Of a stretch of DNA of 64,000 bases, positions 1 through 64,000 are shown piece by piece. Location of the stretch: positions 124,001 through 188,000 of the forward strand of contig CACAXR010000001.1 of NCBI GenBank assembly GCA_902536555.1, read 5' to 3'. The translations under genes were made by a program, and so were the position numbers. Source of the stretch: an uncultured Prochlorococcus sp. GTDB lineage: Bacteria; Cyanobacteriota; Cyanobacteriia; PCC-6307; Cyanobiaceae. Position 1 is the stretch's first letter; each line of letters starts with the position of its first letter. The notes under the pieces were generated by a model. The model did not search any database and had not been told where the DNA came from. It worked only from the letters and a program-made list of their open reading frames with translations.

Positions 1-1
1 C

Positions 2-739
2 AAAAAACTTAAAGGTCTTAATCCTGAAGGAATATTTACCCCTTTAGAATTAGATTTGTCAGATTTGAAAAATATTGTTGAAGTTCAGTCCAAAATTTTT
101 GATAATTTTGAAAATTTAGATTTACTAATCAATAATGCAGGCATTATGCATCCGCCTAAAACTCTTAGTGCCCAGGGATATGAAATACAATTTGCAGTTA
201 ATCATCTAGCTCACATGCTTTTGACCATTAAGCTACTTCCAATTATTGAAAAAAAAGAAGAATCTAGAATAGTGACGGTTACTTCCGGAGCACAATTTTT
301 TGGCAAAGTTGGTTGGAAAAATCTGAAAGCCGAGAACTACTACAATAAATGGGAATCTTACTCCAATAGCAAATTGGCAAATGTAATGTTTGCTTTGGAA
401 CTAAATGAAAACTTAAAGCACAAAAATATACTTTCTCTAGCTGCTCACCCAGGAATTGCAAAAACAAATCTCTTTACTGCTCAAAAACCTAACCCTAGTC
501 CATTAGAAATATTCTCCTTGGAATTATTTAGTCCTATTTTTCAAACTGCTGAGATGGGTGCTTTACCTCAACTTTTTGCAGCTACTTCACCAAAGGCAAG
601 AGGAGGTGAACATTATGGTCCTAGATTTAATTTCAGAGGTCATCCAAAACTTTCCCCTACTTCTCCTTTCGCCATGAATAAAAAAGAAAGAAAAAATTTA
701 TGGGAAAAAAGCCTTGAAATCCTAAGTAACTTCTTATAA
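2..739 (+). CDS. short-chain dehydrogenase/reductase, 5' truncated by window edge
   Basis: Frame open from base 2 (KKLKGLNPEGIFTPLELDLSDLKN...); LLINNAGIM and YSNSKLANVMFALEL SDR motifs. Confidence 0.85.
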   Translation, partial: KKLKGLNPEGIFTPLELDLSDLKNIVEVQSKIFDNFENLDLLINNAGIMHPPKTLSAQGYEIQFAVNHLAHMLLTIKLLPIIEKKEESRIVTVTSGAQFFGKVGWKNLKAENYYNKWESYSNSKLANVMFALELNENLKHKNILSLAAHPGIAKTNLFTAQKPNPSPLEIFSLELFSPIFQTAEMGALPQLFAATSPKARGGEHYGPRFNFRGHPKLSPTSPFAMNKKERKNLWEKSLEILSNFL

Positions 740-1000
740 ATTTTTCATTTTTACTAACTTCAGAAAATACTTCAAGATATGTAGTTCACTCTCTGAGAGT
801 TTCATAAATTCTGTTAAGGCATCATAATTTTTTTCATCAATTTTTTTTGACAATTCAATAAAACTATGATGATTTTCATTAACAAAGCGCTCAGCAATCT
901 GGGACGGAGTTAAACCCTGCTCAATTAATTCACCTGGAGCATTTTTCTCCCACTTTTCATAAAACCAAGAGAACCAATATTTTGCAGTATTTTCTTCCAT
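734..1000 (-). CDS. hypothetical protein, resembles the ORF at 11430..11753
   Basis: 88 aa ORF; shared pattern W..W....A.RF...L..F.KL.E.E.H with 11430 ORF. Confidence 0.6.
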   Translation of the reverse strand: MEENTAKYWFSWFYEKWEKNAPGELIEQGLTPSQIAERFVNENHHSFIELSKKIDEKNYDALTEFMKLSESELHILKYFLKLVKMKNL

Positions 1001-1052
1001 TAATTAACTTTTCTTTGGCAAATACTATAAATACTAAAGAAAGATTTCATGA

Positions 1053-2531
1053 TTGAATTACCCCTTAAATACAATTAATATAATTGCAATTATAAATTTA
1101 ATGATAGATAATCATTCAAGTAAAAGAAATATTAATCTTGTAATTGGATTAGGTAAATCTGGATTTTGGGCTGCCAAGTATTTGAGAAGCATCAATAAGA
1201 GAGTAATTGTTTGGGAAAGTAAAGGTGGGATAGAATTCTTAGAAAGAAAATCAGAATTAGAAGAGCTTAATATACTAGTTTCTCTGAATAAAGAATTTGT
1301 TTTTGAAGAAATTCAACCTTTTGTGAAAGAGATCGAATCAGTTGTTGTAAGTCCATCAATACCTTTTGACCACATAACTATTATCGAATTAAAAAAAAAG
1401 GGAATTAAAGTAATTGGAGAAATTAATGTTGCATGGGAAATTTTAAAAGACACAAATTGGATAGGTATTACTGGCACTAATGGCAAGACTACTGTTACTC
1501 ATCTGCTAAGCCATATACTCTGCGATACTGGATTATATGCTCCTTTTGCTGGAAATATTGGTACACCTTTATGTAAATATGCTCACTCCAAAAAACATGA
1601 AAAAATTGATTGGGTTGTAGCTGAATTAAGCAGTTATCAAATAGAAATATCTCCAGAAGTAAAACCTAATATTGGAATATGGACAACCTTCACAGAAGAT
1701 CATCTTGAAAGACATAAAACACTTGAAAACTATTTCAACATAAAAAAAAGCTTGCTAGAAAAATCTGATTTTAGAATTTATAATTATGACGATAAAAACC
1801 TAAGAAATCACTACAGTTCACTATCACGAGGAATTTGGATAACAAGTAGTTTCGATAAATCAAATTTTATTCCATGCGATTATTGGATAGATGATCAAGC
1901 ATACATTGTTGAGAGAGGAAAGAAATTATTCAAACTTGAACATTTTTCTTTAAAAGGAATACATAATCTTCAAAATCTTTTATTGGTAATTGCAGCAGCA
2001 AGAAAAGTTGGATTATCTGGGAAGAAGATTAAAGATTCTTTATCTAATTACAAACAATTACCTCATAGGATGGAAACAATTTATAAAAATAATGATCTGG
2101 AAATAATTAATGATAGTAAAGCTACAAATTTTGACTCATCTATTGCAGGAATAAGTTCAATTGAAGGTCAAATAATAATCATTGCTGGGGGTAGATTAAA
2201 AGGGAACGAATATAGTGAGTGGATAAAAGTTTTAAAGAAAAAAGTTAAATGTGTTTTCCTTTTTGGAGAAAGCTCAAAAGTCCTAAAAATGGCTCTTATT
2301 AATGAAGGATTTAAAAAAAATATTTTTGAATTTCCAGAACTAAAAGAGCTTTTAAATTTCGTTTTTCATTATTTACAAAATAATAAGGTTGGAACATTAT
2401 TATTCTCACCTTCATGCTCTAGTTTTGATCAATTTAAAAATTATGAAGAGCGTGGAGATTATTTCAAGAAACTAATAAGTGAAAAATTAAAGGTTAATAA
2501 ATCCATTTTTTGTTCAAGTATCATTTCGTAA
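1053..2531 (+). CDS. murD: UDP-N-acetylmuramoylalanine--D-glutamate ligase (start may be the ATG near 1101)
   Basis: [35 protein letters not shown] Mur ligase motifs. Confidence 0.93.
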
Positions 2532-2617
2532 TTTTCAGGTCGGTCATCACAACCGTATCCCCTCTAGCAAATATTCATTTAATTAGTTAGATTTTAACTA
2601 TAAATTAACTAACAGAG

Positions 2618-2932
2618 ATGAGTGAATCTAACAATTTACCTCAAGCAATAAGTCATAAAAAATTAAGTTACTTGATGCTTAAGGCACAAAAGGATTCTCA
2701 TTTTTCTGATGAACTAGCAGAAATAGAAAGCCCCGAAAAAAGAGAATTTGAAGATTTAATCAACAATTGGGAAGCTTCAACTAAGAAATTAGTTAATGAG
2801 TTATCAAAAAGAAAAGAGAATTTATTAAAAGATAAATCACCAAATTCTTTAATTGCTCTTGGTGCTATGGAAGTTCACCTTAATATGGCTTTGCAAGCCT
2901 TAAATGCATTTAATAAAGGAGTTGATGGTTAA
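2618..2932 (+). CDS. hypothetical protein
   Basis: 104 aa intact ORF with ATG. Confidence 0.6.
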   Translation: MSESNNLPQAISHKKLSYLMLKAQKDSHFSDELAEIESPEKREFEDLINNWEASTKKLVNELSKRKENLLKDKSPNSLIALGAMEVHLNMALQALNAFNKGVDG

Positions 2933-2946
2933 AAGTAACGGATAAA

Positions 2947-3687
2947 CTACAAGGAAGGCATCGAAAATAAGAGAAAATCTAGATCTTTTTCAGTATTTAT
3001 AGAGACATCATTATAATTATTAACTTCAAATCCCAATCCATCTCCAGTACCGAGACATATATTTAAATTAGAGTCTTTACTTTTTAATAAAAGATTACCT
3101 TCTATTATTTGTATCCAATTATATTTATCGATATTTAATGGCAATTTTTTTTCTTTAATAGGTTTATATTTACAACGCCATAAAGAGATTTTTTGATTTA
3201 GAAAAAGCTTATTATTTTGACCGTTTTTATAATTAAAAATAAGATTATCCGACAACTTTTCATTTAATGAAATTTGATCATATCGAGGTTTGATATTTTC
3301 TTTTTGAGGATATATCCAAATCTGGAACAACTTACAGCTCTCATTTTCTTCATTCTTCTCGCTATGAGAGATTCCAGTACCCGCGGACATAACTTGGATT
3401 TCATCTTTGTGAATTTTTCCAAGATTATTTAACGAGTCTCTATGAGTTATTGCTCCTTTTGTTACGACAGTAATTATTTCCATATTTTCATGAGAATGAG
3501 TATTAAATCCTGTATTAGGAGAAATAATATCTTCGTTTATAACTCTAATTTTCCCAAAATTATCCCATTTTGGATCTCTATGCTCTCCGAAGGAAAATGA
3601 ATGCATCGAATTTAGCCATTCTCTAGTCGATCTAAATCTTTCGTGTGATTTCCTTATTTTAATTATTTTCAAAGACATAAATACCAA
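2947..3687 (-). CDS. pirin family protein
   Basis: SFGEHRDPKWDNFGKIRVINED, HSHENMEIIT, GTGISHSEKNE pirin signatures. Confidence 0.9.
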   Translation of the reverse strand: MVFMSLKIIKIRKSHERFRSTREWLNSMHSFSFGEHRDPKWDNFGKIRVINEDIISPNTGFNTHSHENMEIITVVTKGAITHRDSLNNLGKIHKDEIQVMSAGTGISHSEKNEENESCKLFQIWIYPQKENIKPRYDQISLNEKLSDNLIFNYKNGQNNKLFLNQKISLWRCKYKPIKEKKLPLNIDKYNWIQIIEGNLLLKSKDSNLNICLGTGDGLGFEVNNYNDVSINTEKDLDFLLFSMPSL

Positions 3688-3978
3688 GTAATAAATATAT
3701 GGTGTATTTGTGTAAATTAAATATTTTTGAAAAGTATAAATTATGAATAATTGGAATAACTTTCTAGTTATTTGTTAATTTTACTTTGTGCTTTATTTGC
3801 TTTATTAATTATTTTTTTTGCTTCTTCTCTTGTAGAACATTTTTCTGCCTCAACATTCAAGTTTTTTAGTTTATTTAATTGTTTTGAAATTTTCATATAA
3901 GATTAACTTAACAAATAGAAATTAACATATATTTAATGGAATAGCTAAAAATACTGGTTTGCATTTGAGCATTACTAC

Positions 3979-4515
3979 CTAAAGATAAGATTGGAGGATG
4001 GAATTATCAGAACAGTAAAGAGGATGTATTGGATTATCTTTGATTGTTTTCTTAATTAAAAGCGGACCAAGAGGATTATCAAAATTATTTTTCCTAATTG
4101 AGTTATATTGGATTATTTTTTTTGATATTCTTTTATTTCTATTTAGAAATTTACCTTTATTACCCCAACCTAACCATAAATCACAATTTTTATTTTCAGA
4201 CCAGTGTTTTAAGTTTTTATAAATATGCTTATTGTTTAGATAACCCACAGGTTTTTTGTGATTAAAAAGTTTTTCTGGTTTGCTTGAAATAAGAGCAAAT
4301 AAATTGATTAATTTTACTTTGCCGTAATTATTGTTTTTCGAAATTTTGATTATCTTTTTTGTTGTATTATCTAAGAAAACTTCATCCGATAAAGAGGGAT
4401 TTAAACCAATAAAAATAATTTCCTTTGTAGATTTAGAAATCTTATAACTTAAACTCCATCTATATAGTTTGTTATCACTTATTAAACAATTTCTTTCTAG
4501 AAATAAATTTTTCAA
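3979..4515 (-). CDS. DUF1643-like protein
   Basis: RWSLSYKI...IFIGLNPSLSDE...NLFAL pattern. Confidence 0.75.
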   Translation of the reverse strand: MKNLFLERNCLISDNKLYRWSLSYKISKSTKEIIFIGLNPSLSDEVFLDNTTKKIIKISKNNNYGKVKLINLFALISSKPEKLFNHKKPVGYLNNKHIYKNLKHWSENKNCDLWLGWGNKGKFLNRNKRISKKIIQYNSIRKNNFDNPLGPLLIKKTIKDNPIHPLYCSDNSILQSYL

Positions 4516-5003
4516 CCTAAACCTACACCTCTAGCCATAAGAGTGGCAAACAAGGGTATTGTTGCAAAGCCTACTAATTCAGTTGTAATGATAAGTCTGA
4601 ACCTATTAACTAGATTCTCAGATATTTCAGGTAATTTATTCTTACTTAATGGAATAGCCCATAAGATATATGTTGTTGTTGGGTATAAAGAAAGTAATCC
4701 AACCAGAATGTAAAGAGAAACCTTTATCCAAAACACAGGGTTACCTGTATAAAAATCACCTCCTTGACCAAAATACTTAACACGCAAAATCCCAGTAACT
4801 AGTATTGCAACTCCTGCCAAACCATAAACCACATCTGCAATTATCATTGAGATCGTCTCGTTTCTATTAAGACCTACTTTGAGAGTCAATCTTTCAAACA
4901 AAAGAGAACCGAAACACAAAATAATTCCTAAATAATGAACATATGCTACTAATGCACTTTTGGCAATTTCACCAGTTAATAAAGTTCCTAATAACATGTT
5001 CAA
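4512..5003 (-). CDS. DUF2214-like membrane protein
   Basis: 163 aa multi-TM ORF, GGDFYTGNPVFWIKVSLY pattern; 4-bp overlap with preceding ORF. Confidence 0.75.
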   Translation of the reverse strand: MNMLLGTLLTGEIAKSALVAYVHYLGIILCFGSLLFERLTLKVGLNRNETISMIIADVVYGLAGVAILVTGILRVKYFGQGGDFYTGNPVFWIKVSLYILVGLLSLYPTTTYILWAIPLSKNKLPEISENLVNRFRLIITTELVGFATIPLFATLMARGVGLG

Positions 5004-5084
5004 GTCAAAATTTATACAATCCTAACCACCAAATGAAGAATTTGTTTAGAAATAAATTAATAACTTAAAAGCAAGGTATTAAAT

Positions 5085-5834
5085 CTAAGACTCTAAATAC
5101 CTTTTCTGGCCATCTTCAAAAAAATCCTTTTTATTCCATACTTCGATTACATCTGGGAAGTGTTTTTCCATACAATTATCACAAACCCCATGACTGAATC
5201 TAATATCACTAATTTTCGAAAGATATTTTTCTAAATGCATCCAATCGCCCTCCTTATTTTTCACTTCTCTGCAATATGAACATACAGATAAAATTCCTTC
5301 CTGTTTATGCAAATTAGACAATGCATCTAGCAAATTTAATGATTTTTTTCTAAGCTCTAAAAATGAAACTATTTGCTTGGATAATAATTCCATAATATTA
5401 AATTGTTGTGTAGTTAGATTTCCTGGCTTTCTATCTATTACACAAAGAGTTCCAAGCTTATTACCATCACTATTTCTAAGGGGAAAACCTGCATAAAAAC
5501 GAATCTTTGGGTCTCCAGTTACCAATGGATTATTTATAAATCTTTCATCTTGGAAAGCATCATGAATAATTAATGGGCTATTTTCTTTTATTGCATGCGT
5601 ACAAAAAGACCAATCCCTTCTAGTTTCTGATATTTGAAGTCCTATTTTGGATTTAAACCATTGTTTATCTTTGTCTACCAAAGTCATTAAAGAAATAGGC
5701 ACATTACAGGTTTTAGCAGCAATTTTTGTAATATCGTCATAACATGATTCTGGCTTTGTTCCCAAAATCCTATATTCTGCTAAAGCTTTTAATCTTCTTT
5801 CCTCTTCTTCTTTTTTTGATACAAGATTCTGCAT
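5085..5834 (-). CDS. GAF-domain protein with C-terminal Cys-rich CSYC...C..C tail
   Basis: GAF-like WFKSKIGL..ETRRDWSFCTHAI, FYAGFPL, GTLCVIDR; tail CSYCREVKNKEGDW...FSHGVCDNCMEKHFPD. Confidence 0.8.
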   Translation of the reverse strand: MQNLVSKKEEEERRLKALAEYRILGTKPESCYDDITKIAAKTCNVPISLMTLVDKDKQWFKSKIGLQISETRRDWSFCTHAIKENSPLIIHDAFQDERFINNPLVTGDPKIRFYAGFPLRNSDGNKLGTLCVIDRKPGNLTTQQFNIMELLSKQIVSFLELRKKSLNLLDALSNLHKQEGILSVCSYCREVKNKEGDWMHLEKYLSKISDIRFSHGVCDNCMEKHFPDVIEVWNKKDFFEDGQKRYLES

Positions 5835-5950
5835 TAATCTTCACCAATAATTAAAACTTTAAAATTAAAGTTTCTTCAAAAAACTTTTTCCTTCTAATAC
5901 TTAATAAAAAAAAGATAAACTTATTGATTTGTTACTTACTGATTAGTTTC

Positions 5951-7183
5951 TTAATGTTTTAACTTTGAGACTGCCATCCCAGCGATCCATCCACTTGTCC
6001 AACAATGTTGAAAATTAAATCCACCTGTGATCCCATCTACATCCAAAACTTCTCCAGAAAAAAATAACCCTGGACAAATTAAGCTCTCCATACTTTTAAA
6101 ATTAACCTCATTAGTTTTTACGCCTCCGGAAGTAACAAATTCCTCTCCAAATGGACCTTTGCCTGAAATTATATATTTATCCCTCATTAGAGTATTTATC
6201 ATTTTCTCTCTTTCATCCGCCAGTAAATCAGCCCAATTTTTCTCTTTATCAATGCCTATTTTCTTTAATAAAAAAATCCATAATCTTTTTGTTAATAGTG
6301 GCACAGGTCTACTATTAATAAGATTCACCTTGCCTTTATTTAATCTTAAATGATTAACTTTTTCTTTTAATTCCTTGTAACTTAAAGAAGACCATTTAAT
6401 GATTAGATTAAATTTATATTTTTGGCTATAAAGTTCCCTTGCTGCAATTGATGAAAGTTTTAATACTGCTGGCCCACTAAACCCCCAATGCGTTATTAGT
6501 AAATCGCCTCTATTTTGAAAATTCTTATTGTTTAATTTAATTTCTATATCTATGCCCTTTATTGATACCCCACTACATTCATCCAAATTTGGTTCTTTTG
6601 TAGAAAAAGTAAAAAGCGATGGTACAGGTTTAACAATGTTGTGTCCAAGATTTTGAGCTAATTTATATCCGCTTGGATTACCTCCAGTTGAAAGAATAAT
6701 ATTTTTTGCAGTTACCTTTGCATTTTTAAGACTAAAAATATTGAATATATTATCTGGAGTTTTTGAAATTTCTTTTACAAAAAATTTTGTTAATATCTCG
6801 ACGTTTTTTGATAAAGCACTTTTTCTCAAACAATCAATAACATCTGAAGAAGAATTAGATACTGGGAAAACTCTTAGATCTTCCTCAATTTTTAATTTTA
6901 ACCCTTTTTTCTCAAACCAATCATATACATCTCCAGCAGCAAAACGATTAAATGATTCCAAGAGCTGAATTCCACCTCTAGGGTAATTCTCAACTAGTTC
7001 ATTCGGTATCCATGTCGCATTAGTGACGTTACATCTTCCCCCTCCACTAATCCTTACTTTCTCCATAAGTTTTGAAGTGCCTTCAAGAATTATTATTCTT
7101 TTAACCCCATTTTCAGCAGCAGTTATTGCTGTCATAAAACCGGCAGCACCGCCTCCTATAACTGCTAAATCAAAAGGTTCCAA
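5951..7183 (-). CDS. NAD(P)/FAD-dependent oxidoreductase, HI0933/YhiN family
   Basis: AVIGGGAAGFM, SGGGRCNVTN, GFNFQHCWTSGWIAG. Confidence 0.9.
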   Translation of the reverse strand: MEPFDLAVIGGGAAGFMTAITAAENGVKRIIILEGTSKLMEKVRISGGGRCNVTNATWIPNELVENYPRGGIQLLESFNRFAAGDVYDWFEKKGLKLKIEEDLRVFPVSNSSSDVIDCLRKSALSKNVEILTKFFVKEISKTPDNIFNIFSLKNAKVTAKNIILSTGGNPSGYKLAQNLGHNIVKPVPSLFTFSTKEPNLDECSGVSIKGIDIEIKLNNKNFQNRGDLLITHWGFSGPAVLKLSSIAARELYSQKYKFNLIIKWSSLSYKELKEKVNHLRLNKGKVNLINSRPVPLLTKRLWIFLLKKIGIDKEKNWADLLADEREKMINTLMRDKYIISGKGPFGEEFVTSGGVKTNEVNFKSMESLICPGLFFSGEVLDVDGITGGFNFQHCWTSGWIAGMAVSKLKH

Positions 7184-7369
7184 AAGCTTATTATTTAATA
7201 TGTTTCAATCTGATAATAGCAAGGCGTTACAAAGAAAAATTACTCCAAAAACCATAAAAAATAAATCAAAAAACTTAAAAAAATGCAAAATAGATAGCTA
7301 AAATTCACTAATTTTTAAATTTCTAAAAAAATCAACGCATTCGTTATTTTTATGCTTTAACTTTATTAA

Positions 7370-7606
7370 ATGAGACTAATGTTTTCTTACGTTAAATATT
7401 CTGAGGCCAGTTTTCCTATGACTGGTCAATATACTGCTCTTCTTTTAATAACTTCTGTTATTTGGGTTCTACTTTGGTTTGGATATAGACAAAATAAGAT
7501 AAATGATGAGATCAAGAAAAAAGAAAAAGAAGATAGAATTAATGCGAAAGTTCAAAGAAGAAAGAAGTTAGAGAGTTTGTACCCTACTAATAAAAAAACT
7601 GTTTAA
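7370..7606 (+). CDS. small single-TM hypothetical protein
   Basis: 78 aa ORF, one hydrophobic segment, basic tail. Confidence 0.55.
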   Translation: MRLMFSYVKYSEASFPMTGQYTALLLITSVIWVLLWFGYRQNKINDEIKKKEKEDRINAKVQRRKKLESLYPTNKKTV

Positions 7607-7626
7607 AATTAATTTTTTTAGAAAAT

Positions 7627-7725
7627 ATGACAAAAAATAATTTCAAATCACTAATTCAGTACTTACCAGGGATTTTGATTCTTATTTATGTATTCTTTTT
7701 AGCATTTACTCAATTTATAAAATAA
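7627..7725 (+). CDS. 32 aa TM microprotein
   Basis: MTKNNFKSLIQYLPGILILIYVFFLAFTQFIK; not in supplied ORF track. Confidence 0.4.
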   Translation: MTKNNFKSLIQYLPGILILIYVFFLAFTQFIK

Positions 7726-7746
7726 AATTTCTAAAAATTATTCGTT

Positions 7747-8619
7747 TTGATTGGAATCCTTTCTGCTTTTGGAGCTGCTACTTCTTGGACATATGCGTGC
7801 TTTATTTGGCGCGCGCAAACTCAAAAATATAAATCAATAGATATTAATTTAACAAAAAATATAATAGCTTTTTTAATTTTTATACCTGCTTTTATCAATC
7901 TAAGTTCTACAACAGCATTAAAAAACATATTTATACTGCTAATTAGTGGAATAATAGGTATTGGTTTAGGTGATACTTTCTATTTAAAGTCACTACAAAC
8001 AATTGGCACAAGAAAAACTTTATCTATAGAAACTCTTTCTCCGTTAATGGCAGCTTTGTCAGGAGAATTTTTTATTAATGAAAATTTAACAACTAAATCA
8101 TGGGTTGGAATAATTATAGTAACGATTTCGCTATTCATAATTCTCAGAAAAGGTAACGATTTTAAAGAGGAAAACGCCTCTTTCTCAGAAAAAAATAACT
8201 TTAAGATTTTTGCTTTTCCTTTTTTATCAGTTTTATGTGCTGTTCTTGGAGGTCTTTTATCAAGGATGGTTTTCCTTCAAAGCAATTTATCTCCTTTCCT
8301 TACAACTGAAATAAGATTATTAGGTGCAATAATTTTTTTGATTAGTCTAAAAGGATTTAAGATTAATTTTTTCTTAAAAAAAATAGAAAAAAAACAACAA
8401 AAAAGATTTTTAATTTCAATAATTCTTGGAACAAATATAGGAATATTGCTACAACAAGTTGTTTTTAAAACCCTTCCCATAGGAGTAGGATGGGCTTTAT
8501 TAAGCACATCTCCTGTAATTTCCTTATTTTTTGCTAAGAATGAGGAAAGAGAAATTACCAAAAAAATAATATTTTTTACTTGTTTTTTATTTTTTGGCTT
8601 GACATTAATAATTCTTTAA
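7747..8619 (+). CDS. EamA/DMT-superfamily transporter
   Basis: 10-TM-like ORF, GIGLGDTFYLKSLQTIGTRKTLSIETLSPLMAAL. Confidence 0.8.
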   Translation: MIGILSAFGAATSWTYACFIWRAQTQKYKSIDINLTKNIIAFLIFIPAFINLSSTTALKNIFILLISGIIGIGLGDTFYLKSLQTIGTRKTLSIETLSPLMAALSGEFFINENLTTKSWVGIIIVTISLFIILRKGNDFKEENASFSEKNNFKIFAFPFLSVLCAVLGGLLSRMVFLQSNLSPFLTTEIRLLGAIIFLISLKGFKINFFLKKIEKKQQKRFLISIILGTNIGILLQQVVFKTLPIGVGWALLSTSPVISLFFAKNEEREITKKIIFFTCFLFFGLTLIIL

Positions 8620-8697
8620 TCTCTGTGTTAATGTAAAAAATACTCATGTTAATAGAAATCAGATTAAATAAAATTAGCCTATAAACACTCAGAACCA

Positions 8698-8814
8698 ATG
8701 AAAATTTTAAAGAAAAAAAGACTAGGCACTATGGAGGTTTATGTAATTTTTCTAAGCTGTATTTATGCAGGCTTTATAGGTTATAAATCTCTCTTAAATG
8801 TTTTATTTACTTGA
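8698..8814 (+). CDS. 38 aa single-TM microprotein
   Basis: MKILKKKRLGTMEVYVIFLSCIYAGFIGYKSLLNVLFT. Confidence 0.4.
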   Translation: MKILKKKRLGTMEVYVIFLSCIYAGFIGYKSLLNVLFT

Positions 8815-8816
8815 AA

Positions 8817-8951
8817 TTAATTAATTCTTTCTAATGATTTAATCAACTTACCTCCATCTTGGTCATCATCATCGTTAGAAGCAAAAAATAAAAAAAATAT
8901 CCCTAGAGAAGCTATAGATAGCGAAATTGACAATACAGAAAGCTCATCCAT
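8817..8951 (-). CDS. 44 aa TM protein with DDDDQDGG motif
   Basis: MDELSVLSISLSIASLGIFFLFFASNDDDDQDGGKLIKSLERIN; motif shared with 10088 ORF. Confidence 0.55.
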   Translation of the reverse strand: MDELSVLSISLSIASLGIFFLFFASNDDDDQDGGKLIKSLERIN

Positions 8952-9070
8952 AAATTAGAAATTTATTTTATGATAAACGAAAAAAAATAAAAGACAGTAA
9001 AGAAATACACATTCTCTAAAATAAATATTTCTTTTATTTGTAAAATGAAAAAACACATCCGAACTATTTC

Positions 9071-9346
9071 GTGAAAGTTCTAATATCTTCCCCTTGTAGT
9101 GCAAGCGTAATAATTAAGTATGGAATAAAAAGTTGGCCTATTTGGGAATGTGAGCCAAGCAAATTTCAATGGAATTACGATGATAAGGAAATTTGCTTAA
9201 TTATTGAAGGTCAAGCGAAAATAAGTACCCAAAACGGTGACATTTACTTAATTAAAGCTGGAGATCTAGTTGAGTTTCCTGCTGGACTTAACTGCGAATG
9301 GCAAGTAACCAAAAGTATTAAAAAACATTATCGATTGGGTAGCTAA
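9071..9346 (+). CDS. small cupin (DUF861-like)
   Basis: WECEPSKFQWNYDDKEICLIIEGQAKI...GDLVEFPAGLNCEW. Confidence 0.8.
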   Translation: MKVLISSPCSASVIIKYGIKSWPIWECEPSKFQWNYDDKEICLIIEGQAKISTQNGDIYLIKAGDLVEFPAGLNCEWQVTKSIKKHYRLGS

Positions 9347-9437
9347 ATTAAAGAAAAAAGATTTTTTCTTCTTTACTGTCAAGTCAATGTAGATAAAATA
9401 TGGTTAATAAATAATTTTCAAGAAGGAAACTAATATT

Positions 9438-9608
9438 ATGCCTTTTACTGATCAGGAATATTTTGAGGTTATAGAAAAAAACGAAATAGTAAAAAAGGCC
9501 TTTGAAAATATTAAGCAAATTTGCATTGATTTACAAAAACAAACAAATTGCCCTGAAGAGGATCTAAAAGATTTTCTTGAATTTATTTCTAAACAATGGA
9601 ATAAATAA
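9438..9608 (+). CDS. 56 aa hypothetical protein, resembles 35530..35718
   Basis: ATG ORF MPFTDQEYFEVIEKNEIVKKAFENIKQICIDLQKQTNCPEEDLKDFLEFISKQWNK. Confidence 0.55.
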   Translation: MPFTDQEYFEVIEKNEIVKKAFENIKQICIDLQKQTNCPEEDLKDFLEFISKQWNK

Positions 9609-9672
9609 TGATTAACAAGCTTTTTAAATACTAAATTTAAAATTTCAATTTAGTTTTCTGACACAATAAGTT

Positions 9673-9804
9673 CTAATCTAATTCCTTTTTTGGCTTTGTA
9701 TTGATACTGGAAGTTCCCTTAGCAGCAGAAACGAAGAAAAAGAAGCCTACAATTCCTGATATACCAAATATCGCAGCCAAAGGATCAAAAGTGAAAGAAA
9801 ACAT
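9673..9804 (-). CDS. 43 aa single-TM protein
   Basis: MFSFTFDPLAAIFGISGIVGFFFFVSAAKGTSSINTKPKKELD. Confidence 0.45.
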   Translation of the reverse strand: MFSFTFDPLAAIFGISGIVGFFFFVSAAKGTSSINTKPKKELD

Positions 9805-10087
9805 AGAATTAATAAAATCAAGATAAATAATAGTTTTTGAATCAAAATTCTACAATTATTGTTAAGTATAAAAAATAACAATCGCGTGATTCATATGTCA
9901 TTATTAGTTTCTCAGTAGATTCAAGAAAATTATTATTCAAATTGATTTTAAGAATAAAAATATCAATACATACCAAAGATCTATTCTTGCGAAAGAGAAA
10001 AGTTTTTAAAAAATATTTATAGAAATATTGAATAAAAAACTACCCAGAGGATCCACAATTGTTGTTTCTTTAGATTAATATCAACCT

Positions 10088-10270
10088 ATGACAGAATTCT
10101 ACTCAGCTTCTTCCTCAATAAGTCCTTTTACAGCAGTATTATGGTGCCTTTATCCAATAGCTGTGCTTGTAATCATTGAATTAATTTTGGGGGGTGGGTT
10201 TGATGATGACAATAATGACGATCAAGATGGTGGAATGCTAATACCCGCTTACTCTAGATCAGACGTTTGA
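10088..10270 (+). CDS. 60 aa TM protein with DDDNNDDQDGG motif
   Basis: ORF plus motif shared with 8817..8951. Confidence 0.6.
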   Translation: MTEFYSASSSISPFTAVLWCLYPIAVLVIIELILGGGFDDDNNDDQDGGMLIPAYSRSDV

Positions 10271-10308
10271 ATTTTTTAAATTAAAGACCCATAAATAATT
10301 TAATTAAA

Positions 10309-10449
10309 TTGGCCAACAATATTGTTACAACTCATATTTCTCTAATCACACTTACCGTCCTTATGATTTCCTCTCTAACCTGGCTCATCTTAAGAACCCT
10401 TAAGGAAGGTAGAAAAGCCCTAACAGAAATAAATAAGGATAGATCGTGA
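10309..10449 (+). CDS. 46 aa single-TM protein (TTG start)
   Basis: LANNIVTTHISLITLTVLMISSLTWLILRTLKEGRKALTEINKDRS; TM plus basic tail; preferred over antisense ORF 10332..10565. Confidence 0.4.
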   Translation: MANNIVTTHISLITLTVLMISSLTWLILRTLKEGRKALTEINKDRS

Positions 10450-10860
10450 AATACAATAAACATTTTTAAAAATATAGAATTTTCATTAATTTTATAAGTT
10501 TTTCTAAATAAAAATATATTCCTCATATTTAAAAATTTTTCCTTATGAAAGTTTGGGAAACCCATAAAAAACTTAAATAAATACTAGAATTTCAAAAATT
10601 GTTAACATAAACAATTACAAAACTTTTGATATTCCTTTTTTTGTGAAAGGCCCCTTTTTTGTAATTACTTTAATAAATAAAAATGCATCTTAATTCTTTA
10701 CTTTATATTTGTTCTATATCTTTATTCATTTATATAATGGCGCTATTTTGGAGAGACTTGCCAAATCAAAAAAAGTAAATAAATAAGTAATATTAATTTT
10801 GTTGCTTATCAAAAAAAATTGAGTTATTAATTTAATATTGAATTTAATTTTTTTATATAA

Positions 10861-11031
10861 ATGCTGAAAGAATTTTCAAATAACAATAACAAGAATATTT
10901 TCTCAGAGACTTCAAGTATTGCGAAGGAAAAGATGATTTGCAAAGACGGATTCTGTTCATTACCAAATCAAGATGAGATCCCAAAACAAGATTCAAATGA
11001 TAAGAATTTATTTGATCCTATTAGTAAATAA
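10861..11031 (+). CDS. 56 aa hypothetical protein with CKDGFCSLP motif
   Basis: ATG ORF MLKEFSNNNNKNIFSETSSIAKEKMICKDGFCSLPNQDEIPKQ... Confidence 0.45.
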   Translation: MLKEFSNNNNKNIFSETSSIAKEKMICKDGFCSLPNQDEIPKQDSNDKNLFDPISK

Positions 11032-11091
11032 ATAATTTTTTGATAAATTGAAGATTAAATTGACAATATTAAATTCTTTGAATTTTTATTT

Positions 11092-11433
11092 ATGCTTAAT
11101 AACTTTTTAAACGCATATAGAGAGTTTTGGATTAAAGCTACAGACTTCAAAGGATTCACATCTCGATCGGACTGGTGGTTAGTTCAACTTGCGAATCTTA
11201 TAATTTCTTTCCTAACTATACCAATATTTTTTAAAACTTTTGGTTTCAATGTTTATGGAATAGTTTGTATCATTCCTCAAATAGCTATTGATATAAGAAG
11301 AATCAAAGATTTTGGAAAGGATTGGAAATGGATCTTTATTAATCTAATACCAATCTTCGGATGGATCTTGTGGTTCATCTGGTTAGGCTTTGGTAAGACA
11401 GGTAATGGGAAAAATAAACTAATAAAAAATTAA
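11092..11433 (+). CDS. DUF805-like membrane protein
   Basis: FNAYREFWIKATDFKGFTSRSDWW...RRIKDFGKDWKW...FIWLGFGKTGNG. Confidence 0.85.
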   Translation: MLNNFLNAYREFWIKATDFKGFTSRSDWWLVQLANLIISFLTIPIFFKTFGFNVYGIVCIIPQIAIDIRRIKDFGKDWKWIFINLIPIFGWILWFIWLGFGKTGNGKNKLIKN

Positions 11434-11753
11434 CTCTTCATTTTTTTTCTTTTTTTAAAATCTACAAATCTTATCTTATCTCTTAACTCTATTTGTTTTT
11501 CAAGAATTCTAAACACATGCATCTCACATTCGGTTAACTTAAGAAACTGATCGAGTGTATCTTTATCTTCTTCATCAAAATCTTCAAAAACTTCTGAAAT
11601 AGCAATACTATTTCTAGAAATAAAATCCTCTGCAACATCTCTAGGATTCTTTCCTGATTCAAAATCCTGAAAAGCTTCATAAGAATTAAGTTCTCTCGTT
11701 AACCATTTAAACCATGGTTCATTTTTATTTTTTTTATTTAAAATCTTCTTCAT
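11430..11753 (-). CDS. hypothetical protein, resembles 734..1000
   Basis: 107 aa ORF. Confidence 0.55.
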   Translation of the reverse strand: MKKILNKKNKNEPWFKWLTRELNSYEAFQDFESGKNPRDVAEDFISRNSIAISEVFEDFDEEDKDTLDQFLKLTECEMHVFRILEKQIELRDKIRFVDFKKRKKMKS

Positions 11754-12264
11754 GAAAAACTGTTTTCTAGTTTAATCATTATTAGATATTCATTCTTTGA
11801 CAGCTGTACAATTACTTATTTTTAAAATTTAATTAAAGATAAAACTTATCTATTTTTTAAAATAACTAGCATAGTTACCTATAAAGCTTTGTAAGGAATA
11901 AGTATTTATTATTCATTTTTCTGTTTATGAGATAGCTAGGATTTGTTTTTAAATATTACATTGTAAATTCCTTTTTATGACTTTCCTTCCTCTCCAATTT
12001 TAATAATTGGTGCTCTTGGCATAGCAGTCGCAATAGCAGTTTTTTTTGTCTCTTTCCAAAAATATTTCAATTCGCCTTTGAATAAAGAGCGTGCAGAAAA
12101 GAAAAATCCTTAATAAATGGAACAAAAAGAATTAAATGAAAGATTAGAAAAAATAGAACAGGATTTAAAAAATTTATAAAAATTACTCTTATAAAGAGAT
12201 GAGTTAATGATCTCGAATTCAAGACCTTAAATTTTTAAACAAGAATTTTGTTCTATAAAGAGTT

Positions 12265-12420
12265 ATGGATAAAGATCATCTTATTGAGTTAATTTCTAAT
12301 AGTCTTCTTTACGAGAGCAAAAATTCTAACTCTACTAGGAATCTTAGTGACTTTAAAAATTACTTAAATAAATTAAATCTAGAACAACTGAGAACTATGT
12401 CTAAAGAATTTATTCTTTAG
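12265..12420 (+). CDS. 51 aa hypothetical protein, paralog of 38828..38983
   Basis: MDKDHLIELISNSLL...NYLNKLNLEQLRTMSKEFIL vs MDKEHLIDLISNSII...NYLNNLNLNQLRIISKEFIL. Confidence 0.65.
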   Translation: MDKDHLIELISNSLLYESKNSNSTRNLSDFKNYLNKLNLEQLRTMSKEFIL

Positions 12421-12503
12421 TTTTTATTATTTGTACAATATTTATTGTTTATTAAATAATCAATACTTTTTAAAAATTGTTAGTATCTATAAAAAAGGGA
12501 AAT

Positions 12504-13610
12504 ATGCTTAAAGTTAGTAGAGGTGATTTTTTAATAAAGCCATTTTTAAAAAGAAATAATATTAGAGCTTCTTATCAAATTATTTCTACCATCTTCCCAA
12601 TAATTACTATTTGGTTAATCGTCCACCAAATAATAAATCAACCTTTTTCATTATTTATAAAAGGATTTCTATTAGTACCTTTTATAGTTCTTTTAACTCT
12701 GTTCTCATCTCGAACATTCTCATTAATGCATGATTGCGGTCATAATTCTCTTTTTACAAAACGGAAATTAAACCGATTCTTTGGATTCTTACTTGGTTTA
12801 GTTAATGGTATTCCTCAAAAGTCATGGTCAATTGATCATGCATTTCATCATAGAAATAATGGAAATTGGGAAATTTACAAAGGGCCGATAGATGTTTTAA
12901 GTCTTGAAGATTATGAATCCCTTACAAAAAGAGAGCAATTAATTTATAAAGTAAGTCGAAACTGGATAATGCTTTTCCCTGGCGGTTTTTTTTACTTGGT
13001 TTTAAAACCTAGATTAGGACTTGTTTTTATTATTTTTAATTTTACTAAAGATATATTAGAAGAGACTTTTATCAAAATAAAAAACAAAGAAATTTCTCAA
13101 CTTCTATCTATTAATTCAAGGGTCAAACCACCTTTTTCCGATTATGGAGATAATTTCAGTGAGCTGTTCGAATTAATAATCAATAATATAATAGTAATAA
13201 CAGGATGGATTTTTATGTGTAAATGGTTGGGATTAGTTTTTTTCCTATCATTTTATTCAATTGTATTAAGCTTATCAGCAGCAATTTTAATATGTGTTTT
13301 TTTCGTACAACATAACTATGAGAATGTATATGCTAAAAATACAAAAAACTGGGATCTCATCGATGGAGCGATTTTAGGTAGTAGCAATTTAGATATCCCT
13401 AATTGGCTAAATTGGTTTTTAGCAGACATATCCTTCCACAGCATTCATCATCTCTCTGAGAGAATACCTAATTACAACTTAAGAGCTTGCCATAAAGCAA
13501 ACATTCATTTGCTCCAGCAATCAAAGTTCTTGAAATTAAGCGATTTTTCAAACTGCTTCAAATATATTATTTGGGATAATAAAAAGGAAAAATTAATTCC
13601 AATAAGTTAA
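12504..13610 (+). CDS. fatty acid desaturase family protein (ORF opens at 12477; ATG at 12504)
   Basis: Histidine boxes HDCGHNSLF, HAFHHRNNGNW, HSIHHLSERIPNY. Confidence 0.85.
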   Translation: MLKVSRGDFLIKPFLKRNNIRASYQIISTIFPIITIWLIVHQIINQPFSLFIKGFLLVPFIVLLTLFSSRTFSLMHDCGHNSLFTKRKLNRFFGFLLGLVNGIPQKSWSIDHAFHHRNNGNWEIYKGPIDVLSLEDYESLTKREQLIYKVSRNWIMLFPGGFFYLVLKPRLGLVFIIFNFTKDILEETFIKIKNKEISQLLSINSRVKPPFSDYGDNFSELFELIINNIIVITGWIFMCKWLGLVFFLSFYSIVLSLSAAILICVFFVQHNYENVYAKNTKNWDLIDGAILGSSNLDIPNWLNWFLADISFHSIHHLSERIPNYNLRACHKANIHLLQQSKFLKLSDFSNCFKYIIWDNKKEKLIPIS

Positions 13611-13613
13611 TAT

Positions 13614-13799
13614 CTAATTAAATCTTCTTCTCAATTTTCTTTTTAGAGGAATAGTGCTATATGCATGAGTACCAATAGATGGAGGCAAGTCATTCTTTAA
13701 AGGATGCATAAAAGCATTTGCCATACTCTCTGACATTTTCGAAAGCCAATTAATTAATGATTTCATTTGAAAATCTAAAAGTTTACTAATTTTTATCAT
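13614..13799 (-). CDS. hypothetical protein
   Basis: 61 aa ORF ending just after the desaturase. Confidence 0.35.
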   Translation of the reverse strand: MIKISKLLDFQMKSLINWLSKMSESMANAFMHPLKNDLPPSIGTHAYSTIPLKRKLRRRFN

Positions 13800-14051
13800 C
13801 TAACTAAATAAATGAAATGTAAATCAGTCTTTATGCTGATTTTGAAGGATTGATTTACAAAAATAATATAAAATAACCAAAGTTGGACTTTCCTTGTATC
13901 TGTTAAAAGAAGTATATTACTGCTTTTTTAAAGGTAACCAAAGTAAAATATAAATTTAGTAAATAATACTTATTTTTTCTAATTCACTTAATAAATTAAA
14001 TTATTGAACATAATTTCGTGCTATATCTCTATTCCAAATAAATCGAATATT

Positions 14052-14210
14052 ATGAATGATTCATTTGTTTCTAACAACCAGAATACAGAAATAGATTCTA
14101 TTAATTCATATTTTGAATGTATTACTGAATGCAGTATTGTGGATGGTCATCAAGAATGTATTACTCGTTGTTTAGAAATTCATTTAAAGGGGGGTGATCA
14201 AAATGAATAA
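14052..14210 (+). CDS. small protein with twin C-X3-C motif
   Basis: MNDSFVSNNQNTEIDSINSYFECITECSIVDGHQECITRCLEIHLKGGDQNE; ATG inside ORF 14004..14210. Confidence 0.55.
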   Translation: MNDSFVSNNQNTEIDSINSYFECITECSIVDGHQECITRCLEIHLKGGDQNE

Positions 14211-14355
14211 AAAAAATTCACCACAAAGGAAAACAACTTTAAAGTGGAACTCGAATGGAGAGCTTTCGGAAATTGATATGTTAAGAATTTTAGAAAAATT
14301 ATCAACTAATAATCTTAATCAATGCGAATTAACATGCGATTCTGATCAAATTTAA
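14203..14355 (+). CDS. 50 aa protein overlapping preceding ORF by 8 nt, C-X3-C near C-terminus
   Basis: ATGAATAA overlap, preceded by AAAGGGGGG; MNKKNSPQRKTTLKWNSNGELSEIDMLRILEKLSTNNLNQCELTCDSDQI. Confidence 0.55.
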   Translation: MNKKNSPQRKTTLKWNSNGELSEIDMLRILEKLSTNNLNQCELTCDSDQI

Positions 14356-14945
14356 AAATTATTATTCCCAGAACTTTTTATATTGTTAATTAAGCAAAAA
14401 GTTTGATATTAAGTATCAAAAAAAATATTTCTATTAAGCTGAATTTTTAATGATCTGAAGTCAGACTAGATTTAAAAAAATTTTTCCTTTTTTATTAATG
14501 CTGCTGATAAAAAAGCAGCTTATTAGATTTTTGTAAGATGTCTAGTTTTAATTAACCAGATTTCAATCAAGATTTAGAACATTTTCACAATATCTTAGGT
14601 TTCATTTTGAAAAACTAATTCTTAGAGATCCTTCCTTTTTTTAAGAATCTTTTACTAATTTCTTTGTTTGTTAGTTGAATCGGTTTTACTAAACCTGAAT
14701 CGCCATGAGTTGGACAATAGTAAGTAATAAGCATCCACTTTTTTTCTTCATTCATAGGAGATTTTAATACTGAATAATATTTAAGTTTTTAGGACGATTT
14801 ATAAAAAAATTGATGTTTTTTAATCTTTTTTTCTTTTTTACTTAATAATTTATTAAAAATTTGAATCTATTCTCACTAAATAGATATAAATACGCATGAC
14901 TTTTAAAAACAATACTGCTAATAATTAATTAATTCAAAATTTTCC

Positions 14946-15077
14946 ATGTCCCTAGAATCTATATTGATGGTAGTTGCTCCAATTTGTCTTTTTACGGTAG
15001 GTGTTATTGCTTTACCCATAATAGTAAAGCCACGTAAACAATCTGGTTTGCCTAAGAGGTACATTCGCGGTCTTTAA
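14946..15077 (+). CDS. 43 aa single-TM protein
   Basis: MSLESILMVVAPICLFTVGVIALPIIVKPRKQSGLPKRYIRGL. Confidence 0.5.
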   Translation: MSLESILMVVAPICLFTVGVIALPIIVKPRKQSGLPKRYIRGL

Positions 15078-15285
15078 ATTAATTAAGCTTTAAAGAAGAA
15101 CAAAGACTTTCAGCATAAAAAAAATATAGTAGATTAAAAAGATTTCGATAAAAGAATAAAATAAAAAATTTTAGACACAAATAAAAAAATATATAATTAT
15201 AAATTATTTTCATTATGAGATCCTGTGATGGATAATAGAAAATATAAATTCACTTTTATTAAAAACAATTCTTAACCAAAAAAAT

Positions 15286-16464
15286 TTGAGTAATATAAAA
15301 TTCTCAGGCCTTAAAGGCCAAGCGCTTGTAATAGAGGATAAAGATATTCCAAGCATAAAAGAATTTAAGGATGTTATCCCTAATCACTACTTTAAGTGCA
15401 ATACTAAAACTTCTTTGAGGTATCTTTTACAATCAGCTTTAATCCAAACATTAGTTTTTGAGATAGGCTTATCTATTCCATTTACCGCAAAAATGATCCC
15501 AATTTGGATTATTTACGCATTACTATCAGGTACCACTGCAATGGGATTTTGGGTAATTGCCCATGAATGTGGGCATGGAGCATTCTCTAAAAACAAGACA
15601 TTGGAAACAATAACGGGGTACTTATTACATTCATTACTTCTAGTGCCTTATTTTTCTTGGCAGCGTTCTCATGCAATTCATCATCGATTCACTAATAACA
15701 TAACCAATGGAGAAACTCATGTCCCTTTAGTCATTAAAGGGAATGGAGTTACTGAAAAAGTTGGCGGAGAAAAAGAATTACATTTTTCAAATTCCTTAGG
15801 TAAGAAAAATTACGGAATTCTTCAACTTGTTTTACATCTAATATTTGGCTGGCCTGCTTATTTACTTACAGGAAGTACGGGAGGTGTTAAATATGGAACT
15901 TCAAATCATTTTTGGCCAAAAAAACCATTTGCTAAATCATTATGGCCATCAATATGGGCCAAGAAAGTTTGGATATCAGATATTGGTGTAGGTTTGACAT
16001 TATTGGGCATAGTTTATTTAGTTTTCAAGTATGGATTATTTCCAATAATTGCTCTATATTTTGGTCCTTTATTGGTGGTTAATTGTTGGCTAGTAGTTTA
16101 TACATGGCTTCATCATACAGATTCAGATGTACCTCATCTTTCAAACACGGAATTTTCCTTTATGAAAGGAGCATTTCTATCTATTGATAGGCCTTACGGT
16201 AAAATCCTTAATTTTCTTCATCACAATATAGGTTCTAGCCATGTCGTTCATCATGTTTGTCCAACGATTCCACATTATCATGCAAAAAAAGCAACTTTCT
16301 TAATAAAAAAGACCTTTAAAAAAGCATATCTATTTAATCCTGATCCAATACACAAAGCTTTATGGAATATAGCTTGTAATTGTGTTGCTGTTAAGTTTGA
16401 CACAGAGAGTAACAGATATTTATGGCAATCTTCATACAAAAATAGTGGATTGAAAAATCAATAA
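15286..16464 (+). CDS. fatty acid desaturase (DesA-like)
   Basis: Histidine boxes HECGHGAFS, HAIHHRFT, HVVHHVCPTIPHYH. Confidence 0.9.
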   Translation: MSNIKFSGLKGQALVIEDKDIPSIKEFKDVIPNHYFKCNTKTSLRYLLQSALIQTLVFEIGLSIPFTAKMIPIWIIYALLSGTTAMGFWVIAHECGHGAFSKNKTLETITGYLLHSLLLVPYFSWQRSHAIHHRFTNNITNGETHVPLVIKGNGVTEKVGGEKELHFSNSLGKKNYGILQLVLHLIFGWPAYLLTGSTGGVKYGTSNHFWPKKPFAKSLWPSIWAKKVWISDIGVGLTLLGIVYLVFKYGLFPIIALYFGPLLVVNCWLVVYTWLHHTDSDVPHLSNTEFSFMKGAFLSIDRPYGKILNFLHHNIGSSHVVHHVCPTIPHYHAKKATFLIKKTFKKAYLFNPDPIHKALWNIACNCVAVKFDTESNRYLWQSSYKNSGLKNQ

Positions 16465-16571
16465 GTATCAATTCTTTATCACATTAATTTACGCAAATCT
16501 GAAAAGAATATAAAAGAATTAGGAATTACAAAATTTTCATCTTAGAAAATAATTCAAACTACATAATTATT

Positions 16572-16733
16572 ATGAGTGGTGACAATTTGCATGGTAAGCA
16601 ACCTATTAAATTTTATTCGGAAAAAATAACACTTACAAAGGTTGAATTATTAGAGAAGCAATTAAGTCTAGGCGAAAAAATTTCAGATTTAGATCAAAAG
16701 CATAAAGAATGGAGCAAAAAACTTTCAGGTTGA
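16572..16733 (+). CDS. 53 aa hypothetical protein
   Basis: MSGDNLHGKQPIKFYSEKITLTKVELLEKQLSLGEKISDLDQKHKEWSKKLSG. Confidence 0.45.
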   Translation: MSGDNLHGKQPIKFYSEKITLTKVELLEKQLSLGEKISDLDQKHKEWSKKLSG

Positions 16734-16784
16734 TTATCTAACAAAATTCATTCGCATAACTCATTGATATTTGTATTTAACTTA

Positions 16785-17402
16785 TCAAGAAACTTTTCTA
16801 TAAATTATTGAAAAATTATTTGCAGGCATACTAATAATATCTTCTTGAGAAAAACCATTTTTTTTACTCTCATCGCAAACTTCCTCAAGATTTTTAATCC
16901 CCCAAAAAGCATTTTTCGTTTTCAATGAATTATCGAAAAAATAGTTACTTTCACTTGTATGCTTATTATCAATTTTAAATGGCCCATACAACATCAAAAA
17001 TTGGCCTTTTTTGAGTAATTTTCCTGACTCCTTAAAGAGTGCGATGGTACAAGACCAATGTGCTACATGAATCATATTTATAGAGACTATTCCTTGCAAA
17101 GAATGAGCTAATTTCAATGGAATTTTCCAAGGAATTTTTTCTACATCAATCTCAAGAGGTTGGGGCATTTTCTTAGTTAAATCTTCATACTCAATCCAAG
17201 AACTTATACTTTTTCGATGCACTAACTCTGGATCACTTGTTTGCCAAACTATTTTAGGAAAGCGTTTTTGAAAAACTACTCCATGCTCACCACTGCCACT
17301 CCCAATTTCCAATACTGCACCTTTTTTTATGATTTTGGAAAGTACATCACCAATGCAGTCTCTATTTCTTTGAGTCGCAGAAAAAAAAAGTCTATTATCC
17401 AA
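16785..17402 (-). CDS. DUF938 SAM-dependent methyltransferase-like
   Basis: VLEIGSGSGEHGVVF; SINMIHVAHW; LYGPFK. Confidence 0.85.
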   Translation of the reverse strand: MDNRLFFSATQRNRDCIGDVLSKIIKKGAVLEIGSGSGEHGVVFQKRFPKIVWQTSDPELVHRKSISSWIEYEDLTKKMPQPLEIDVEKIPWKIPLKLAHSLQGIVSINMIHVAHWSCTIALFKESGKLLKKGQFLMLYGPFKIDNKHTSESNYFFDNSLKTKNAFWGIKNLEEVCDESKKNGFSQEDIISMPANNFSIIYRKVS

Positions 17403-17696
17403 AATTCAACAAAATTGGGTCTTTCAGTAATAAGAATAATTCTAAATCCTTTATTGTTTAATTTTTCTCAATTTAGGAGTCTTAAAAAACATTATTTGAA
17501 GGCTAAAGAATAATATTAAAATTGTAAGAGCAGGCAAAATAAAAAGTATTAAATCTGAACTAACTAAAGAAGGAATTCTTCCAAAAATTAAATGCATGTA
17601 ATAGGTCGCAAATGACATGAATTCATTAATATCTCTAATTTATTAATAGCAATTATTTGAATTCTAAAAACTATTTTTTGTCAAACACAAAGAATT

Positions 17697-17738
17697 CATA
17701 AAAAAAAGAGTCAGCCTGTATCCCTACTAGCTGACTCT
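17697..17738 (-). terminator. Rho-independent terminator read on the minus strand
   Basis: Perfect 9-bp inverted repeat AGAGTCAGC/GCTGACTCT (17707-17738) followed on minus strand by a T run. Confidence 0.75.
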
Positions 17739-17984
17739 AATAACATATTAATTTAAATTACCTCTAAATGAGGATGTACCTATAAAAGAAATAAGGTATT
17801 AATTATAAGTTTTTTGTTTAAAATTTAAAAATATCTGAACAAACATAAAAAGAACAACAAGGTATATTTCGACACATTTATGTAGCAGTTTTAATTTTTT
17901 TTCTGACCTAAAAAGCCATAATCGATTATTTTCTTTACATTAATAAATAAATGTGTTATAATAGTTTACAATTACTTTAAAAAA

Positions 17985-18092
17985 ATGACTCCAGAAGCAG
18001 AACGTTTTAACGGTTGGGCAGCAATGTTAGGTTTCGTTGCAGCAGTTGGTGCCTACGTCACAACAGGTCAGATCATTCCAGGCTGGTTCTAA
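17985..18092 (+). CDS. high-light-inducible protein, 35 aa
   Basis: MTPEAERFNGWAAMLGFVAAVGAYVTTGQIIPGWF, chlorophyll-binding-like helix; missed by ORF track. Confidence 0.88.
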   Translation: MTPEAERFNGWAAMLGFVAAVGAYVTTGQIIPGWF

Positions 18093-18232
18093 TGAAAAAT
18101 AGCGAACCAAAAATAGTAGAAAAAGAAAAAATCGTTGCTGAAAAGCTTAACGGTAGATTCGCAATGATAGGTTTTATTGCTCTTGTTGGAGCCTATTTAA
18201 CAACGGGTCAAATTATTCCTGGTTTTATTTAG
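18092..18232 (+). CDS. high-light-inducible protein, 46 aa
   Basis: MKNSEPKIVEKEKIVAEKLNGRFAMIGFIALVGAYLTTGQIIPGFI; TAATG overlap with previous hli. Confidence 0.9.
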   Translation: MKNSEPKIVEKEKIVAEKLNGRFAMIGFIALVGAYLTTGQIIPGFI

Positions 18233-18754
18233 TTTAAATTTCATTTATTCTGAAGAGTCGCATCAAATTTTTGCTCTCCTTTTGGTTATTTGTAATTGAT
18301 ATTAAACCTTATCATTTTTTTAAACCTGAATATTCCTGTTTCAAACAGAACAATATTCAAATAATTAAATTTATTAACTAGATCGCCAAATCCTTCATTG
18401 CTGATTTTTATAAAAGTAACTTAGGGAAGATATATTAATTTAATTATTTTAATCTTAAAAACTTAAATTTATTAATTTTTTGATGCTATCTTTTATCTAG
18501 ATAATTCAAGGGTTTAATGAGAGTAAAGCTTGAACCGGAGACAGCGTTTATTGGTAAAAAGTTCGCATACATATTTCTAGGAATATTATTTTAGCCTAGA
18601 TGCCATAATTTTTATTTGGTTTTTATTATTTTCAAATTTGAAATAAATAAATTAATTCTTAAAAGTAGGAGATTAGTTAATTTTAATTTTCTTATTTAAA
18701 AGACTTGGATAATATAGTTTTAATAAAAAGTTTATAAAAAAAGTAGTTTAGATA

Positions 18755-18961
18755 CTAAAAAATTCCTGGAATGATTTGGCCTGTAGTTATATAGGCACCT
18801 AGTAGTGCAACGAAACCAACCATAGCCCATCTACCATTTACTTTTTCTGCATTTTGAGGATAACCATCGTAAGATACAGTTTCATCAATATAAGGCCTAG
18901 TTTCTGATGGGAACATATTTTGTCTTCCACCTGATTCGGTAGTAACTCCTGTTTTTGTCAT
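18755..18961 (-). CDS. high-light-inducible protein, 68 aa
   Basis: EKVNGRWAMVGFVALLGAYITTGQIIPGIF. Confidence 0.9.
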   Translation of the reverse strand: MTKTGVTTESGGRQNMFPSETRPYIDETVSYDGYPQNAEKVNGRWAMVGFVALLGAYITTGQIIPGIF

Positions 18962-19945
18962 TAAAATAATTATGTTTGTAAATTAATGTAACATAAATAT
19001 TAATTTATGTAAACCAAGGCTCAAACGATTTGCCTATTAGCGTTTACGGGCAAAAATGTGACATTACTGTTTAAAGTTCAATTTACAGGTCTTATTTTAT
19101 TTAATAAAATCGTTTTTATTATCAAATTTGCAGGTAAGCCACTTAAAATAAGCATTTATACTCACAGTGAGTAAATTTACTTAGTAGAATAGATATAGCA
19201 TTTAGGAAGTGCTTTATTTGGTTAAATTAGAAAATCTGAATTAACTAGGTCGTCATGAGCTTGCCGGTGGGATACTTGCAAGCTCTTTCAATTTTGAAAG
19301 CTGGCAAATAATTTAAGCAATAAAAAAATCTTTAACCTAGTTAATAAAACATAAGAAAAAATACTAATGTCAAAATTTTATTTATTTGCTAGATAAAAAA
19401 TAGACTAAAAGAAAATTATGTCTTTGGATTTTATCCTAATTCCTTTTTGTATTATTATTATCCTTTTTCTCTTAAATCGAGAAAACAGAATCTACCACAA
19501 AGATCAAAAAGCTAAATAATTTCAAATATTTAGAAAAGCATTTAAATACGTGTAATAAAATATTATCCTCTGTTAATGAGAAATTTTTAAACTTACTTGT
19601 TTAAGATTAATTGCAATTTTTTGAGAGTTTATGAGCGAAACTTTTCTAAATTTTTTTCAAGATTAATTTATCCCAATACAATTTTGAATTATTAATTTGA
19701 TCTAATTTATTTTGGCAATGTATGCACTTGCATTTATTTAATAAATTCTTATTTTTCATTAATTTTCTCCTTTTTTTTAAAAAAACAAATTATTAGTCTT
19801 GCTGCAAGCATTTATAAATTTTTTTTTATTAATTTTTAATTTTAAAAGAGGAAGTTTGGTTTTTTAATTACAAATTCATATTGGTCTCTAAATCATTGAT
19901 ATTTTATAATGCAGGCAAAGATAGTACTAATTAAATAGATTCCTT

Positions 19946-21151
19946 TTGAAACCTTCAAATCAATCACTAGTTAAAAAACCCCTTTATAAATTAATTACTC
20001 CTTGGTATTCAATACCTTTAATTGATAGATGGTTACTAGGGCAAATAATCCCACCTATGGTTTTTGCAATTTCTGCCTTTACTGTTATTTCATTATCTGT
20101 TGGAGTAATGTTCGACCTGATAAGAAAAATAGTTGAATTTGGTTTGCCTCTATTTTTAGCTTTAAAAGTTCTTTTTTTTAGTTTGCCTAGCTTTTTAGTT
20201 TTATCCTTCCCAATGGCAGTTTTGCTTTCTACATTATTAGCCTACGGAAAATTATCAAGTAACTCTGAATTGTTAGCCTTAAAATCTTTAGGTATAAAAA
20301 CTTCCAGAATTATTTCTCCAGCTATTGCTCTTTCAATATTTATGACAGGATTGACTTTTTACTTTAACGATAATTTAGTTCCTACAAGTAACAAATTAGC
20401 CGAACAAACATTGAGAGCAGGGATAGGAAGTTCTTTTAGCGGCGAAACAGGAAAAGATAATATTATGTTTTCAAGATATGGCTCTCGGATAAATTCTGCC
20501 ACCAAAAAACCAACAAAAACAAATACTTACCTTACTCATATTTTTTATGCTTCATGGTATGAAAAAAACATTATGAAGGGAGTTACAGTATTAGATTTTT
20601 CTAGAGAAGATTTTCAACAAATCTTGAAGGCAAATTTTGCAAGATTTGATAAAAAAAACTCTTCCTGGATATTTTCTGATGGAAGTATTGTATCTATAGC
20701 TCCAAGCGGACAAACTACAAATATTAAATTCAAAGAATATAATTATCCATTTGTAGAGGGGCCCATGGAGTTAGCAAAAGTTCCTAGAGATGCCACTGAA
20801 ATGACTTTGAAGCAAGCTTTACAAGCGGAAAAAATATACAAAAAAACTGGGAACCTGAAGGAAACGAGGAGGATCCAAGTTCGTATTCAAGAAAAATTCA
20901 CTCTACCTTGTGCATGCCTAGTATTTGGTTTAATAGGAAGCAGTTTAGGATCTAAATCTAATTTGAGATCTTCTAAAAGTCAGGGATTTGGATTGAGCGT
21001 AATCCTTATTTTAATTTATTATGTAATGTCATTTGTATTTAGTTCATTCGGAGTAAAAGGTTTATTAACTCCATTTTTTGCTGCTTGGTTACCAGTCTTA
21101 GTATCTTTGGGAGGGGGAATTTATTTACTTAGAAAATCAAGTGCTCTATAA
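19946..21151 (+). CDS. LptF/LptG family permease
   Basis: MFDLIRKIVEFGLP..., PMAVLLSTLLAYGKLSSNSELLALKSLGI. Confidence 0.88.
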   Translation: MKPSNQSLVKKPLYKLITPWYSIPLIDRWLLGQIIPPMVFAISAFTVISLSVGVMFDLIRKIVEFGLPLFLALKVLFFSLPSFLVLSFPMAVLLSTLLAYGKLSSNSELLALKSLGIKTSRIISPAIALSIFMTGLTFYFNDNLVPTSNKLAEQTLRAGIGSSFSGETGKDNIMFSRYGSRINSATKKPTKTNTYLTHIFYASWYEKNIMKGVTVLDFSREDFQQILKANFARFDKKNSSWIFSDGSIVSIAPSGQTTNIKFKEYNYPFVEGPMELAKVPRDATEMTLKQALQAEKIYKKTGNLKETRRIQVRIQEKFTLPCACLVFGLIGSSLGSKSNLRSSKSQGFGLSVILILIYYVMSFVFSSFGVKGLLTPFFAAWLPVLVSLGGGIYLLRKSSAL

Positions 21152-21231
21152 TCTTTTTATTGAATAAATTGAGCTACAACAATACAGAGAAACAATAGAA
21201 AATTTTCATAAATTAATAGAATTTAAACTTT

Positions 21232-21816
21232 TTAAATGCTATCTATTCTTCTATAACCATACCAATCAGGATAATTATTTTCTTCAACCAACTTATTATC
21301 TTTAATTAATTCTACTGCCCAATCATCTATCTTATTTATAACTTGAGAATCATCACAACTAATTAACATATTTAGAGAAGCGATATCATCTTTATGTTTT
21401 TTCTCAAAACCAATGAGCCACTTAGACTGAGCTATATTTTTTGCCTCTAATCTAGTTGAAGCGACTACTAATCCAAATTCATGTTTTTCTTGCATAGAGA
21501 TTGGATTATAGCCTCCTATATTGACAAACCATAAATATTTTTTGCCCTTATTTTTTTTAACTAATTTATTTTTTTCTATTTTATGCTTTTCACAATTTAT
21601 TAAATTAATCTTATAACCATCTATATATTTTATTTTTTTATAGCTATCAATATGCAAACCTTTTGGAGAACCAAACCAATACTTTCTTAAAGTATCATAT
21701 GTATCTTCAATTTTAGAACCGACAACCCACCTAACATCATGTAATTCGATATTAGCTTTTTTTGCTCTACCTCCAAGCACAACCAAAAAAAGAAAATTAT
21801 TTTCTAATTTTTTCAC
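21232..21816 (-). CDS. DUF1543-like protein
   Basis: FLVVLGGRAKKANIELHDVRWVVG; second half LWFVNIGGYNP...HEFGLVVAS repeats the fold. Confidence 0.8.
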   Translation of the reverse strand: MKKLENNFLFLVVLGGRAKKANIELHDVRWVVGSKIEDTYDTLRKYWFGSPKGLHIDSYKKIKYIDGYKINLINCEKHKIEKNKLVKKNKGKKYLWFVNIGGYNPISMQEKHEFGLVVASTRLEAKNIAQSKWLIGFEKKHKDDIASLNMLISCDDSQVINKIDDWAVELIKDNKLVEENNYPDWYGYRRIDSI

Positions 21817-21895
21817 TTTTAATAAAGTTTACTCAGACTTTAATTTAAATTAACAAGAACTATCTTGCAGATTATTTAACTAAGTCATAGATTCA

Positions 21896-22039
21896 CTAAT
21901 TGAACCATCCTTTTTTCTTTTCTTTAACTTTTGGTGAAGTTTGGATCTTTGGCTCTTCGTCTACTCTTCCTTTAATAATCATTAAGGGAACTATTGCCCA
22001 TAGTGCTAAAAATAATATCCAAAATAAATAAATGTTCAT
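21896..22039 (-). CDS. 47 aa single-TM protein
   Basis: MNIYLFWILFLALWAIVPLMIIKGRVDEEPKIQTSPKVKEKKKGWFN. Confidence 0.5.
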   Translation of the reverse strand: MNIYLFWILFLALWAIVPLMIIKGRVDEEPKIQTSPKVKEKKKGWFN

Positions 22040-22380
22040 GATTTTAAATTTTAATAATCATATTAAAATCAATCAAATAAGATTCGTGAGTTTCTTTTTA
22101 AAGTTCTAATTTACATGTATAATCAGAAATTTTTCTTATAAATTAAAACTAAATACAAAGCTTGAAATTTTCATAAATAATTCGTTTAACTTGAAAATTA
22201 TAACAATAGTAATTAGAAATTTTCCTTTGGCAATTAAAAATAATTGCACTCTACAAAACCACTGCTTTGCTGCAGGATGTGTGGAGTGCATATTCATAAT
22301 GACACGATAAAATTTTTTTCGTGAATCTTTTTAAATCAAACTTTTGCTTATTTAAAATAAATTTAAAAATTATTAGATAA

Positions 22381-22536
22381 ATGAAAAAATGTGATTTATG
22401 TCATAAGCCAGACAGAATTCATTACAGGGTTAAATCAATAATTCATAAAGACTGGATTTTTTGTTGTAAAGAATGTTGGGATCTAATTTCTAAACATAAA
22501 AATTATTTCTATGGTGGAACTAGAAAGTCAAAATAA
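22381..22536 (+). CDS. 51 aa zinc-ribbon-like protein
   Basis: MKKCDLCHKPDRIHYRVKSIIHKDWIFCCKECWDLISKHKNYFYGGTRKSK; CxxC...CCxxC. Confidence 0.6.
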   Translation: MKKCDLCHKPDRIHYRVKSIIHKDWIFCCKECWDLISKHKNYFYGGTRKSK

Positions 22537-22544
22537 TTAATTTT

Positions 22545-23018
22545 CTAAAAATTATTAATTTCTTTTTTTATAGATTTATATTCTAAATTAATTCCTTTTA
22601 TAAATTCATCTAATTCTTTTTTAGTATTCTTATATCTATTTATTTTCTGTTTGGTTTTCTCATAGAAAAACGATTCAAATTTTCCTGGACTTACCTCCTC
22701 TATCCAATATCCCGCTAAACAATAAATTTGGTTTGGAATAAAAGTAATAATAAATAATTTATTAGAATTTTTATATTGATCAATTATCTTATTAGCTAAA
22801 GTGCCTTTAGTTTTTTTAGTACCAAATAGAGCAATATCATTTGCTAAAGGCCTAAAAATCTTTGATAGATTCTTATTTTTTTCTACTATATTTCTAGAAA
22901 TTATTTTTTCTAAAGAATAACAATAATCCAAAAAATTAGTATTTTCTTTTTTGGAGGGATATATAGTTATGAGGTAACTTAAAATTAAAAAAGAAGTGAA
23001 AAGAAATTTTTTAAACAT
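22545..23018 (-). CDS. hypothetical secreted/lipid-anchored protein
   Basis: N-terminal hydrophobic signal-like segment. Confidence 0.5.
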   Translation of the reverse strand: MFKKFLFTSFLILSYLITIYPSKKENTNFLDYCYSLEKIISRNIVEKNKNLSKIFRPLANDIALFGTKKTKGTLANKIIDQYKNSNKLFIITFIPNQIYCLAGYWIEEVSPGKFESFFYEKTKQKINRYKNTKKELDEFIKGINLEYKSIKKEINNF

Positions 23019-23212
23019 TTTTTAATTAGATTTATTATTTCATAAATATAAAAAGACAATTCATAAATTCCTATTAAATACCTTAATAAGATTCACATTA
23101 ATTAAAAAGCTTTCTATTAATTTAGATAAACCTCATTGAGAAAAATTTAAAGTTATTTCAGACTAATTAAATATTTATCAAACGTATAAAACTTTTTTCT
23201 TATAGTAAGATT

Positions 23213-23584
23213 ATGAAAAAATTCTTTTTTTAAAGATAAAAGGATCAAATCTGTTTTAGATTTTTTTCAAGAGTATCAATTTCAGCAATATTTATCTCAG
23301 CCATACCGGGCAAAATAAATAATTTTGAAAGAACAGTTGAATATTTTTCTTCAAAAGGTATTCCTGAACCAATTTCATCTATCCTTCTAGTGGGAGCCAT
23401 TTTATGTCTTATCTTGGGTTCTGGATTTTTTATATTTGGAGAAAATCAAAAAATCGGTTCAGTTTTTTTGTTACTATTCCTTATCCCAACAACAATAATT
23501 TTTCGTGTATTCCCCTTTCATCAAAAATCAGTATTTATGAATCTCGGATTAATAGGTGGATTAATTATTGCAGCAATAAGGTGA
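23213..23584 (+). pseudogene. DoxX-like membrane protein with disrupted N-terminus
   Basis: FSRVSISAIFISAIPGKINNFERTVEYFSSKGIPEP...; same frame as ATG 23213 but interrupted by TAA..TAA after MKKFFF. Confidence 0.6.
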
Positions 23585-23622
23585 CCAAAATAAATAACTT
23601 AATAAAGCAACCTAAATTTTGT

Positions 23623-23817
23623 TCATTTTTTCTCTCTTAATTCTGAGAAGCAACTAGCAATATGAATTAATTCATAAACCTCTTTGCTATCATATTTTTT
23701 ATTAGGGATTCCACTTCCTAACTCTATTCCTCTCTCTTTCATCTTCTTTAATATCAATTCTTGTCTTTGAATACTTGTCATAGACTTAAATTTTTTAATT
23801 CGTTCTTCTTTATTCAC
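23623..23817 (-). CDS. hypothetical protein
   Basis: 64 aa ORF. Confidence 0.45.
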   Translation of the reverse strand: MNKEERIKKFKSMTSIQRQELILKKMKERGIELGSGIPNKKYDSKEVYELIHIASCFSELREKK

Positions 23818-24064
23818 TAGATATTAATTTATTTAAAATTTATTTTTAAGGTTTTATAAATTAGCGATTCATTAAATAAGTAAGAAATCCAGTAAATGTG
23901 AGTAATTTAAATCCAATAAAGAAGGGCAAATATTTTTTGACCTTTTTGCCAACAGGCAATAATTTGTTTAATGAATTGATCATTATTTACATTAAAATCT
24001 AAATCTCTCAAATATTCTAACGAATTTTTTTAGGAATCATTCCATTTCGATTTGTACATTTTAA

Positions 24065-24104
24065 ACAGTAGATCTAAACTAGGGGGGTTATTCCCCTTTT
24101 TTTT
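24065..24104 (+). promoter_or_regulatory. leader element copy L1 (ACAGTAGATCTAAACT + G/C hairpin + U tract + ATG)
   Basis: GGGG-GGTTATT-CCCC then T8 then ATG at 24105. Confidence 0.65.
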
Positions 24105-24491
24105 ATGAATGATAAAGAAACAATAATTTCATTATTAAATGAGTTTGCCAATCCAAAAAAAATGGCCTCATTTTTTGTGAATAATGCGACTCCTGATTTC
24201 TTATTCATAAGACCCAGTGGTAATCCTATTGATGCAAAAGGGTTCAAACAAATGATTACTGATGAAATTGTTCAAGAAAAGGCAGAAATAACTAAAATTC
24301 ACCGATTCGAATTTTTAAGCGAAAATATAGTAATGTGCATTTTTACACTAGGTTCAAAATTTTCTTATAAAGGGACACCTAATGATGACTTACCAACAGT
24401 TACGTCAATTTTTAAAAAAGTAAATAATATTTGGAAAATTCACTGGATGCAAAGATCTACAGGAAATTCGGATTTATCTTTATGGGATTAG
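24105..24491 (+). CDS. DUF3804/NTF2-like small protein, paralog of 43251..43634
   Basis: Shared F..RPSGNPI.AKG... and ...FSYKG..N.DL.T.T.IFK.VN..WK..WMQRS.G..D...W. Confidence 0.75.
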   Translation: MNDKETIISLLNEFANPKKMASFFVNNATPDFLFIRPSGNPIDAKGFKQMITDEIVQEKAEITKIHRFEFLSENIVMCIFTLGSKFSYKGTPNDDLPTVTSIFKKVNNIWKIHWMQRSTGNSDLSLWD

Positions 24492-24975
24492 CAAAGTTAA
24501 TAACACTTTTAATGGTGCTATTACTTTTAGGAAGTTCTTTTATTGGTTTAATTTTGTATTTTATAAAATAAATAGATCAAATAAATAATACCCAGTAACT
24601 ATTTCTTGTTTTAGAAAACAATTGCTTCTTTTATGCTAAGTAATTTGATTTTCAGGTAAAAATAAAAACTTTAGACAGACTAACGCCTATATCTAAAGCC
24701 AATAAAGCTATTAGTAATTTACTCATTATTTAGAACTCTCAACTATTTTTTTGTAAAGTTCCTCAGAAATAGGTTGCATTACCTTTTAAAAATCTAATTA
24801 CAAATTAATTATTTTAAAATTAATTTCTCGTTACTAAATATACGAATTTATGAATTTTTAAATAGGTAAAAAATATATTCACTATAAGTTCTTCTTATAA
24901 AGTATTAATAAATACTTAATTCAAAAAATTCAATAAATGTCCAAACTTTTTTAAAAAAGAAATTAGAAATCTTAT

Positions 24976-25212
24976 TTTAAGTAAATAGATCCTCTATAAG
25001 TAAGCTTTATAATCTTTTCTTCTTGTTTTCTACAATATACGAATGACTTTCCATTGAAATACATGTTTACCATGATGCAGCTCCTGAAATTGCTCAAGTC
25101 CCCGTCCTATGGCTTAAGTCGTACTGCGGTCTATCAGATGGTAGATCGGACGATTTTGTAGTATTAACTACAATCTATTAATAAAGTATTTATACTTAGA
25201 TGTCAACAATTA
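24976..25212 (+). repeat. ~235 bp dispersed repeat copy 1, candidate structured RNA
   Basis: Near-identical blocks AGATCCTCTATAAGTAAGCTTTAT, CAAGTCCCCGTCCTATGGCTT, CGTACTGCGGTCTATC, GTAGATCGGACGATTT with 40785..41016. Confidence 0.75.
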
Positions 25213-25356
25213 ATAGGAACTAAACTTCAATTTAAAAGTAGATTCGGCTCTCACAAACTCCCGAACAAGAATATACAACATATAACTACGAGCAACTCCC
25301 ATAAAAAAAGAAACAAATGCTAGAACTACACAAATAGGGCAATGTGGGAATCCCAT
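25210..25356 (-). CDS. 48 aa membrane protein with CPIC motif
   Basis: MGFPHCPICVVLAFVSFFMGVARSYMLYILVREFVRAESTFKLKFSSY. Confidence 0.35.
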   Translation of the reverse strand: MGFPHCPICVVLAFVSFFMGVARSYMLYILVREFVRAESTFKLKFSSY

Positions 25357-26140
25357 TACTTATTTTCCAATATAAATTTCAATCCAGTCTCTGAATTAAG
25401 AATATCGATTCTTCTCTTGAGCATTTTAAAAAATTTAATTATTTTTTTCAAAATTAAACCTTCTTTAAGCATCAATAATAATATAATTTAAGAATGAATA
25501 TATCAATGAGCAAAAATACTGAAGCCATTTATATAAAAAAAGTTTCGTAGCAAATTTATACAATAAAAAACACTTACATATACTCAGATACTCTTGATAA
25601 ATGAACCAATAAAGGCTTATTAAAAATCAACTATGGCAATTGGTAATCAAGCCCCCTTGCAATGCAATTTTTCTTTTGCTTAAAAATATAGAGCGCTAAA
25701 GTCCAATGCAACACAAGGATTTAAGTCCACTGCCTATAGCGTGAGAATACAAATTTTCCTTAATTAATATGAATCTATGATTTATGAGATAAATATCCTG
25801 ATTGCTTAATAAAATTATTTTGTATATTGCAATTACAAAAATTATGAGGTTATTTAAATTAGTTACTAAATCCTCGTGGAGAAAGCTTTAGTAAATTTCT
25901 TTTACTGGTTACTAATAAGATCAACCGAATCTCATTATGGCGAATCATTGGCATCAGCAGAAGTTCCGCCTAATTCAATCAAAAGTTTTTCTTAATTTTA
26001 GAAAGTTTTAATAATTAAATTCATAGCTTTCTGAACATTCAATAACTAATTTGAGTTAATTTGGTTAATTATCTCTATTGCAAATAAAGATAAGGTTGCT
26101 AATCTTGCACTTAAATGAAGAAACTTAATTTCTTAAACTG

Positions 26141-26350
26141 ATGCAATTTGATCATTTAAATTTCAACGAAGATGATGACCTCATGTCAATAGAGGATTTA
26201 AGAGCTTCATGTCTTCAAAAAAAGAAAATTGAAAGTGATAAGAAAGCAAGGAAATATATCCTGGATGTAAATCAACGATATAGAAAAATGAGTACCCGCA
26301 AAAGTAAAAGTTTTTTAAAGAATATGAACCCTTTTAAAAAGGCCGCATAA
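26141..26350 (+). CDS. hypothetical small basic protein
   Basis: 69 aa ORF. Confidence 0.5.
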   Translation: MQFDHLNFNEDDDLMSIEDLRASCLQKKKIESDKKARKYILDVNQRYRKMSTRKSKSFLKNMNPFKKAA

Positions 26351-26450
26351 ATTGTTAATCTTAATTATATTAATTTATTTAACTTTGCAACTTTCAGAGT
26401 AAGATTTTAGTGGTGTTTCTTTGGAAGAGTTTCACCAAGAGGGGTCAATT

Positions 26451-26475
26451 TTTGGCCCCTTCTTTGCGGAGATAT
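26451..26475 (+). terminator. terminator-like hairpin
   Basis: GGGGTCAA-TTT-TTGGCCCC followed by TTCTTT. Confidence 0.55.
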
Positions 26476-26694
26476 CTTTTAATTGAAACTCGTTCTAAAA
26501 TAAAAGTAATACTTTCCTAGAAGGCGAAAGTGATGTAAATCTTTTATTTAAAGTTTTTTATTACCACTTAATGAAAACTATATATCTAAACTAAATCCTC
26601 ATATTAAAAAAACAAAAGTTTTAGCTTATGGACCATATACCAAAATTTATTAAATTTTTTCAACAATTATAGATTTTTTCATTTACAGTTTTTA

Positions 26695-26898
26695 ATGGCT
26701 TCACCTACAAGTTGGGAATTCTACAAAGAAGTTGAAACCAAGATTCTTTGGGTCAATATTTGTACCCAAAATTTAGAAGGATTAGCTATTTCGATCAATA
26801 AATGGTGGAAGACAAGATATCCAGAATACAAAATCAGAATAGTTTCTAAAAAAGAATTTGAGCTAGTAAAAATGGAAGCTGAGAAAAAGGATAAATAA
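26695..26898 (+). CDS. hypothetical protein
   Basis: 67 aa ORF. Confidence 0.5.
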   Translation: MASPTSWEFYKEVETKILWVNICTQNLEGLAISINKWWKTRYPEYKIRIVSKKEFELVKMEAEKKDK

Positions 26899-26974
26899 AA
26901 TTATTCTTTAGTATATATTGATGCTGAATATTTAATTTTTGCATTTATTATAAAACCATTAAATTAAGAAACAA

Positions 26975-27130
26975 ATGAACTCTGCGTTTGCAAAAGTCTC
27001 AAATTTGAAAGTTAACAAGGCTTCTAAAATATCTATTACTCTAGCATCATCAACTTTCTTTTTGTATGCCTTGGGTCAAGCACCAATTTTTAAAAATATA
27101 CTTGCAGGTGCCTTATCCTGCTCTGGCTAA
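26975..27130 (+). CDS. 51 aa single-TM protein
   Basis: MNSAFAKVSNLKVNKASKISITLASSTFFLYALGQAPIFKNILAGALSCSG. Confidence 0.4.
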   Translation: MNSAFAKVSNLKVNKASKISITLASSTFFLYALGQAPIFKNILAGALSCSG

Positions 27131-27179
27131 ATAAAATACCTTTTTTTAAGAGAGACTAAAAAACTAAAATAGACAGTGA

Positions 27180-27223
27180 TTGAGAGTCGATCTAAACTTA
27201 GAGGGATAAACCCCTCTTTTTTA
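27180..27223 (+). promoter_or_regulatory. leader element copy L2
   Basis: TTGAGAGTCGATCTAAACTTA-GAGGG-ATAAAC-CCCTC-TTTTTT-AATG. Confidence 0.7.
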
Positions 27224-27286
27224 ATGTTTAATAGATTTATTGCTGAAAAGATAATGACTCTTCTTATTTCTCTTTTCAGCTTATGA
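27224..27286 (+). CDS. 20 aa micro-ORF (operon ORF 1)
   Basis: MFNRFIAEKIMTLLISLFSL; stop overlaps next ATG. Confidence 0.4.
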   Translation: MFNRFIAEKIMTLLISLFSL

Positions 27287-27399
27287 ATATTTCCCCGCAC
27301 CTATTAATTGATGCTGTGATATTAAGCGCTGCTCTTACGATAACTTTGGTATTAAGAGCAAAAGGTAATGCTGCCAGAAAAGAAAAAGAAAATAAATGA
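27283..27399 (+). CDS. 38 aa micro-ORF (operon ORF 2), single TM
   Basis: MNISPHLLIDAVILSAALTITLVLRAKGNAARKEKENK; ATGA overlaps both sides. Confidence 0.5.
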   Translation: MNISPHLLIDAVILSAALTITLVLRAKGNAARKEKENK

Positions 27400-27536
27400 T
27401 TACTAAAGAAGAAGAAAAAGAATTTAAAAAGACTAAATTATATAGATTTTGGAACTTTCTTATTTATGGCAGTTCATTTGCTATTGGAGTTTTCTTAGTT
27501 TATTTATATTCTGCTTATGTATTTATAAATAAATGA
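27396..27536 (+). CDS. 46 aa micro-ORF (operon ORF 3), single TM
   Basis: MITKEEEKEFKKTKLYRFWNFLIYGSSFAIGVFLVYLYSAYVFINK; ATGA overlaps. Confidence 0.5.
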   Translation: MITKEEEKEFKKTKLYRFWNFLIYGSSFAIGVFLVYLYSAYVFINK

Positions 27537-27628
27537 CGTACATGTACGGCATAGCAATTACTTATGGGGTTGTGAGTCTTTTATTGCTTGGTGGGTTTGC
27601 ATACTTTACTTTTAAAATGAAACGCTAA
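27533..27628 (+). CDS. 31 aa micro-ORF (operon ORF 4), single TM
   Basis: MTYMYGIAITYGVVSLLLLGGFAYFTFKMKR. Confidence 0.45.
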   Translation: MTYMYGIAITYGVVSLLLLGGFAYFTFKMKR

Positions 27629-27633
27629 TTTTT

Positions 27634-27759
27634 ATGTCATCTAGAATAAAATATTTCTTAGACGAATTTTTTGATTAATGTAGAGAATATCAACAAGAAA
27701 TTCCACCTAAGAAGATGGCTTATATTTTAAGAGAATATGCAGATAAATTAGATGAATGA
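27634..27759 (+). pseudogene. small gene with in-frame TAA
   Basis: MSSRIKYFLDEFFD*CREYQQEIPPKKMAYILREYADKLDE; stop at 27676-27678. Confidence 0.45.
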
Positions 27760-27900
27760 TAGCTACTGGCAGACCTAAGAAGGTATTAAGAGAATATAAT
27801 TTCTAAGCAAAATTTATACAAATTTTTTAAATTTGGAATAATTATTTTGAAGATATTTTCCTTCCAATTATTTATAATTTGAGATTTTTTTGATCCTTAA

Positions 27901-27981
27901 TCCGTAAAATTTTGTTCCTCTAACCGCACACATACAACTTGAAATCTACCATTTAAATGAATTAGAACATAGGTGTAGTCA
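27901..27981 (+). promoter_or_regulatory. conserved leader M1 copy a
   Basis: TCCGTAaaatttTGTTCCTCtAACCGCACACAT ... AATTAGAACAtAGGTgTAGT, matching 37684..37763. Confidence 0.65.
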
Positions 27982-27995
27982 AGGGGGTAAGTCTT

Positions 27996-28148
27996 ATGGC
28001 ACTAAATGACAAATTTACTATCCAAGATATTAATTTGGATAAAAAAGACCTTTCATATGATAATAAGCTAAAAGAAATTGAAGCTTATTGGAATAAAGAA
28101 TGTGCTGAACATCCGAGTAACAACCATTGCAAGGTTTTTTGTGATTAA
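27996..28148 (+). CDS. 50 aa protein with C-X8-C-X3-C tail
   Basis: MALNDKFTIQDINLDKKDLSYDNKLKEIEAYWNKECAEHPSNNHCKVFCD; preceded by AAGGGGG. Confidence 0.65.
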   Translation: MALNDKFTIQDINLDKKDLSYDNKLKEIEAYWNKECAEHPSNNHCKVFCD

Positions 28149-28233
28149 AACTTTAACTTTTAGGTATTCTTACGCTTGATTTTTACATAATACCCGTACT
28201 AAAGAATAATCAGATAGAAAGGGGGCCAAGCAA

Positions 28234-28335
28234 ATGACTAATTTAGGTATAGAGATTTTATTTTGGACAATCTTAATTTCTTATCTGGGATTAAGGTTTT
28301 CTCAAACTTGGAATGGATTCGAAAAACAGTATTAA
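28234..28335 (+). CDS. 33 aa TM microprotein
   Basis: MTNLGIEILFWTILISYLGLRFSQTWNGFEKQY; preceded by AAAGGGGG. Confidence 0.5.
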   Translation: MTNLGIEILFWTILISYLGLRFSQTWNGFEKQY

Positions 28336-28350
28336 TTAGGGGAAAAGCAA

Positions 28351-28497
28351 ATGAAACTACAAACACAATTCACGGTTCCAAATAAAGAATTAAAAGATCT
28401 TGATTATCTTAAGAAATTAGATTTTCTAGAAGAAACTTTAAATAAAGAATGCATAGATTATCCAAATCAAGAAGATTACCTAGATTGTTGCAATTAA
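28351..28497 (+). CDS. 48 aa member of the Cys-tail family
   Basis: MKLQTQFTVPNKELKDLDYLKKLDFLEETLNKECIDYPNQEDYLDCCN; preceded by AGGGGA. Confidence 0.6.
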   Translation: MKLQTQFTVPNKELKDLDYLKKLDFLEETLNKECIDYPNQEDYLDCCN

Positions 28498-28576
28498 AAA
28501 CCAAAAAATAGCCGTTTTTTAAAAGTAAATAAATTTTTATTATCTTTTATAAATTTTCTAAAAGGGAGTTAACACT

Positions 28577-29095
28577 ATGGAATTAAGATTCTTCCCAATA
28601 AATATTTTTAGAGAAACTCCAAAAGTCACATTCTTCGATGCAGGCATCGATAGTTCGAATGGTTCTGATGTTGTGATCCATTCTGGGGAAGCAATATCTC
28701 CTCCAGATGATTTAAAAAATGAGCAATATTATGTTCATAATCATCAAATTGACCACAATTTAGTAATCGCCGGGGAAAGGAAATTTGTTTTAATCAATCC
28801 TTCCTGGGATGAACCGCATCATTTGATTTATTTAAATAGATCTATGGGAGCATTAGAAATTCCCATAGGCACTTATCACAGATCAATCTCAGGGAAAGAG
28901 GGAAGTATTGTTCTAAACCAACCCAAAAGAGATAAATTTTTTGATCCTGCTAAAGAATTTATCCCTCATAAATTAGACAAAATTAATTTAGTTAAGGCAA
29001 GAAAAAGTCCACCTGTTTATTGGATTTACGAAAATAACAAAATCAAAAGAATCTTTTTTAATCCTCTAGCAAGAAAAGTTAAAACTTTTGTTTGA
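28577..29095 (+). CDS. hypothetical protein, possibly cupin-like
   Basis: 172 aa ATG ORF with upstream AAGGGAG. Confidence 0.65.
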   Translation: MELRFFPINIFRETPKVTFFDAGIDSSNGSDVVIHSGEAISPPDDLKNEQYYVHNHQIDHNLVIAGERKFVLINPSWDEPHHLIYLNRSMGALEIPIGTYHRSISGKEGSIVLNQPKRDKFFDPAKEFIPHKLDKINLVKARKSPPVYWIYENNKIKRIFFNPLARKVKTFV

Positions 29096-29172
29096 AATGA
29101 AAAAAACATATTCCGCCTAAAATTAATAGTTTTAAAAACCTGAATTTAATCATTAATTCTGATACTTATAAA

Positions 29173-29955
29173 TTGGCTCACGAAGATAGTGAGTTACTTA
29201 GCCGAAATGAAATGCGTGGAGTCAGAATGCTTCTTGAAATTACTAAACCAGATTTAATCCTTGAAGAAAATAAAATTCTTTCAACAATAATTATTTTTGG
29301 AGGTGCGTTTATTACAGAAAAATCACATACAAAAAAGAGAATTGAAAATATAAAAGATTTAATTAAAAAAAATCCTAAATCGATACTTCTAAAACGAAAT
29401 TTTAAAAAACTAAAAAATTTGCTAAAAATTAGTCACTACTATCAATCCGCAAGAGATTTTTCTAAACTTGCTTCAATTAGTAATCAAAATAAAAACTGTA
29501 ATTCTCATGTGATTGTGACAGGTGGGGGGCCAGGAATTATGGAAGCTGCCAATAGAGGTGCATTTGAAGCAAATTGTAAATCTATAGGGTTAAATATCAG
29601 TCTCCCTAATGAACAAATCCCAAATGCTTTTATAACTCCAGGTCTTTGCTTTAAATTTAATTACTTTGCATTAAGAAAGATCCATTTTGTAATGCGCTCA
29701 GTAGCTGCTGTATTTTTTCCTGGAGGCTTTGGAACACTAGATGAATTATTTGAACTATTAACACTCAGTCAAACAGGCATGAAAACTAAAATTCCAATCA
29801 TTCTCTTTGGTAGAGAGTTTTGGGAAAATTTAATTAACTTTGAATATCTAGCCGAACTTGGGTTAATTTCAGATGAAAACTTAAATCTTTTTCAATATGC
29901 AGACACAGCTTCAGAAGCATGGGAAATCATAAAGTCATCAAATATCTCAAATTAA
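29173..29955 (+). CDS. LOG family protein (start uncertain)
   Basis: VTGGGPGIMEAANRGA, FPGGFGTLDELFE. Confidence 0.9.
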   Translation: MAHEDSELLSRNEMRGVRMLLEITKPDLILEENKILSTIIIFGGAFITEKSHTKKRIENIKDLIKKNPKSILLKRNFKKLKNLLKISHYYQSARDFSKLASISNQNKNCNSHVIVTGGGPGIMEAANRGAFEANCKSIGLNISLPNEQIPNAFITPGLCFKFNYFALRKIHFVMRSVAAVFFPGGFGTLDELFELLTLSQTGMKTKIPIILFGREFWENLINFEYLAELGLISDENLNLFQYADTASEAWEIIKSSNISN

Positions 29956-30022
29956 AAGGAAGATCAAATTAATAACAAAGTTGGCCTAAACACAAAGCAA
30001 TAATTAATATAAGTAAAAACAA

Positions 30023-31582
30023 ATGATCAATATAATCTTAAAATTCAAAAATCTTTTAAAACTATTAATTTTTATTCCTATCATTTTTTATTTTGGTAAG
30101 AGAAGTTATCTTGCTTACGATGAGGGATTTTATGCACTTCAAGCCAGATGGATATTAGAAAAGGGTAATTGGACAATACCTTTGTGGTTTGACGAATATA
30201 TGTTGGACAGAACTATAGGATTACAGTTTTTAATGGCAAAATCACAAGAAATCTTTGGGAGAAATATATTTTGGGCATATTTACCAACAACAATTGCATC
30301 AATAATAATGTTATTTATAACTTTTAAATTGCACGAAGAATTAATTGGTAAAAAATTTGCATTCGTATCACCACTAATACTATCAACAACTTATATATGG
30401 TTTGATTATTCGCACTTAGCTACTCAAGATATTATTTTTTCTAGTTTAGTAACTATCGGTATATTTTCGTTAACCAAAATAAAAAGCAAAAATAACAATC
30501 TTTATATTTTACTTTTTGGTATTTGGATTGGTTTAGCTTTTATGATGAAAACTTTTTTAGTCGCTATACCTATATTGTCACTATTGCCATATTTGTTTTT
30601 CAAAAAGAACCTATTTTTAACAAAGTTTTTCTGGTTAGGCTTACTAATAGGTTTTATTCCTTATTTCATTTGGACATTATCTATAGACCCATATTTAGAT
30701 CAAAATATAATTCTTCATTTATTTGAAAAATTTGCAGCCCTATCAAATAAAAATACCTTTACTAATCCTTTTTATTATTACTTTTGGAATATCCCAATAA
30801 CTTTCTTACCATGGAGTCTTTTCTCAATTATTGGAATAATATTTCATAAATCAGAGAATAAAGATCAAAAATTTATCTTAATTTTTTTGCCTTTGACTTT
30901 TATTCTTTCAATAAGCATTTTTTCTACAAAAACACCCTATTACCCCTTACAAATATCTTCAATATTAACTCTTAATAGTTTTTTGGGAATCAAATATTTA
31001 TTTAATTCTAAAATATATAAGTCAATTTTTATATTTATAACTTCAAAAATAATTCCACTTTTTTTAATTTCAACAGCCTGCACATATTATTTCTTTTTTA
31101 AAAATATCACTAGTCTCAGCTCTAAGGAAAGTACATATCTTTTTATAGGATTGATTTTGTTTGGATTAAGTTGGTCATTTATCAAAAATAAAACTAGTTT
31201 CAAAAGTCTCTTAATTGTTTTGATCATGGGTCCTTATCTACTTACTTCATTTCTTTTGGGATCAGGATTATTTACTGATAGATCAAGAGAATTTAGAGAA
31301 ACTATGGAATACGTTTTATCGCTAGATATTGTAAAAAATCAAAAAATAAAAGTTGATAAAAGTGGAATAGATTACGATAACATTCAGTCACATTCAAAAA
31401 TAATAAAAATTTCTTTATTGACTCCCAATCTTGGAGATTCTTTTAATACTATTAATGATCTAAATCCTGGGGAAATAGCTTGGTCTAGCGAATCTGCATA
31501 TAAAGATATAAACAATAAGTCATACGAGATTTTATATAAAAATAATACTTTAAAACCCTGGAGATTAATAATAAAAAAATGA
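30023..31582 (+). CDS. ArnT/PMT-like glycosyltransferase, multi-TM
   Basis: YLAYDEGFYALQARWILEKGNW...; multi-TM. Confidence 0.8.
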   Translation: MINIILKFKNLLKLLIFIPIIFYFGKRSYLAYDEGFYALQARWILEKGNWTIPLWFDEYMLDRTIGLQFLMAKSQEIFGRNIFWAYLPTTIASIIMLFITFKLHEELIGKKFAFVSPLILSTTYIWFDYSHLATQDIIFSSLVTIGIFSLTKIKSKNNNLYILLFGIWIGLAFMMKTFLVAIPILSLLPYLFFKKNLFLTKFFWLGLLIGFIPYFIWTLSIDPYLDQNIILHLFEKFAALSNKNTFTNPFYYYFWNIPITFLPWSLFSIIGIIFHKSENKDQKFILIFLPLTFILSISIFSTKTPYYPLQISSILTLNSFLGIKYLFNSKIYKSIFIFITSKIIPLFLISTACTYYFFFKNITSLSSKESTYLFIGLILFGLSWSFIKNKTSFKSLLIVLIMGPYLLTSFLLGSGLFTDRSREFRETMEYVLSLDIVKNQKIKVDKSGIDYDNIQSHSKIIKISLLTPNLGDSFNTINDLNPGEIAWSSESAYKDINNKSYEILYKNNTLKPWRLIIKK

Positions 31583-31623
31583 TTTAGCTATAATGAATTT
31601 TATTTTAGAAACTATATAGAATA

Positions 31624-32715
31624 ATGGAGTCTTTCAATACTTGGAATTTATCTAATAATCAACTTCACGAGTTATTCAAAGATGGCAAAAATTTTATTTC
31701 TATAAAAGTCAGAGGAAACACTTGGGAGCCAATATCAAGATGGTTAAGATTAGATTCTAGAATTTTCAAAGAGACAACAAATAGACCAAGAATCACATTA
31801 TGTGATATCGAATCTTTAGCAGAAATTTATAACTATAGGTTGATTAGATGGAAAGCAAAAAAATTAACCCCTTTACCAACTCAAATATTTCCAAAAAAAT
31901 TAAAAAATATTTTTCGTAAATTACCAGTTATAAAAAATTTAGCCTACGAGTTAGAGGTGATTTTTTATAAATATGTTGAAAATAACTCTGATAAATTAAT
32001 TTCAATAATTATTCCAGCAAGAAATGAAGAAGGTAATAAGGAACTATTAAAAAAAGCACTAAATAAGTTTAAACAAATATCTGGTAACCTTGAAATTATT
32101 TTTGTAGAAGGTAACAGCATGGATAATACCTACTCTATGCTAGAAAACTTAAAAGCAAATTTTTCTGATTCTTTAAAAATATTTCTTTTAAAACAAAGTG
32201 CTAAAGGGAAAAAGAATGCAGTTGTTGAGGGTTGCAATATTTCTTCGGGAGAAACATTAGCAATTGTGGATAGTGATTTTACCGTGGATATTGATGACAG
32301 TATTGCGGCAATAAAGGAATCAAAAAAAAATGAAAATATATTAATTAATTGCTCTCGTACGACTTTCCCAATGGAAAAAAATGCAATGAGATGGGCGAAT
32401 TATATTGGAAATAGATGTTTTGCAATATTAATATCAATCCTGATTAATAAGCCTGTATCCGATTCACTGTGTGGAACAAAAGTATTTTCAAGGAAGTTTT
32501 TTAATCTTATGAAGAAGAATGGAAGTTGGGATTCAAAAGCCGATCCATTTGGAGACTTTACAATTATCTTTGAAGCAGCAAATAATAATATAAAAATACT
32601 TAATTATCCAGTTAGATACTATGCCAGAAAATCAGGCGCTCCAAATATATCAAGATGGATTGATGGTTTAAAACTCCTAAAAGTTTGTCTAATTTATTTA
32701 GTTTCAGATATTTAA
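31624..32715 (+). CDS. family 2 glycosyltransferase
   Basis: SIIIPARNEEGN, FVEGNSMDNTY, AIVDSDFTVD. Confidence 0.88.
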   Translation: MESFNTWNLSNNQLHELFKDGKNFISIKVRGNTWEPISRWLRLDSRIFKETTNRPRITLCDIESLAEIYNYRLIRWKAKKLTPLPTQIFPKKLKNIFRKLPVIKNLAYELEVIFYKYVENNSDKLISIIIPARNEEGNKELLKKALNKFKQISGNLEIIFVEGNSMDNTYSMLENLKANFSDSLKIFLLKQSAKGKKNAVVEGCNISSGETLAIVDSDFTVDIDDSIAAIKESKKNENILINCSRTTFPMEKNAMRWANYIGNRCFAILISILINKPVSDSLCGTKVFSRKFFNLMKKNGSWDSKADPFGDFTIIFEAANNNIKILNYPVRYYARKSGAPNISRWIDGLKLLKVCLIYLVSDI

Positions 32716-32771
32716 ATATTTTTTTTTATTTTTTTTTTTAAATTATTTCAAGAAGTAATTTATCAAAATTT

Positions 32772-33164
32772 TTATTTTCTAAATAAAAGGTATTTAGATC
32801 CTAAGTAATTATTTAATGATCCAACGAATGCACCAAATAACCATGCAATTTTATAGTTTTCTATTAAATAATTAATAAACATAATCACTAATGACATTTC
32901 TATGCCTCCCAAAAAATAAATGAAGCAAAATAAAGAAAAAGAATTTATTAGAGGTTGACTAGATCTATTTTTGAAAACCCATGATTTTGCAAAAATAAAA
33001 GAAATTATTATTCCAATGCAATAACCCAATATAGAAGCAAGCAATAGATTTCCAAAAATAAGATATAGAGCTCTATAACACATAAAATTCAACGTTGATG
33101 CAATCAATCCTGATACAAAAAATCTCAGAATTTGTTTTTTATTTCTTTTTAAAGATTTATACAA
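32772..33164 (-). CDS. GtrA-like membrane protein
   Basis: RFFVSGLIASTLNFMCYRALY...SFIFAKSWVFKNR. Confidence 0.85.
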   Translation of the reverse strand: MYKSLKRNKKQILRFFVSGLIASTLNFMCYRALYLIFGNLLLASILGYCIGIIISFIFAKSWVFKNRSSQPLINSFSLFCFIYFLGGIEMSLVIMFINYLIENYKIAWLFGAFVGSLNNYLGSKYLLFRK

Positions 33165-33626
33165 TGTCTAAAGTTGATCATTTATCATTTATTAAAATAC
33201 AAAAAAATAATTTTGCATATAGGTAACTTCTTTTTCAATTAAAAATTTCATTAAAAAATTTAGCATTTAAAATTCTTATCTGGCTCATAGTAAAGATAAG
33301 ATTAAACAATCTAAATCATTAAAATGCAATTTAATTTTTCTAATCTTATTTTAGAGTTCATCTTTTTTAATCACTTTTGATTTGTAATTAACAATTAAAT
33401 TTAACTAAAAGCAAATTAATTAGATTAATTAGATTATTTATAATTTATGTTTTTATTTATTAAGGAATATTTCTTGATAATTGTGAACCCTTTATTTTCT
33501 TGAAGTTTTTTAAAAGCCTTCTTTTCTTGAAAAGCCAGTAGGGAAATTAAAAAATAGAATAGTTAATATATTAAGTTCTAAAAAAAAATTAAAAAAGTTT
33601 TTATGAGTTTCTCCCTTTTTTAAAAA

Positions 33627-35525
33627 TTATTTATTAATACTCAAAATCTTTAAATAAACATCCTCAAGATTTTCAGTAAAAGTTTTTTGATCAAAAAACT
33701 TACTGATTTTCTTTTGTTTTTTTATTTTATTTTTTAATTTATTTAACTTTTCATAACTTAAAGAGTAAAAAATAACTTTCTCGATATATTCATCAACAGA
33801 TTCACAAATCAGTTCATCTAAATCTAAGCAATGTAAAATACTTCCTCCAACCCTAGATGCAAAACTCTTACCAGGCAGAGTAATAAAAGGTAGTTCTGAC
33901 CAAATACATTCAACTAAAGTTGTATGACCATTATAAAAAAATGTATCCAAGAAAATATCTGCTGAAGAATATCTAGAAAGATGTTCAACATAGGAATCTA
34001 CATTTTTGGCAAATATGATTCTATCTTCATCGATATTCTTTGCTTTAAAAAATGAAATTAAATTCTGTTTTGCAATATTATTTGGATTTTTTAACCACAA
34101 AAATGTATTTTCAGATTTATGAAGAATTTTTGCCCAAATATCAACAACTTCCACTGATAATTTAGAAGTTTGATGAAACGCAGCAAGTAAACACGATCCT
34201 TCTGGTAAAGATTGGATACTTGAATCTTTTTTTGATTTACTGTATTCATATTTAATAGAGTTAATGAAACAATTTGGCATTTGAATAATTTTTTCGGTGT
34301 AATATTTATAATCTTTTTTGGGGATTACAAATTCATCAGCTATTAGAAAGTCAATATTTTTAGCTCCCGTTGTGCCAGGAAAACCTAAGTAATTTATCTG
34401 CTTGGGAGCAATACGCTCATTAAAAATTTTTGACATATTTTTTGATGTATAACCCATTAAATCAACAGCAATATCTAAATTATCTGACCTAATTTTATTT
34501 ACTGCATCACTTATAGACATTTTTTGAATACATATGAATGAGTTAAAATGTTTCTTTAGTATATTTGTTACCTCATCTTCATTTGAATCCAAAGAATATC
34601 CAAAAATTTCATAATTTGATTTATCATGATTACTCAAGATAGTTTCTATTATTTTTGATACAGGATGATCATTAAAATCAGCTGATATATAGCCAATTCT
34701 TATTTTTTTATTATTTTTAGCTTTAAGATTATTTTTAGGATTTCCATGTTTTTTTTTATAAAAGTTTAGAGCTCTAACATATTGTTTTTTTGGGGAAGCA
34801 TCTAAATAAAAAAAAGTTAACAAGTGAAAGATATCTTCTCCATCTAATAACCCAACTTTATCAATAAAACTCCTTAGACTAAGAATCGCTTCAGTATTAA
34901 ATGTTTCTAGATAAATCTCTATTAGTCCAATCTTAGGAGCGATATAATTGACATCAATTTTTAATGCTTTTTTATAGTTTATTTCTGCATCAATATACTT
35001 CTTTTCTCTTGCCAAGATGTTACCTATATTATTAAAAATAATTGGTAAGTTTTCAATTTCTGCGGCTTTAATATAATGTTTTAAGGCTTCCTTATGATTA
35101 CCTATTTTTGCTAAAATATTACCTAAATTTATATAAGCACCAACCAATCCGGGATTATATTTTAAAGATAATTCAAGGTATTTTATAGAATTATTTATTT
35201 CACCTGCATTAAATAAAAATCTACCTATGTCAACATATGCTTCTCCATAATTTTTTTTCAATTTAATTGCTTTTTTTAAATAATCAAATGCTTCTCGTTT
35301 TCTTCCAAGTTTTTCGTATATAGCTGATAATCTATGAAAAGTTAAATGATCATATTTACCCTTAGCAATAAGAAACTTATAAATTCTCTCAGCATCAAAT
35401 AATTTACCCTCTCTCGCTAAATTAATTGCTTTTTTTGATTGAGACGAGAATTCATTATCAATTATTAATTTTTTCTTTTGAATATCCTCACTATTTACCC
35501 CAAACCCTTTGTTTTTTGATGTCAT
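33627..35525 (-). CDS. TPR protein with SPINDLY/OGT-type glycosyltransferase domain
   Basis: Multiple TPR units; RIGYISADFNDHPVS, QINYLGFPGTTGA, ADIFLDTFFYNGHTTLVECIW. Confidence 0.9.
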   Translation of the reverse strand: MTSKNKGFGVNSEDIQKKKLIIDNEFSSQSKKAINLAREGKLFDAERIYKFLIAKGKYDHLTFHRLSAIYEKLGRKREAFDYLKKAIKLKKNYGEAYVDIGRFLFNAGEINNSIKYLELSLKYNPGLVGAYINLGNILAKIGNHKEALKHYIKAAEIENLPIIFNNIGNILAREKKYIDAEINYKKALKIDVNYIAPKIGLIEIYLETFNTEAILSLRSFIDKVGLLDGEDIFHLLTFFYLDASPKKQYVRALNFYKKKHGNPKNNLKAKNNKKIRIGYISADFNDHPVSKIIETILSNHDKSNYEIFGYSLDSNEDEVTNILKKHFNSFICIQKMSISDAVNKIRSDNLDIAVDLMGYTSKNMSKIFNERIAPKQINYLGFPGTTGAKNIDFLIADEFVIPKKDYKYYTEKIIQMPNCFINSIKYEYSKSKKDSSIQSLPEGSCLLAAFHQTSKLSVEVVDIWAKILHKSENTFLWLKNPNNIAKQNLISFFKAKNIDEDRIIFAKNVDSYVEHLSRYSSADIFLDTFFYNGHTTLVECIWSELPFITLPGKSFASRVGGSILHCLDLDELICESVDEYIEKVIFYSLSYEKLNKLKNKIKKQKKISKFFDQKTFTENLEDVYLKILSINK

Positions 35526-35529
35526 TTTT

Positions 35530-35718
35530 TTATATTATCGAATCAATATCATAATCTTCATCAATATCTTTTTCCCAAACCCTAGCAAGCTCTCTTAGTA
35601 GAGTTTTCACCTCCATATCTGTCGCTCCCGATTCATCTTGAAACTTGGTGCAAATGACCTTAATTTCGTCATAAGCTTGCTCAATCAATATTGTTTTCTG
35701 ATCTGGATTTGTCATCAT
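35530..35718 (-). CDS. hypothetical protein, resembles 9438..9608
   Basis: AYDEIKVICTKFQDESGATDMEVKTLLRELARVWEK. Confidence 0.55.
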   Translation of the reverse strand: MMTNPDQKTILIEQAYDEIKVICTKFQDESGATDMEVKTLLRELARVWEKDIDEDYDIDSII

Positions 35719-35810
35719 TTTAGAAAGTAAAAAATCCCACCAATAAATGTACTTCCTACAAGAAGCAAGACCATAAGAAGTGCAATTAATTTTGGTAAAC
35801 TTCCAATCAT
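35715..35810 (-). CDS. 31 aa TM microprotein
   Basis: MIGSLPKLIALLMVLLLVGSTFIGGIFYFLK; ATGA overlap with 35718 ORF start. Confidence 0.45.
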   Translation of the reverse strand: MIGSLPKLIALLMVLLLVGSTFIGGIFYFLK

Positions 35811-36033
35811 GTAAAACTTAATTACTTCTAATTTTAGATCGAATGTCAATTATTACAAAAATAAAAAGTCTTTATTAAGTAATCTATTTCTATATTTTCC
35901 CCAAACTTTCTTCGACTAATATTGTTCGATAAACTAAATAAAACGCTTTGGATTTGGCTGACTTACGAAAAAAGTTAACAAAATGCCATTCCCGTACCAT
36001 AAAAGCAGCACTATTTCCCGCAAATTATAGACT

Positions 36034-36078
36034 ATGACAAAAATTAATTACTGGCTAATGAAAAGTGAGCCAGCTTGA
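36034..36078 (+). pseudogene. EVE gene 5'-end remnant A (left end of array)
   Basis: MTKINYWLMKSEPA*; matches intact MTEINYWLMKSEP at 46374. Confidence 0.85.
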
Positions 36079-36111
36079 TATAACTAGGTTTCTCAAATTT
36101 TCTTAAATTCT

Positions 36112-36133
36112 ATTCTAGCAAAATTCTAGCAAA
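36112..36133 (+). repeat. element 1 left arm repeat
   Basis: ATTCTAGCAAA x2, perfect tandem; same sequence at 39519. Confidence 0.85.
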
Positions 36134-36184
36134 ACTAATAAATATAAAGCATCCATTGAGGTAAAGATTTAGGATAATTTGTGA

Positions 36185-36230
36185 TTGACAGTCGATCTAA
36201 ACTTAGAGGGATAAAACCCTCTTTTTTTTG
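36185..36230 (+). promoter_or_regulatory. leader element copy L3
   Basis: TTGACAGTCGATCTAAACTTA-GAGGG-ATAAAA-CCCTC-T8-G-ATG. Confidence 0.75.
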
Positions 36231-36419
36231 ATGAAAAACAAATTTAAAAGATCAGCTTTTTTTGATATGTCTGATAACCTTTTCTATCGAATATCATTAA
36301 TAGGATTTTTAGTTGTTTTTAGCTCAATGGTATTTTTCCTAACGAAATATAGAGAAAAAAAAGTTAATAATATAAGCCAGATTTCCATAACTGAAAAAAT
36401 TAAATTTTTAAAGCATTAA
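36231..36419 (+). CDS. 62 aa TM protein, paralog of 40007..40180
   Basis: MKNKFKRSAFFDMSDNLFYRISLIGFLVVFSSMVFFLTKYREKK... Confidence 0.65.
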   Translation: MKNKFKRSAFFDMSDNLFYRISLIGFLVVFSSMVFFLTKYREKKVNNISQISITEKIKFLKH

Positions 36420-36775
36420 TGCAAAGATTTATAATTTCACCGTTATTTGCTTTATCTAGGTTTTTTATAAATATTTACGGAATATTTTTAAAGTTTTTTC
36501 TTCGATTAAATGGTGGTTATTGGTCAAGAATTGGTTTAGCCGAAAATATAACAGAGGAAAGAATAAAAAAAAGAAGATTATATATCCTGCCTTTTTATAT
36601 TCTTCTAGCTTTATTGTTTGGATTACTATCTGCTCTATATTGGTATTTTGTTATTCTCCATCTGCCACTTTCAATAGAAAGATATTTAAGTCCATTGAAT
36701 AACAATATTGCTTTAATAATTGCTTTTGCTACTTTCTTTGGTTGGCTTTATATTCTTTGTAAAACAAACAAATAA
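36419..36775 (+). CDS. 118 aa two-TM protein, paralog of 40195..40548
   Basis: TAATG overlap with upstream ORF; close paralog in element 2. Confidence 0.75.
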   Translation: MQRFIISPLFALSRFFINIYGIFLKFFLRLNGGYWSRIGLAENITEERIKKRRLYILPFYILLALLFGLLSALYWYFVILHLPLSIERYLSPLNNNIALIIAFATFFGWLYILCKTNK

Positions 36776-37161
36776 AATGCTTTCTGAGAGATGATGTGGT
36801 CCGAGGATTAAAGATTTAATTAATCATGATTAAATCATTCTTAAGGATTCATGCAAAATATTTGTGACCGATTAATTTATATATACGACAGTTCTGGTGA
36901 TCGACTCGACCAAGGTTGACCAACTAGATCTTCACTAATCCATGGTCTGCAATACCAAGGTAAATTAACTTATCTAACCTTTACGGAAAGAAAGTTAAAT
37001 GATCAGAAATTAAACTTTCGGGATTAATTCTGAACTATCTTAAAAATAAAGTCGTTTGTAAAGCATGAAGAAGTGAGTAATCACTTTTACATTCAAAACT
37101 AATTTCTAAGAAAATTCTTAATCTGATTATTAAATAGATCTCCTTTCTGTCGTCACCATTT

Positions 37162-37190
37162 AAAAAAGACCTGTAAAAGGGTCTTTTTTT
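37162..37190 (+). terminator. Rho-independent terminator
   Basis: AAAAAAGACC-TGTAAAA-GGGTCTTTTTTT. Confidence 0.7.
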
Positions 37191-37377
37191 ATGTCTTAAA
37201 TTTTATTTATTTACTTTTAATCCACAAATAATTAAATATTTTTATCTCGCTCTTTCGCGATCAGTTAATGCTTTTTCAAAAGTAAAAAAGAAAGTACAAA
37301 TGCTATTCAATGCAACCAACAAAAGAACTACTGATCTTCCATGTTGATTTAATTGAAGTGATCTTTGAGTCATACTT

Positions 37378-37560
37378 TTAATAATCATCATTGTAATCGG
37401 ATGGACTACCAGTTAAAGAACAAACAACTGATTCCTCTTTTTTCATTTCTTTTATTTCCATTATTGGTCTGCCCATTTTCTTAAGAACATCTATATCTTC
37501 TTTAGTCTGACAGCGAGCAATTATGTTTCCTTTTTGATCAAAGCAACTGTAGTAAGTCAT
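37378..37560 (-). CDS. 60 aa hypothetical protein
   Basis: MTYYSCFDQKGNIIARCQTKEDIDVLKKMGRPIMEIKEMKKEESVVCSLTGSPSDYNDDY. Confidence 0.55.
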   Translation of the reverse strand: MTYYSCFDQKGNIIARCQTKEDIDVLKKMGRPIMEIKEMKKEESVVCSLTGSPSDYNDDY

Positions 37561-37683
37561 TTTATTAAATGCAATTTAAAGTTCATGGTTGATTTCAGTT
37601 GCAGCAACGCAACCGACTCATGATAACCATATTTCTAATTTAGGTCAGCCATAGATTTAAATGGCTAAAAAAACATACCTCTT

Positions 37684-37763
37684 TCCGTACCTAAATGTTC
37701 CTCAAACCGCACACATTAGATACGCAGTGTTTTAGTCAAATCAATTAGAACAAAGAGGTAGTT
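37684..37763 (+). promoter_or_regulatory. conserved leader M1 copy b
   Basis: TCCGTAcctaaaTGTTCCTCaAACCGCACACAT ... AATTAGAACAaAGagGTAGT. Confidence 0.65.
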
Positions 37764-37787
37764 AAACGAATATACAAAGGAGAATTT

Positions 37788-37925
37788 ATGAGTGGAGATT
37801 TTGAGACTCTTGAAATTAATCAACCAAAAATTAAATATTTAAAACCAGAAGACAATACAAAATGGTTAGACAAATTAATTAATAATATTGAGGACATGAA
37901 GAAGAAGATATCAAAAGATTCTTAG
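37788..37925 (+). CDS. 45 aa hypothetical protein
   Basis: MSGDFETLEINQPKIKYLKPEDNTKWLDKLINNIEDMKKKISKDS; upstream AAAGGAG. Confidence 0.5.
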   Translation: MSGDFETLEINQPKIKYLKPEDNTKWLDKLINNIEDMKKKISKDS

Positions 37926-38060
37926 AAATTTAAGAAAGAAACTTTTTTATTTGATCTTTAGTTTGAATGAAAAGAAATTCAAAAAAGAATTTAAATTTTG
38001 TATTTAAGGTAACCGCTTTTTTGTGAGCATTATTCAGAATAAGAGTCCGACTATTTTTTT

Positions 38061-38204
38061 ATGCAAAAAAATTTAGATGAAAATTCTTATGAAAAAAGAA
38101 TTGAAAATATAGAAAAAGGAAAATCTTATTTAAAAAGTAATGGATTTTTTAAATCAAAATCTAATCTATTCGAAGAAATACAAAGATTTATCTATAAAAG
38201 GTAA
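38061..38204 (+). CDS. 47 aa hypothetical protein
   Basis: MQKNLDENSYEKRIENIEKGKSYLKSNGFFKSKSNLFEEIQRFIYKR. Confidence 0.4.
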   Translation: MQKNLDENSYEKRIENIEKGKSYLKSNGFFKSKSNLFEEIQRFIYKR

Positions 38205-38322
38205 TTTAAAAAATATTTTTTACTTTTGATTAATTAAATCTCTCCATAAGCAAGCCATCACATAAAAGAAAGAAAGACTTGAAAAGGTAAAGAGAAAAAA
38301 AGAATGGGTCAATTTTCTATAA

Positions 38323-38427
38323 CTAAATTAGACCAAATAATCCTGCGGTAAAACCAACAGCCGAAAAGAATGTGAACTCAATCAAATCTCTTGGGGCAGA
38401 GTTCATAAATAAACCGATTTGAGTCAT
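38323..38427 (-). CDS. 34 aa microprotein
   Basis: MTQIGLFMNSAPRDLIEFTFFSAVGFTAGLFGLI. Confidence 0.4.
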   Translation of the reverse strand: MTQIGLFMNSAPRDLIEFTFFSAVGFTAGLFGLI

Positions 38428-38431
38428 GATT

Positions 38432-38626
38432 TTATGACTTGAGAGAATCTTTTAAATCAAACTTTTCAGCTTTTTCAATTTGACACTCAGTATCATCTTC
38501 AGCACATTTGATTTCAGCTTTTTTGTTCATGTGGCTACTACAACCGCCTGCTATAACTGGTAAACCGGTCGTAGCCGTAAAACCAGTTAAACATACAAAA
38601 GCTATATAAGGAAAAAGTCTTTTCAT
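38432..38626 (-). CDS. 64 aa secreted/lipoprotein-like hypothetical
   Basis: Hydrophobic N-terminus; CSSHMNKKAEIKCAEDDTECQIEKAEKF. Confidence 0.5.
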   Translation of the reverse strand: MKRLFPYIAFVCLTGFTATTGLPVIAGGCSSHMNKKAEIKCAEDDTECQIEKAEKFDLKDSLKS

Positions 38627-38827
38627 TTAATTGTTACTTTATGTAAACTTATTATGTTATATAAAAAGTTCAAGTGTGAGTAGCTGACAACTCGCGTGCA
38701 CCCTATACCAATCATCTAAAGTGATTTAGCAAGCCTATGAGTTTTATATTTATCTGAGTATTTTTACTTATATCTTGAGTTGAAGACTTTTAATAATTAA
38801 TGTTTGTTTTGGGTTTATATATAAGTC

Positions 38828-38983
38828 ATGGATAAAGAGCATTTAATTGATTTAATATCTAATAGCATTATTTCTGAGATTAAAGATCTCGAAATTAATG
38901 AGGAAAAATTGATTGCAAATAATTATTTAAATAATCTGAATTTAAATCAGCTTAGAATAATTTCTAAAGAATTTATTTTGTAA
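38828..38983 (+). CDS. 51 aa hypothetical protein, paralog of 12265..12420
   Basis: MDKEHLIDLISNSIISEIKDLEINEEKLIANNYLNNLNLNQLRIISKEFIL. Confidence 0.65.
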   Translation: MDKEHLIDLISNSIISEIKDLEINEEKLIANNYLNNLNLNQLRIISKEFIL

Positions 38984-39061
38984 TTTTTATTGAATATTTA
39001 TTTAAATAAATGAGATTTTCTTTACTATCATTTGAATTTTAATAAGTTAATACCTTTTAAT

Positions 39062-39247
39062 ATGAATGATTCAGAAGAATTTAAACCTAGCCTTAAACAA
39101 ATAAATGAGGATATCAGACCTACATGGGAAGATATCAAAAAACAATCAGAAGTTTTAGTTAACAAACTTGGTTGCCCTAGATCATTTGTAGGAGGAATGC
39201 TTCATGCAATAGCAAGCGACTTCTCTGATATGAAAACTTGGGAATAA
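39062..39247 (+). CDS. 61 aa hypothetical protein
   Basis: ATG inside ORF 39032..39247. Confidence 0.55.
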   Translation: MNDSEEFKPSLKQINEDIRPTWEDIKKQSEVLVNKLGCPRSFVGGMLHAIASDFSDMKTWE

Positions 39248-39397
39248 ATGAAAAACTTATTACTTAAACCACTTTTCAAACTATTCAAAAAAAGCACTTT
39301 CCTCTTATCACTAAATCAAAACTCGTGCCCTGTTTTAGATGCTGAAGACATAAAAAAGCAAGAACAGAAAGAAGCTATTGAAAGGTTGTACCCGTAA
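39248..39397 (+). CDS. 49 aa hypothetical protein
   Basis: MKNLLLKPLFKLFKKSTFLLSLNQNSCPVLDAEDIKKQEQKEAIERLYP; directly abuts preceding stop. Confidence 0.45.
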   Translation: MKNLLLKPLFKLFKKSTFLLSLNQNSCPVLDAEDIKKQEQKEAIERLYP

Positions 39398-39469
39398 ACT
39401 TTTAACAGAAATGTATCAGATCATATATACGATGCAGCACGGTCCTATGCACCCCCATGCCACCCATTA

Positions 39470-39503
39470 CTTTCCTAAATTGTGACTTTGATGGATAATA
39501 AAC
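39470..39503 (+). repeat. element right-end motif copy 1
   Basis: CTTTCCTAAATtgtgACTTTGATGGATAATAAA, also at 42249, 43656, 46267. Confidence 0.75.
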
Positions 39504-39518
39504 ATATAAAAAAATCTG

Positions 39519-39538
39519 ATTCTAGCAAAATTCTAGCA
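39519..39538 (+). repeat. element 1 right arm repeat
   Basis: ATTCTAGCAAA + ATTCTAGCA. Confidence 0.85.
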
Positions 39539-39563
39539 GATAAATTCCTTCAATTCCCTTGAT

Positions 39564-39608
39564 ATGAATGAAGAAAATTTTTGGCTAATGAAAAGTGAGC
39601 GCGTCTAG
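39564..39608 (+). pseudogene. EVE gene 5'-end remnant B
   Basis: MNEENFWLMKSERV*. Confidence 0.8.
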
Positions 39609-39642
39609 CTATTACTGGGATTTCAGGGAATCGTAATTTTTT

Positions 39643-39664
39643 ACTCAAACTTTACTCAAACTTT
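39643..39664 (+). repeat. element 2 left arm repeat
   Basis: ACTCAAACTTT x2. Confidence 0.85.
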
Positions 39665-39961
39665 TAAAGACTAAAAAACTAACCGATATTGAGTTCGGTT
39701 CGAAGTAAGAAAACCCTGAAACTATTAATCTCTTTTGATGAATAGTCTTCAAATGACAAAGACACAAAGCACAAAAACTACATTAAGTAGCAAGCTAAGT
39801 GTCTTGGAAGTAATCTGCATTAATTAAAAAGGTTTTTGTACTCGTGTGTAGGAGTGCGGGGTTAACCTTGAAACCGCTAGGCTCAAGTCCTTACGAAAAG
39901 GACAAGTCCTTAGACCACTTATACCTAAGAAACACACTCATCACAAGTAAAAATAACTTGA

Positions 39962-40006
39962 TTGACAGTCGATCTAAACTTAGAGGGATAAAACCCTCTT
40001 TTTTTG
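39962..40006 (+). promoter_or_regulatory. leader element copy L4
   Basis: TTGACAGTCGATCTAAACTTA-GAGGG-ATAAAA-CCCTC-T7-G-ATG. Confidence 0.75.
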
Positions 40007-40180
40007 ATGAGAAACAAATTTAAAAGATCAGCTTTTTTTGATATGTCTGATGACCTTTTCTATCGAATATCATTAATAGGATTTTTAGTTGTTTTTAGCT
40101 CAATGGTATTTTTCCTAACGAAATATAGAGAAAAAAAAGTTAATAATATAAGCCAGATTTCCATAACTGAACAAATTTAA
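40007..40180 (+). CDS. 57 aa TM protein, shortened paralog of 36231..36419
   Basis: MRNKFKRSAFFDMSDDLFYRISLIGFLVVFSSMVFFLTKYREKKVNNISQISITEQI. Confidence 0.65.
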   Translation: MRNKFKRSAFFDMSDDLFYRISLIGFLVVFSSMVFFLTKYREKKVNNISQISITEQI

Positions 40181-40194
40181 TTTTTAAAGCAGTA

Positions 40195-40548
40195 ATGCAA
40201 AGATTTATAATTTCCCCGTTATTTGCTTTATCTAGATTTTTTATAAATACTTACGGAATATTTTTAAAGTTTTTTCTCCAATTAAATGGTGGTTATTGGT
40301 CAAGAATTGGTTTAACCGAAAATATTACAGAGGAAAGAATTAAAAAAAGAAGATTATATATCTTACCTTTTTATATTCTTCTGGCTTTATTGTTTGGATT
40401 ACTATCTGCTCTTTATTGGTATTTGGTGATTCTATATGTACCACTTTTGATAGAAAGATATTTAAGTCCATTGAATAACAGTATTGCTTTAATAATTGCT
40501 TTCGCTACTTTCTTTAGCTGGCTTTATATTCTTTGTAAAACAAAATAA
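40195..40548 (+). CDS. 117 aa two-TM protein, paralog of 36419..36775
   Basis: Near-identical protein sequence. Confidence 0.75.
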   Translation: MQRFIISPLFALSRFFINTYGIFLKFFLQLNGGYWSRIGLTENITEERIKKRRLYILPFYILLALLFGLLSALYWYLVILYVPLLIERYLSPLNNSIALIIAFATFFSWLYILCKTK

Positions 40549-40584
40549 ACAAAGTATTATCTATCTGCAAAAGCAAAAGATACT

Positions 40585-40719
40585 TTATTTAAAATCTTCT
40601 TTTGTTTGATTATCATTTTCTCTTACCCAATAGTCCTCATATTTTAAATTTCTTTTTTGATAATCTAATGCGTTCATGTTCTTATCGAGTATGGCAAAAG
40701 GAGAATTAGTAAATTTCAT
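40585..40719 (-). CDS. 44 aa protein, possible truncated Cys-tail family relative
   Basis: MKFTNSPFAILDKNMNALDYQKRNLKYEDYWVRENDNQTKEDFK; YEDYW.RE shared with FEDYWKRE of 41031 ORF. Confidence 0.5.
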   Translation of the reverse strand: MKFTNSPFAILDKNMNALDYQKRNLKYEDYWVRENDNQTKEDFK

Positions 40720-40784
40720 GGCATAACACCTCTAAAAAAAATAGTTTATTGAATATTTAATAGATATGAGATTTTATTTATCTC

Positions 40785-41016
40785 AAGTAACTAGATCCTC
40801 TATAAGTAAGCTTTATTGTTTTCTCTTCTTGGCTCTTGCAATATACGAAAGATTTGCCGTTAAAATACATCTTTACCATTATGCAGCTCCTGGTCTTGAT
40901 CAAGTCCCCGTCCTATGGCTTGATTCGTACTGCGGTCTATCTAATAGTAGATCGGACGATTTGGTAGCATTTACTACACTTTATTTATAGAGTATTTATA
41001 CTCAGTTGTCAACCCT
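40785..41016 (+). repeat. ~230 bp dispersed repeat copy 2, candidate structured RNA
   Basis: Matches 24976..25212; two shared hairpins, one with an A-U to G-C compensatory pair. Confidence 0.75.
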
Positions 41017-41030
41017 TAAGATTAAAATTC

Positions 41031-41213
41031 TCAGTCGCAATAGACTAAACAATGCTGATTAGTTGGATGTTCTCTACATTCCCTCTTCCAATAGTCTTCA
41101 AATAAATGGTTATCTCTATCAAGATTTCTTGTTATTTCTTCCATTCTGTTTCCAGCATAATTAAATGCTTTTAGGTATCTTGGAAGGATTGTGAATTGAT
41201 TGAATAGTTTCAT
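41031..41213 (-). CDS. 60 aa Cys-tail family protein (C-X8-C-X3-C)
   Basis: ...NHLFEDYWKRECREHPTNQHCLVYCD; upstream AGGAGG. Confidence 0.65.
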   Translation of the reverse strand: MKLFNQFTILPRYLKAFNYAGNRMEEITRNLDRDNHLFEDYWKRECREHPTNQHCLVYCD

Positions 41214-41270
41214 TTAGACCTCCTAGATCTATACTTATATTGTCCTCCTATAGCCTTGAAATTTATAGGT

Positions 41271-41297
41271 CGGTTTGAGGAACTATTAGGTACGGGA
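41271..41297 (-). promoter_or_regulatory. conserved leader M1 copy c (first block only)
   Basis: Minus strand TCCCGTACCTAATAGTTCCTCAAACCG. Confidence 0.6.
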
Positions 41298-41664
41298 AGA
41301 GGTATATATTTTGAATCAAAAAATACTAAAGCAGTCCTAAAATTAATACATGGTTGTCATGAGGCAGTTGCAGGGATACAACTGAAGCCAACCATAAATT
41401 ATTAGAGATCAATTCAAGATTTAAAACACACTCATTATTTAAAAAGAAATCTTCTCCACTTTAGATAAAACTAAAATAAATCAGGATTTGAAAACAATGT
41501 AATCATAGATACCAACAGGTATTTAGCTAATTGATTATATATTTAACACACGAGTTAACCCGTTCCAATTTGTTGACTCTGAGGTTTTACCGTTGATTCC
41601 TTATCTTCTGAAAGTTGTTCCTTGCAGCTTTAGATTAAAAAACGGTCTTTATTTAATCTAAACC

Positions 41665-41802
41665 ATGCAAAAGAAAATCGTAAAAAAATATGCTGAATTA
41701 ATGCATCAGGCGCAACAAGCTACTGGAAGAAAAGAAGCAGTTGGACTAATACATAAAGCAGCAAAGTTAAAAACTAAATTTGATAATTACGAGATGATGT
41801 GA
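41665..41802 (+). CDS. 45 aa hypothetical basic protein
   Basis: MQKKIVKKYAELMHQAQQATGRKEAVGLIHKAAKLKTKFDNYEMM. Confidence 0.55.
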   Translation: MQKKIVKKYAELMHQAQQATGRKEAVGLIHKAAKLKTKFDNYEMM

Positions 41803-41832
41803 TCATCTACAAAGCAATTTTCCCAAATAAGA

Positions 41833-42198
41833 ATGTCATTATTAAATAAATTCTCGATTAAAGATATCATTCTCTCAAGCAAAGAGGCATATCAAAAGGA
41901 ACTCAAGAACAACGGTGTGGGTTCACAAATAGGAAGGTCATTATTTAATAAATTCTCGATTAAAGATATCATTCTCTCAAGCAAAGAGGCATATCAAAAA
42001 GAACTCAAGAACAACGGTGTGGGTTCACAAATAGGTAAGTCATTATTTAATAAATTCTCGATTAAAGATATCATTCTCTCAAGCAAAGAGGCATATCAAA
42101 AAGAACTCAAGAACAACGGTGTGGGTTCACAAATAGGAAGGTCATTATTTAATAAATTCTCGATTAAAGATTTTTCCTTCAATATTTCCAACAGATAA
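41833..42198 (+). CDS. tandem-repeat protein, 3.5 x 34 aa
   Basis: SL(L/F)NKFSIKDIILSSKEAYQKELKNNGVGSQIG(R/K) repeated; near-perfect 102-bp DNA repeats. Confidence 0.7.
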   Translation: MSLLNKFSIKDIILSSKEAYQKELKNNGVGSQIGRSLFNKFSIKDIILSSKEAYQKELKNNGVGSQIGKSLFNKFSIKDIILSSKEAYQKELKNNGVGSQIGRSLFNKFSIKDFSFNISNR

Positions 42199-42248
42199 GC
42201 GTAATTTATAAAGGGGTACCGTCATGATATATAGAGGAAAGGGGTACA

Positions 42249-42281
42249 CTTTCCTAAATAGAAACTTTGATGGATAATAAA
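42249..42281 (+). repeat. element right-end motif copy 2
   Basis: CTTTCCTAAATAGAAACTTTGATGGATAATAAA. Confidence 0.75.
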
Positions 42282-42298
42282 TTCATATTCAAAGAAGT

Positions 42299-42318
42299 TA
42301 CCCAAACTTTACTCAAAC
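42299..42318 (+). repeat. element 2 right arm repeat
   Basis: TACCCAAACTT + TACTCAAAC. Confidence 0.8.
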
Positions 42319-42340
42319 CCTATATATTCGCCGAGATCCT

Positions 42341-42391
42341 ATGGTACAACAGGAACCTAGCTACTGGCTAATGAAAAGTGAGCGCGTCTAG
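42341..42391 (+). pseudogene. EVE gene 5'-end remnant C
   Basis: MVQQEPSYWLMKSERV*. Confidence 0.8.
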
Positions 42392-42425
42392 CTATTACTG
42401 GGATCTCAAGGAATCGTAATTTTCT

Positions 42426-42447
42426 ATTCACACTTTATTCACACTTT
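42426..42447 (+). repeat. element 3 left arm repeat
   Basis: ATTCACACTTT x2. Confidence 0.85.
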
Positions 42448-42557
42448 TTATTAATTAAAACTCCATCAAGAAAAGCCTAAAAAGTTAAATCTGGTACTGA
42501 CAAATATTTAAAAAATAAATACTATATATCTAAATAATTATCTAGGAATTTAAATTC

Positions 42558-42986
42558 ATGATTAAGAATTTATTCATAGCAATAGCTTTTGCTTTGATGC
42601 TCATCAACCCAAATATTTCTATAGCTGCCGAATCGCCTGTAGATGTACAAGAAGTCTTTGTAGGTTCTGAAACTATGGATGGTGATGCTCTTAAATATCC
42701 AAAAGGAAAAGCAGAAATAAGATTACAAAGAGTCGAATTAGCTGAGGGAGGGATAGTCCCGCTTCACTCTCATCCAATTCCATTATTAGGTAATGTTGAG
42801 CAAGGTACAATTGTTGTAAAAAGACAAGGTATGGAAGATCTTACCTATACAGCAGGGGATACATTTATAGTTGGTCCAAAGACACCAAAACATACAATGG
42901 GTAATGCAAAAACCGATAATGCAATAGTTTGGTTCGCAGCTATTGGAGCAAAAGATGTCCCAATTCTAATCCCTGCAGAAGGATAA
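42558..42986 (+). CDS. cupin-domain protein with signal peptide
   Basis: MIKNLFIAIAFALMLINPNISIAAE; VPLHSHPIPLLGNVEQGTIVV. Confidence 0.8.
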   Translation: MIKNLFIAIAFALMLINPNISIAAESPVDVQEVFVGSETMDGDALKYPKGKAEIRLQRVELAEGGIVPLHSHPIPLLGNVEQGTIVVKRQGMEDLTYTAGDTFIVGPKTPKHTMGNAKTDNAIVWFAAIGAKDVPILIPAEG

Positions 42987-43014
42987 ATTTTATCCATAAA
43001 TCAATTATTTTTGA

Positions 43015-43049
43015 TTGACAGTCGATCTAACTTCAAAGTCAATAAAGTA
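43015..43049 (+). promoter_or_regulatory. leader element copy L5, lacks the G/C hairpin
   Basis: TTGACAGTCGATCTAACTTCAAAGTCAATAAAGTAATG. Confidence 0.6.
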
Positions 43050-43196
43050 ATGGCAATTTCACACTATAGAAAGCAAAAGATAATGCTATTAGCAAGACTC
43101 AATCTTGGTTTAGCTAGTGAAGATAAAGAAGAAATTGATCTTTATAATCACTATCAAAAAAATATTTATTCAGAACAAAATCACCAGCAGCAATAA
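43050..43196 (+). CDS. 48 aa hypothetical protein
   Basis: MAISHYRKQKIMLLARLNLGLASEDKEEIDLYNHYQKNIYSEQNHQQQ; leader L5 placement favours ATG 43050 over TTG 43011. Confidence 0.55.
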   Translation: MAISHYRKQKIMLLARLNLGLASEDKEEIDLYNHYQKNIYSEQNHQQQ

Positions 43197-43208
43197 AAAA
43201 ATATCTTA

Positions 43209-43250
43209 TTGACAGTCGATCTAAAATAAGGGGCATTAGCTCCTTTTTTA
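43209..43250 (+). promoter_or_regulatory. leader element copy L6
   Basis: TTGACAGTCGATCTAAAATA-AGGGGC-ATTA-GCTCCT-TTTTT-AATG. Confidence 0.7.
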
Positions 43251-43634
43251 ATGTCAAATACTAAAGCCATAGAAGATTTAATTAATGGTTATGCAACCAG
43301 TGAAGATTCTTCTTTTCTAATACCAAACGTAACTGAGGATTTTTTAGCTGTAAGACCAAGTGGAAATCCAATATCTGCTAAGGGATTAGTGGGAATGTTT
43401 GATAGTAAAGACTTAGTTGCAGAATCATCAGAACTAATCAAAACCCACAAAATTGAAATTTACGGTGAAATAGCTTACGCAGTTTTCACTTTAAATGAAA
43501 TCTTCAGTTATAAAGGAAATCAAAATAAAGATCTTTCAACTTACACGTGTATTTTTAAAAATGTAAATGGTACTTGGAAATATTCTTGGATGCAAAGATC
43601 ACAAGGAACTACTGATATGAAAACTTGGGAATAA
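43251..43634 (+). CDS. DUF3804/NTF2-like small protein, paralog of 24105..24491
   Basis: Shared RPSGNPI..KG and WMQRS.G..D...W. Confidence 0.75.
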   Translation: MSNTKAIEDLINGYATSEDSSFLIPNVTEDFLAVRPSGNPISAKGLVGMFDSKDLVAESSELIKTHKIEIYGEIAYAVFTLNEIFSYKGNQNKDLSTYTCIFKNVNGTWKYSWMQRSQGTTDMKTWE

Positions 43635-43655
43635 TTGAAACGCTTACTACTTTCT

Positions 43656-43687
43656 CTTTCCTAAATAGGAACTTTGATGGATAATAA
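43656..43687 (+). repeat. element right-end motif copy 3
   Basis: CTTTCCTAAATAGGAACTTTGATGGATAATAA. Confidence 0.75.
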
Positions 43688-43706
43688 ATTTATATTGAAA
43701 GAAGTT

Positions 43707-43725
43707 ATTCACACTTTATTCAAAC
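43707..43725 (+). repeat. element 3 right arm repeat
   Basis: ATTCACACTTT + ATTCAAAC. Confidence 0.8.
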
Positions 43726-43746
43726 CTATATTTTCGCCGAGATCCC

Positions 43747-43806
43747 ATGGTACAACAGGAACCTAGCTACTGGCTAATGAAGTGGGTACTTGATGCTAAA
43801 AACTAA
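43747..43806 (+). pseudogene. EVE gene 5'-end remnant D
   Basis: MVQQEPSYWLMKWVLDAKN*; identical N-terminus to remnant C. Confidence 0.8.
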
Positions 43807-44522
43807 AGCCTTCCAAATCCCTTAATTCTTTTTTCTGTTTTATATCCTGCTTGTACGAATTGAGTATTATCAGTCCCGACATCATAAAGAGTATAATTTT
43901 TTCCTGCCCCAATACCAATAACAGCTTTTTGAGGAACTTTCTGCTCTTTCTTACGATTTCCATTTAAATCTTCTACTTCAGAATTAACAATCCCCTCTGT
44001 CAATTCCAAGTGAAACTGTTGTTTACTTCTTGCAGTAAATAATCTGTTTACCTGAAGACGTGTAAGTCTATCAAGGAGTGTCAGTGGCGGCGTATCTAGT
44101 GTTAAATTTTCGCCAACATCTTTTGAGCTTCCGTGAATCAAACCACAATCAAGTTCAACAAATCCAAATTGAAGTGCTGCTATCCAATCAAGAAATGATT
44201 TGTCTACAGCATTCGTAAGAGACTTAACTACTTCTTCACCCTTATTTATTCTCAAAGCTTCAGCTCTTTGATCACCACGGTAACCACTTTCCAAGAGGAT
44301 TTGTTCTTCCCACCAACCATATATGCACCATGGTTGTAAATCATTACTTTTTGGATTAATTAACCTATGGAGAAGCCTATTACAGTTTTTTTCAGGACCT
44401 ATCATATCCCCCAAAACAAAAAGAGTTATATTACCAGGAGTTTTTTTTAAGTCTTTTTGAATAAGTTCATAAGTATCTAGATCCCCTTTAAGACCACTTA
44501 CGAGTGCCCAGCGTTCTATCAT
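43803..44522 (-). CDS. metallophosphoesterase-like protein
   Basis: VLGDMIGPEKN; VELDCGLIHGSSKDVGE. Confidence 0.75.
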   Translation of the reverse strand: MIERWALVSGLKGDLDTYELIQKDLKKTPGNITLFVLGDMIGPEKNCNRLLHRLINPKSNDLQPWCIYGWWEEQILLESGYRGDQRAEALRINKGEEVVKSLTNAVDKSFLDWIAALQFGFVELDCGLIHGSSKDVGENLTLDTPPLTLLDRLTRLQVNRLFTARSKQQFHLELTEGIVNSEVEDLNGNRKKEQKVPQKAVIGIGAGKNYTLYDVGTDNTQFVQAGYKTEKRIKGFGRL

Positions 44523-45334
44523 CTTTCACAAACATGAGATGCATCTTCAGCTTGTTCTGCAAATTCGAATCCATTTTTTAAACGCCATGCAAAAATCGGA
44601 GGAAGACCGGCATCTATTATTGCTTTACAAGTAAGTTCAATATCATATTCCACTTCTCTAATTTTTACTTCATTAGTGACATCGTTATAAACAACATAAG
44701 TAGCTTTAGTTCCTCCATGTCTTGGCTCTCCAACTGAACCTGCATTTACTATTCTTCGCATCGGCAATTGAATTTCTTTTTCTTGAGTATCTTTGGGAAC
44801 AGCATTTTTGATCTTTACAGCAATTGAACCATCTGCTAATTCGCGAATATAAGGTTGGTGAGTATGACCACAAAATAGAATCTCTGCTCTGGCATTTTCA
44901 ACTCTCTCAAGAGCTGCGAATGCATCCATATCGGGTAGAAGATATTCATGTTGACTATTAGGACTACCATGAACAAAAAGACACTTATCTTTACGTATTG
45001 AGTAGGGTAGATTAGCTAGATAATACTTATTTTCTGTAGTTAATTTATCTGTAGTCCATTGATGAGCAAAATGACCTCTTTTTTCAGCAAGCTGAGAAGG
45101 ATAACTACAATCGCAAGCATCTAATCCATCAACAACATCTTCGTCCCAACATCCCTGACAAGTAGGAATTTCTTTATCTCTTATTAACTCAATAACCTCA
45201 TTAGGTTGAGGACCATAACCCACTAGATCTCCAAGACAGGTAATATTTGTAATTCCTTGGAGTTCAATATCTTTTAAGACAGCCTCTACTGCAGGTAGAT
45301 TTGCATGTAAACATGAGATGACAGCTTGATTCAT
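44519..45334 (-). CDS. metallophosphoesterase family protein
   Basis: VISCLHANLPAVEAVL, CLGDLVGYGPQPNEV, LFVHGSPN, FCGHTHQPY, NAGSVGEPR. Confidence 0.92.
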   Translation of the reverse strand: MNQAVISCLHANLPAVEAVLKDIELQGITNITCLGDLVGYGPQPNEVIELIRDKEIPTCQGCWDEDVVDGLDACDCSYPSQLAEKRGHFAHQWTTDKLTTENKYYLANLPYSIRKDKCLFVHGSPNSQHEYLLPDMDAFAALERVENARAEILFCGHTHQPYIRELADGSIAVKIKNAVPKDTQEKEIQLPMRRIVNAGSVGEPRHGGTKATYVVYNDVTNEVKIREVEYDIELTCKAIIDAGLPPIFAWRLKNGFEFAEQAEDASHVCER

Positions 45335-45341
45335 TTTTTAG

Positions 45342-46124
45342 TTAACGGCGAGCAGTTTGTAATTGTGAATTTCTAAGTGAAGTTTGATGATGATCTAGTA
45401 CAGCATCATTAAGAAGGCAATTATGAATCGTTGCTTTTATTGACTCGAAGTTTAAATTTTTCCCTTGTATAACAATTTCAGAACATCTTTCTGGTCTTCC
45501 ATTAAGAGGGGCAACTTGGTTTAATGTTTGATATTGAGATCCTTGCTGACTGACTATCCAATTAAACAAGATGTAACGCCCATCAGGTAAGTTCATTAAT
45601 GCTTTTGCTCTATATACATCCCCATAAGCACCATTAACTAATTCAAACCAAAAAGTATTCAAGCTTGCAGGATCCCAAATATGCTTTTGAAGATCAAGGC
45701 TTATTGATTCAATTTCTCTAAAATCTAAAGTATCTTTAATTGATAATTCTGGATCTCTACCAAAATGAAGATATCTATTTGGCTGGAGATTATATTTTTC
45801 AAGTTCATTAATAATTCTCAGATCAACTCCATTAATACCCTGAGATTTAGGTGTAAAAAATTGTGGAAATTCAATAATAATTAAAATGTTTTCTTTATCT
45901 TTCTCTGATATTGAGTTTGAAATAGATAAGTCTAATAAGTTAGGAATTTGATCTTTCAAAAAAGCAAAATCAATTTTTGAATTTATTGCTTGCTCTAAAT
46001 TAATTTCAGAATATCCTCCTAGACGTAAGTAACCACAATTACCAGAATAATTCTTAAAAGTATTTAGTATCCAATTTGTCTTACCGCATCCTGGCGAACC
46101 TGATATTAAACAGACTTGACTCAT
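45342..46124 (-). CDS. CobW/COG0523-like G3E GTPase without an obvious CXCC motif
   Basis: SGSPGCGKTNWIL P-loop; VYRAKALMNLPDGRYILFNWIVSQQ. Confidence 0.75.
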   Translation of the reverse strand: MSQVCLISGSPGCGKTNWILNTFKNYSGNCGYLRLGGYSEINLEQAINSKIDFAFLKDQIPNLLDLSISNSISEKDKENILIIIEFPQFFTPKSQGINGVDLRIINELEKYNLQPNRYLHFGRDPELSIKDTLDFREIESISLDLQKHIWDPASLNTFWFELVNGAYGDVYRAKALMNLPDGRYILFNWIVSQQGSQYQTLNQVAPLNGRPERCSEIVIQGKNLNFESIKATIHNCLLNDAVLDHHQTSLRNSQLQTARR

Positions 46125-46165
46125 AAAAAAATACTACCTAATGTATAAAATTTACACCAATATGA

Positions 46166-46180
46166 AAATGAAAATCATTT
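46166..46180. promoter_or_regulatory. Fur/Zur-like operator
   Basis: Perfect dyad AAATGA-AAA-TCATTT inside GAAAATGAAAATCATTTCT, 42 bp upstream of the GTPase start. Confidence 0.5.
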
Positions 46181-46266
46181 CTGTTTTCGATTTTAAATAT
46201 TTATTTTTTGATTTAAGTGATAAAAACATTAATATTTAGAGAATTAATTACTCCATACCAACCATC

Positions 46267-46298
46267 ACTTTCCTAAATAGATAATTTGATGGATAATT
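46267..46298 (+). repeat. element right-end motif copy 4
   Basis: CTTTCCTAAATAGATAATTTGATGGATAATTA. Confidence 0.65.
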
Positions 46299-46327
46299 AA
46301 CCTAGATTTGAACGTTTTTAATATTCT

Positions 46328-46349
46328 GTTCACACACCGTTCACACATT
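46328..46349 (+). repeat. element 4 right arm repeat
   Basis: GTTCACACACC + GTTCACACATT. Confidence 0.75.
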
Positions 46350-46373
46350 GTAATTTTCTTCTAAATTATTGAT

Positions 46374-46832
46374 ATGACTGAAATAAACTACTGGCTAATG
46401 AAAAGTGAGCCTGATGCATACAGCATAGATTCTTTAAAAAATGATGGAGTTACTTTATGGGATGGCATAAGAAATTATCAGGCTCGGAATTTCATGAGAA
46501 ATATGGAAAAAGGAGATATAGTTTTTTTCTATCATTCAAACTGTAAACCTCCAGGTATTGTTGGACTTATGGAAGTTGTAGATCTAAATATTGTTGATCC
46601 AACTCAGTTTGACAAAAATTCAAAGTATTATGATCCAAAGTCTAACCCTGATAATCCTAAATGGGATTGCGTAAAAGTAAAATACATAGCTAATTCAAAA
46701 AAAATACTAAGTTTGCCTGAATTAAAAATTTTATTTAGTGAGGATGAGTTATTAGTTGTAAAAAAAGGAAATAGGTTATCTATACTACCTGTCAGAAGTG
46801 ATATTGCAAAACTACTACTAGAAAAAATATAA
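46374..46832 (+). CDS. EVE domain-containing protein (intact)
   Basis: YWLMKSEPDAYSIDSL...LWDGIRNYQARNFMRNMEKGDIVFFYHSN. Confidence 0.92.
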   Translation: MTEINYWLMKSEPDAYSIDSLKNDGVTLWDGIRNYQARNFMRNMEKGDIVFFYHSNCKPPGIVGLMEVVDLNIVDPTQFDKNSKYYDPKSNPDNPKWDCVKVKYIANSKKILSLPELKILFSEDELLVVKKGNRLSILPVRSDIAKLLLEKI

Positions 46833-46839
46833 AAATTCT

Positions 46840-47139
46840 TTAGTCCTTAAAATTCATTGAAAACATATTCCCTATATAAAGTCTGGTCAAGTCCCTGTTT
46901 TGAAATCCTTTTTGCATCAAAAATCCTGCAATAGCGGCTTGAAGTATTCTATATTGATCCCAATTAGGATGGTCCTCAACAAATTCGTTCATAGCCTTTT
47001 GAAGATTTTCTTGAAGTTCGCACTTGAAACTAATTACTTCATCTTTCTGATTTAAAACTATTTGTTTGACATCGTAATTTAACTCTTGCATATCAAAAAA
47101 TTTATTGAAATTGAAATCTACAAAACTAGTTTTCTCCAA
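46840..47139 (-). CDS. DUF2811-like cyanobacterial protein
   Basis: QENLQKAMNEFVEDHPNWDQYRILQAAIAGFLMQKG. Confidence 0.7.
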   Translation of the reverse strand: MEKTSFVDFNFNKFFDMQELNYDVKQIVLNQKDEVISFKCELQENLQKAMNEFVEDHPNWDQYRILQAAIAGFLMQKGFQNRDLTRLYIGNMFSMNFKD

Positions 47140-47286
47140 AATGACAAAATCGTCAACAAGTATTAATTAGCATCAGTCTCAGGCAATAGAATAATAAGAA
47201 TTCAGTATTGAAAGGGAGAGTCATAGAAACTATTTTTTCAAGAAATAGATCTTTCTTAAATATAAAGATTTATATATAATCAAAAG

Positions 47287-47350
47287 TTTTCCACAAACTT
47301 TAGTTTATTAGTTATTTCTAAAAAATAAGCTGTGGAAAAATTGTGAAAAA
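47287..47350. promoter_or_regulatory. cluster of DnaA-box-like motifs
   Basis: TTTTCCACA (47287), TGTGGAAAA (47331), TGTGAAAAA (47342). Confidence 0.4.
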
Positions 47351-47402
47351 AATCCCACCCCCCGGGGAAATATTTTCCAAAATTTCCAATTTTTTTTATC
47401 TT

Positions 47403-47774
47403 TTAATCCATTGATTCCCACATTTTTTTTATTTCATAAAATAAAGTTTGTGCAATTGGTATAGGCCAATACATTTCAAAAGATCTAGTTGATTCTTGAC
47501 TTTCAAACACAAACCTCAAGTCCCATTCATTCTTGTTCCCCTCTAACTCTATATACCAAGGTAGTTGCTCTATTTCTAAAGTAATCGACTCCTCATCCAT
47601 TAATTGATTTTTGACATTCGATAATTGTTCATTAAGTCTTAGGATTAAAATATAGAGTGAATAAAATTCGCTTTTTTTTAATTCAATCGACCAATTATCA
47701 ACACCAATCAAGAAACAATATTTGCCTTTTTTAAAATCTCTTAATAGTCTCCATCTTTTTTGATCCTTTACCAA
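47403..47774 (-). CDS. DUF1818-like cyanobacterial protein
   Basis: WRLLRDFKKGKYCFLIGVDNWSIEL. Confidence 0.75.
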   Translation of the reverse strand: MVKDQKRWRLLRDFKKGKYCFLIGVDNWSIELKKSEFYSLYILILRLNEQLSNVKNQLMDEESITLEIEQLPWYIELEGNKNEWDLRFVFESQESTRSFEMYWPIPIAQTLFYEIKKMWESMD

Positions 47775-47776
47775 AA

Positions 47777-48013
47777 TTAACCAGGAAGTAAATCTGGTTG
47801 GTCTTGTTCATCACTTAATTCAATAATTGACCTTTGAACAGGTTTAATAGTTGACTCCTCTAAAAGACCATCAAAATCATCAAAACGCCTTTGTTTAGCT
47901 CTGAAAGCGATTCTTACTGTTGTTAGATATCTATTCGTTGATTTTCTTATTAAACTCTCTCCTCTTTTGGCGAGATCATTAGAATCAAGGCCAGAATTAT
48001 TTGATATGTTCAT
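47777..48013 (-). CDS. rpoZ: RNA polymerase subunit omega
   Basis: [30 protein letters not shown]. Confidence 0.88.
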
Positions 48014-48087
48014 GAATTTTTTTTACTATAAGTTTATCTTACAATTTATTGGTGCGGTTCAAAACATAAATTACAAAACTCACTTAA

Positions 48088-49680
48088 TTGATTAATAGTA
48101 AAAATTCTATAATGGAAAAAAATTTATCTGGAACACTCGCTATTGATTTAGGAAATACTAATACTGTAATTGCTTTTCAAGATCAAAAAGATAAAAATTC
48201 TGTTCTAGTTCAAATCCCAAATATTACATCATCTCCAGGGGTTATTCCTACAGCAGTTTGGTACGAGGATCCTTTAAAAATTACTAAAATTGGTATTAGC
48301 GCTATTAACATGAGGGACAATTCTAATTCTGAATTGTTTTTCCATTCAAATTTTAAAAGATTAATTGGAAATCCTATAGAAAAAAGTAATAAAAAAAATA
48401 TTTTAAATCCAAACGAGTGTGGAGAAAAATTTTTTCAAATTTTATGGGCTAATATTCCTCAAAAATATGAGATAAACAGACTAGTTTTAACTGCTCCAAT
48501 AGATACATACAAGGGTTACAGAGCATGGTTAGTTAACCTTTGCGAGAAAATATCTGTGAATGAAATAGCTTTAGTTGATGAGCCAACTGCGGCAAGTTTA
48601 GGCATTAATTTACCTTTTGGTTCCAAAATTATGACAATAGATATTGGAGGTAGCACAATTGATATGAATATAATCAAGATAGATGGGGGAGAAGGAAAAT
48701 CTGGACCAATTGCTGAACTATTAAAATTCAATGGGAATGATGTCAGCTCAATTTCAAAACAAAAAATAAGGTGTGCTGAAATTATCGGTAAAACAGGCTC
48801 AAAAATTGGTGGAAAAGATATTGATCAATGGATCGTTGATTATTTTATTCCAGAAAGTAACTATGCAATTAACCTTTTAAAGGCAGAACAAATCAAATGT
48901 AAACTTAGCTCTTCTGCAATAAAAAATGAAGATAAATATCCAACCAAATTATTAACTGAACAATATCAAGAAAAAGAGTTCTACCTAAGTAAAGAAATAC
49001 TTGAGAAAATACTCATTAAAAATAATCTCCTTAATCACCTGAATTCCTTACTTAAAGATTTATTAAATCAAGCTAGAGCTAAATTTTGCACCGTAGATGA
49101 CTTAAGTGCAATTATTTTGGTAGGAGGAGGAACACAGATACCATTAGTTAAAGAATGGATTACAAATAAAATTTCAAAAATACAAATAAAGACTCCACCT
49201 CCTGTTGAATCAATAGCTTTAGGAGCTTTAGCAATGACCCCAGGCGTCAAAATTAAAGACATCCTAAACAAAGGATTATCTATAAGATTACTTAATAGAA
49301 GAGAACGAAAACACTTTTGGCATCCTATTTTTTATAAAGGTCAAACGTGGCCAACTGAAATTCCATATAACCTTATACTTCAAGCCAGTAAAAATGATCA
49401 GAATATCTTCGAAATAATTATTGGAGAAACAAAAAAAGAAAGAGAATATGATGTAATTTTTGAAAATGGATTACCAAAATTATCAGAGATTCAAAGTGAA
49501 GAAGAAATTATAAAGTGGGATCAAAAACCACTAAAAATCGAACTAGAAAATAAATCTAATCTTGGAGAAGACAATTTAAAGCTTTTCTTCAGAATCACTA
49601 AAAAAGCTGATTTATTAGTTAAGTGTTTCAATATACAAGATGAATTCTTAGGAGAATATAATTTAGGAAATATCTTCTGA
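48088..49680 (+). CDS. Hsp70/DnaK-like ATPase
   Basis: AIDLGNTNTVIAF, VDEPTAASLG, MTIDIGGSTIDM, LVGGGTQIPLV. Confidence 0.9.
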   Translation: MINSKNSIMEKNLSGTLAIDLGNTNTVIAFQDQKDKNSVLVQIPNITSSPGVIPTAVWYEDPLKITKIGISAINMRDNSNSELFFHSNFKRLIGNPIEKSNKKNILNPNECGEKFFQILWANIPQKYEINRLVLTAPIDTYKGYRAWLVNLCEKISVNEIALVDEPTAASLGINLPFGSKIMTIDIGGSTIDMNIIKIDGGEGKSGPIAELLKFNGNDVSSISKQKIRCAEIIGKTGSKIGGKDIDQWIVDYFIPESNYAINLLKAEQIKCKLSSSAIKNEDKYPTKLLTEQYQEKEFYLSKEILEKILIKNNLLNHLNSLLKDLLNQARAKFCTVDDLSAIILVGGGTQIPLVKEWITNKISKIQIKTPPPVESIALGALAMTPGVKIKDILNKGLSIRLLNRRERKHFWHPIFYKGQTWPTEIPYNLILQASKNDQNIFEIIIGETKKEREYDVIFENGLPKLSEIQSEEEIIKWDQKPLKIELENKSNLGEDNLKLFFRITKKADLLVKCFNIQDEFLGEYNLGNIF

Positions 49681-50223
49681 GCCATTGCTACTTAGGAAAA
49701 CTCCTTCTTCATTATCAACAATATTTAGACGTACACTAATACTTTCACTTTTACTAGTTGGAACTTTTTTACCACAAAAATCAGGTTGAATAGGTAATTC
49801 TCTATGACCTCTATCTACCATTACTAACAACATCACTCTCTTTGGCCTACCCCAAGAATATAGAGCATCCATTGCAGCTCTAATTGTTCTACCTGTATAA
49901 ATTACGTCATCTATCAATAGAATTTCTTGTTTCTCAATAGGCGTTGGAATATCAGTTGCTTTTATTAGTCGTGTTCCAACTCGATTTTGATCATCTCTAT
50001 AAAAAGTTGGATCAACTATTCCTTTTCTCATTTTTAAACCTGTCTTAAGCAATAATTCTTTTTCTAAAACTATGGAAAGATCAATTCCTCTAGTAGGTAT
50101 ACCCACCAAAAGAAGGTTGTCCAAGTTTTTTACTTTTTCAATAATTTCGGAAGTTAAACGTGAAATGGTTTTTCTAAATTCTTCTTCATTAAGTATTACG
50201 ATCCTCTTTGTTCTATTGGGCAT
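49663..50223 (-). CDS. pyrR: bifunctional pyr operon regulator/uracil phosphoribosyltransferase
   Basis: LLVGIPTRGIDLS; ILLIDDVIYTGRTIRAAMDAL. Confidence 0.9.
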   Translation of the reverse strand: MPNRTKRIVILNEEEFRKTISRLTSEIIEKVKNLDNLLLVGIPTRGIDLSIVLEKELLLKTGLKMRKGIVDPTFYRDDQNRVGTRLIKATDIPTPIEKQEILLIDDVIYTGRTIRAAMDALYSWGRPKRVMLLVMVDRGHRELPIQPDFCGKKVPTSKSESISVRLNIVDNEEGVFLSSNGSEDIS

Positions 50224-50359
50224 GGTTTATAAAAAATAAAATATATTCAATATTTTCTTAAATTAGCAAAAGCTAACTATATTAAAAATAAATTGTTAAA
50301 GAGTAGCGTTTAAAGCTAGATTTAATTATGGATCACTTAAAAACTAATTTGATCTAAAT

Positions 50360-51982
50360 ATGTCAAAGATTATCAGCAAAAATATAAATAAATTAAGTAA
50401 TTCACAGAGCCCTGTAGTTCTTGCAATACTTGATGGCTGGGGGTATCGAGAAGATTCATCCAACAATGCTATAAAAAGTGCGAACACACCAATCATGGAT
50501 TCTTTGTGGCATGCATATCCTCATACTTTAATAAGCGCTAGTGGATCTGATGTAGGCCTCCCAGATGGTCAAATGGGTAATTCAGAAGTAGGACATTTAA
50601 CCATAGGCTCTGGAAGAATAATCCAGCAAGAACTTGTAAGGATATCAAATGTTATAAAAAATAATCAGCTAACCAGGGTTCATGAATTAAGTGAGATGGC
50701 TGATTCATTGAAAAAAAATAATTCTACTTTACATATCACAGGATTATGTTCTGACGGAGGAGTACATAGTCATATTGACCATTTATTAGGTTTGATAAAA
50801 TGGGCATCGGATAAAGGTATCAAAAAAGTAGCAATACATATTATTACTGATGGAAGAGATACTCCTGCAAAAAGCGCATCTAAATATCTTGATCAAATAG
50901 ATTCATGCATAAAAAAATTCAAAACAGGTGAGATCGCCTCTATTTGTGGAAGATACTGGATAATGGATAGAAATCTTTTGTGGGATAGAACCGAAAAAGC
51001 ATATTCTAATTTGACTGATCCAGATATTAAAGTAACAAATCTTTCTCCAAAAGATTACATAAAAAAAAGTTATGACAGAAATATAACTGACGAATTTATA
51101 GAGCCTGCACGCATGTCTGAAAACTATCTCAAAGATGGGGATAGTTTGATTTGCTTTAACTTCCGCCCAGATAGAGCGAGACAAATAATCCAATCCCTCT
51201 CTCATCAAAAATTCTTAGATTTCGAGAGAAAATGGTTTCCAACTATAGATTTGATTACATTTACCCAATATGATCCAAATTTACCTGTTAAAATTGCATT
51301 TCCTCCAGAATCTCTCAATAATTTTATTGGTCAAATAGTTTCAGAAAACGGACTCAAACAATATAGAACAGCAGAGACAGAAAAATATCCTCACGTAACA
51401 TATTTTTTTAATGGAGGAGTTGAAATCCCGCTTCCTGGAGAAGAGAGACATTTAATTCCATCTCCAAGAGTCGCGACTTATGATATGGAGCCCGAAATGT
51501 CTGCAGAAGAATTAACTATTAGTTGTTCCAAAGCAATTAAAAGTGGAAAATATGCCTTTATTGTAATTAATTTCGCTAATCCTGATATGGTAGGTCACAC
51601 AGGCAACATGAATGCAACAATTAAAGCTATAGAAACAGTGGATAAATGTATAGGTAAAATAGTTAATGCTACTGGAGAAATGGGTGGAAGCATTCTTATA
51701 ACAGCCGATCATGGTAACGCAGAGGTAATGAAAGGGCCTTCAGGGGAACCATGGACTGCACACACAATAAATAAAGTTCCATTAATTTTTATTGAAGGTG
51801 AAAAAAGAAAAATTCCAAATATGGGAAATGAGATAAATTTAAGGGATAATGCTGGCTTAGCAGATATTGCACCAACTCTATTACAATTACTGAGTCTTCC
51901 AATACCAAAAGAAATGACTGGAAAATCTCTAATCAAAGAAGTCGAACTAAAAGGGTATAATAAGGTCGTACAACACGCCTAA
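50360..51982 (+). CDS. gpmI: 2,3-bisphosphoglycerate-independent phosphoglycerate mutase
   Basis: [33 protein letters not shown]. Confidence 0.96.
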
Positions 51983-52003
51983 AGTTGATACAAGTATTTA
52001 AAG

Positions 52004-52231
52004 ATGATTCAAATTTTAAGTTGGATATGGGTATTTTCTGGAGCGCTCCTAATACTTTTAGTTCTACTTCATAGTCCCAAAGGGGACGGAATGGGAGGAA
52101 TCGCTGCTAGTGGTAGCTCCATGTTCAATAGCGCTAGCAGTGCCGAAGCATCTCTTAATAAGATAACTTGGACTTTTTTAATTATATTTTTGTCCCTCGC
52201 AATTATTCTTAGCGCTGGCTGGATTTCATAA
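52004..52231 (+). CDS. secG: preprotein translocase subunit SecG
   Basis: LLVLLHSPKGDGMGGIAASGSSMFNS. Confidence 0.93.
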   Translation: MIQILSWIWVFSGALLILLVLLHSPKGDGMGGIAASGSSMFNSASSAEASLNKITWTFLIIFLSLAIILSAGWIS

Positions 52232-52244
52232 AATTCCAATAAAA

Positions 52245-52270
52245 AAGGGATTATTTATAAATAATCCCTT
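52245..52270. terminator. bidirectional terminator-like palindrome between secG and groEL
   Basis: AAGGGATTATTTATAAATAATCCCTT with A-run on the secG side (T-run for groEL strand). Confidence 0.75.
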
Positions 52271-52304
52271 CAATTAAAAATTAAATTTATTAACTATTAA
52301 TTAG

Positions 52305-53969
<1,665 letters not shown>

Positions 53970-53993
53970 TTAATAATTTTTGAAACAAATATT

Positions 53994-54305
53994 TTAGCCA
54001 ACTACAGCTAAAATATCCTTTTCTGAGAGCAAGACATATTCATCTCCTCCCAATTTAATGTCTGTTCCAGCATATTTGCTGTACAAGACTTTATCGCCAA
54101 TACTCACTTCTGGAGTTTGTCGAGAACCATCGTCATTAAGTTTCCCAGGACCTACCTGAGCAACTTCTCCGACCTGTGGTTTTTCCTTAGCTGAATCAGG
54201 CAAAAGAATGCCCCCAGCAGTTTTTTCCTCAGACGCGGAAACTTTAATAAATATTCTATCTCCCAGTGGTTTTACTGTAGAGACTGTAAGTGAAACAGCT
54301 GCCAT
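53994..54305 (-). CDS. groS: co-chaperonin GroES
   Basis: [25 protein letters not shown]. Confidence 0.98.
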
Positions 54306-54350
54306 AGATTAATGGAGGATCATGATTGAGACGCTTAGCGTCATAAAAAT

Positions 54351-54370
54351 GGATAGAGAATTCTCGATCC
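54351..54370. promoter_or_regulatory. dyad upstream of groES
   Basis: GGAT-a-GAGAATTCTC-g-ATCC, with a second dyad GACGC-TTA-GCGTC at 54330-54342. Confidence 0.4.
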
Positions 54371-54520
54371 GTATCATCAACAACATAATCCGCAAAGGAG
54401 CATTTAAACCATACTTTAACTGTGCGGGTGGCCGAACCCATTTAACGAATCTACCCATAAGGTGGTAGTATTTTCGGATTATAAGCTGTAAAAAATCAGC
54501 TAATCATCACCAATTAATAA

Positions 54521-55984
<1,464 letters not shown>

Positions 55985-56023
55985 TTACTCATAAATATCT
56001 AAACTTCAATAATTTTAAATTTA

Positions 56024-56428
56024 ATGGCAATTTCTCTTAAGGTTTTAGCTCCTAATAAAAATGTTTATCAAGGCGAAGCTGAAGAAGTAATTCTTCCAAG
56101 CACTACTGGGCAACTAGGTATACTTCCAGGACATATTTCTTTAGTTACAGCTATAGATATTGGCGTTTTAAGGCTAAGAATGAATTCTCAGTGGAAATCG
56201 ATAGCTCTAATGGGAGGCTTTGCTGAAATTGAATCAGATGAAGTCATAGTTTTAGTTAACAACGCAGAAATCGGTTCTGAAATTAATGTTCAAAATGCCG
56301 AACAAGATCTTAAAGAAGCAAAATTAGCAATTAGTAAATTTTCTGAAAATGAAAAAAATCCAGAGAAAATAAAAGCCTTGAAAGAGATTTCGAAGGCCGA
56401 AGCAAGGATTCAAGCGGCAAAGAACTAA
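56024..56428 (+). CDS. atpC: ATP synthase F1 subunit epsilon
   Basis: [37 protein letters not shown]. Confidence 0.97.
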
Positions 56429-56430
56429 TT

Positions 56431-56907
56431 TTAAGCAGTTCCACAAAAAGTTACTTCGGGAAACTTCAACTTAGCTTCTTCTAATTTTTTAGTTTTACCC
56501 TCTTCTTGCCAATAATTTATTACCTCTGTGGCTTTATTCAATATTTCAATTCTTTCATTATCTGTAATCCAACCTTTATTCTCTAGTTCGCTTTTTAGTT
56601 TTTCCCAAGCATCATCTCTTGGCCAAAAATAATAAGCAGTTAAAGGGCTTGGGCCTCCCCCAACTATTTGATCAACAGCTAAAGCAACATTATCTGGTAA
56701 CCATAAAACTTTAATAATGAACCTTCCTTCGTTAGGCTTGGGGGTATAACCGGTAGGTACTCCATCTTCATCTATTGTTGCAGCTGCTAAAACTGCTGAA
56801 GCTCCCATCATTCCCAAATTCGGAGAAGAATCTTTAGAGTTATGGGTATTACCGTTTTTGTCTTTTTTTTCTGTTGAATTTTGATTTAACTTATCTGATG
56901 AGGTCAT
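56431..56907 (-). CDS. PSRP-3/Ycf65 family ribosomal protein
   Basis: [43 protein letters not shown]. Confidence 0.88.
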
Positions 56908-57012
56908 TCAGTTATTTATATTCCATAATTAATTTATCAGTTTATGGTCACATTTTGATTGATTTATTCAAAATTTCTTGATTTTAATTATTGATAATTT
57001 CTAAATTGAATT

Positions 57013-57171
57013 TTATCTATCATAAGAGACTTGATAAAAATCATAAATTGTAGCCTCTAAAGAATCCCAAAGATCTTTGGGTATATCGTTTTCTTCCGCA
57101 AACATTCCAAGCTGACTAGCCAAGCCTCTTGCTTGAGATAGTTTCGAATCATATGAATCTGAATTATTCAT
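57013..57171 (-). CDS. 52 aa hypothetical protein
   Basis: MNNSDSYDSKLSQARGLASQLGMFAEENDIPKDLWDSLEATIYDFYQVSYDR. Confidence 0.55.
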   Translation of the reverse strand: MNNSDSYDSKLSQARGLASQLGMFAEENDIPKDLWDSLEATIYDFYQVSYDR

Positions 57172-57225
57172 TTTTGAAATTTAAACTTCATAAAAAATAA
57201 AACTAATAACTTGATAAGTCAAATT

Positions 57226-58551
57226 CTAAAATTCTAAATCAGAAATTTCTTTTAGTGCAGCAATACTTAAAACTTCTGGGTTTGTATCTGCGACCAGGAC
57301 ATCGTCTTCAATTCTTATCCCTATGCCTTTCCATTTCTCATCTATAGGGGGTTGTCCCTCAGGTACTGGGATCCTATCACTTATGTAGATCCCAGGTTCT
57401 ACCGTAAGAATCATTCCATTCTGTAATGGCACTTCATAGTCCCCCATTCTGTATGCTCCAACATCATGAACATCTAAGCCGAGCCAATGTCCAGTTCTAT
57501 GCATGTAAAGATGTTTATAAGATTGATTCTCAATTATCTCCTCAGTACTACCTGACAATAAACCAATTTCTTTTAATCCTTCTATGAGAATTGTTAAAGC
57601 AACATTATGAACATGGCTAGAATTCGATCCTTTTACAGCACTTTTAATTGCACTTTTCTGGGCACTCAATACGATTTCATAGATAACTTTTTGCTCATTC
57701 GAAAATTTACCACCAATTGGAATAGTTCTTGTTATGTCTCCATTGTAATAATCAATAAGTGAGCAACCAGCATCCACTAACAATAAATCTTCCTTCTTCA
57801 AGGGGGAGTTATTTGAAGTGTAATGCAAAATACAGGCGTTATCTCCTGATGCAACAATTGAGTTATAAGCCGGTCCTCTCGCCCCTTTTTCCAGAAAAAA
57901 TCCCTCCAGAAGACCCTGAATTTGTCTTTCATTTTTCTTTGATGAGATTGATTCCCTAACTAATTCATGAGCTTCTGCTGAGATTTGAATAGCCTCTCTC
58001 ATTCTCTTAATTTCAAATTCACTTTTAATTAATCTCATCTCATTTAAATAAATTTCTGGAGATTTTATAGAATTTCCACCAATGCCTAATCTTGAGCGAT
58101 TTTCAAGTTGTTGTGAAAAAATTTCCAGTATTATTTTCTCAACTGATGGATGCTTGCCAATAGAAAAAACAAGTTCGTCAGAACCATTTATATAGGCTGG
58201 GAGTAACTCTTTTAATTCGTTTATTGAGTGAGCCTTATCAGCATTAAACTCTTTTTCAGCGCCTTCTAAACCCCATCTAAAGCCATGCCAGACTTCGCTT
58301 ATAACATCTTTAGGAGCAACAAACATAATAAATCTTTCTCCCTTTGGCTTATGCGATAAGAAAAGAGCGATAGCATCTGGCTCATCGAAACCGGTTAAAT
58401 ACCAAAAATTACTATCTTGTCTAAAAGGATATTCGCAATCGGCATGATGTTTTACAAGGTTAGCCCCGGGGATAATAGCAGCTTTTCCATTTAAATTATT
58501 GAGGAAGATTTCTCTTCTTTCTTCAAAAACTTTATTTTCAGGTTTAAACAT
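57226..58551 (-). CDS. pepP: Xaa-Pro aminopeptidase (aminopeptidase P)
   Basis: HADCEYPFRQDSNFWYLTGF, LLVDAGCSLIDYYNGDITRT, HRTGHWLGLDVHDVG, TVEPGIYI. Confidence 0.94.
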   Translation of the reverse strand: MFKPENKVFEERREIFLNNLNGKAAIIPGANLVKHHADCEYPFRQDSNFWYLTGFDEPDAIALFLSHKPKGERFIMFVAPKDVISEVWHGFRWGLEGAEKEFNADKAHSINELKELLPAYINGSDELVFSIGKHPSVEKIILEIFSQQLENRSRLGIGGNSIKSPEIYLNEMRLIKSEFEIKRMREAIQISAEAHELVRESISSKKNERQIQGLLEGFFLEKGARGPAYNSIVASGDNACILHYTSNNSPLKKEDLLLVDAGCSLIDYYNGDITRTIPIGGKFSNEQKVIYEIVLSAQKSAIKSAVKGSNSSHVHNVALTILIEGLKEIGLLSGSTEEIIENQSYKHLYMHRTGHWLGLDVHDVGAYRMGDYEVPLQNGMILTVEPGIYISDRIPVPEGQPPIDEKWKGIGIRIEDDVLVADTNPEVLSIAALKEISDLEF

Positions 58552-58624
58552 AGATTGTGTATTGGCGTGTTTAAAAAAAAATGGAAGAATGAATTAATAC
58601 AGATTTAGTAACTAATCTATTTTA

Positions 58625-59602
58625 ATGGAACCAAGTGTTTACGGTTTAATTGTTCTTATAGTAATTATTTTAATTGGGTCAGCATGTTGTTCGGGAGTAG
58701 AAGCTGCTTTTTTAGCTGCAAATTCGATTCGAATTCTAGAGATAGCCTCTAAACAAAAACCAAAGAGTTCTGCAAATCAACTCCTTAAACTTAGAAAACA
58801 TCTTGGAAGAACATTAACTGTAATTACTATTACTAATAATGGATTTAACATAATTGGAAGTCTTATTTTAGGTGTATATGGAGCATTGGTTATTAATAGT
58901 AGTTATGGCCTAACCCTGTTTTCAATTTCTTTTTACATACTAGTCGTACTAGTAGGAGAAGTACTACCTAAGGCTCTTGGTACAAGATTCTCAGTTCAAA
59001 TAGCATTATTATCTGTTCCTATCTTGAGAATATTGCATACTTTAATGAAGCCATTTTTAGTATTAATTGAACAAATATTTCCAGTTATTACGGCAGAAAA
59101 TGAAATTTCAACAGATGAAGAAGAAATTAGACAATTGGCAAAAATTGGAAGCCAAAAAGGTTTGATAGAAGCTGATGAAGCAGCAATGATATTTAAGGTT
59201 TTTCAATTAAATGATTTAAAAGCTAAAGATTTAATGATCCCTAGAGTATCAGCACCTTGTCTTGATGGGTCTTCGAATCTTGAAGAAATTTCAAAACTTA
59301 TAATGAGCGATAACTCCCCATGGTGGGTTATTTTGGGAGATAAAGTTGACAAAATACAGGGGGTAGTTCCCCGTGAGAGAATGCTAGCAGAATTAATTAA
59401 TGGAAAAAATAAAAAATTATTGTCAGAAATTTGCGAACCTGTTGACTACATTCCCGAAATGATTAAGGCAGATCAATTATTAACAAGATTTGACAAGAAT
59501 CATAAAGGAGTGAAAGTAGTAGTAGATGAATTTGGAGGATTCGTGGGCATTATTGGTGCAGAAGCTGTGTTATCTGTTTTAGCTGGCTGGTGGAAAAAAT
59601 AA
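58625..59602 (+). CDS. CNNM/DUF21 transporter-associated CBS protein
   Basis: SACCSGVEAAFLAAN; LTVITITNNGFNIIGS; VGEVLPKALGTR. Confidence 0.9.
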   Translation: MEPSVYGLIVLIVIILIGSACCSGVEAAFLAANSIRILEIASKQKPKSSANQLLKLRKHLGRTLTVITITNNGFNIIGSLILGVYGALVINSSYGLTLFSISFYILVVLVGEVLPKALGTRFSVQIALLSVPILRILHTLMKPFLVLIEQIFPVITAENEISTDEEEIRQLAKIGSQKGLIEADEAAMIFKVFQLNDLKAKDLMIPRVSAPCLDGSSNLEEISKLIMSDNSPWWVILGDKVDKIQGVVPRERMLAELINGKNKKLLSEICEPVDYIPEMIKADQLLTRFDKNHKGVKVVVDEFGGFVGIIGAEAVLSVLAGWWKK

Positions 59603-59605
59603 ATC

Positions 59606-60847
59606 ATGGAACAATTTAAAATTAAAAAAAATTATTTACTTTTAAAAAATTGGTGGGAGACTATTGATCTTACAAACTATGAAAAAAGTTATTTTAATAG
59701 GGACATAATTTCTTTTAATCAACAACTTTTTAGGCTCAAAGAAAAAAAAATAAGAATTGGCGCATATGGTAAATCAGGCGTAGGGAAATCTTCTGTTTTA
59801 AATTCTTTATTAGAAAAAGATATATTTAAAACAGATATTATCAACGGAACCACAAGAGAAATTCAGGCTGAAGAATGGAAATTTAACAATCAATCACTCA
59901 ACAGTATAGAGTTACTAGATTCTCCAGGATTTGATTTCTGCGATATTAAATCCCCAGATAAAGTTTACTCCTCTATAAATCACTCAGATCTTATTTTATT
60001 TATAATTTCTGGAGATTTAAATAGAAATGAGTTAAACGAAATCAGCTCTTTTATAAAAGATGGAAAAAAAATTATTTTAACTTTAAACAAAATCGATCTA
60101 TTAAATACAAATGAATTAAAAGAAATAACTGAAAATATAAAGTTCAAGCTTCCAAAAGATTTAAATATTCCAATAATCATTAATAATGAAAACAATCTTA
60201 AAAATTACATAGCAAAAATAATCAATCAATATGGTGAGATACTATTAACACTAAATTCTATTCAATCAGCTGACAAATTGTTTCTGAAAATAAAAGAGCA
60301 AAGATTGAAAAGAAGGCAGAAATTAGCTCAATCAACTATTGGTAAATTTTCAACTATAAAGGCATCCGCAGTAGCTCTTAATCCTTTTATTTTATTTGAT
60401 GTTGCTGGTAGTTTTGCACTAGATACTGCATTGATTAACGAATTAAGTAAGATTTACGGCTTAAAGTTTAGAGGTGAATCCACAAGAAAAATATTTAAAA
60501 ATATATCCATTAATAATTTATCTTTGGGAATCACTCAAGTCGGAGTTAATACCTCTTTCAACCTTATTAAGAAACTAATTCTTTTAACAGCACCTTTTAC
60601 TAACGGGCTTTCATTATTACCATATGGACCAATAGCAATTATTCAAGCTGCAATCGCGATATATTCTACAAAAATTCTAGGGAAATTAGCAGCACAAGAG
60701 ATATTTGTAAGAAGCAAAGCTTCTTTTATAGAACCTGCCATTTTGATCCAAAATATGAATTTTAATGACCAAGAGATTTTTAACTACTTAAATATTTATT
60801 TTTCAAGTAGAAATTTAAATAATAATTTTGTTAGTTTTCTACCTTAA
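59606..60847 (+). CDS. Era-like GTPase with C-terminal membrane region
   Basis: GAYGKSGVGKSSVLNSLL, LLDSPGFDFCD, LNKIDLL. Confidence 0.88.
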   Translation: MEQFKIKKNYLLLKNWWETIDLTNYEKSYFNRDIISFNQQLFRLKEKKIRIGAYGKSGVGKSSVLNSLLEKDIFKTDIINGTTREIQAEEWKFNNQSLNSIELLDSPGFDFCDIKSPDKVYSSINHSDLILFIISGDLNRNELNEISSFIKDGKKIILTLNKIDLLNTNELKEITENIKFKLPKDLNIPIIINNENNLKNYIAKIINQYGEILLTLNSIQSADKLFLKIKEQRLKRRQKLAQSTIGKFSTIKASAVALNPFILFDVAGSFALDTALINELSKIYGLKFRGESTRKIFKNISINNLSLGITQVGVNTSFNLIKKLILLTAPFTNGLSLLPYGPIAIIQAAIAIYSTKILGKLAAQEIFVRSKASFIEPAILIQNMNFNDQEIFNYLNIYFSSRNLNNNFVSFLP

Positions 60848-60855
60848 AACTTAAA

Positions 60856-61434
60856 ATGGAAAAAAGCATTGCTTTATTTGGTACGAGTGCTGATCCACCT
60901 ACAATTGGACACAAAAAAATTCTTGAAGAATTATCCAAAATTTATGCTTTTACCATTAGCTATGTGAGCAACAACCCCCAAAAAAAGCACATAGAGGATA
61001 TCTCAATTCGTAGCCATTTATTAAAAACTCTTATTGATGATTTAGATAATCCGAAAATTTTATTTAATCAAAAAATAAGTAGCCAATGGGCACTAGTGTC
61101 TATCAAAAAATGTAAAGAAATTTATAAATTTAATAATTTAGATTTTGTAATTGGGAGTGATTTAATTAAAGATATTTTCTACTGGAAAAATTTCGACAAA
61201 ATTATTTTGGAGGTAAGTTTTTTTATAATTTTAAGAGAGGGATATCCTGTTGAATCAAATACTCTTGAAATGTTAGAAACGAAAAGGGTGAAATTTAAGA
61301 TTTCAACCATCAAAACCCCAAACATTTCAAGTTCTAAGTTTAGATTAAATTTTAATTGTTCTAATTTACCGTCGTCGTTAATAGATATAGTTAAGAGGAA
61401 TAATTTATATGAATCCACAAAATTAGTTGAATGA
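60856..61434 (+). CDS. nadD: nicotinate-nucleotide adenylyltransferase
   Basis: IALFGTSADPPTIGHKKIL; ISSSKFR. Confidence 0.88.
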   Translation: MEKSIALFGTSADPPTIGHKKILEELSKIYAFTISYVSNNPQKKHIEDISIRSHLLKTLIDDLDNPKILFNQKISSQWALVSIKKCKEIYKFNNLDFVIGSDLIKDIFYWKNFDKIILEVSFFIILREGYPVESNTLEMLETKRVKFKISTIKTPNISSSKFRLNFNCSNLPSSLIDIVKRNNLYESTKLVE

Positions 61435-63128
61435 AATTTTTACTTGCCCAAATAAATCCAGTTGTTGGAGATTTAGAGGGTAATGCAAAAAAAATACTTA
61501 ATATTGCCTTGAAAGCTAGCTCAATTTCTGCTGATTTTGTTCTTACTCCAGAATTATCATTATGGGGATATCCTGCAAATGACTTACTTTTTAAAAAAAA
61601 TTTAATCAAAAATCAATACCAAATTCTTGATCAATTAGCTTTAGATATTAATAAAAAATATGGCAACTTAAGCATCTCAATCGGAATTGCTGAAAAAGTA
61701 AATGATTCTTTTTTTCCTAATCTTTATAATTCTATTGCGTTGGTTGAGGGCGGTGAATGGAAAATAATTGCTCGGAAAATTATTCTTCCCACTTATGAAG
61801 TATTTGATGAGAAAAGATACTTTAGATCAGAAGAAAAAGTTTCGGTATTGATTAAACAAATTAAAAATAAAACTTGGCGACTTGGCTTTACTATATGTGA
61901 GGATTTATGGGTAAACAAAGATATAGAAGGTAGAGGAATCCATAGAAAAAATCCCATTATTGATTTAAAGAAAAAAAAAGTTGATATTTTAGTAAATTTA
62001 TCAGCCTCCCCATACACTCTGAAAAAGTTAGAGCTAAGATCCAAGGTTTCCAGTTTTGCTGCACAATATCTTCAAGTACCGCTGATTTATGTCAACCAGA
62101 TTGGAGCAAATGATAATTTAATTTTTGATGGAAATAGTTTTATTCTTGATAAGAATGGATCTAAAATTAAGCAATTAAAATCTTTTTCGGAAGATCTCTC
62201 CAGCTGGGAAATTAAGCAAACAAAACCTGAAAAAAATGAATTTAAAAACTCCGAAATGTCATCAATTTTTGATGCATTAGTCCTTGGTGTTAAAGATTAT
62301 GCAAAAAAATGTGGATTTAAAACAGCTTTAGTTGGATTAAGTGGTGGTATTGATTCAGCACTTGTCTCAGCAATTGCTACAGCGGCTCTAGGAAGTGATA
62401 ATGTTTATTGCGTTTCAATGCCCTCTAAGTGGAGCTCATCTCATTCGAAGAGTGATGCAAAAGATTTAGCAAGAAGATTAAAGATAAGTTTCAAGAGCAT
62501 TCCAATTGAAAACCTAATGACCTCTTTTGAAGAATCATTTATAAAAACCATATCTTTCGAGATGGCTGAAATAACAAATCAAAATATTCAGTCAAGGATA
62601 AGAGGCACACTTCTTATGGCTTTAGCAAATCAAGAAAAGCATTTGTTACTCTCAACAGGCAATAAATCAGAACTAGCCGTAGGATATTGCACACTTTATG
62701 GTGATATGAATGGGGGATTATCGGTAATTGGGGATTTATATAAAACTAATGTTTTTAAATTATGCAATTGGCTTGATAGTGAAGATTCAATTAATAGTAG
62801 AAAGTTATATATGTTAGATACTAATTTAGATATAATTGGAGAAAATATACGCAAAAAAGCTCCAAGTGCTGAATTAGGGCCTAATCAATTAGATACTGAT
62901 TCTCTACCACCTTACTCTATTTTAGATGAAATTCTTAAAGGAATTATTGAAGAGAAAAAAGATTTACAACAACTAGAAGAAGATGGTTATAAAAAAGATT
63001 TAATTTTAAAAATTATCTCTTTAATAAAAAAAGCGGAATTTAAAAGAAAGCAGGCTCCTCCAATACTAAAACTAAGCAGTCAATCATTAGGAAGTGACTG
63101 GAGAGTTCCCATAGCAATATCTTATTAA
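61431..63128 (+). CDS. nadE: glutamine-dependent NAD+ synthase
   Basis: Nitrilase domain TPELSLWGYPANDLL; LVGLSGGIDSALVSAIA; overlaps nadD by 4 nt. Confidence 0.96.
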   Translation: MKFLLAQINPVVGDLEGNAKKILNIALKASSISADFVLTPELSLWGYPANDLLFKKNLIKNQYQILDQLALDINKKYGNLSISIGIAEKVNDSFFPNLYNSIALVEGGEWKIIARKIILPTYEVFDEKRYFRSEEKVSVLIKQIKNKTWRLGFTICEDLWVNKDIEGRGIHRKNPIIDLKKKKVDILVNLSASPYTLKKLELRSKVSSFAAQYLQVPLIYVNQIGANDNLIFDGNSFILDKNGSKIKQLKSFSEDLSSWEIKQTKPEKNEFKNSEMSSIFDALVLGVKDYAKKCGFKTALVGLSGGIDSALVSAIATAALGSDNVYCVSMPSKWSSSHSKSDAKDLARRLKISFKSIPIENLMTSFEESFIKTISFEMAEITNQNIQSRIRGTLLMALANQEKHLLLSTGNKSELAVGYCTLYGDMNGGLSVIGDLYKTNVFKLCNWLDSEDSINSRKLYMLDTNLDIIGENIRKKAPSAELGPNQLDTDSLPPYSILDEILKGIIEEKKDLQQLEEDGYKKDLILKIISLIKKAEFKRKQAPPILKLSSQSLGSDWRVPIAISY

Positions 63129-64000
63129 TCACTATAAGAACACTCTTGGATTTTTTTTAAAGGCCGTTTAACTGAATCAAGGTTGATACCTTTTTTGATA
63201 GCAAGAATTATGCCTGCCGCTTCTAAATAATTATCAACTTCAAAAAGATTGGGATAATTATAAAACTCATTTGTCACTTTTAATGTATTTTTATTTTTTA
63301 CAGAGATAATATTTAAACCTTTTTCAATCCCTGCTAGTACTGCTTCTCCTCCTAATGCGCCATTAGGAATAACAATCGATTCAATCTGATCAGGGTGTAG
63401 TGAGATTGATTCATTTTTAGCAGGCAGTTCAACAATATCAGGTGCATTGCTTAACCCAATCAGTACAGATGGTAAAAAAGTGTATCCAATTTCTTCTGCA
63501 GCTGCACGCGGATCTAAATTTTCATTCAATTCAATTGGATTTAAAGCAGGTGCGTGAGCACAGGGTACTTTTAAAAATTTGCTTATTAAATGACTTATAA
63601 CTGCTTCGACTCCAGCAATAGGATCAACCCCTTTTCCCTCTCGATAGATATTTGTTTCTAAAGAATCTGGATCATCTGGAAATTTTGCCACAATTGCTAT
63701 TGCCGTAACTCCTTTTTCTATTAAACATTTTCCAGCATCAATTAGAGTATCAGGATTTTCAATTGTGCCACCACTGATTTTTGAAGAATCAGAATCAATA
63801 ACTATGTTTAATGGCTTTCTTGTAATCACATAAGAATGAACATTAATTCCTAAAGTAGAAACACATGCATCAGCAACTTGTAAATGCCTCACTAATATTT
63901 CTTTTTCAATGGCTGAATCAAAAATTATCCCGATTTTCTGTTGCTTTACCCTTTTTAAAGCAATTTCTCCTTTAGCAAGTCGGTCTAAACTATAACCCTC
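63125..64000 (-). CDS. DUF3326-like protein, N-terminus cut by window edge
   Basis: Frame stays open to window end (...KRVKQQKIGIIFDSAIEKEILVRHLQVADACVSTLGINVHSY). Confidence 0.75.
   Translation of the reverse strand, partial: EGYSLDRLAKGEIALKRVKQQKIGIIFDSAIEKEILVRHLQVADACVSTLGINVHSYVITRKPLNIVIDSDSSKISGGTIENPDTLIDAGKCLIEKGVTAIAIVAKFPDDPDSLETNIYREGKGVDPIAGVEAVISHLISKFLKVPCAHAPALNPIELNENLDPRAAAEEIGYTFLPSVLIGLSNAPDIVELPAKNESISLHPDQIESIVIPNGALGGEAVLAGIEKGLNIISVKNKNTLKVTNEFYNYPNLFEVDNYLEAAGIILAIKKGINLDSVKRPLKKIQECSYSD

Follow-up and report, generated by a model that had tools for sequence, protein, structure and literature searches.

Putative integrative elements stacked at the 5′ end of an EVE-domain gene in Prochlorococcus

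Prochlorococcus is the most abundant photosynthetic bacterium of the ocean and combines a very small genome with a huge flexible gene pool, and the route by which cargo enters and leaves this genome is not yet settled. The described answer is provided by the tRNA-linked tycheposons, which have been reported at tRNA genes (PMC10872708). The elements analysed here resemble tycheposons in being cargo-carrying integrative elements associated with tyrosine recombinases, but sit at a protein-coding gene, that of an EVE-domain protein, and thus do not meet the tRNA criterion. The novel picocyanobacterial integrase of Flamholz et al. is likewise a divergent tyrosine recombinase found in islands of Prochlorococcus and Synechococcus; however, it is located upstream of tRNA-Phe or tRNA-Cys (PMC10187409), whereas the recombinase of the EVE elements follows the EVE core sequence.

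Entry at the 5′ end of a protein-coding gene, with the open reading frame restored by the element, is shared with the SXT/R391 ICEs at prfC and the SGI1-like islands at dusA, which also use tyrosine recombinases (PMC2791158), and a tandem pair of elements has been reported at dusA. This 5′-end-restoring logic is therefore already known. SXT/R391 and SGI1 elements are assigned by their targets prfC, trmE, dusA or yicC, a criterion that the EVE target does not meet, and, in contrast to them, the EVE elements are mostly 1–12 kb in size, often lack a recombinase and can be stacked in arrays of as many as seven, and the recombinase that some encode is only remotely similar to PF00589. In composite SCC islands at rlmH, the tandem elements are bounded by the att-site repeats of one gene and some are without a recombinase, and the EVE arrays are alike in all three respects; however, SCC elements use serine recombinases and a 3′-end target, whereas the EVE elements are of the tyrosine type, use a 5′ end and bear arm repeats. 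Integrons carry gene cassettes in directional arrays to which new members are added at one end, and the EVE arrays also grow at one end, but no platform integrase lies beside the EVE site; instead, every element brings arm sites of its own, and the autonomous ones a recombinase as well. The EVE target, the recombinase subfamily and the stacking of cassettes appear to be new, with the caveat that the comparison was made without the main tycheposon paper.

The window, by which we mean the entire 64-kb stretch of DNA analysed, derives from a Prochlorococcus-type genome that is 58% complete. The core TGGCTAATGAA is present five times, always on the + strand, at positions 36052, 39582, 42365, 43771 and 46392, and no further match was found elsewhere in the 64 kb when up to one mismatch was allowed. 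Four copies reside within EVE 5′ remnants, the first of which spans 36034–36071 (core 36052–36062), whereas the others start at 39564 (core 39582–39592), 42341 (core 42365–42375) and 43747 (core 43771–43781). The fifth copy (46392–46402) lies inside the target itself, the open reading frame 46374–46832 (+ strand), which encodes an intact EVE-domain protein (PF01878, E 6.6e-53), and specifies Trp-Leu-Met-Lys (TGG CTA ATG AA) near the start of the gene. In the window's own genome, the 19-mer TGGCTAATGAAAAGTGAGC has four copies, all of them at the array, and its reversed-pattern control none. The initial annotation had claimed five EVE 5′ ends with defined N-terminal peptides, a single intact EVE gene starting at 46374 and segments of about 3.5, 2.8, 1.4 and 2.6 kb; all of this held, with positions and sequences confirmed exactly and segment lengths of 3530, 2783, 1406 and 2621 bp. 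Its distinction between a protein-coding target and the tRNA genes used by tycheposons also held, the target being EVE, and no tRNA gene is present in the 64-kb window.

The segments, termed E1 to E4 and given here in + strand coordinates, share a common architecture in which element-specific tandem arm repeats flank the cores on both sides and the left ends carry a conserved sequence, CTTTCCTAAAT...TTTGATGGATAATAA (family D3). E1 (36063–39581) lies between cores 1 and 2 and contains small open reading frames, including one for a 118-aa membrane-like protein. Its right-end arm repeats ATTCTAGCAAAATTCTAGC (36112–36130) are of the same class as those at its left end (39519–39537), which follow the conserved motif CTTTCCTAAATTGTGACTTTGATGGATAATAAA (39470–39502). 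E2 (39593–42364) occupies the interval from core 2 to core 3; it encodes a repeat protein, contains a glutamine-II riboswitch and is delimited by right-end arm repeats TTTACTCAAACTTTACTCAAAC (39640–39661), the conserved motif (42249–42281) and left-end arm repeats TTACCCAAACTTTACTCAAAC (42298–42318). Immediately past its right-end arm repeats, a relic of the 3′ end of a tyrosine recombinase gene is observed (39676–39738; KLTDIEFGSK*ENPETINLF*), and the same scar is found 83 bp past the core in seven other genomes. E3 (42376–43770), between cores 3 and 4, encodes cupin and DUF3804 proteins, with right-end arm repeats TATTCACACTTTATTCACAC (42425–42444), the conserved motif (43656–43688) and left-end arm repeats TTATTCACACTTTATTCAAAC (43705–43725). 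E4 (43782–46391) extends from core 4 to the EVE core and contains metallophosphoesterase and CobW_C genes on the − strand; its left end bears the conserved motif (46268–46300) and arm repeats GTTCACACACCGTTCACACA (46328–46347), and no right-end arm repeat was found for it.

The EVE locus was compared across 40 unselected genomes of the same genus by searching approximately 15 kb upstream of EVE. An element end directly adjoins EVE in 39 of the 40, and additional core copies are present in 29, such that individual genomes carry between zero and six extra segments within this span. Element ends were also present at EVE in 10/10 sampled genomes that we take to be other Prochlorococcus genera, and in 0/10 sampled genomes that we take to be Synechococcus. 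The boundaries are shown directly by alignment: the same short att core is found at both ends of an element and in the target gene, and identity between homologous segments is 97–100% as far as the core and drops past it to the ~50% of unrelated sequence, while the EVE genes adjoining near-identical elements are only 85–87% identical. Relatives of E1 occur in six other genomes (96–98% identity) and those of E2, bounded by cores at both ends, in four (96–97.5%). Changes in order are similarly shown, with EVE, E4 or E2 as the neighbour of E1 depending on the genome. At all sampled loci the EVE frame is open, with an N-terminus specific to the adjoining element.

Autonomous elements, found in other genomes, encode a divergent tyrosine recombinase of ~520–540 aa that starts ~95–120 bp past the core, a spacing judged only on genes with readable upstream sequence. 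Such a recombinase is encoded in AG-402-K10 and AG-388-E21, for example. Where recombinase and EVE share a contig, the recombinase lies upstream of EVE on the same strand, and this linkage to the site is again an observation rather than an inference. The assignment to the tyrosine recombinases rests on matches to PF00589 in 11/12 sequences (best 2e-7) and to the phrog_1 integrase in 9/12 (best 2.4e-18). The candidate Tyr (Tyr496 in one of the sequences), Lys and second Arg are conserved in the alignment, whereas the first catalytic Arg is Ser in the EVE clade and HxxR reads YxxR in the alignment, in a region where the structure model is poor; the AlphaFold model (eight sequences) is usable only for the N-terminal domain and part of the next domain, and a PDB profile search gave no real match. 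Within ~10 kb of the distant homologs no tRNA target was found, save a tRNA-Glu near one of ten.

The att sites consist of the core and direct-repeat arms, the latter being tandem ~8-bp repeats of many classes. The class tends to agree at the two ends of an element, with a match exceeding chance, which establishes the pairing of arms; about half of the elements have no matching arms at both ends. The catalytic half of the recombinase is conserved, whereas its N-terminal domain varies with the arm-repeat class (partial Mantel r 0.83, p 0.0002). The recombinase genes are located within elements and are absent from most arrays.

Collectively, we consider it very likely (probability ~0.92) that integrative elements have piled up at the EVE locus, each having entered the same site by conservative site-specific recombination, although this is inferred from sequence alone and neither experimental nor read-level evidence for excision or circles is available. 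Also weighing against it are the elements without matching arms at both ends, the Ser in place of the first catalytic Arg, the lack of an intact recombinase of this family in the window's genome and the failure to find any element in viral contigs. In the proposed mechanism, insertion at the Trp-Leu-Met-Lys codons would interrupt EVE some seven codons into the gene, while the other end of the element would contribute a fresh upstream region together with a start codon and first codons; EVE would therefore be kept intact and the site re-created for the next insertion. The newest element would adjoin EVE and older ones would be pushed upstream. An autonomous element would carry arm repeats and a recombinase right after the core, with the N-terminal domain predicted to bind the arms. 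The catalytic reaction and excision as circles remain inferences, as does an element-supplied promoter, through which EVE expression may be reset by the latest arrival. E2 is an internal deletion derivative that retains the recombinase scar, and E1, E3 and E4 are probably similar derivatives or were cross-mobilised. Movement of the recombinase-less derivatives in trans is likewise probable, but inferred.

The initial annotation had proposed repeated site-specific insertion restoring the EVE 5′ end, which is supported, the phenomenon being larger than described. The length variation at the EVE junction, the junctions at the core and, in other Prochlorococcus genomes, a tyrosine recombinase next to this boundary, all of which it had suggested seeking, were found. 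Its statement that no recombinase is present holds only in part, as there is no intact gene but a relic in E2; its suggestion of mobilisation in trans has not advanced beyond inference, and it had missed the conserved left ends, the arm repeats, the E2 relic and a degenerate element end at 35988–36006. No intact recombinase of the EVE-element family was found in the window's own genome (58% complete).

The best-surviving alternative, which remains possible, is an ordinary stack in which each element entered with its own recombinase and later lost it, without any movement in trans. It is favoured by the E2 scar and its relatives, and by truncated recombinase copies at two other loci and frameshifted copies at two more. 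Against it, E4 has no trace of a recombinase, yet four genomes with EVE genes that differ by ~15% share it at 99.1–99.8% identity over its full core-to-core length, which suggests recent movement without an enzyme of its own; the identical E2 scar across many genomes and orders also favours movement in trans. Duplication of the EVE 5′ region, with segments swapped by RecA between the repeated ends and no site-specific recombinase, appears very unlikely. The ~100 bp of partly similar sequence common to element ends and the partial duplication of cargo between E1 and E2 (95% over 300 bp) would be compatible with it, but breakpoints fall at the 11-bp core, with the next base unrelated or within 85–87% identical EVE, many genomes have a dedicated recombinase next to the core, and arm repeats pair element by element; homologous recombination was rejected because the breakpoints are core-exact. 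An integron-like platform, in which one chromosomal recombinase such as the ~389 aa PF00589 protein present in most genomes of the genus inserts all cassettes, would fit the growth of recombinase-less arrays beside EVE but is very unlikely given the many arm-repeat classes, and this protein was set aside because autonomous elements encode their own enzyme, with matching arms.

Returning to the stack of site-specific elements, EVE would serve the whole genus as a docking site for cargo genes and represent a second cargo route, at a protein-coding gene, in essentially all sampled Prochlorococcus genomes. In this route the order of insertion can be read, the boundaries are exact and the recombinase family has been identified, such that gene gain and loss in single cells become directly testable via array length, cassette order and circles, and the recombinases form a natural series for change of arm specificity at constant target. 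A bolder reading, which we regard as slightly less likely than not, is that EVE is a Prochlorococcus-wide docking platform where recombinases with a common catalytic domain and target core swap the arm-binding domain together with the arm repeats, and recombinase-less cassettes with matching arms move in trans. If so, many parallel specificities would operate at a single site, and the system would act like an integron built on arm-site recognition.

The route between cells is inferred only. No conjugation genes were seen in annotated cargo. In viral contigs, searches of IMG/VR for the core, for recombinase relatives and for the conserved right-end motif returned no element, and phage records gave no match to one element end region. 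A promoter scan revealed no excess over shuffles, although the left-end motif is conserved. The repeat TTGACAGTCGATCTAA, considered as a second recombination site, was rejected as not element-specific because it also lies elsewhere in the genomes, in either orientation. At the left margin of the array, positions 35988–36033 (+ strand) hold the left-type end of an older, ATACCAGCA-class element, comprising degenerate repeats ATTCCCGTACCATAAAAGC (35988–36006) followed by ATTATAGACTATGAC. The array thus extends leftward past 36034, and intact versions of this class of left end occur upstream of EVE in four other genomes.

Five copies of the core TGGCTAATGAA, a short sequence near the 5' end of the EVE-domain gene, are located on the + strand of the window (36052, 39582, 42365, 43771 and 46392), with no further core elsewhere in the window at up to one mismatch. 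The last copy lies within the EVE ORF (46374-46832, +; PF01878 match), and the initial annotation's claim of an array of EVE 5' ends upstream of an intact EVE gene held, all five cores being recovered. The 19-mer TGGCTAATGAAAAGTGAGC has four copies in its own genome (58% complete), all within this array, and a reversed-pattern control gave no matches in that genome. The same locus structure is shared by named Prochlorococcus single-cell genomes. A TPR protein with a glycosyltransferase family 41 domain (33627-35525, -) adjoins the array on the left, and the cyanobacterial sRNA Yfr20 lies at 19196-19284 (+).

The segments between successive cores, E1-E4 from left to right, follow a common order in the EVE direction: core, right end, cargo, left end and a tandem repeat pair, after which come a start codon, a few EVE codons and the next core. 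The right end often reads AAGTGAGC GCGTCTAGCTATTACTGGGATCTCAAGGAATCGTAATTTT, with two ~8-bp repeats in tandem behind it at a spacing of 10-12 bp, and the left end is conserved as CTTTCCTAAATAG..ACTTTGATGGATAATAA. These arm repeats are present at both ends of E1 (ATTCTAGC), E2 (ACTCAAAC) and E3 (ATTCACAC); E4 carries GTTCACAC on the EVE side only and has no right arm repeat. Separately, the 16-bp sequence TTGACAGTCGATCTAA repeats at 36184-36199, 39961-39976, 43014-43029 and 43208-43223 (+), often with a terminator-like hairpin behind it, and has a one-mismatch copy at 35834-35849 (-); complete relatives carry it in several places and both orientations, some within EVE arrays. Inverted-repeat arms of 128 nt, 74% complementary, lie at 37582-37709 in E1 and 41271-41398 in E2.

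Of 400 family genomes searched, 365 yielded EVE homologs. Within ~15 kb upstream of EVE, sampled from 40 same-genus genomes, at least one extra junction was present in 29, and an arm repeat or left-end motif lay directly at EVE in 39, the fortieth having partly lost the element end there. In 14 genomes the left-end motif is found for the most part only at the EVE locus, extending up to ~30 kb upstream. Many elements are decayed. Element ends also adjoin EVE in 10/10 loci that we take to be from other Prochlorococcus genera, most with more junctions. The W-L-M-K codons are conserved in all ten loci that we take to be Synechococcus, and none of these has junctions or arm repeats at EVE. For most sampled genomes these labels are our own assignment, from named relatives and EVE identity.

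In some arrays a protein of 528-544 aa directly follows a core. A search of 267 same-genus genomes yielded seven copies at full length and one that is split, besides many fragments, and a profile search across 400 genomes of the family recovered ~50-63% identical proteins in genomes that we assign to other Prochlorococcus genera. Most recombinases with readable upstream sequence have a core 94-119 bp ahead of where the original match began, with arm repeats lying in the gap; the core precedes the gene start by 77 bp in L106 and, in the most divergent members, the gene by 109 bp (L108) and 156 bp (L125), with one or two mismatches. Wherever recombinase and EVE share a contig (~14 cases, some with partial or frameshifted recombinase genes), both are on one strand with the recombinase upstream. 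Scored against profiles, the family comes out as tyrosine recombinase, with PF00589 hits for 11 of 12 members (best hit 2e-7) and phrog_1 integrase hits for nine of 12 (best hit 2.4e-18); catalysis is inferred from sequence alone. Throughout the full-length proteins of the EVE-site clade (L101, L106, L114-L123), Ser stands in place of the first catalytic Arg of PF00589, which the distant homolog L128 has. Distant homologs (33-45%; L126, L128-L137), in genomes taken to be Synechococcus, lack the EVE core, and no tRNA lies within ~10 kb of nine of the ten examined. Some of them have similar tandem repeats ahead of the gene. Most genomes of the genus also encode a ~389-aa PF00589 protein, apparently a core gene.

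Of 75 right arms, 56 contain a perfect tandem repeat, against 0.9% of random 60-mers. Own-end repeat similarity across 75 elements averages 11.5 versus 8.1 when shuffled, and 0/20,000 shuffles reached the observed mean; this test mixes homologous and independent elements, and the figure for 54 non-redundant elements is safer (z = 6.9; 23 at or above threshold versus 9.6 expected). Among 21 recombinases, the first 72 residues follow arm class when the C-terminal half is controlled for (partial Mantel r 0.83, p 0.0002). L107 is chimeric by nature, its C-terminal half being 88% like L101 and its N-domain and CCACAC-type repeats nearest L121/L123; for the N-domain comparison, the pieces of the frameshifted L107 and L110 were joined with no base restored. 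A structure model predicts β-strands and a helix for the N-domain with fair confidence, the catalytic part being poorly modelled.

Directly after its arm repeats, E2 retains a recombinase end, KLTDIEFGSK*ENPETINLF* (39676-39738; tblastn E 0.007-0.03 with the closest queries), and an identical scar lies 83 bp past the core in seven loci (L039, L044, L045, L055, L056, L063, L069). E2 thus probably descends from an autonomous element by internal deletion.

E4 behaves as a unit in L039, L050, L055 and L069: its inner ends are 97-100% identical and the whole element 99.1-99.8%, whereas identity just left of its left core falls to 49-55% and that of the bordering EVE gene is 85-86%. Since the recombinase-less E4 is near-identical in divergent backgrounds, mobilisation in trans appears likely, an inference made without reads or experiments that is supported but not shown. 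On its EVE side, E1 meets EVE in two genomes (L070, L071), E4 in two others (L054, L069) and E2 in L055 as in the window, the switch falling at the core; in L068, E4 ends exactly at a core, yet other elements separate it from EVE, 13.2 kb away. From these segment orders we infer that newcomers would enter beside EVE, shifting older elements upstream.

Restoration of the target gene's 5' end is a logic known from SXT/prfC and dusA islands (for the SXT-type comparison, see PMC2791158). Published descriptions link tycheposons to tRNAs (PMC10872708), and for another divergent picocyanobacterial integrase the association is with tRNA-Phe/Cys (PMC10187409). No description of EVE-targeted elements was found in the literature searched, but an earlier listing is not excluded, because the main tycheposon paper lay outside it. 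Neither the core, right-end motif and recombinase relatives sought in IMG/VR nor one end region sought in phage records gave evidence of a transfer vehicle.

Cargo in the window comprises a CobW_C-domain protein, a calcineurin-like phosphoesterase, a cupin, DUF3804 and small membrane-like ORFs, and a type I restriction-modification set (HsdM, HsdS, HsdR-like) rides on an autonomous element in L064. Two glutamine-II riboswitches are present, at 25093-25155 (-) and 40899-40961 (-); as the latter sits within the mobile element E2, it may possibly travel as cargo. E2 also contains a 121-aa ORF (41833-42198, +) made up of near-identical units of 34 aa, encoded by a 102-bp tandem repeat.
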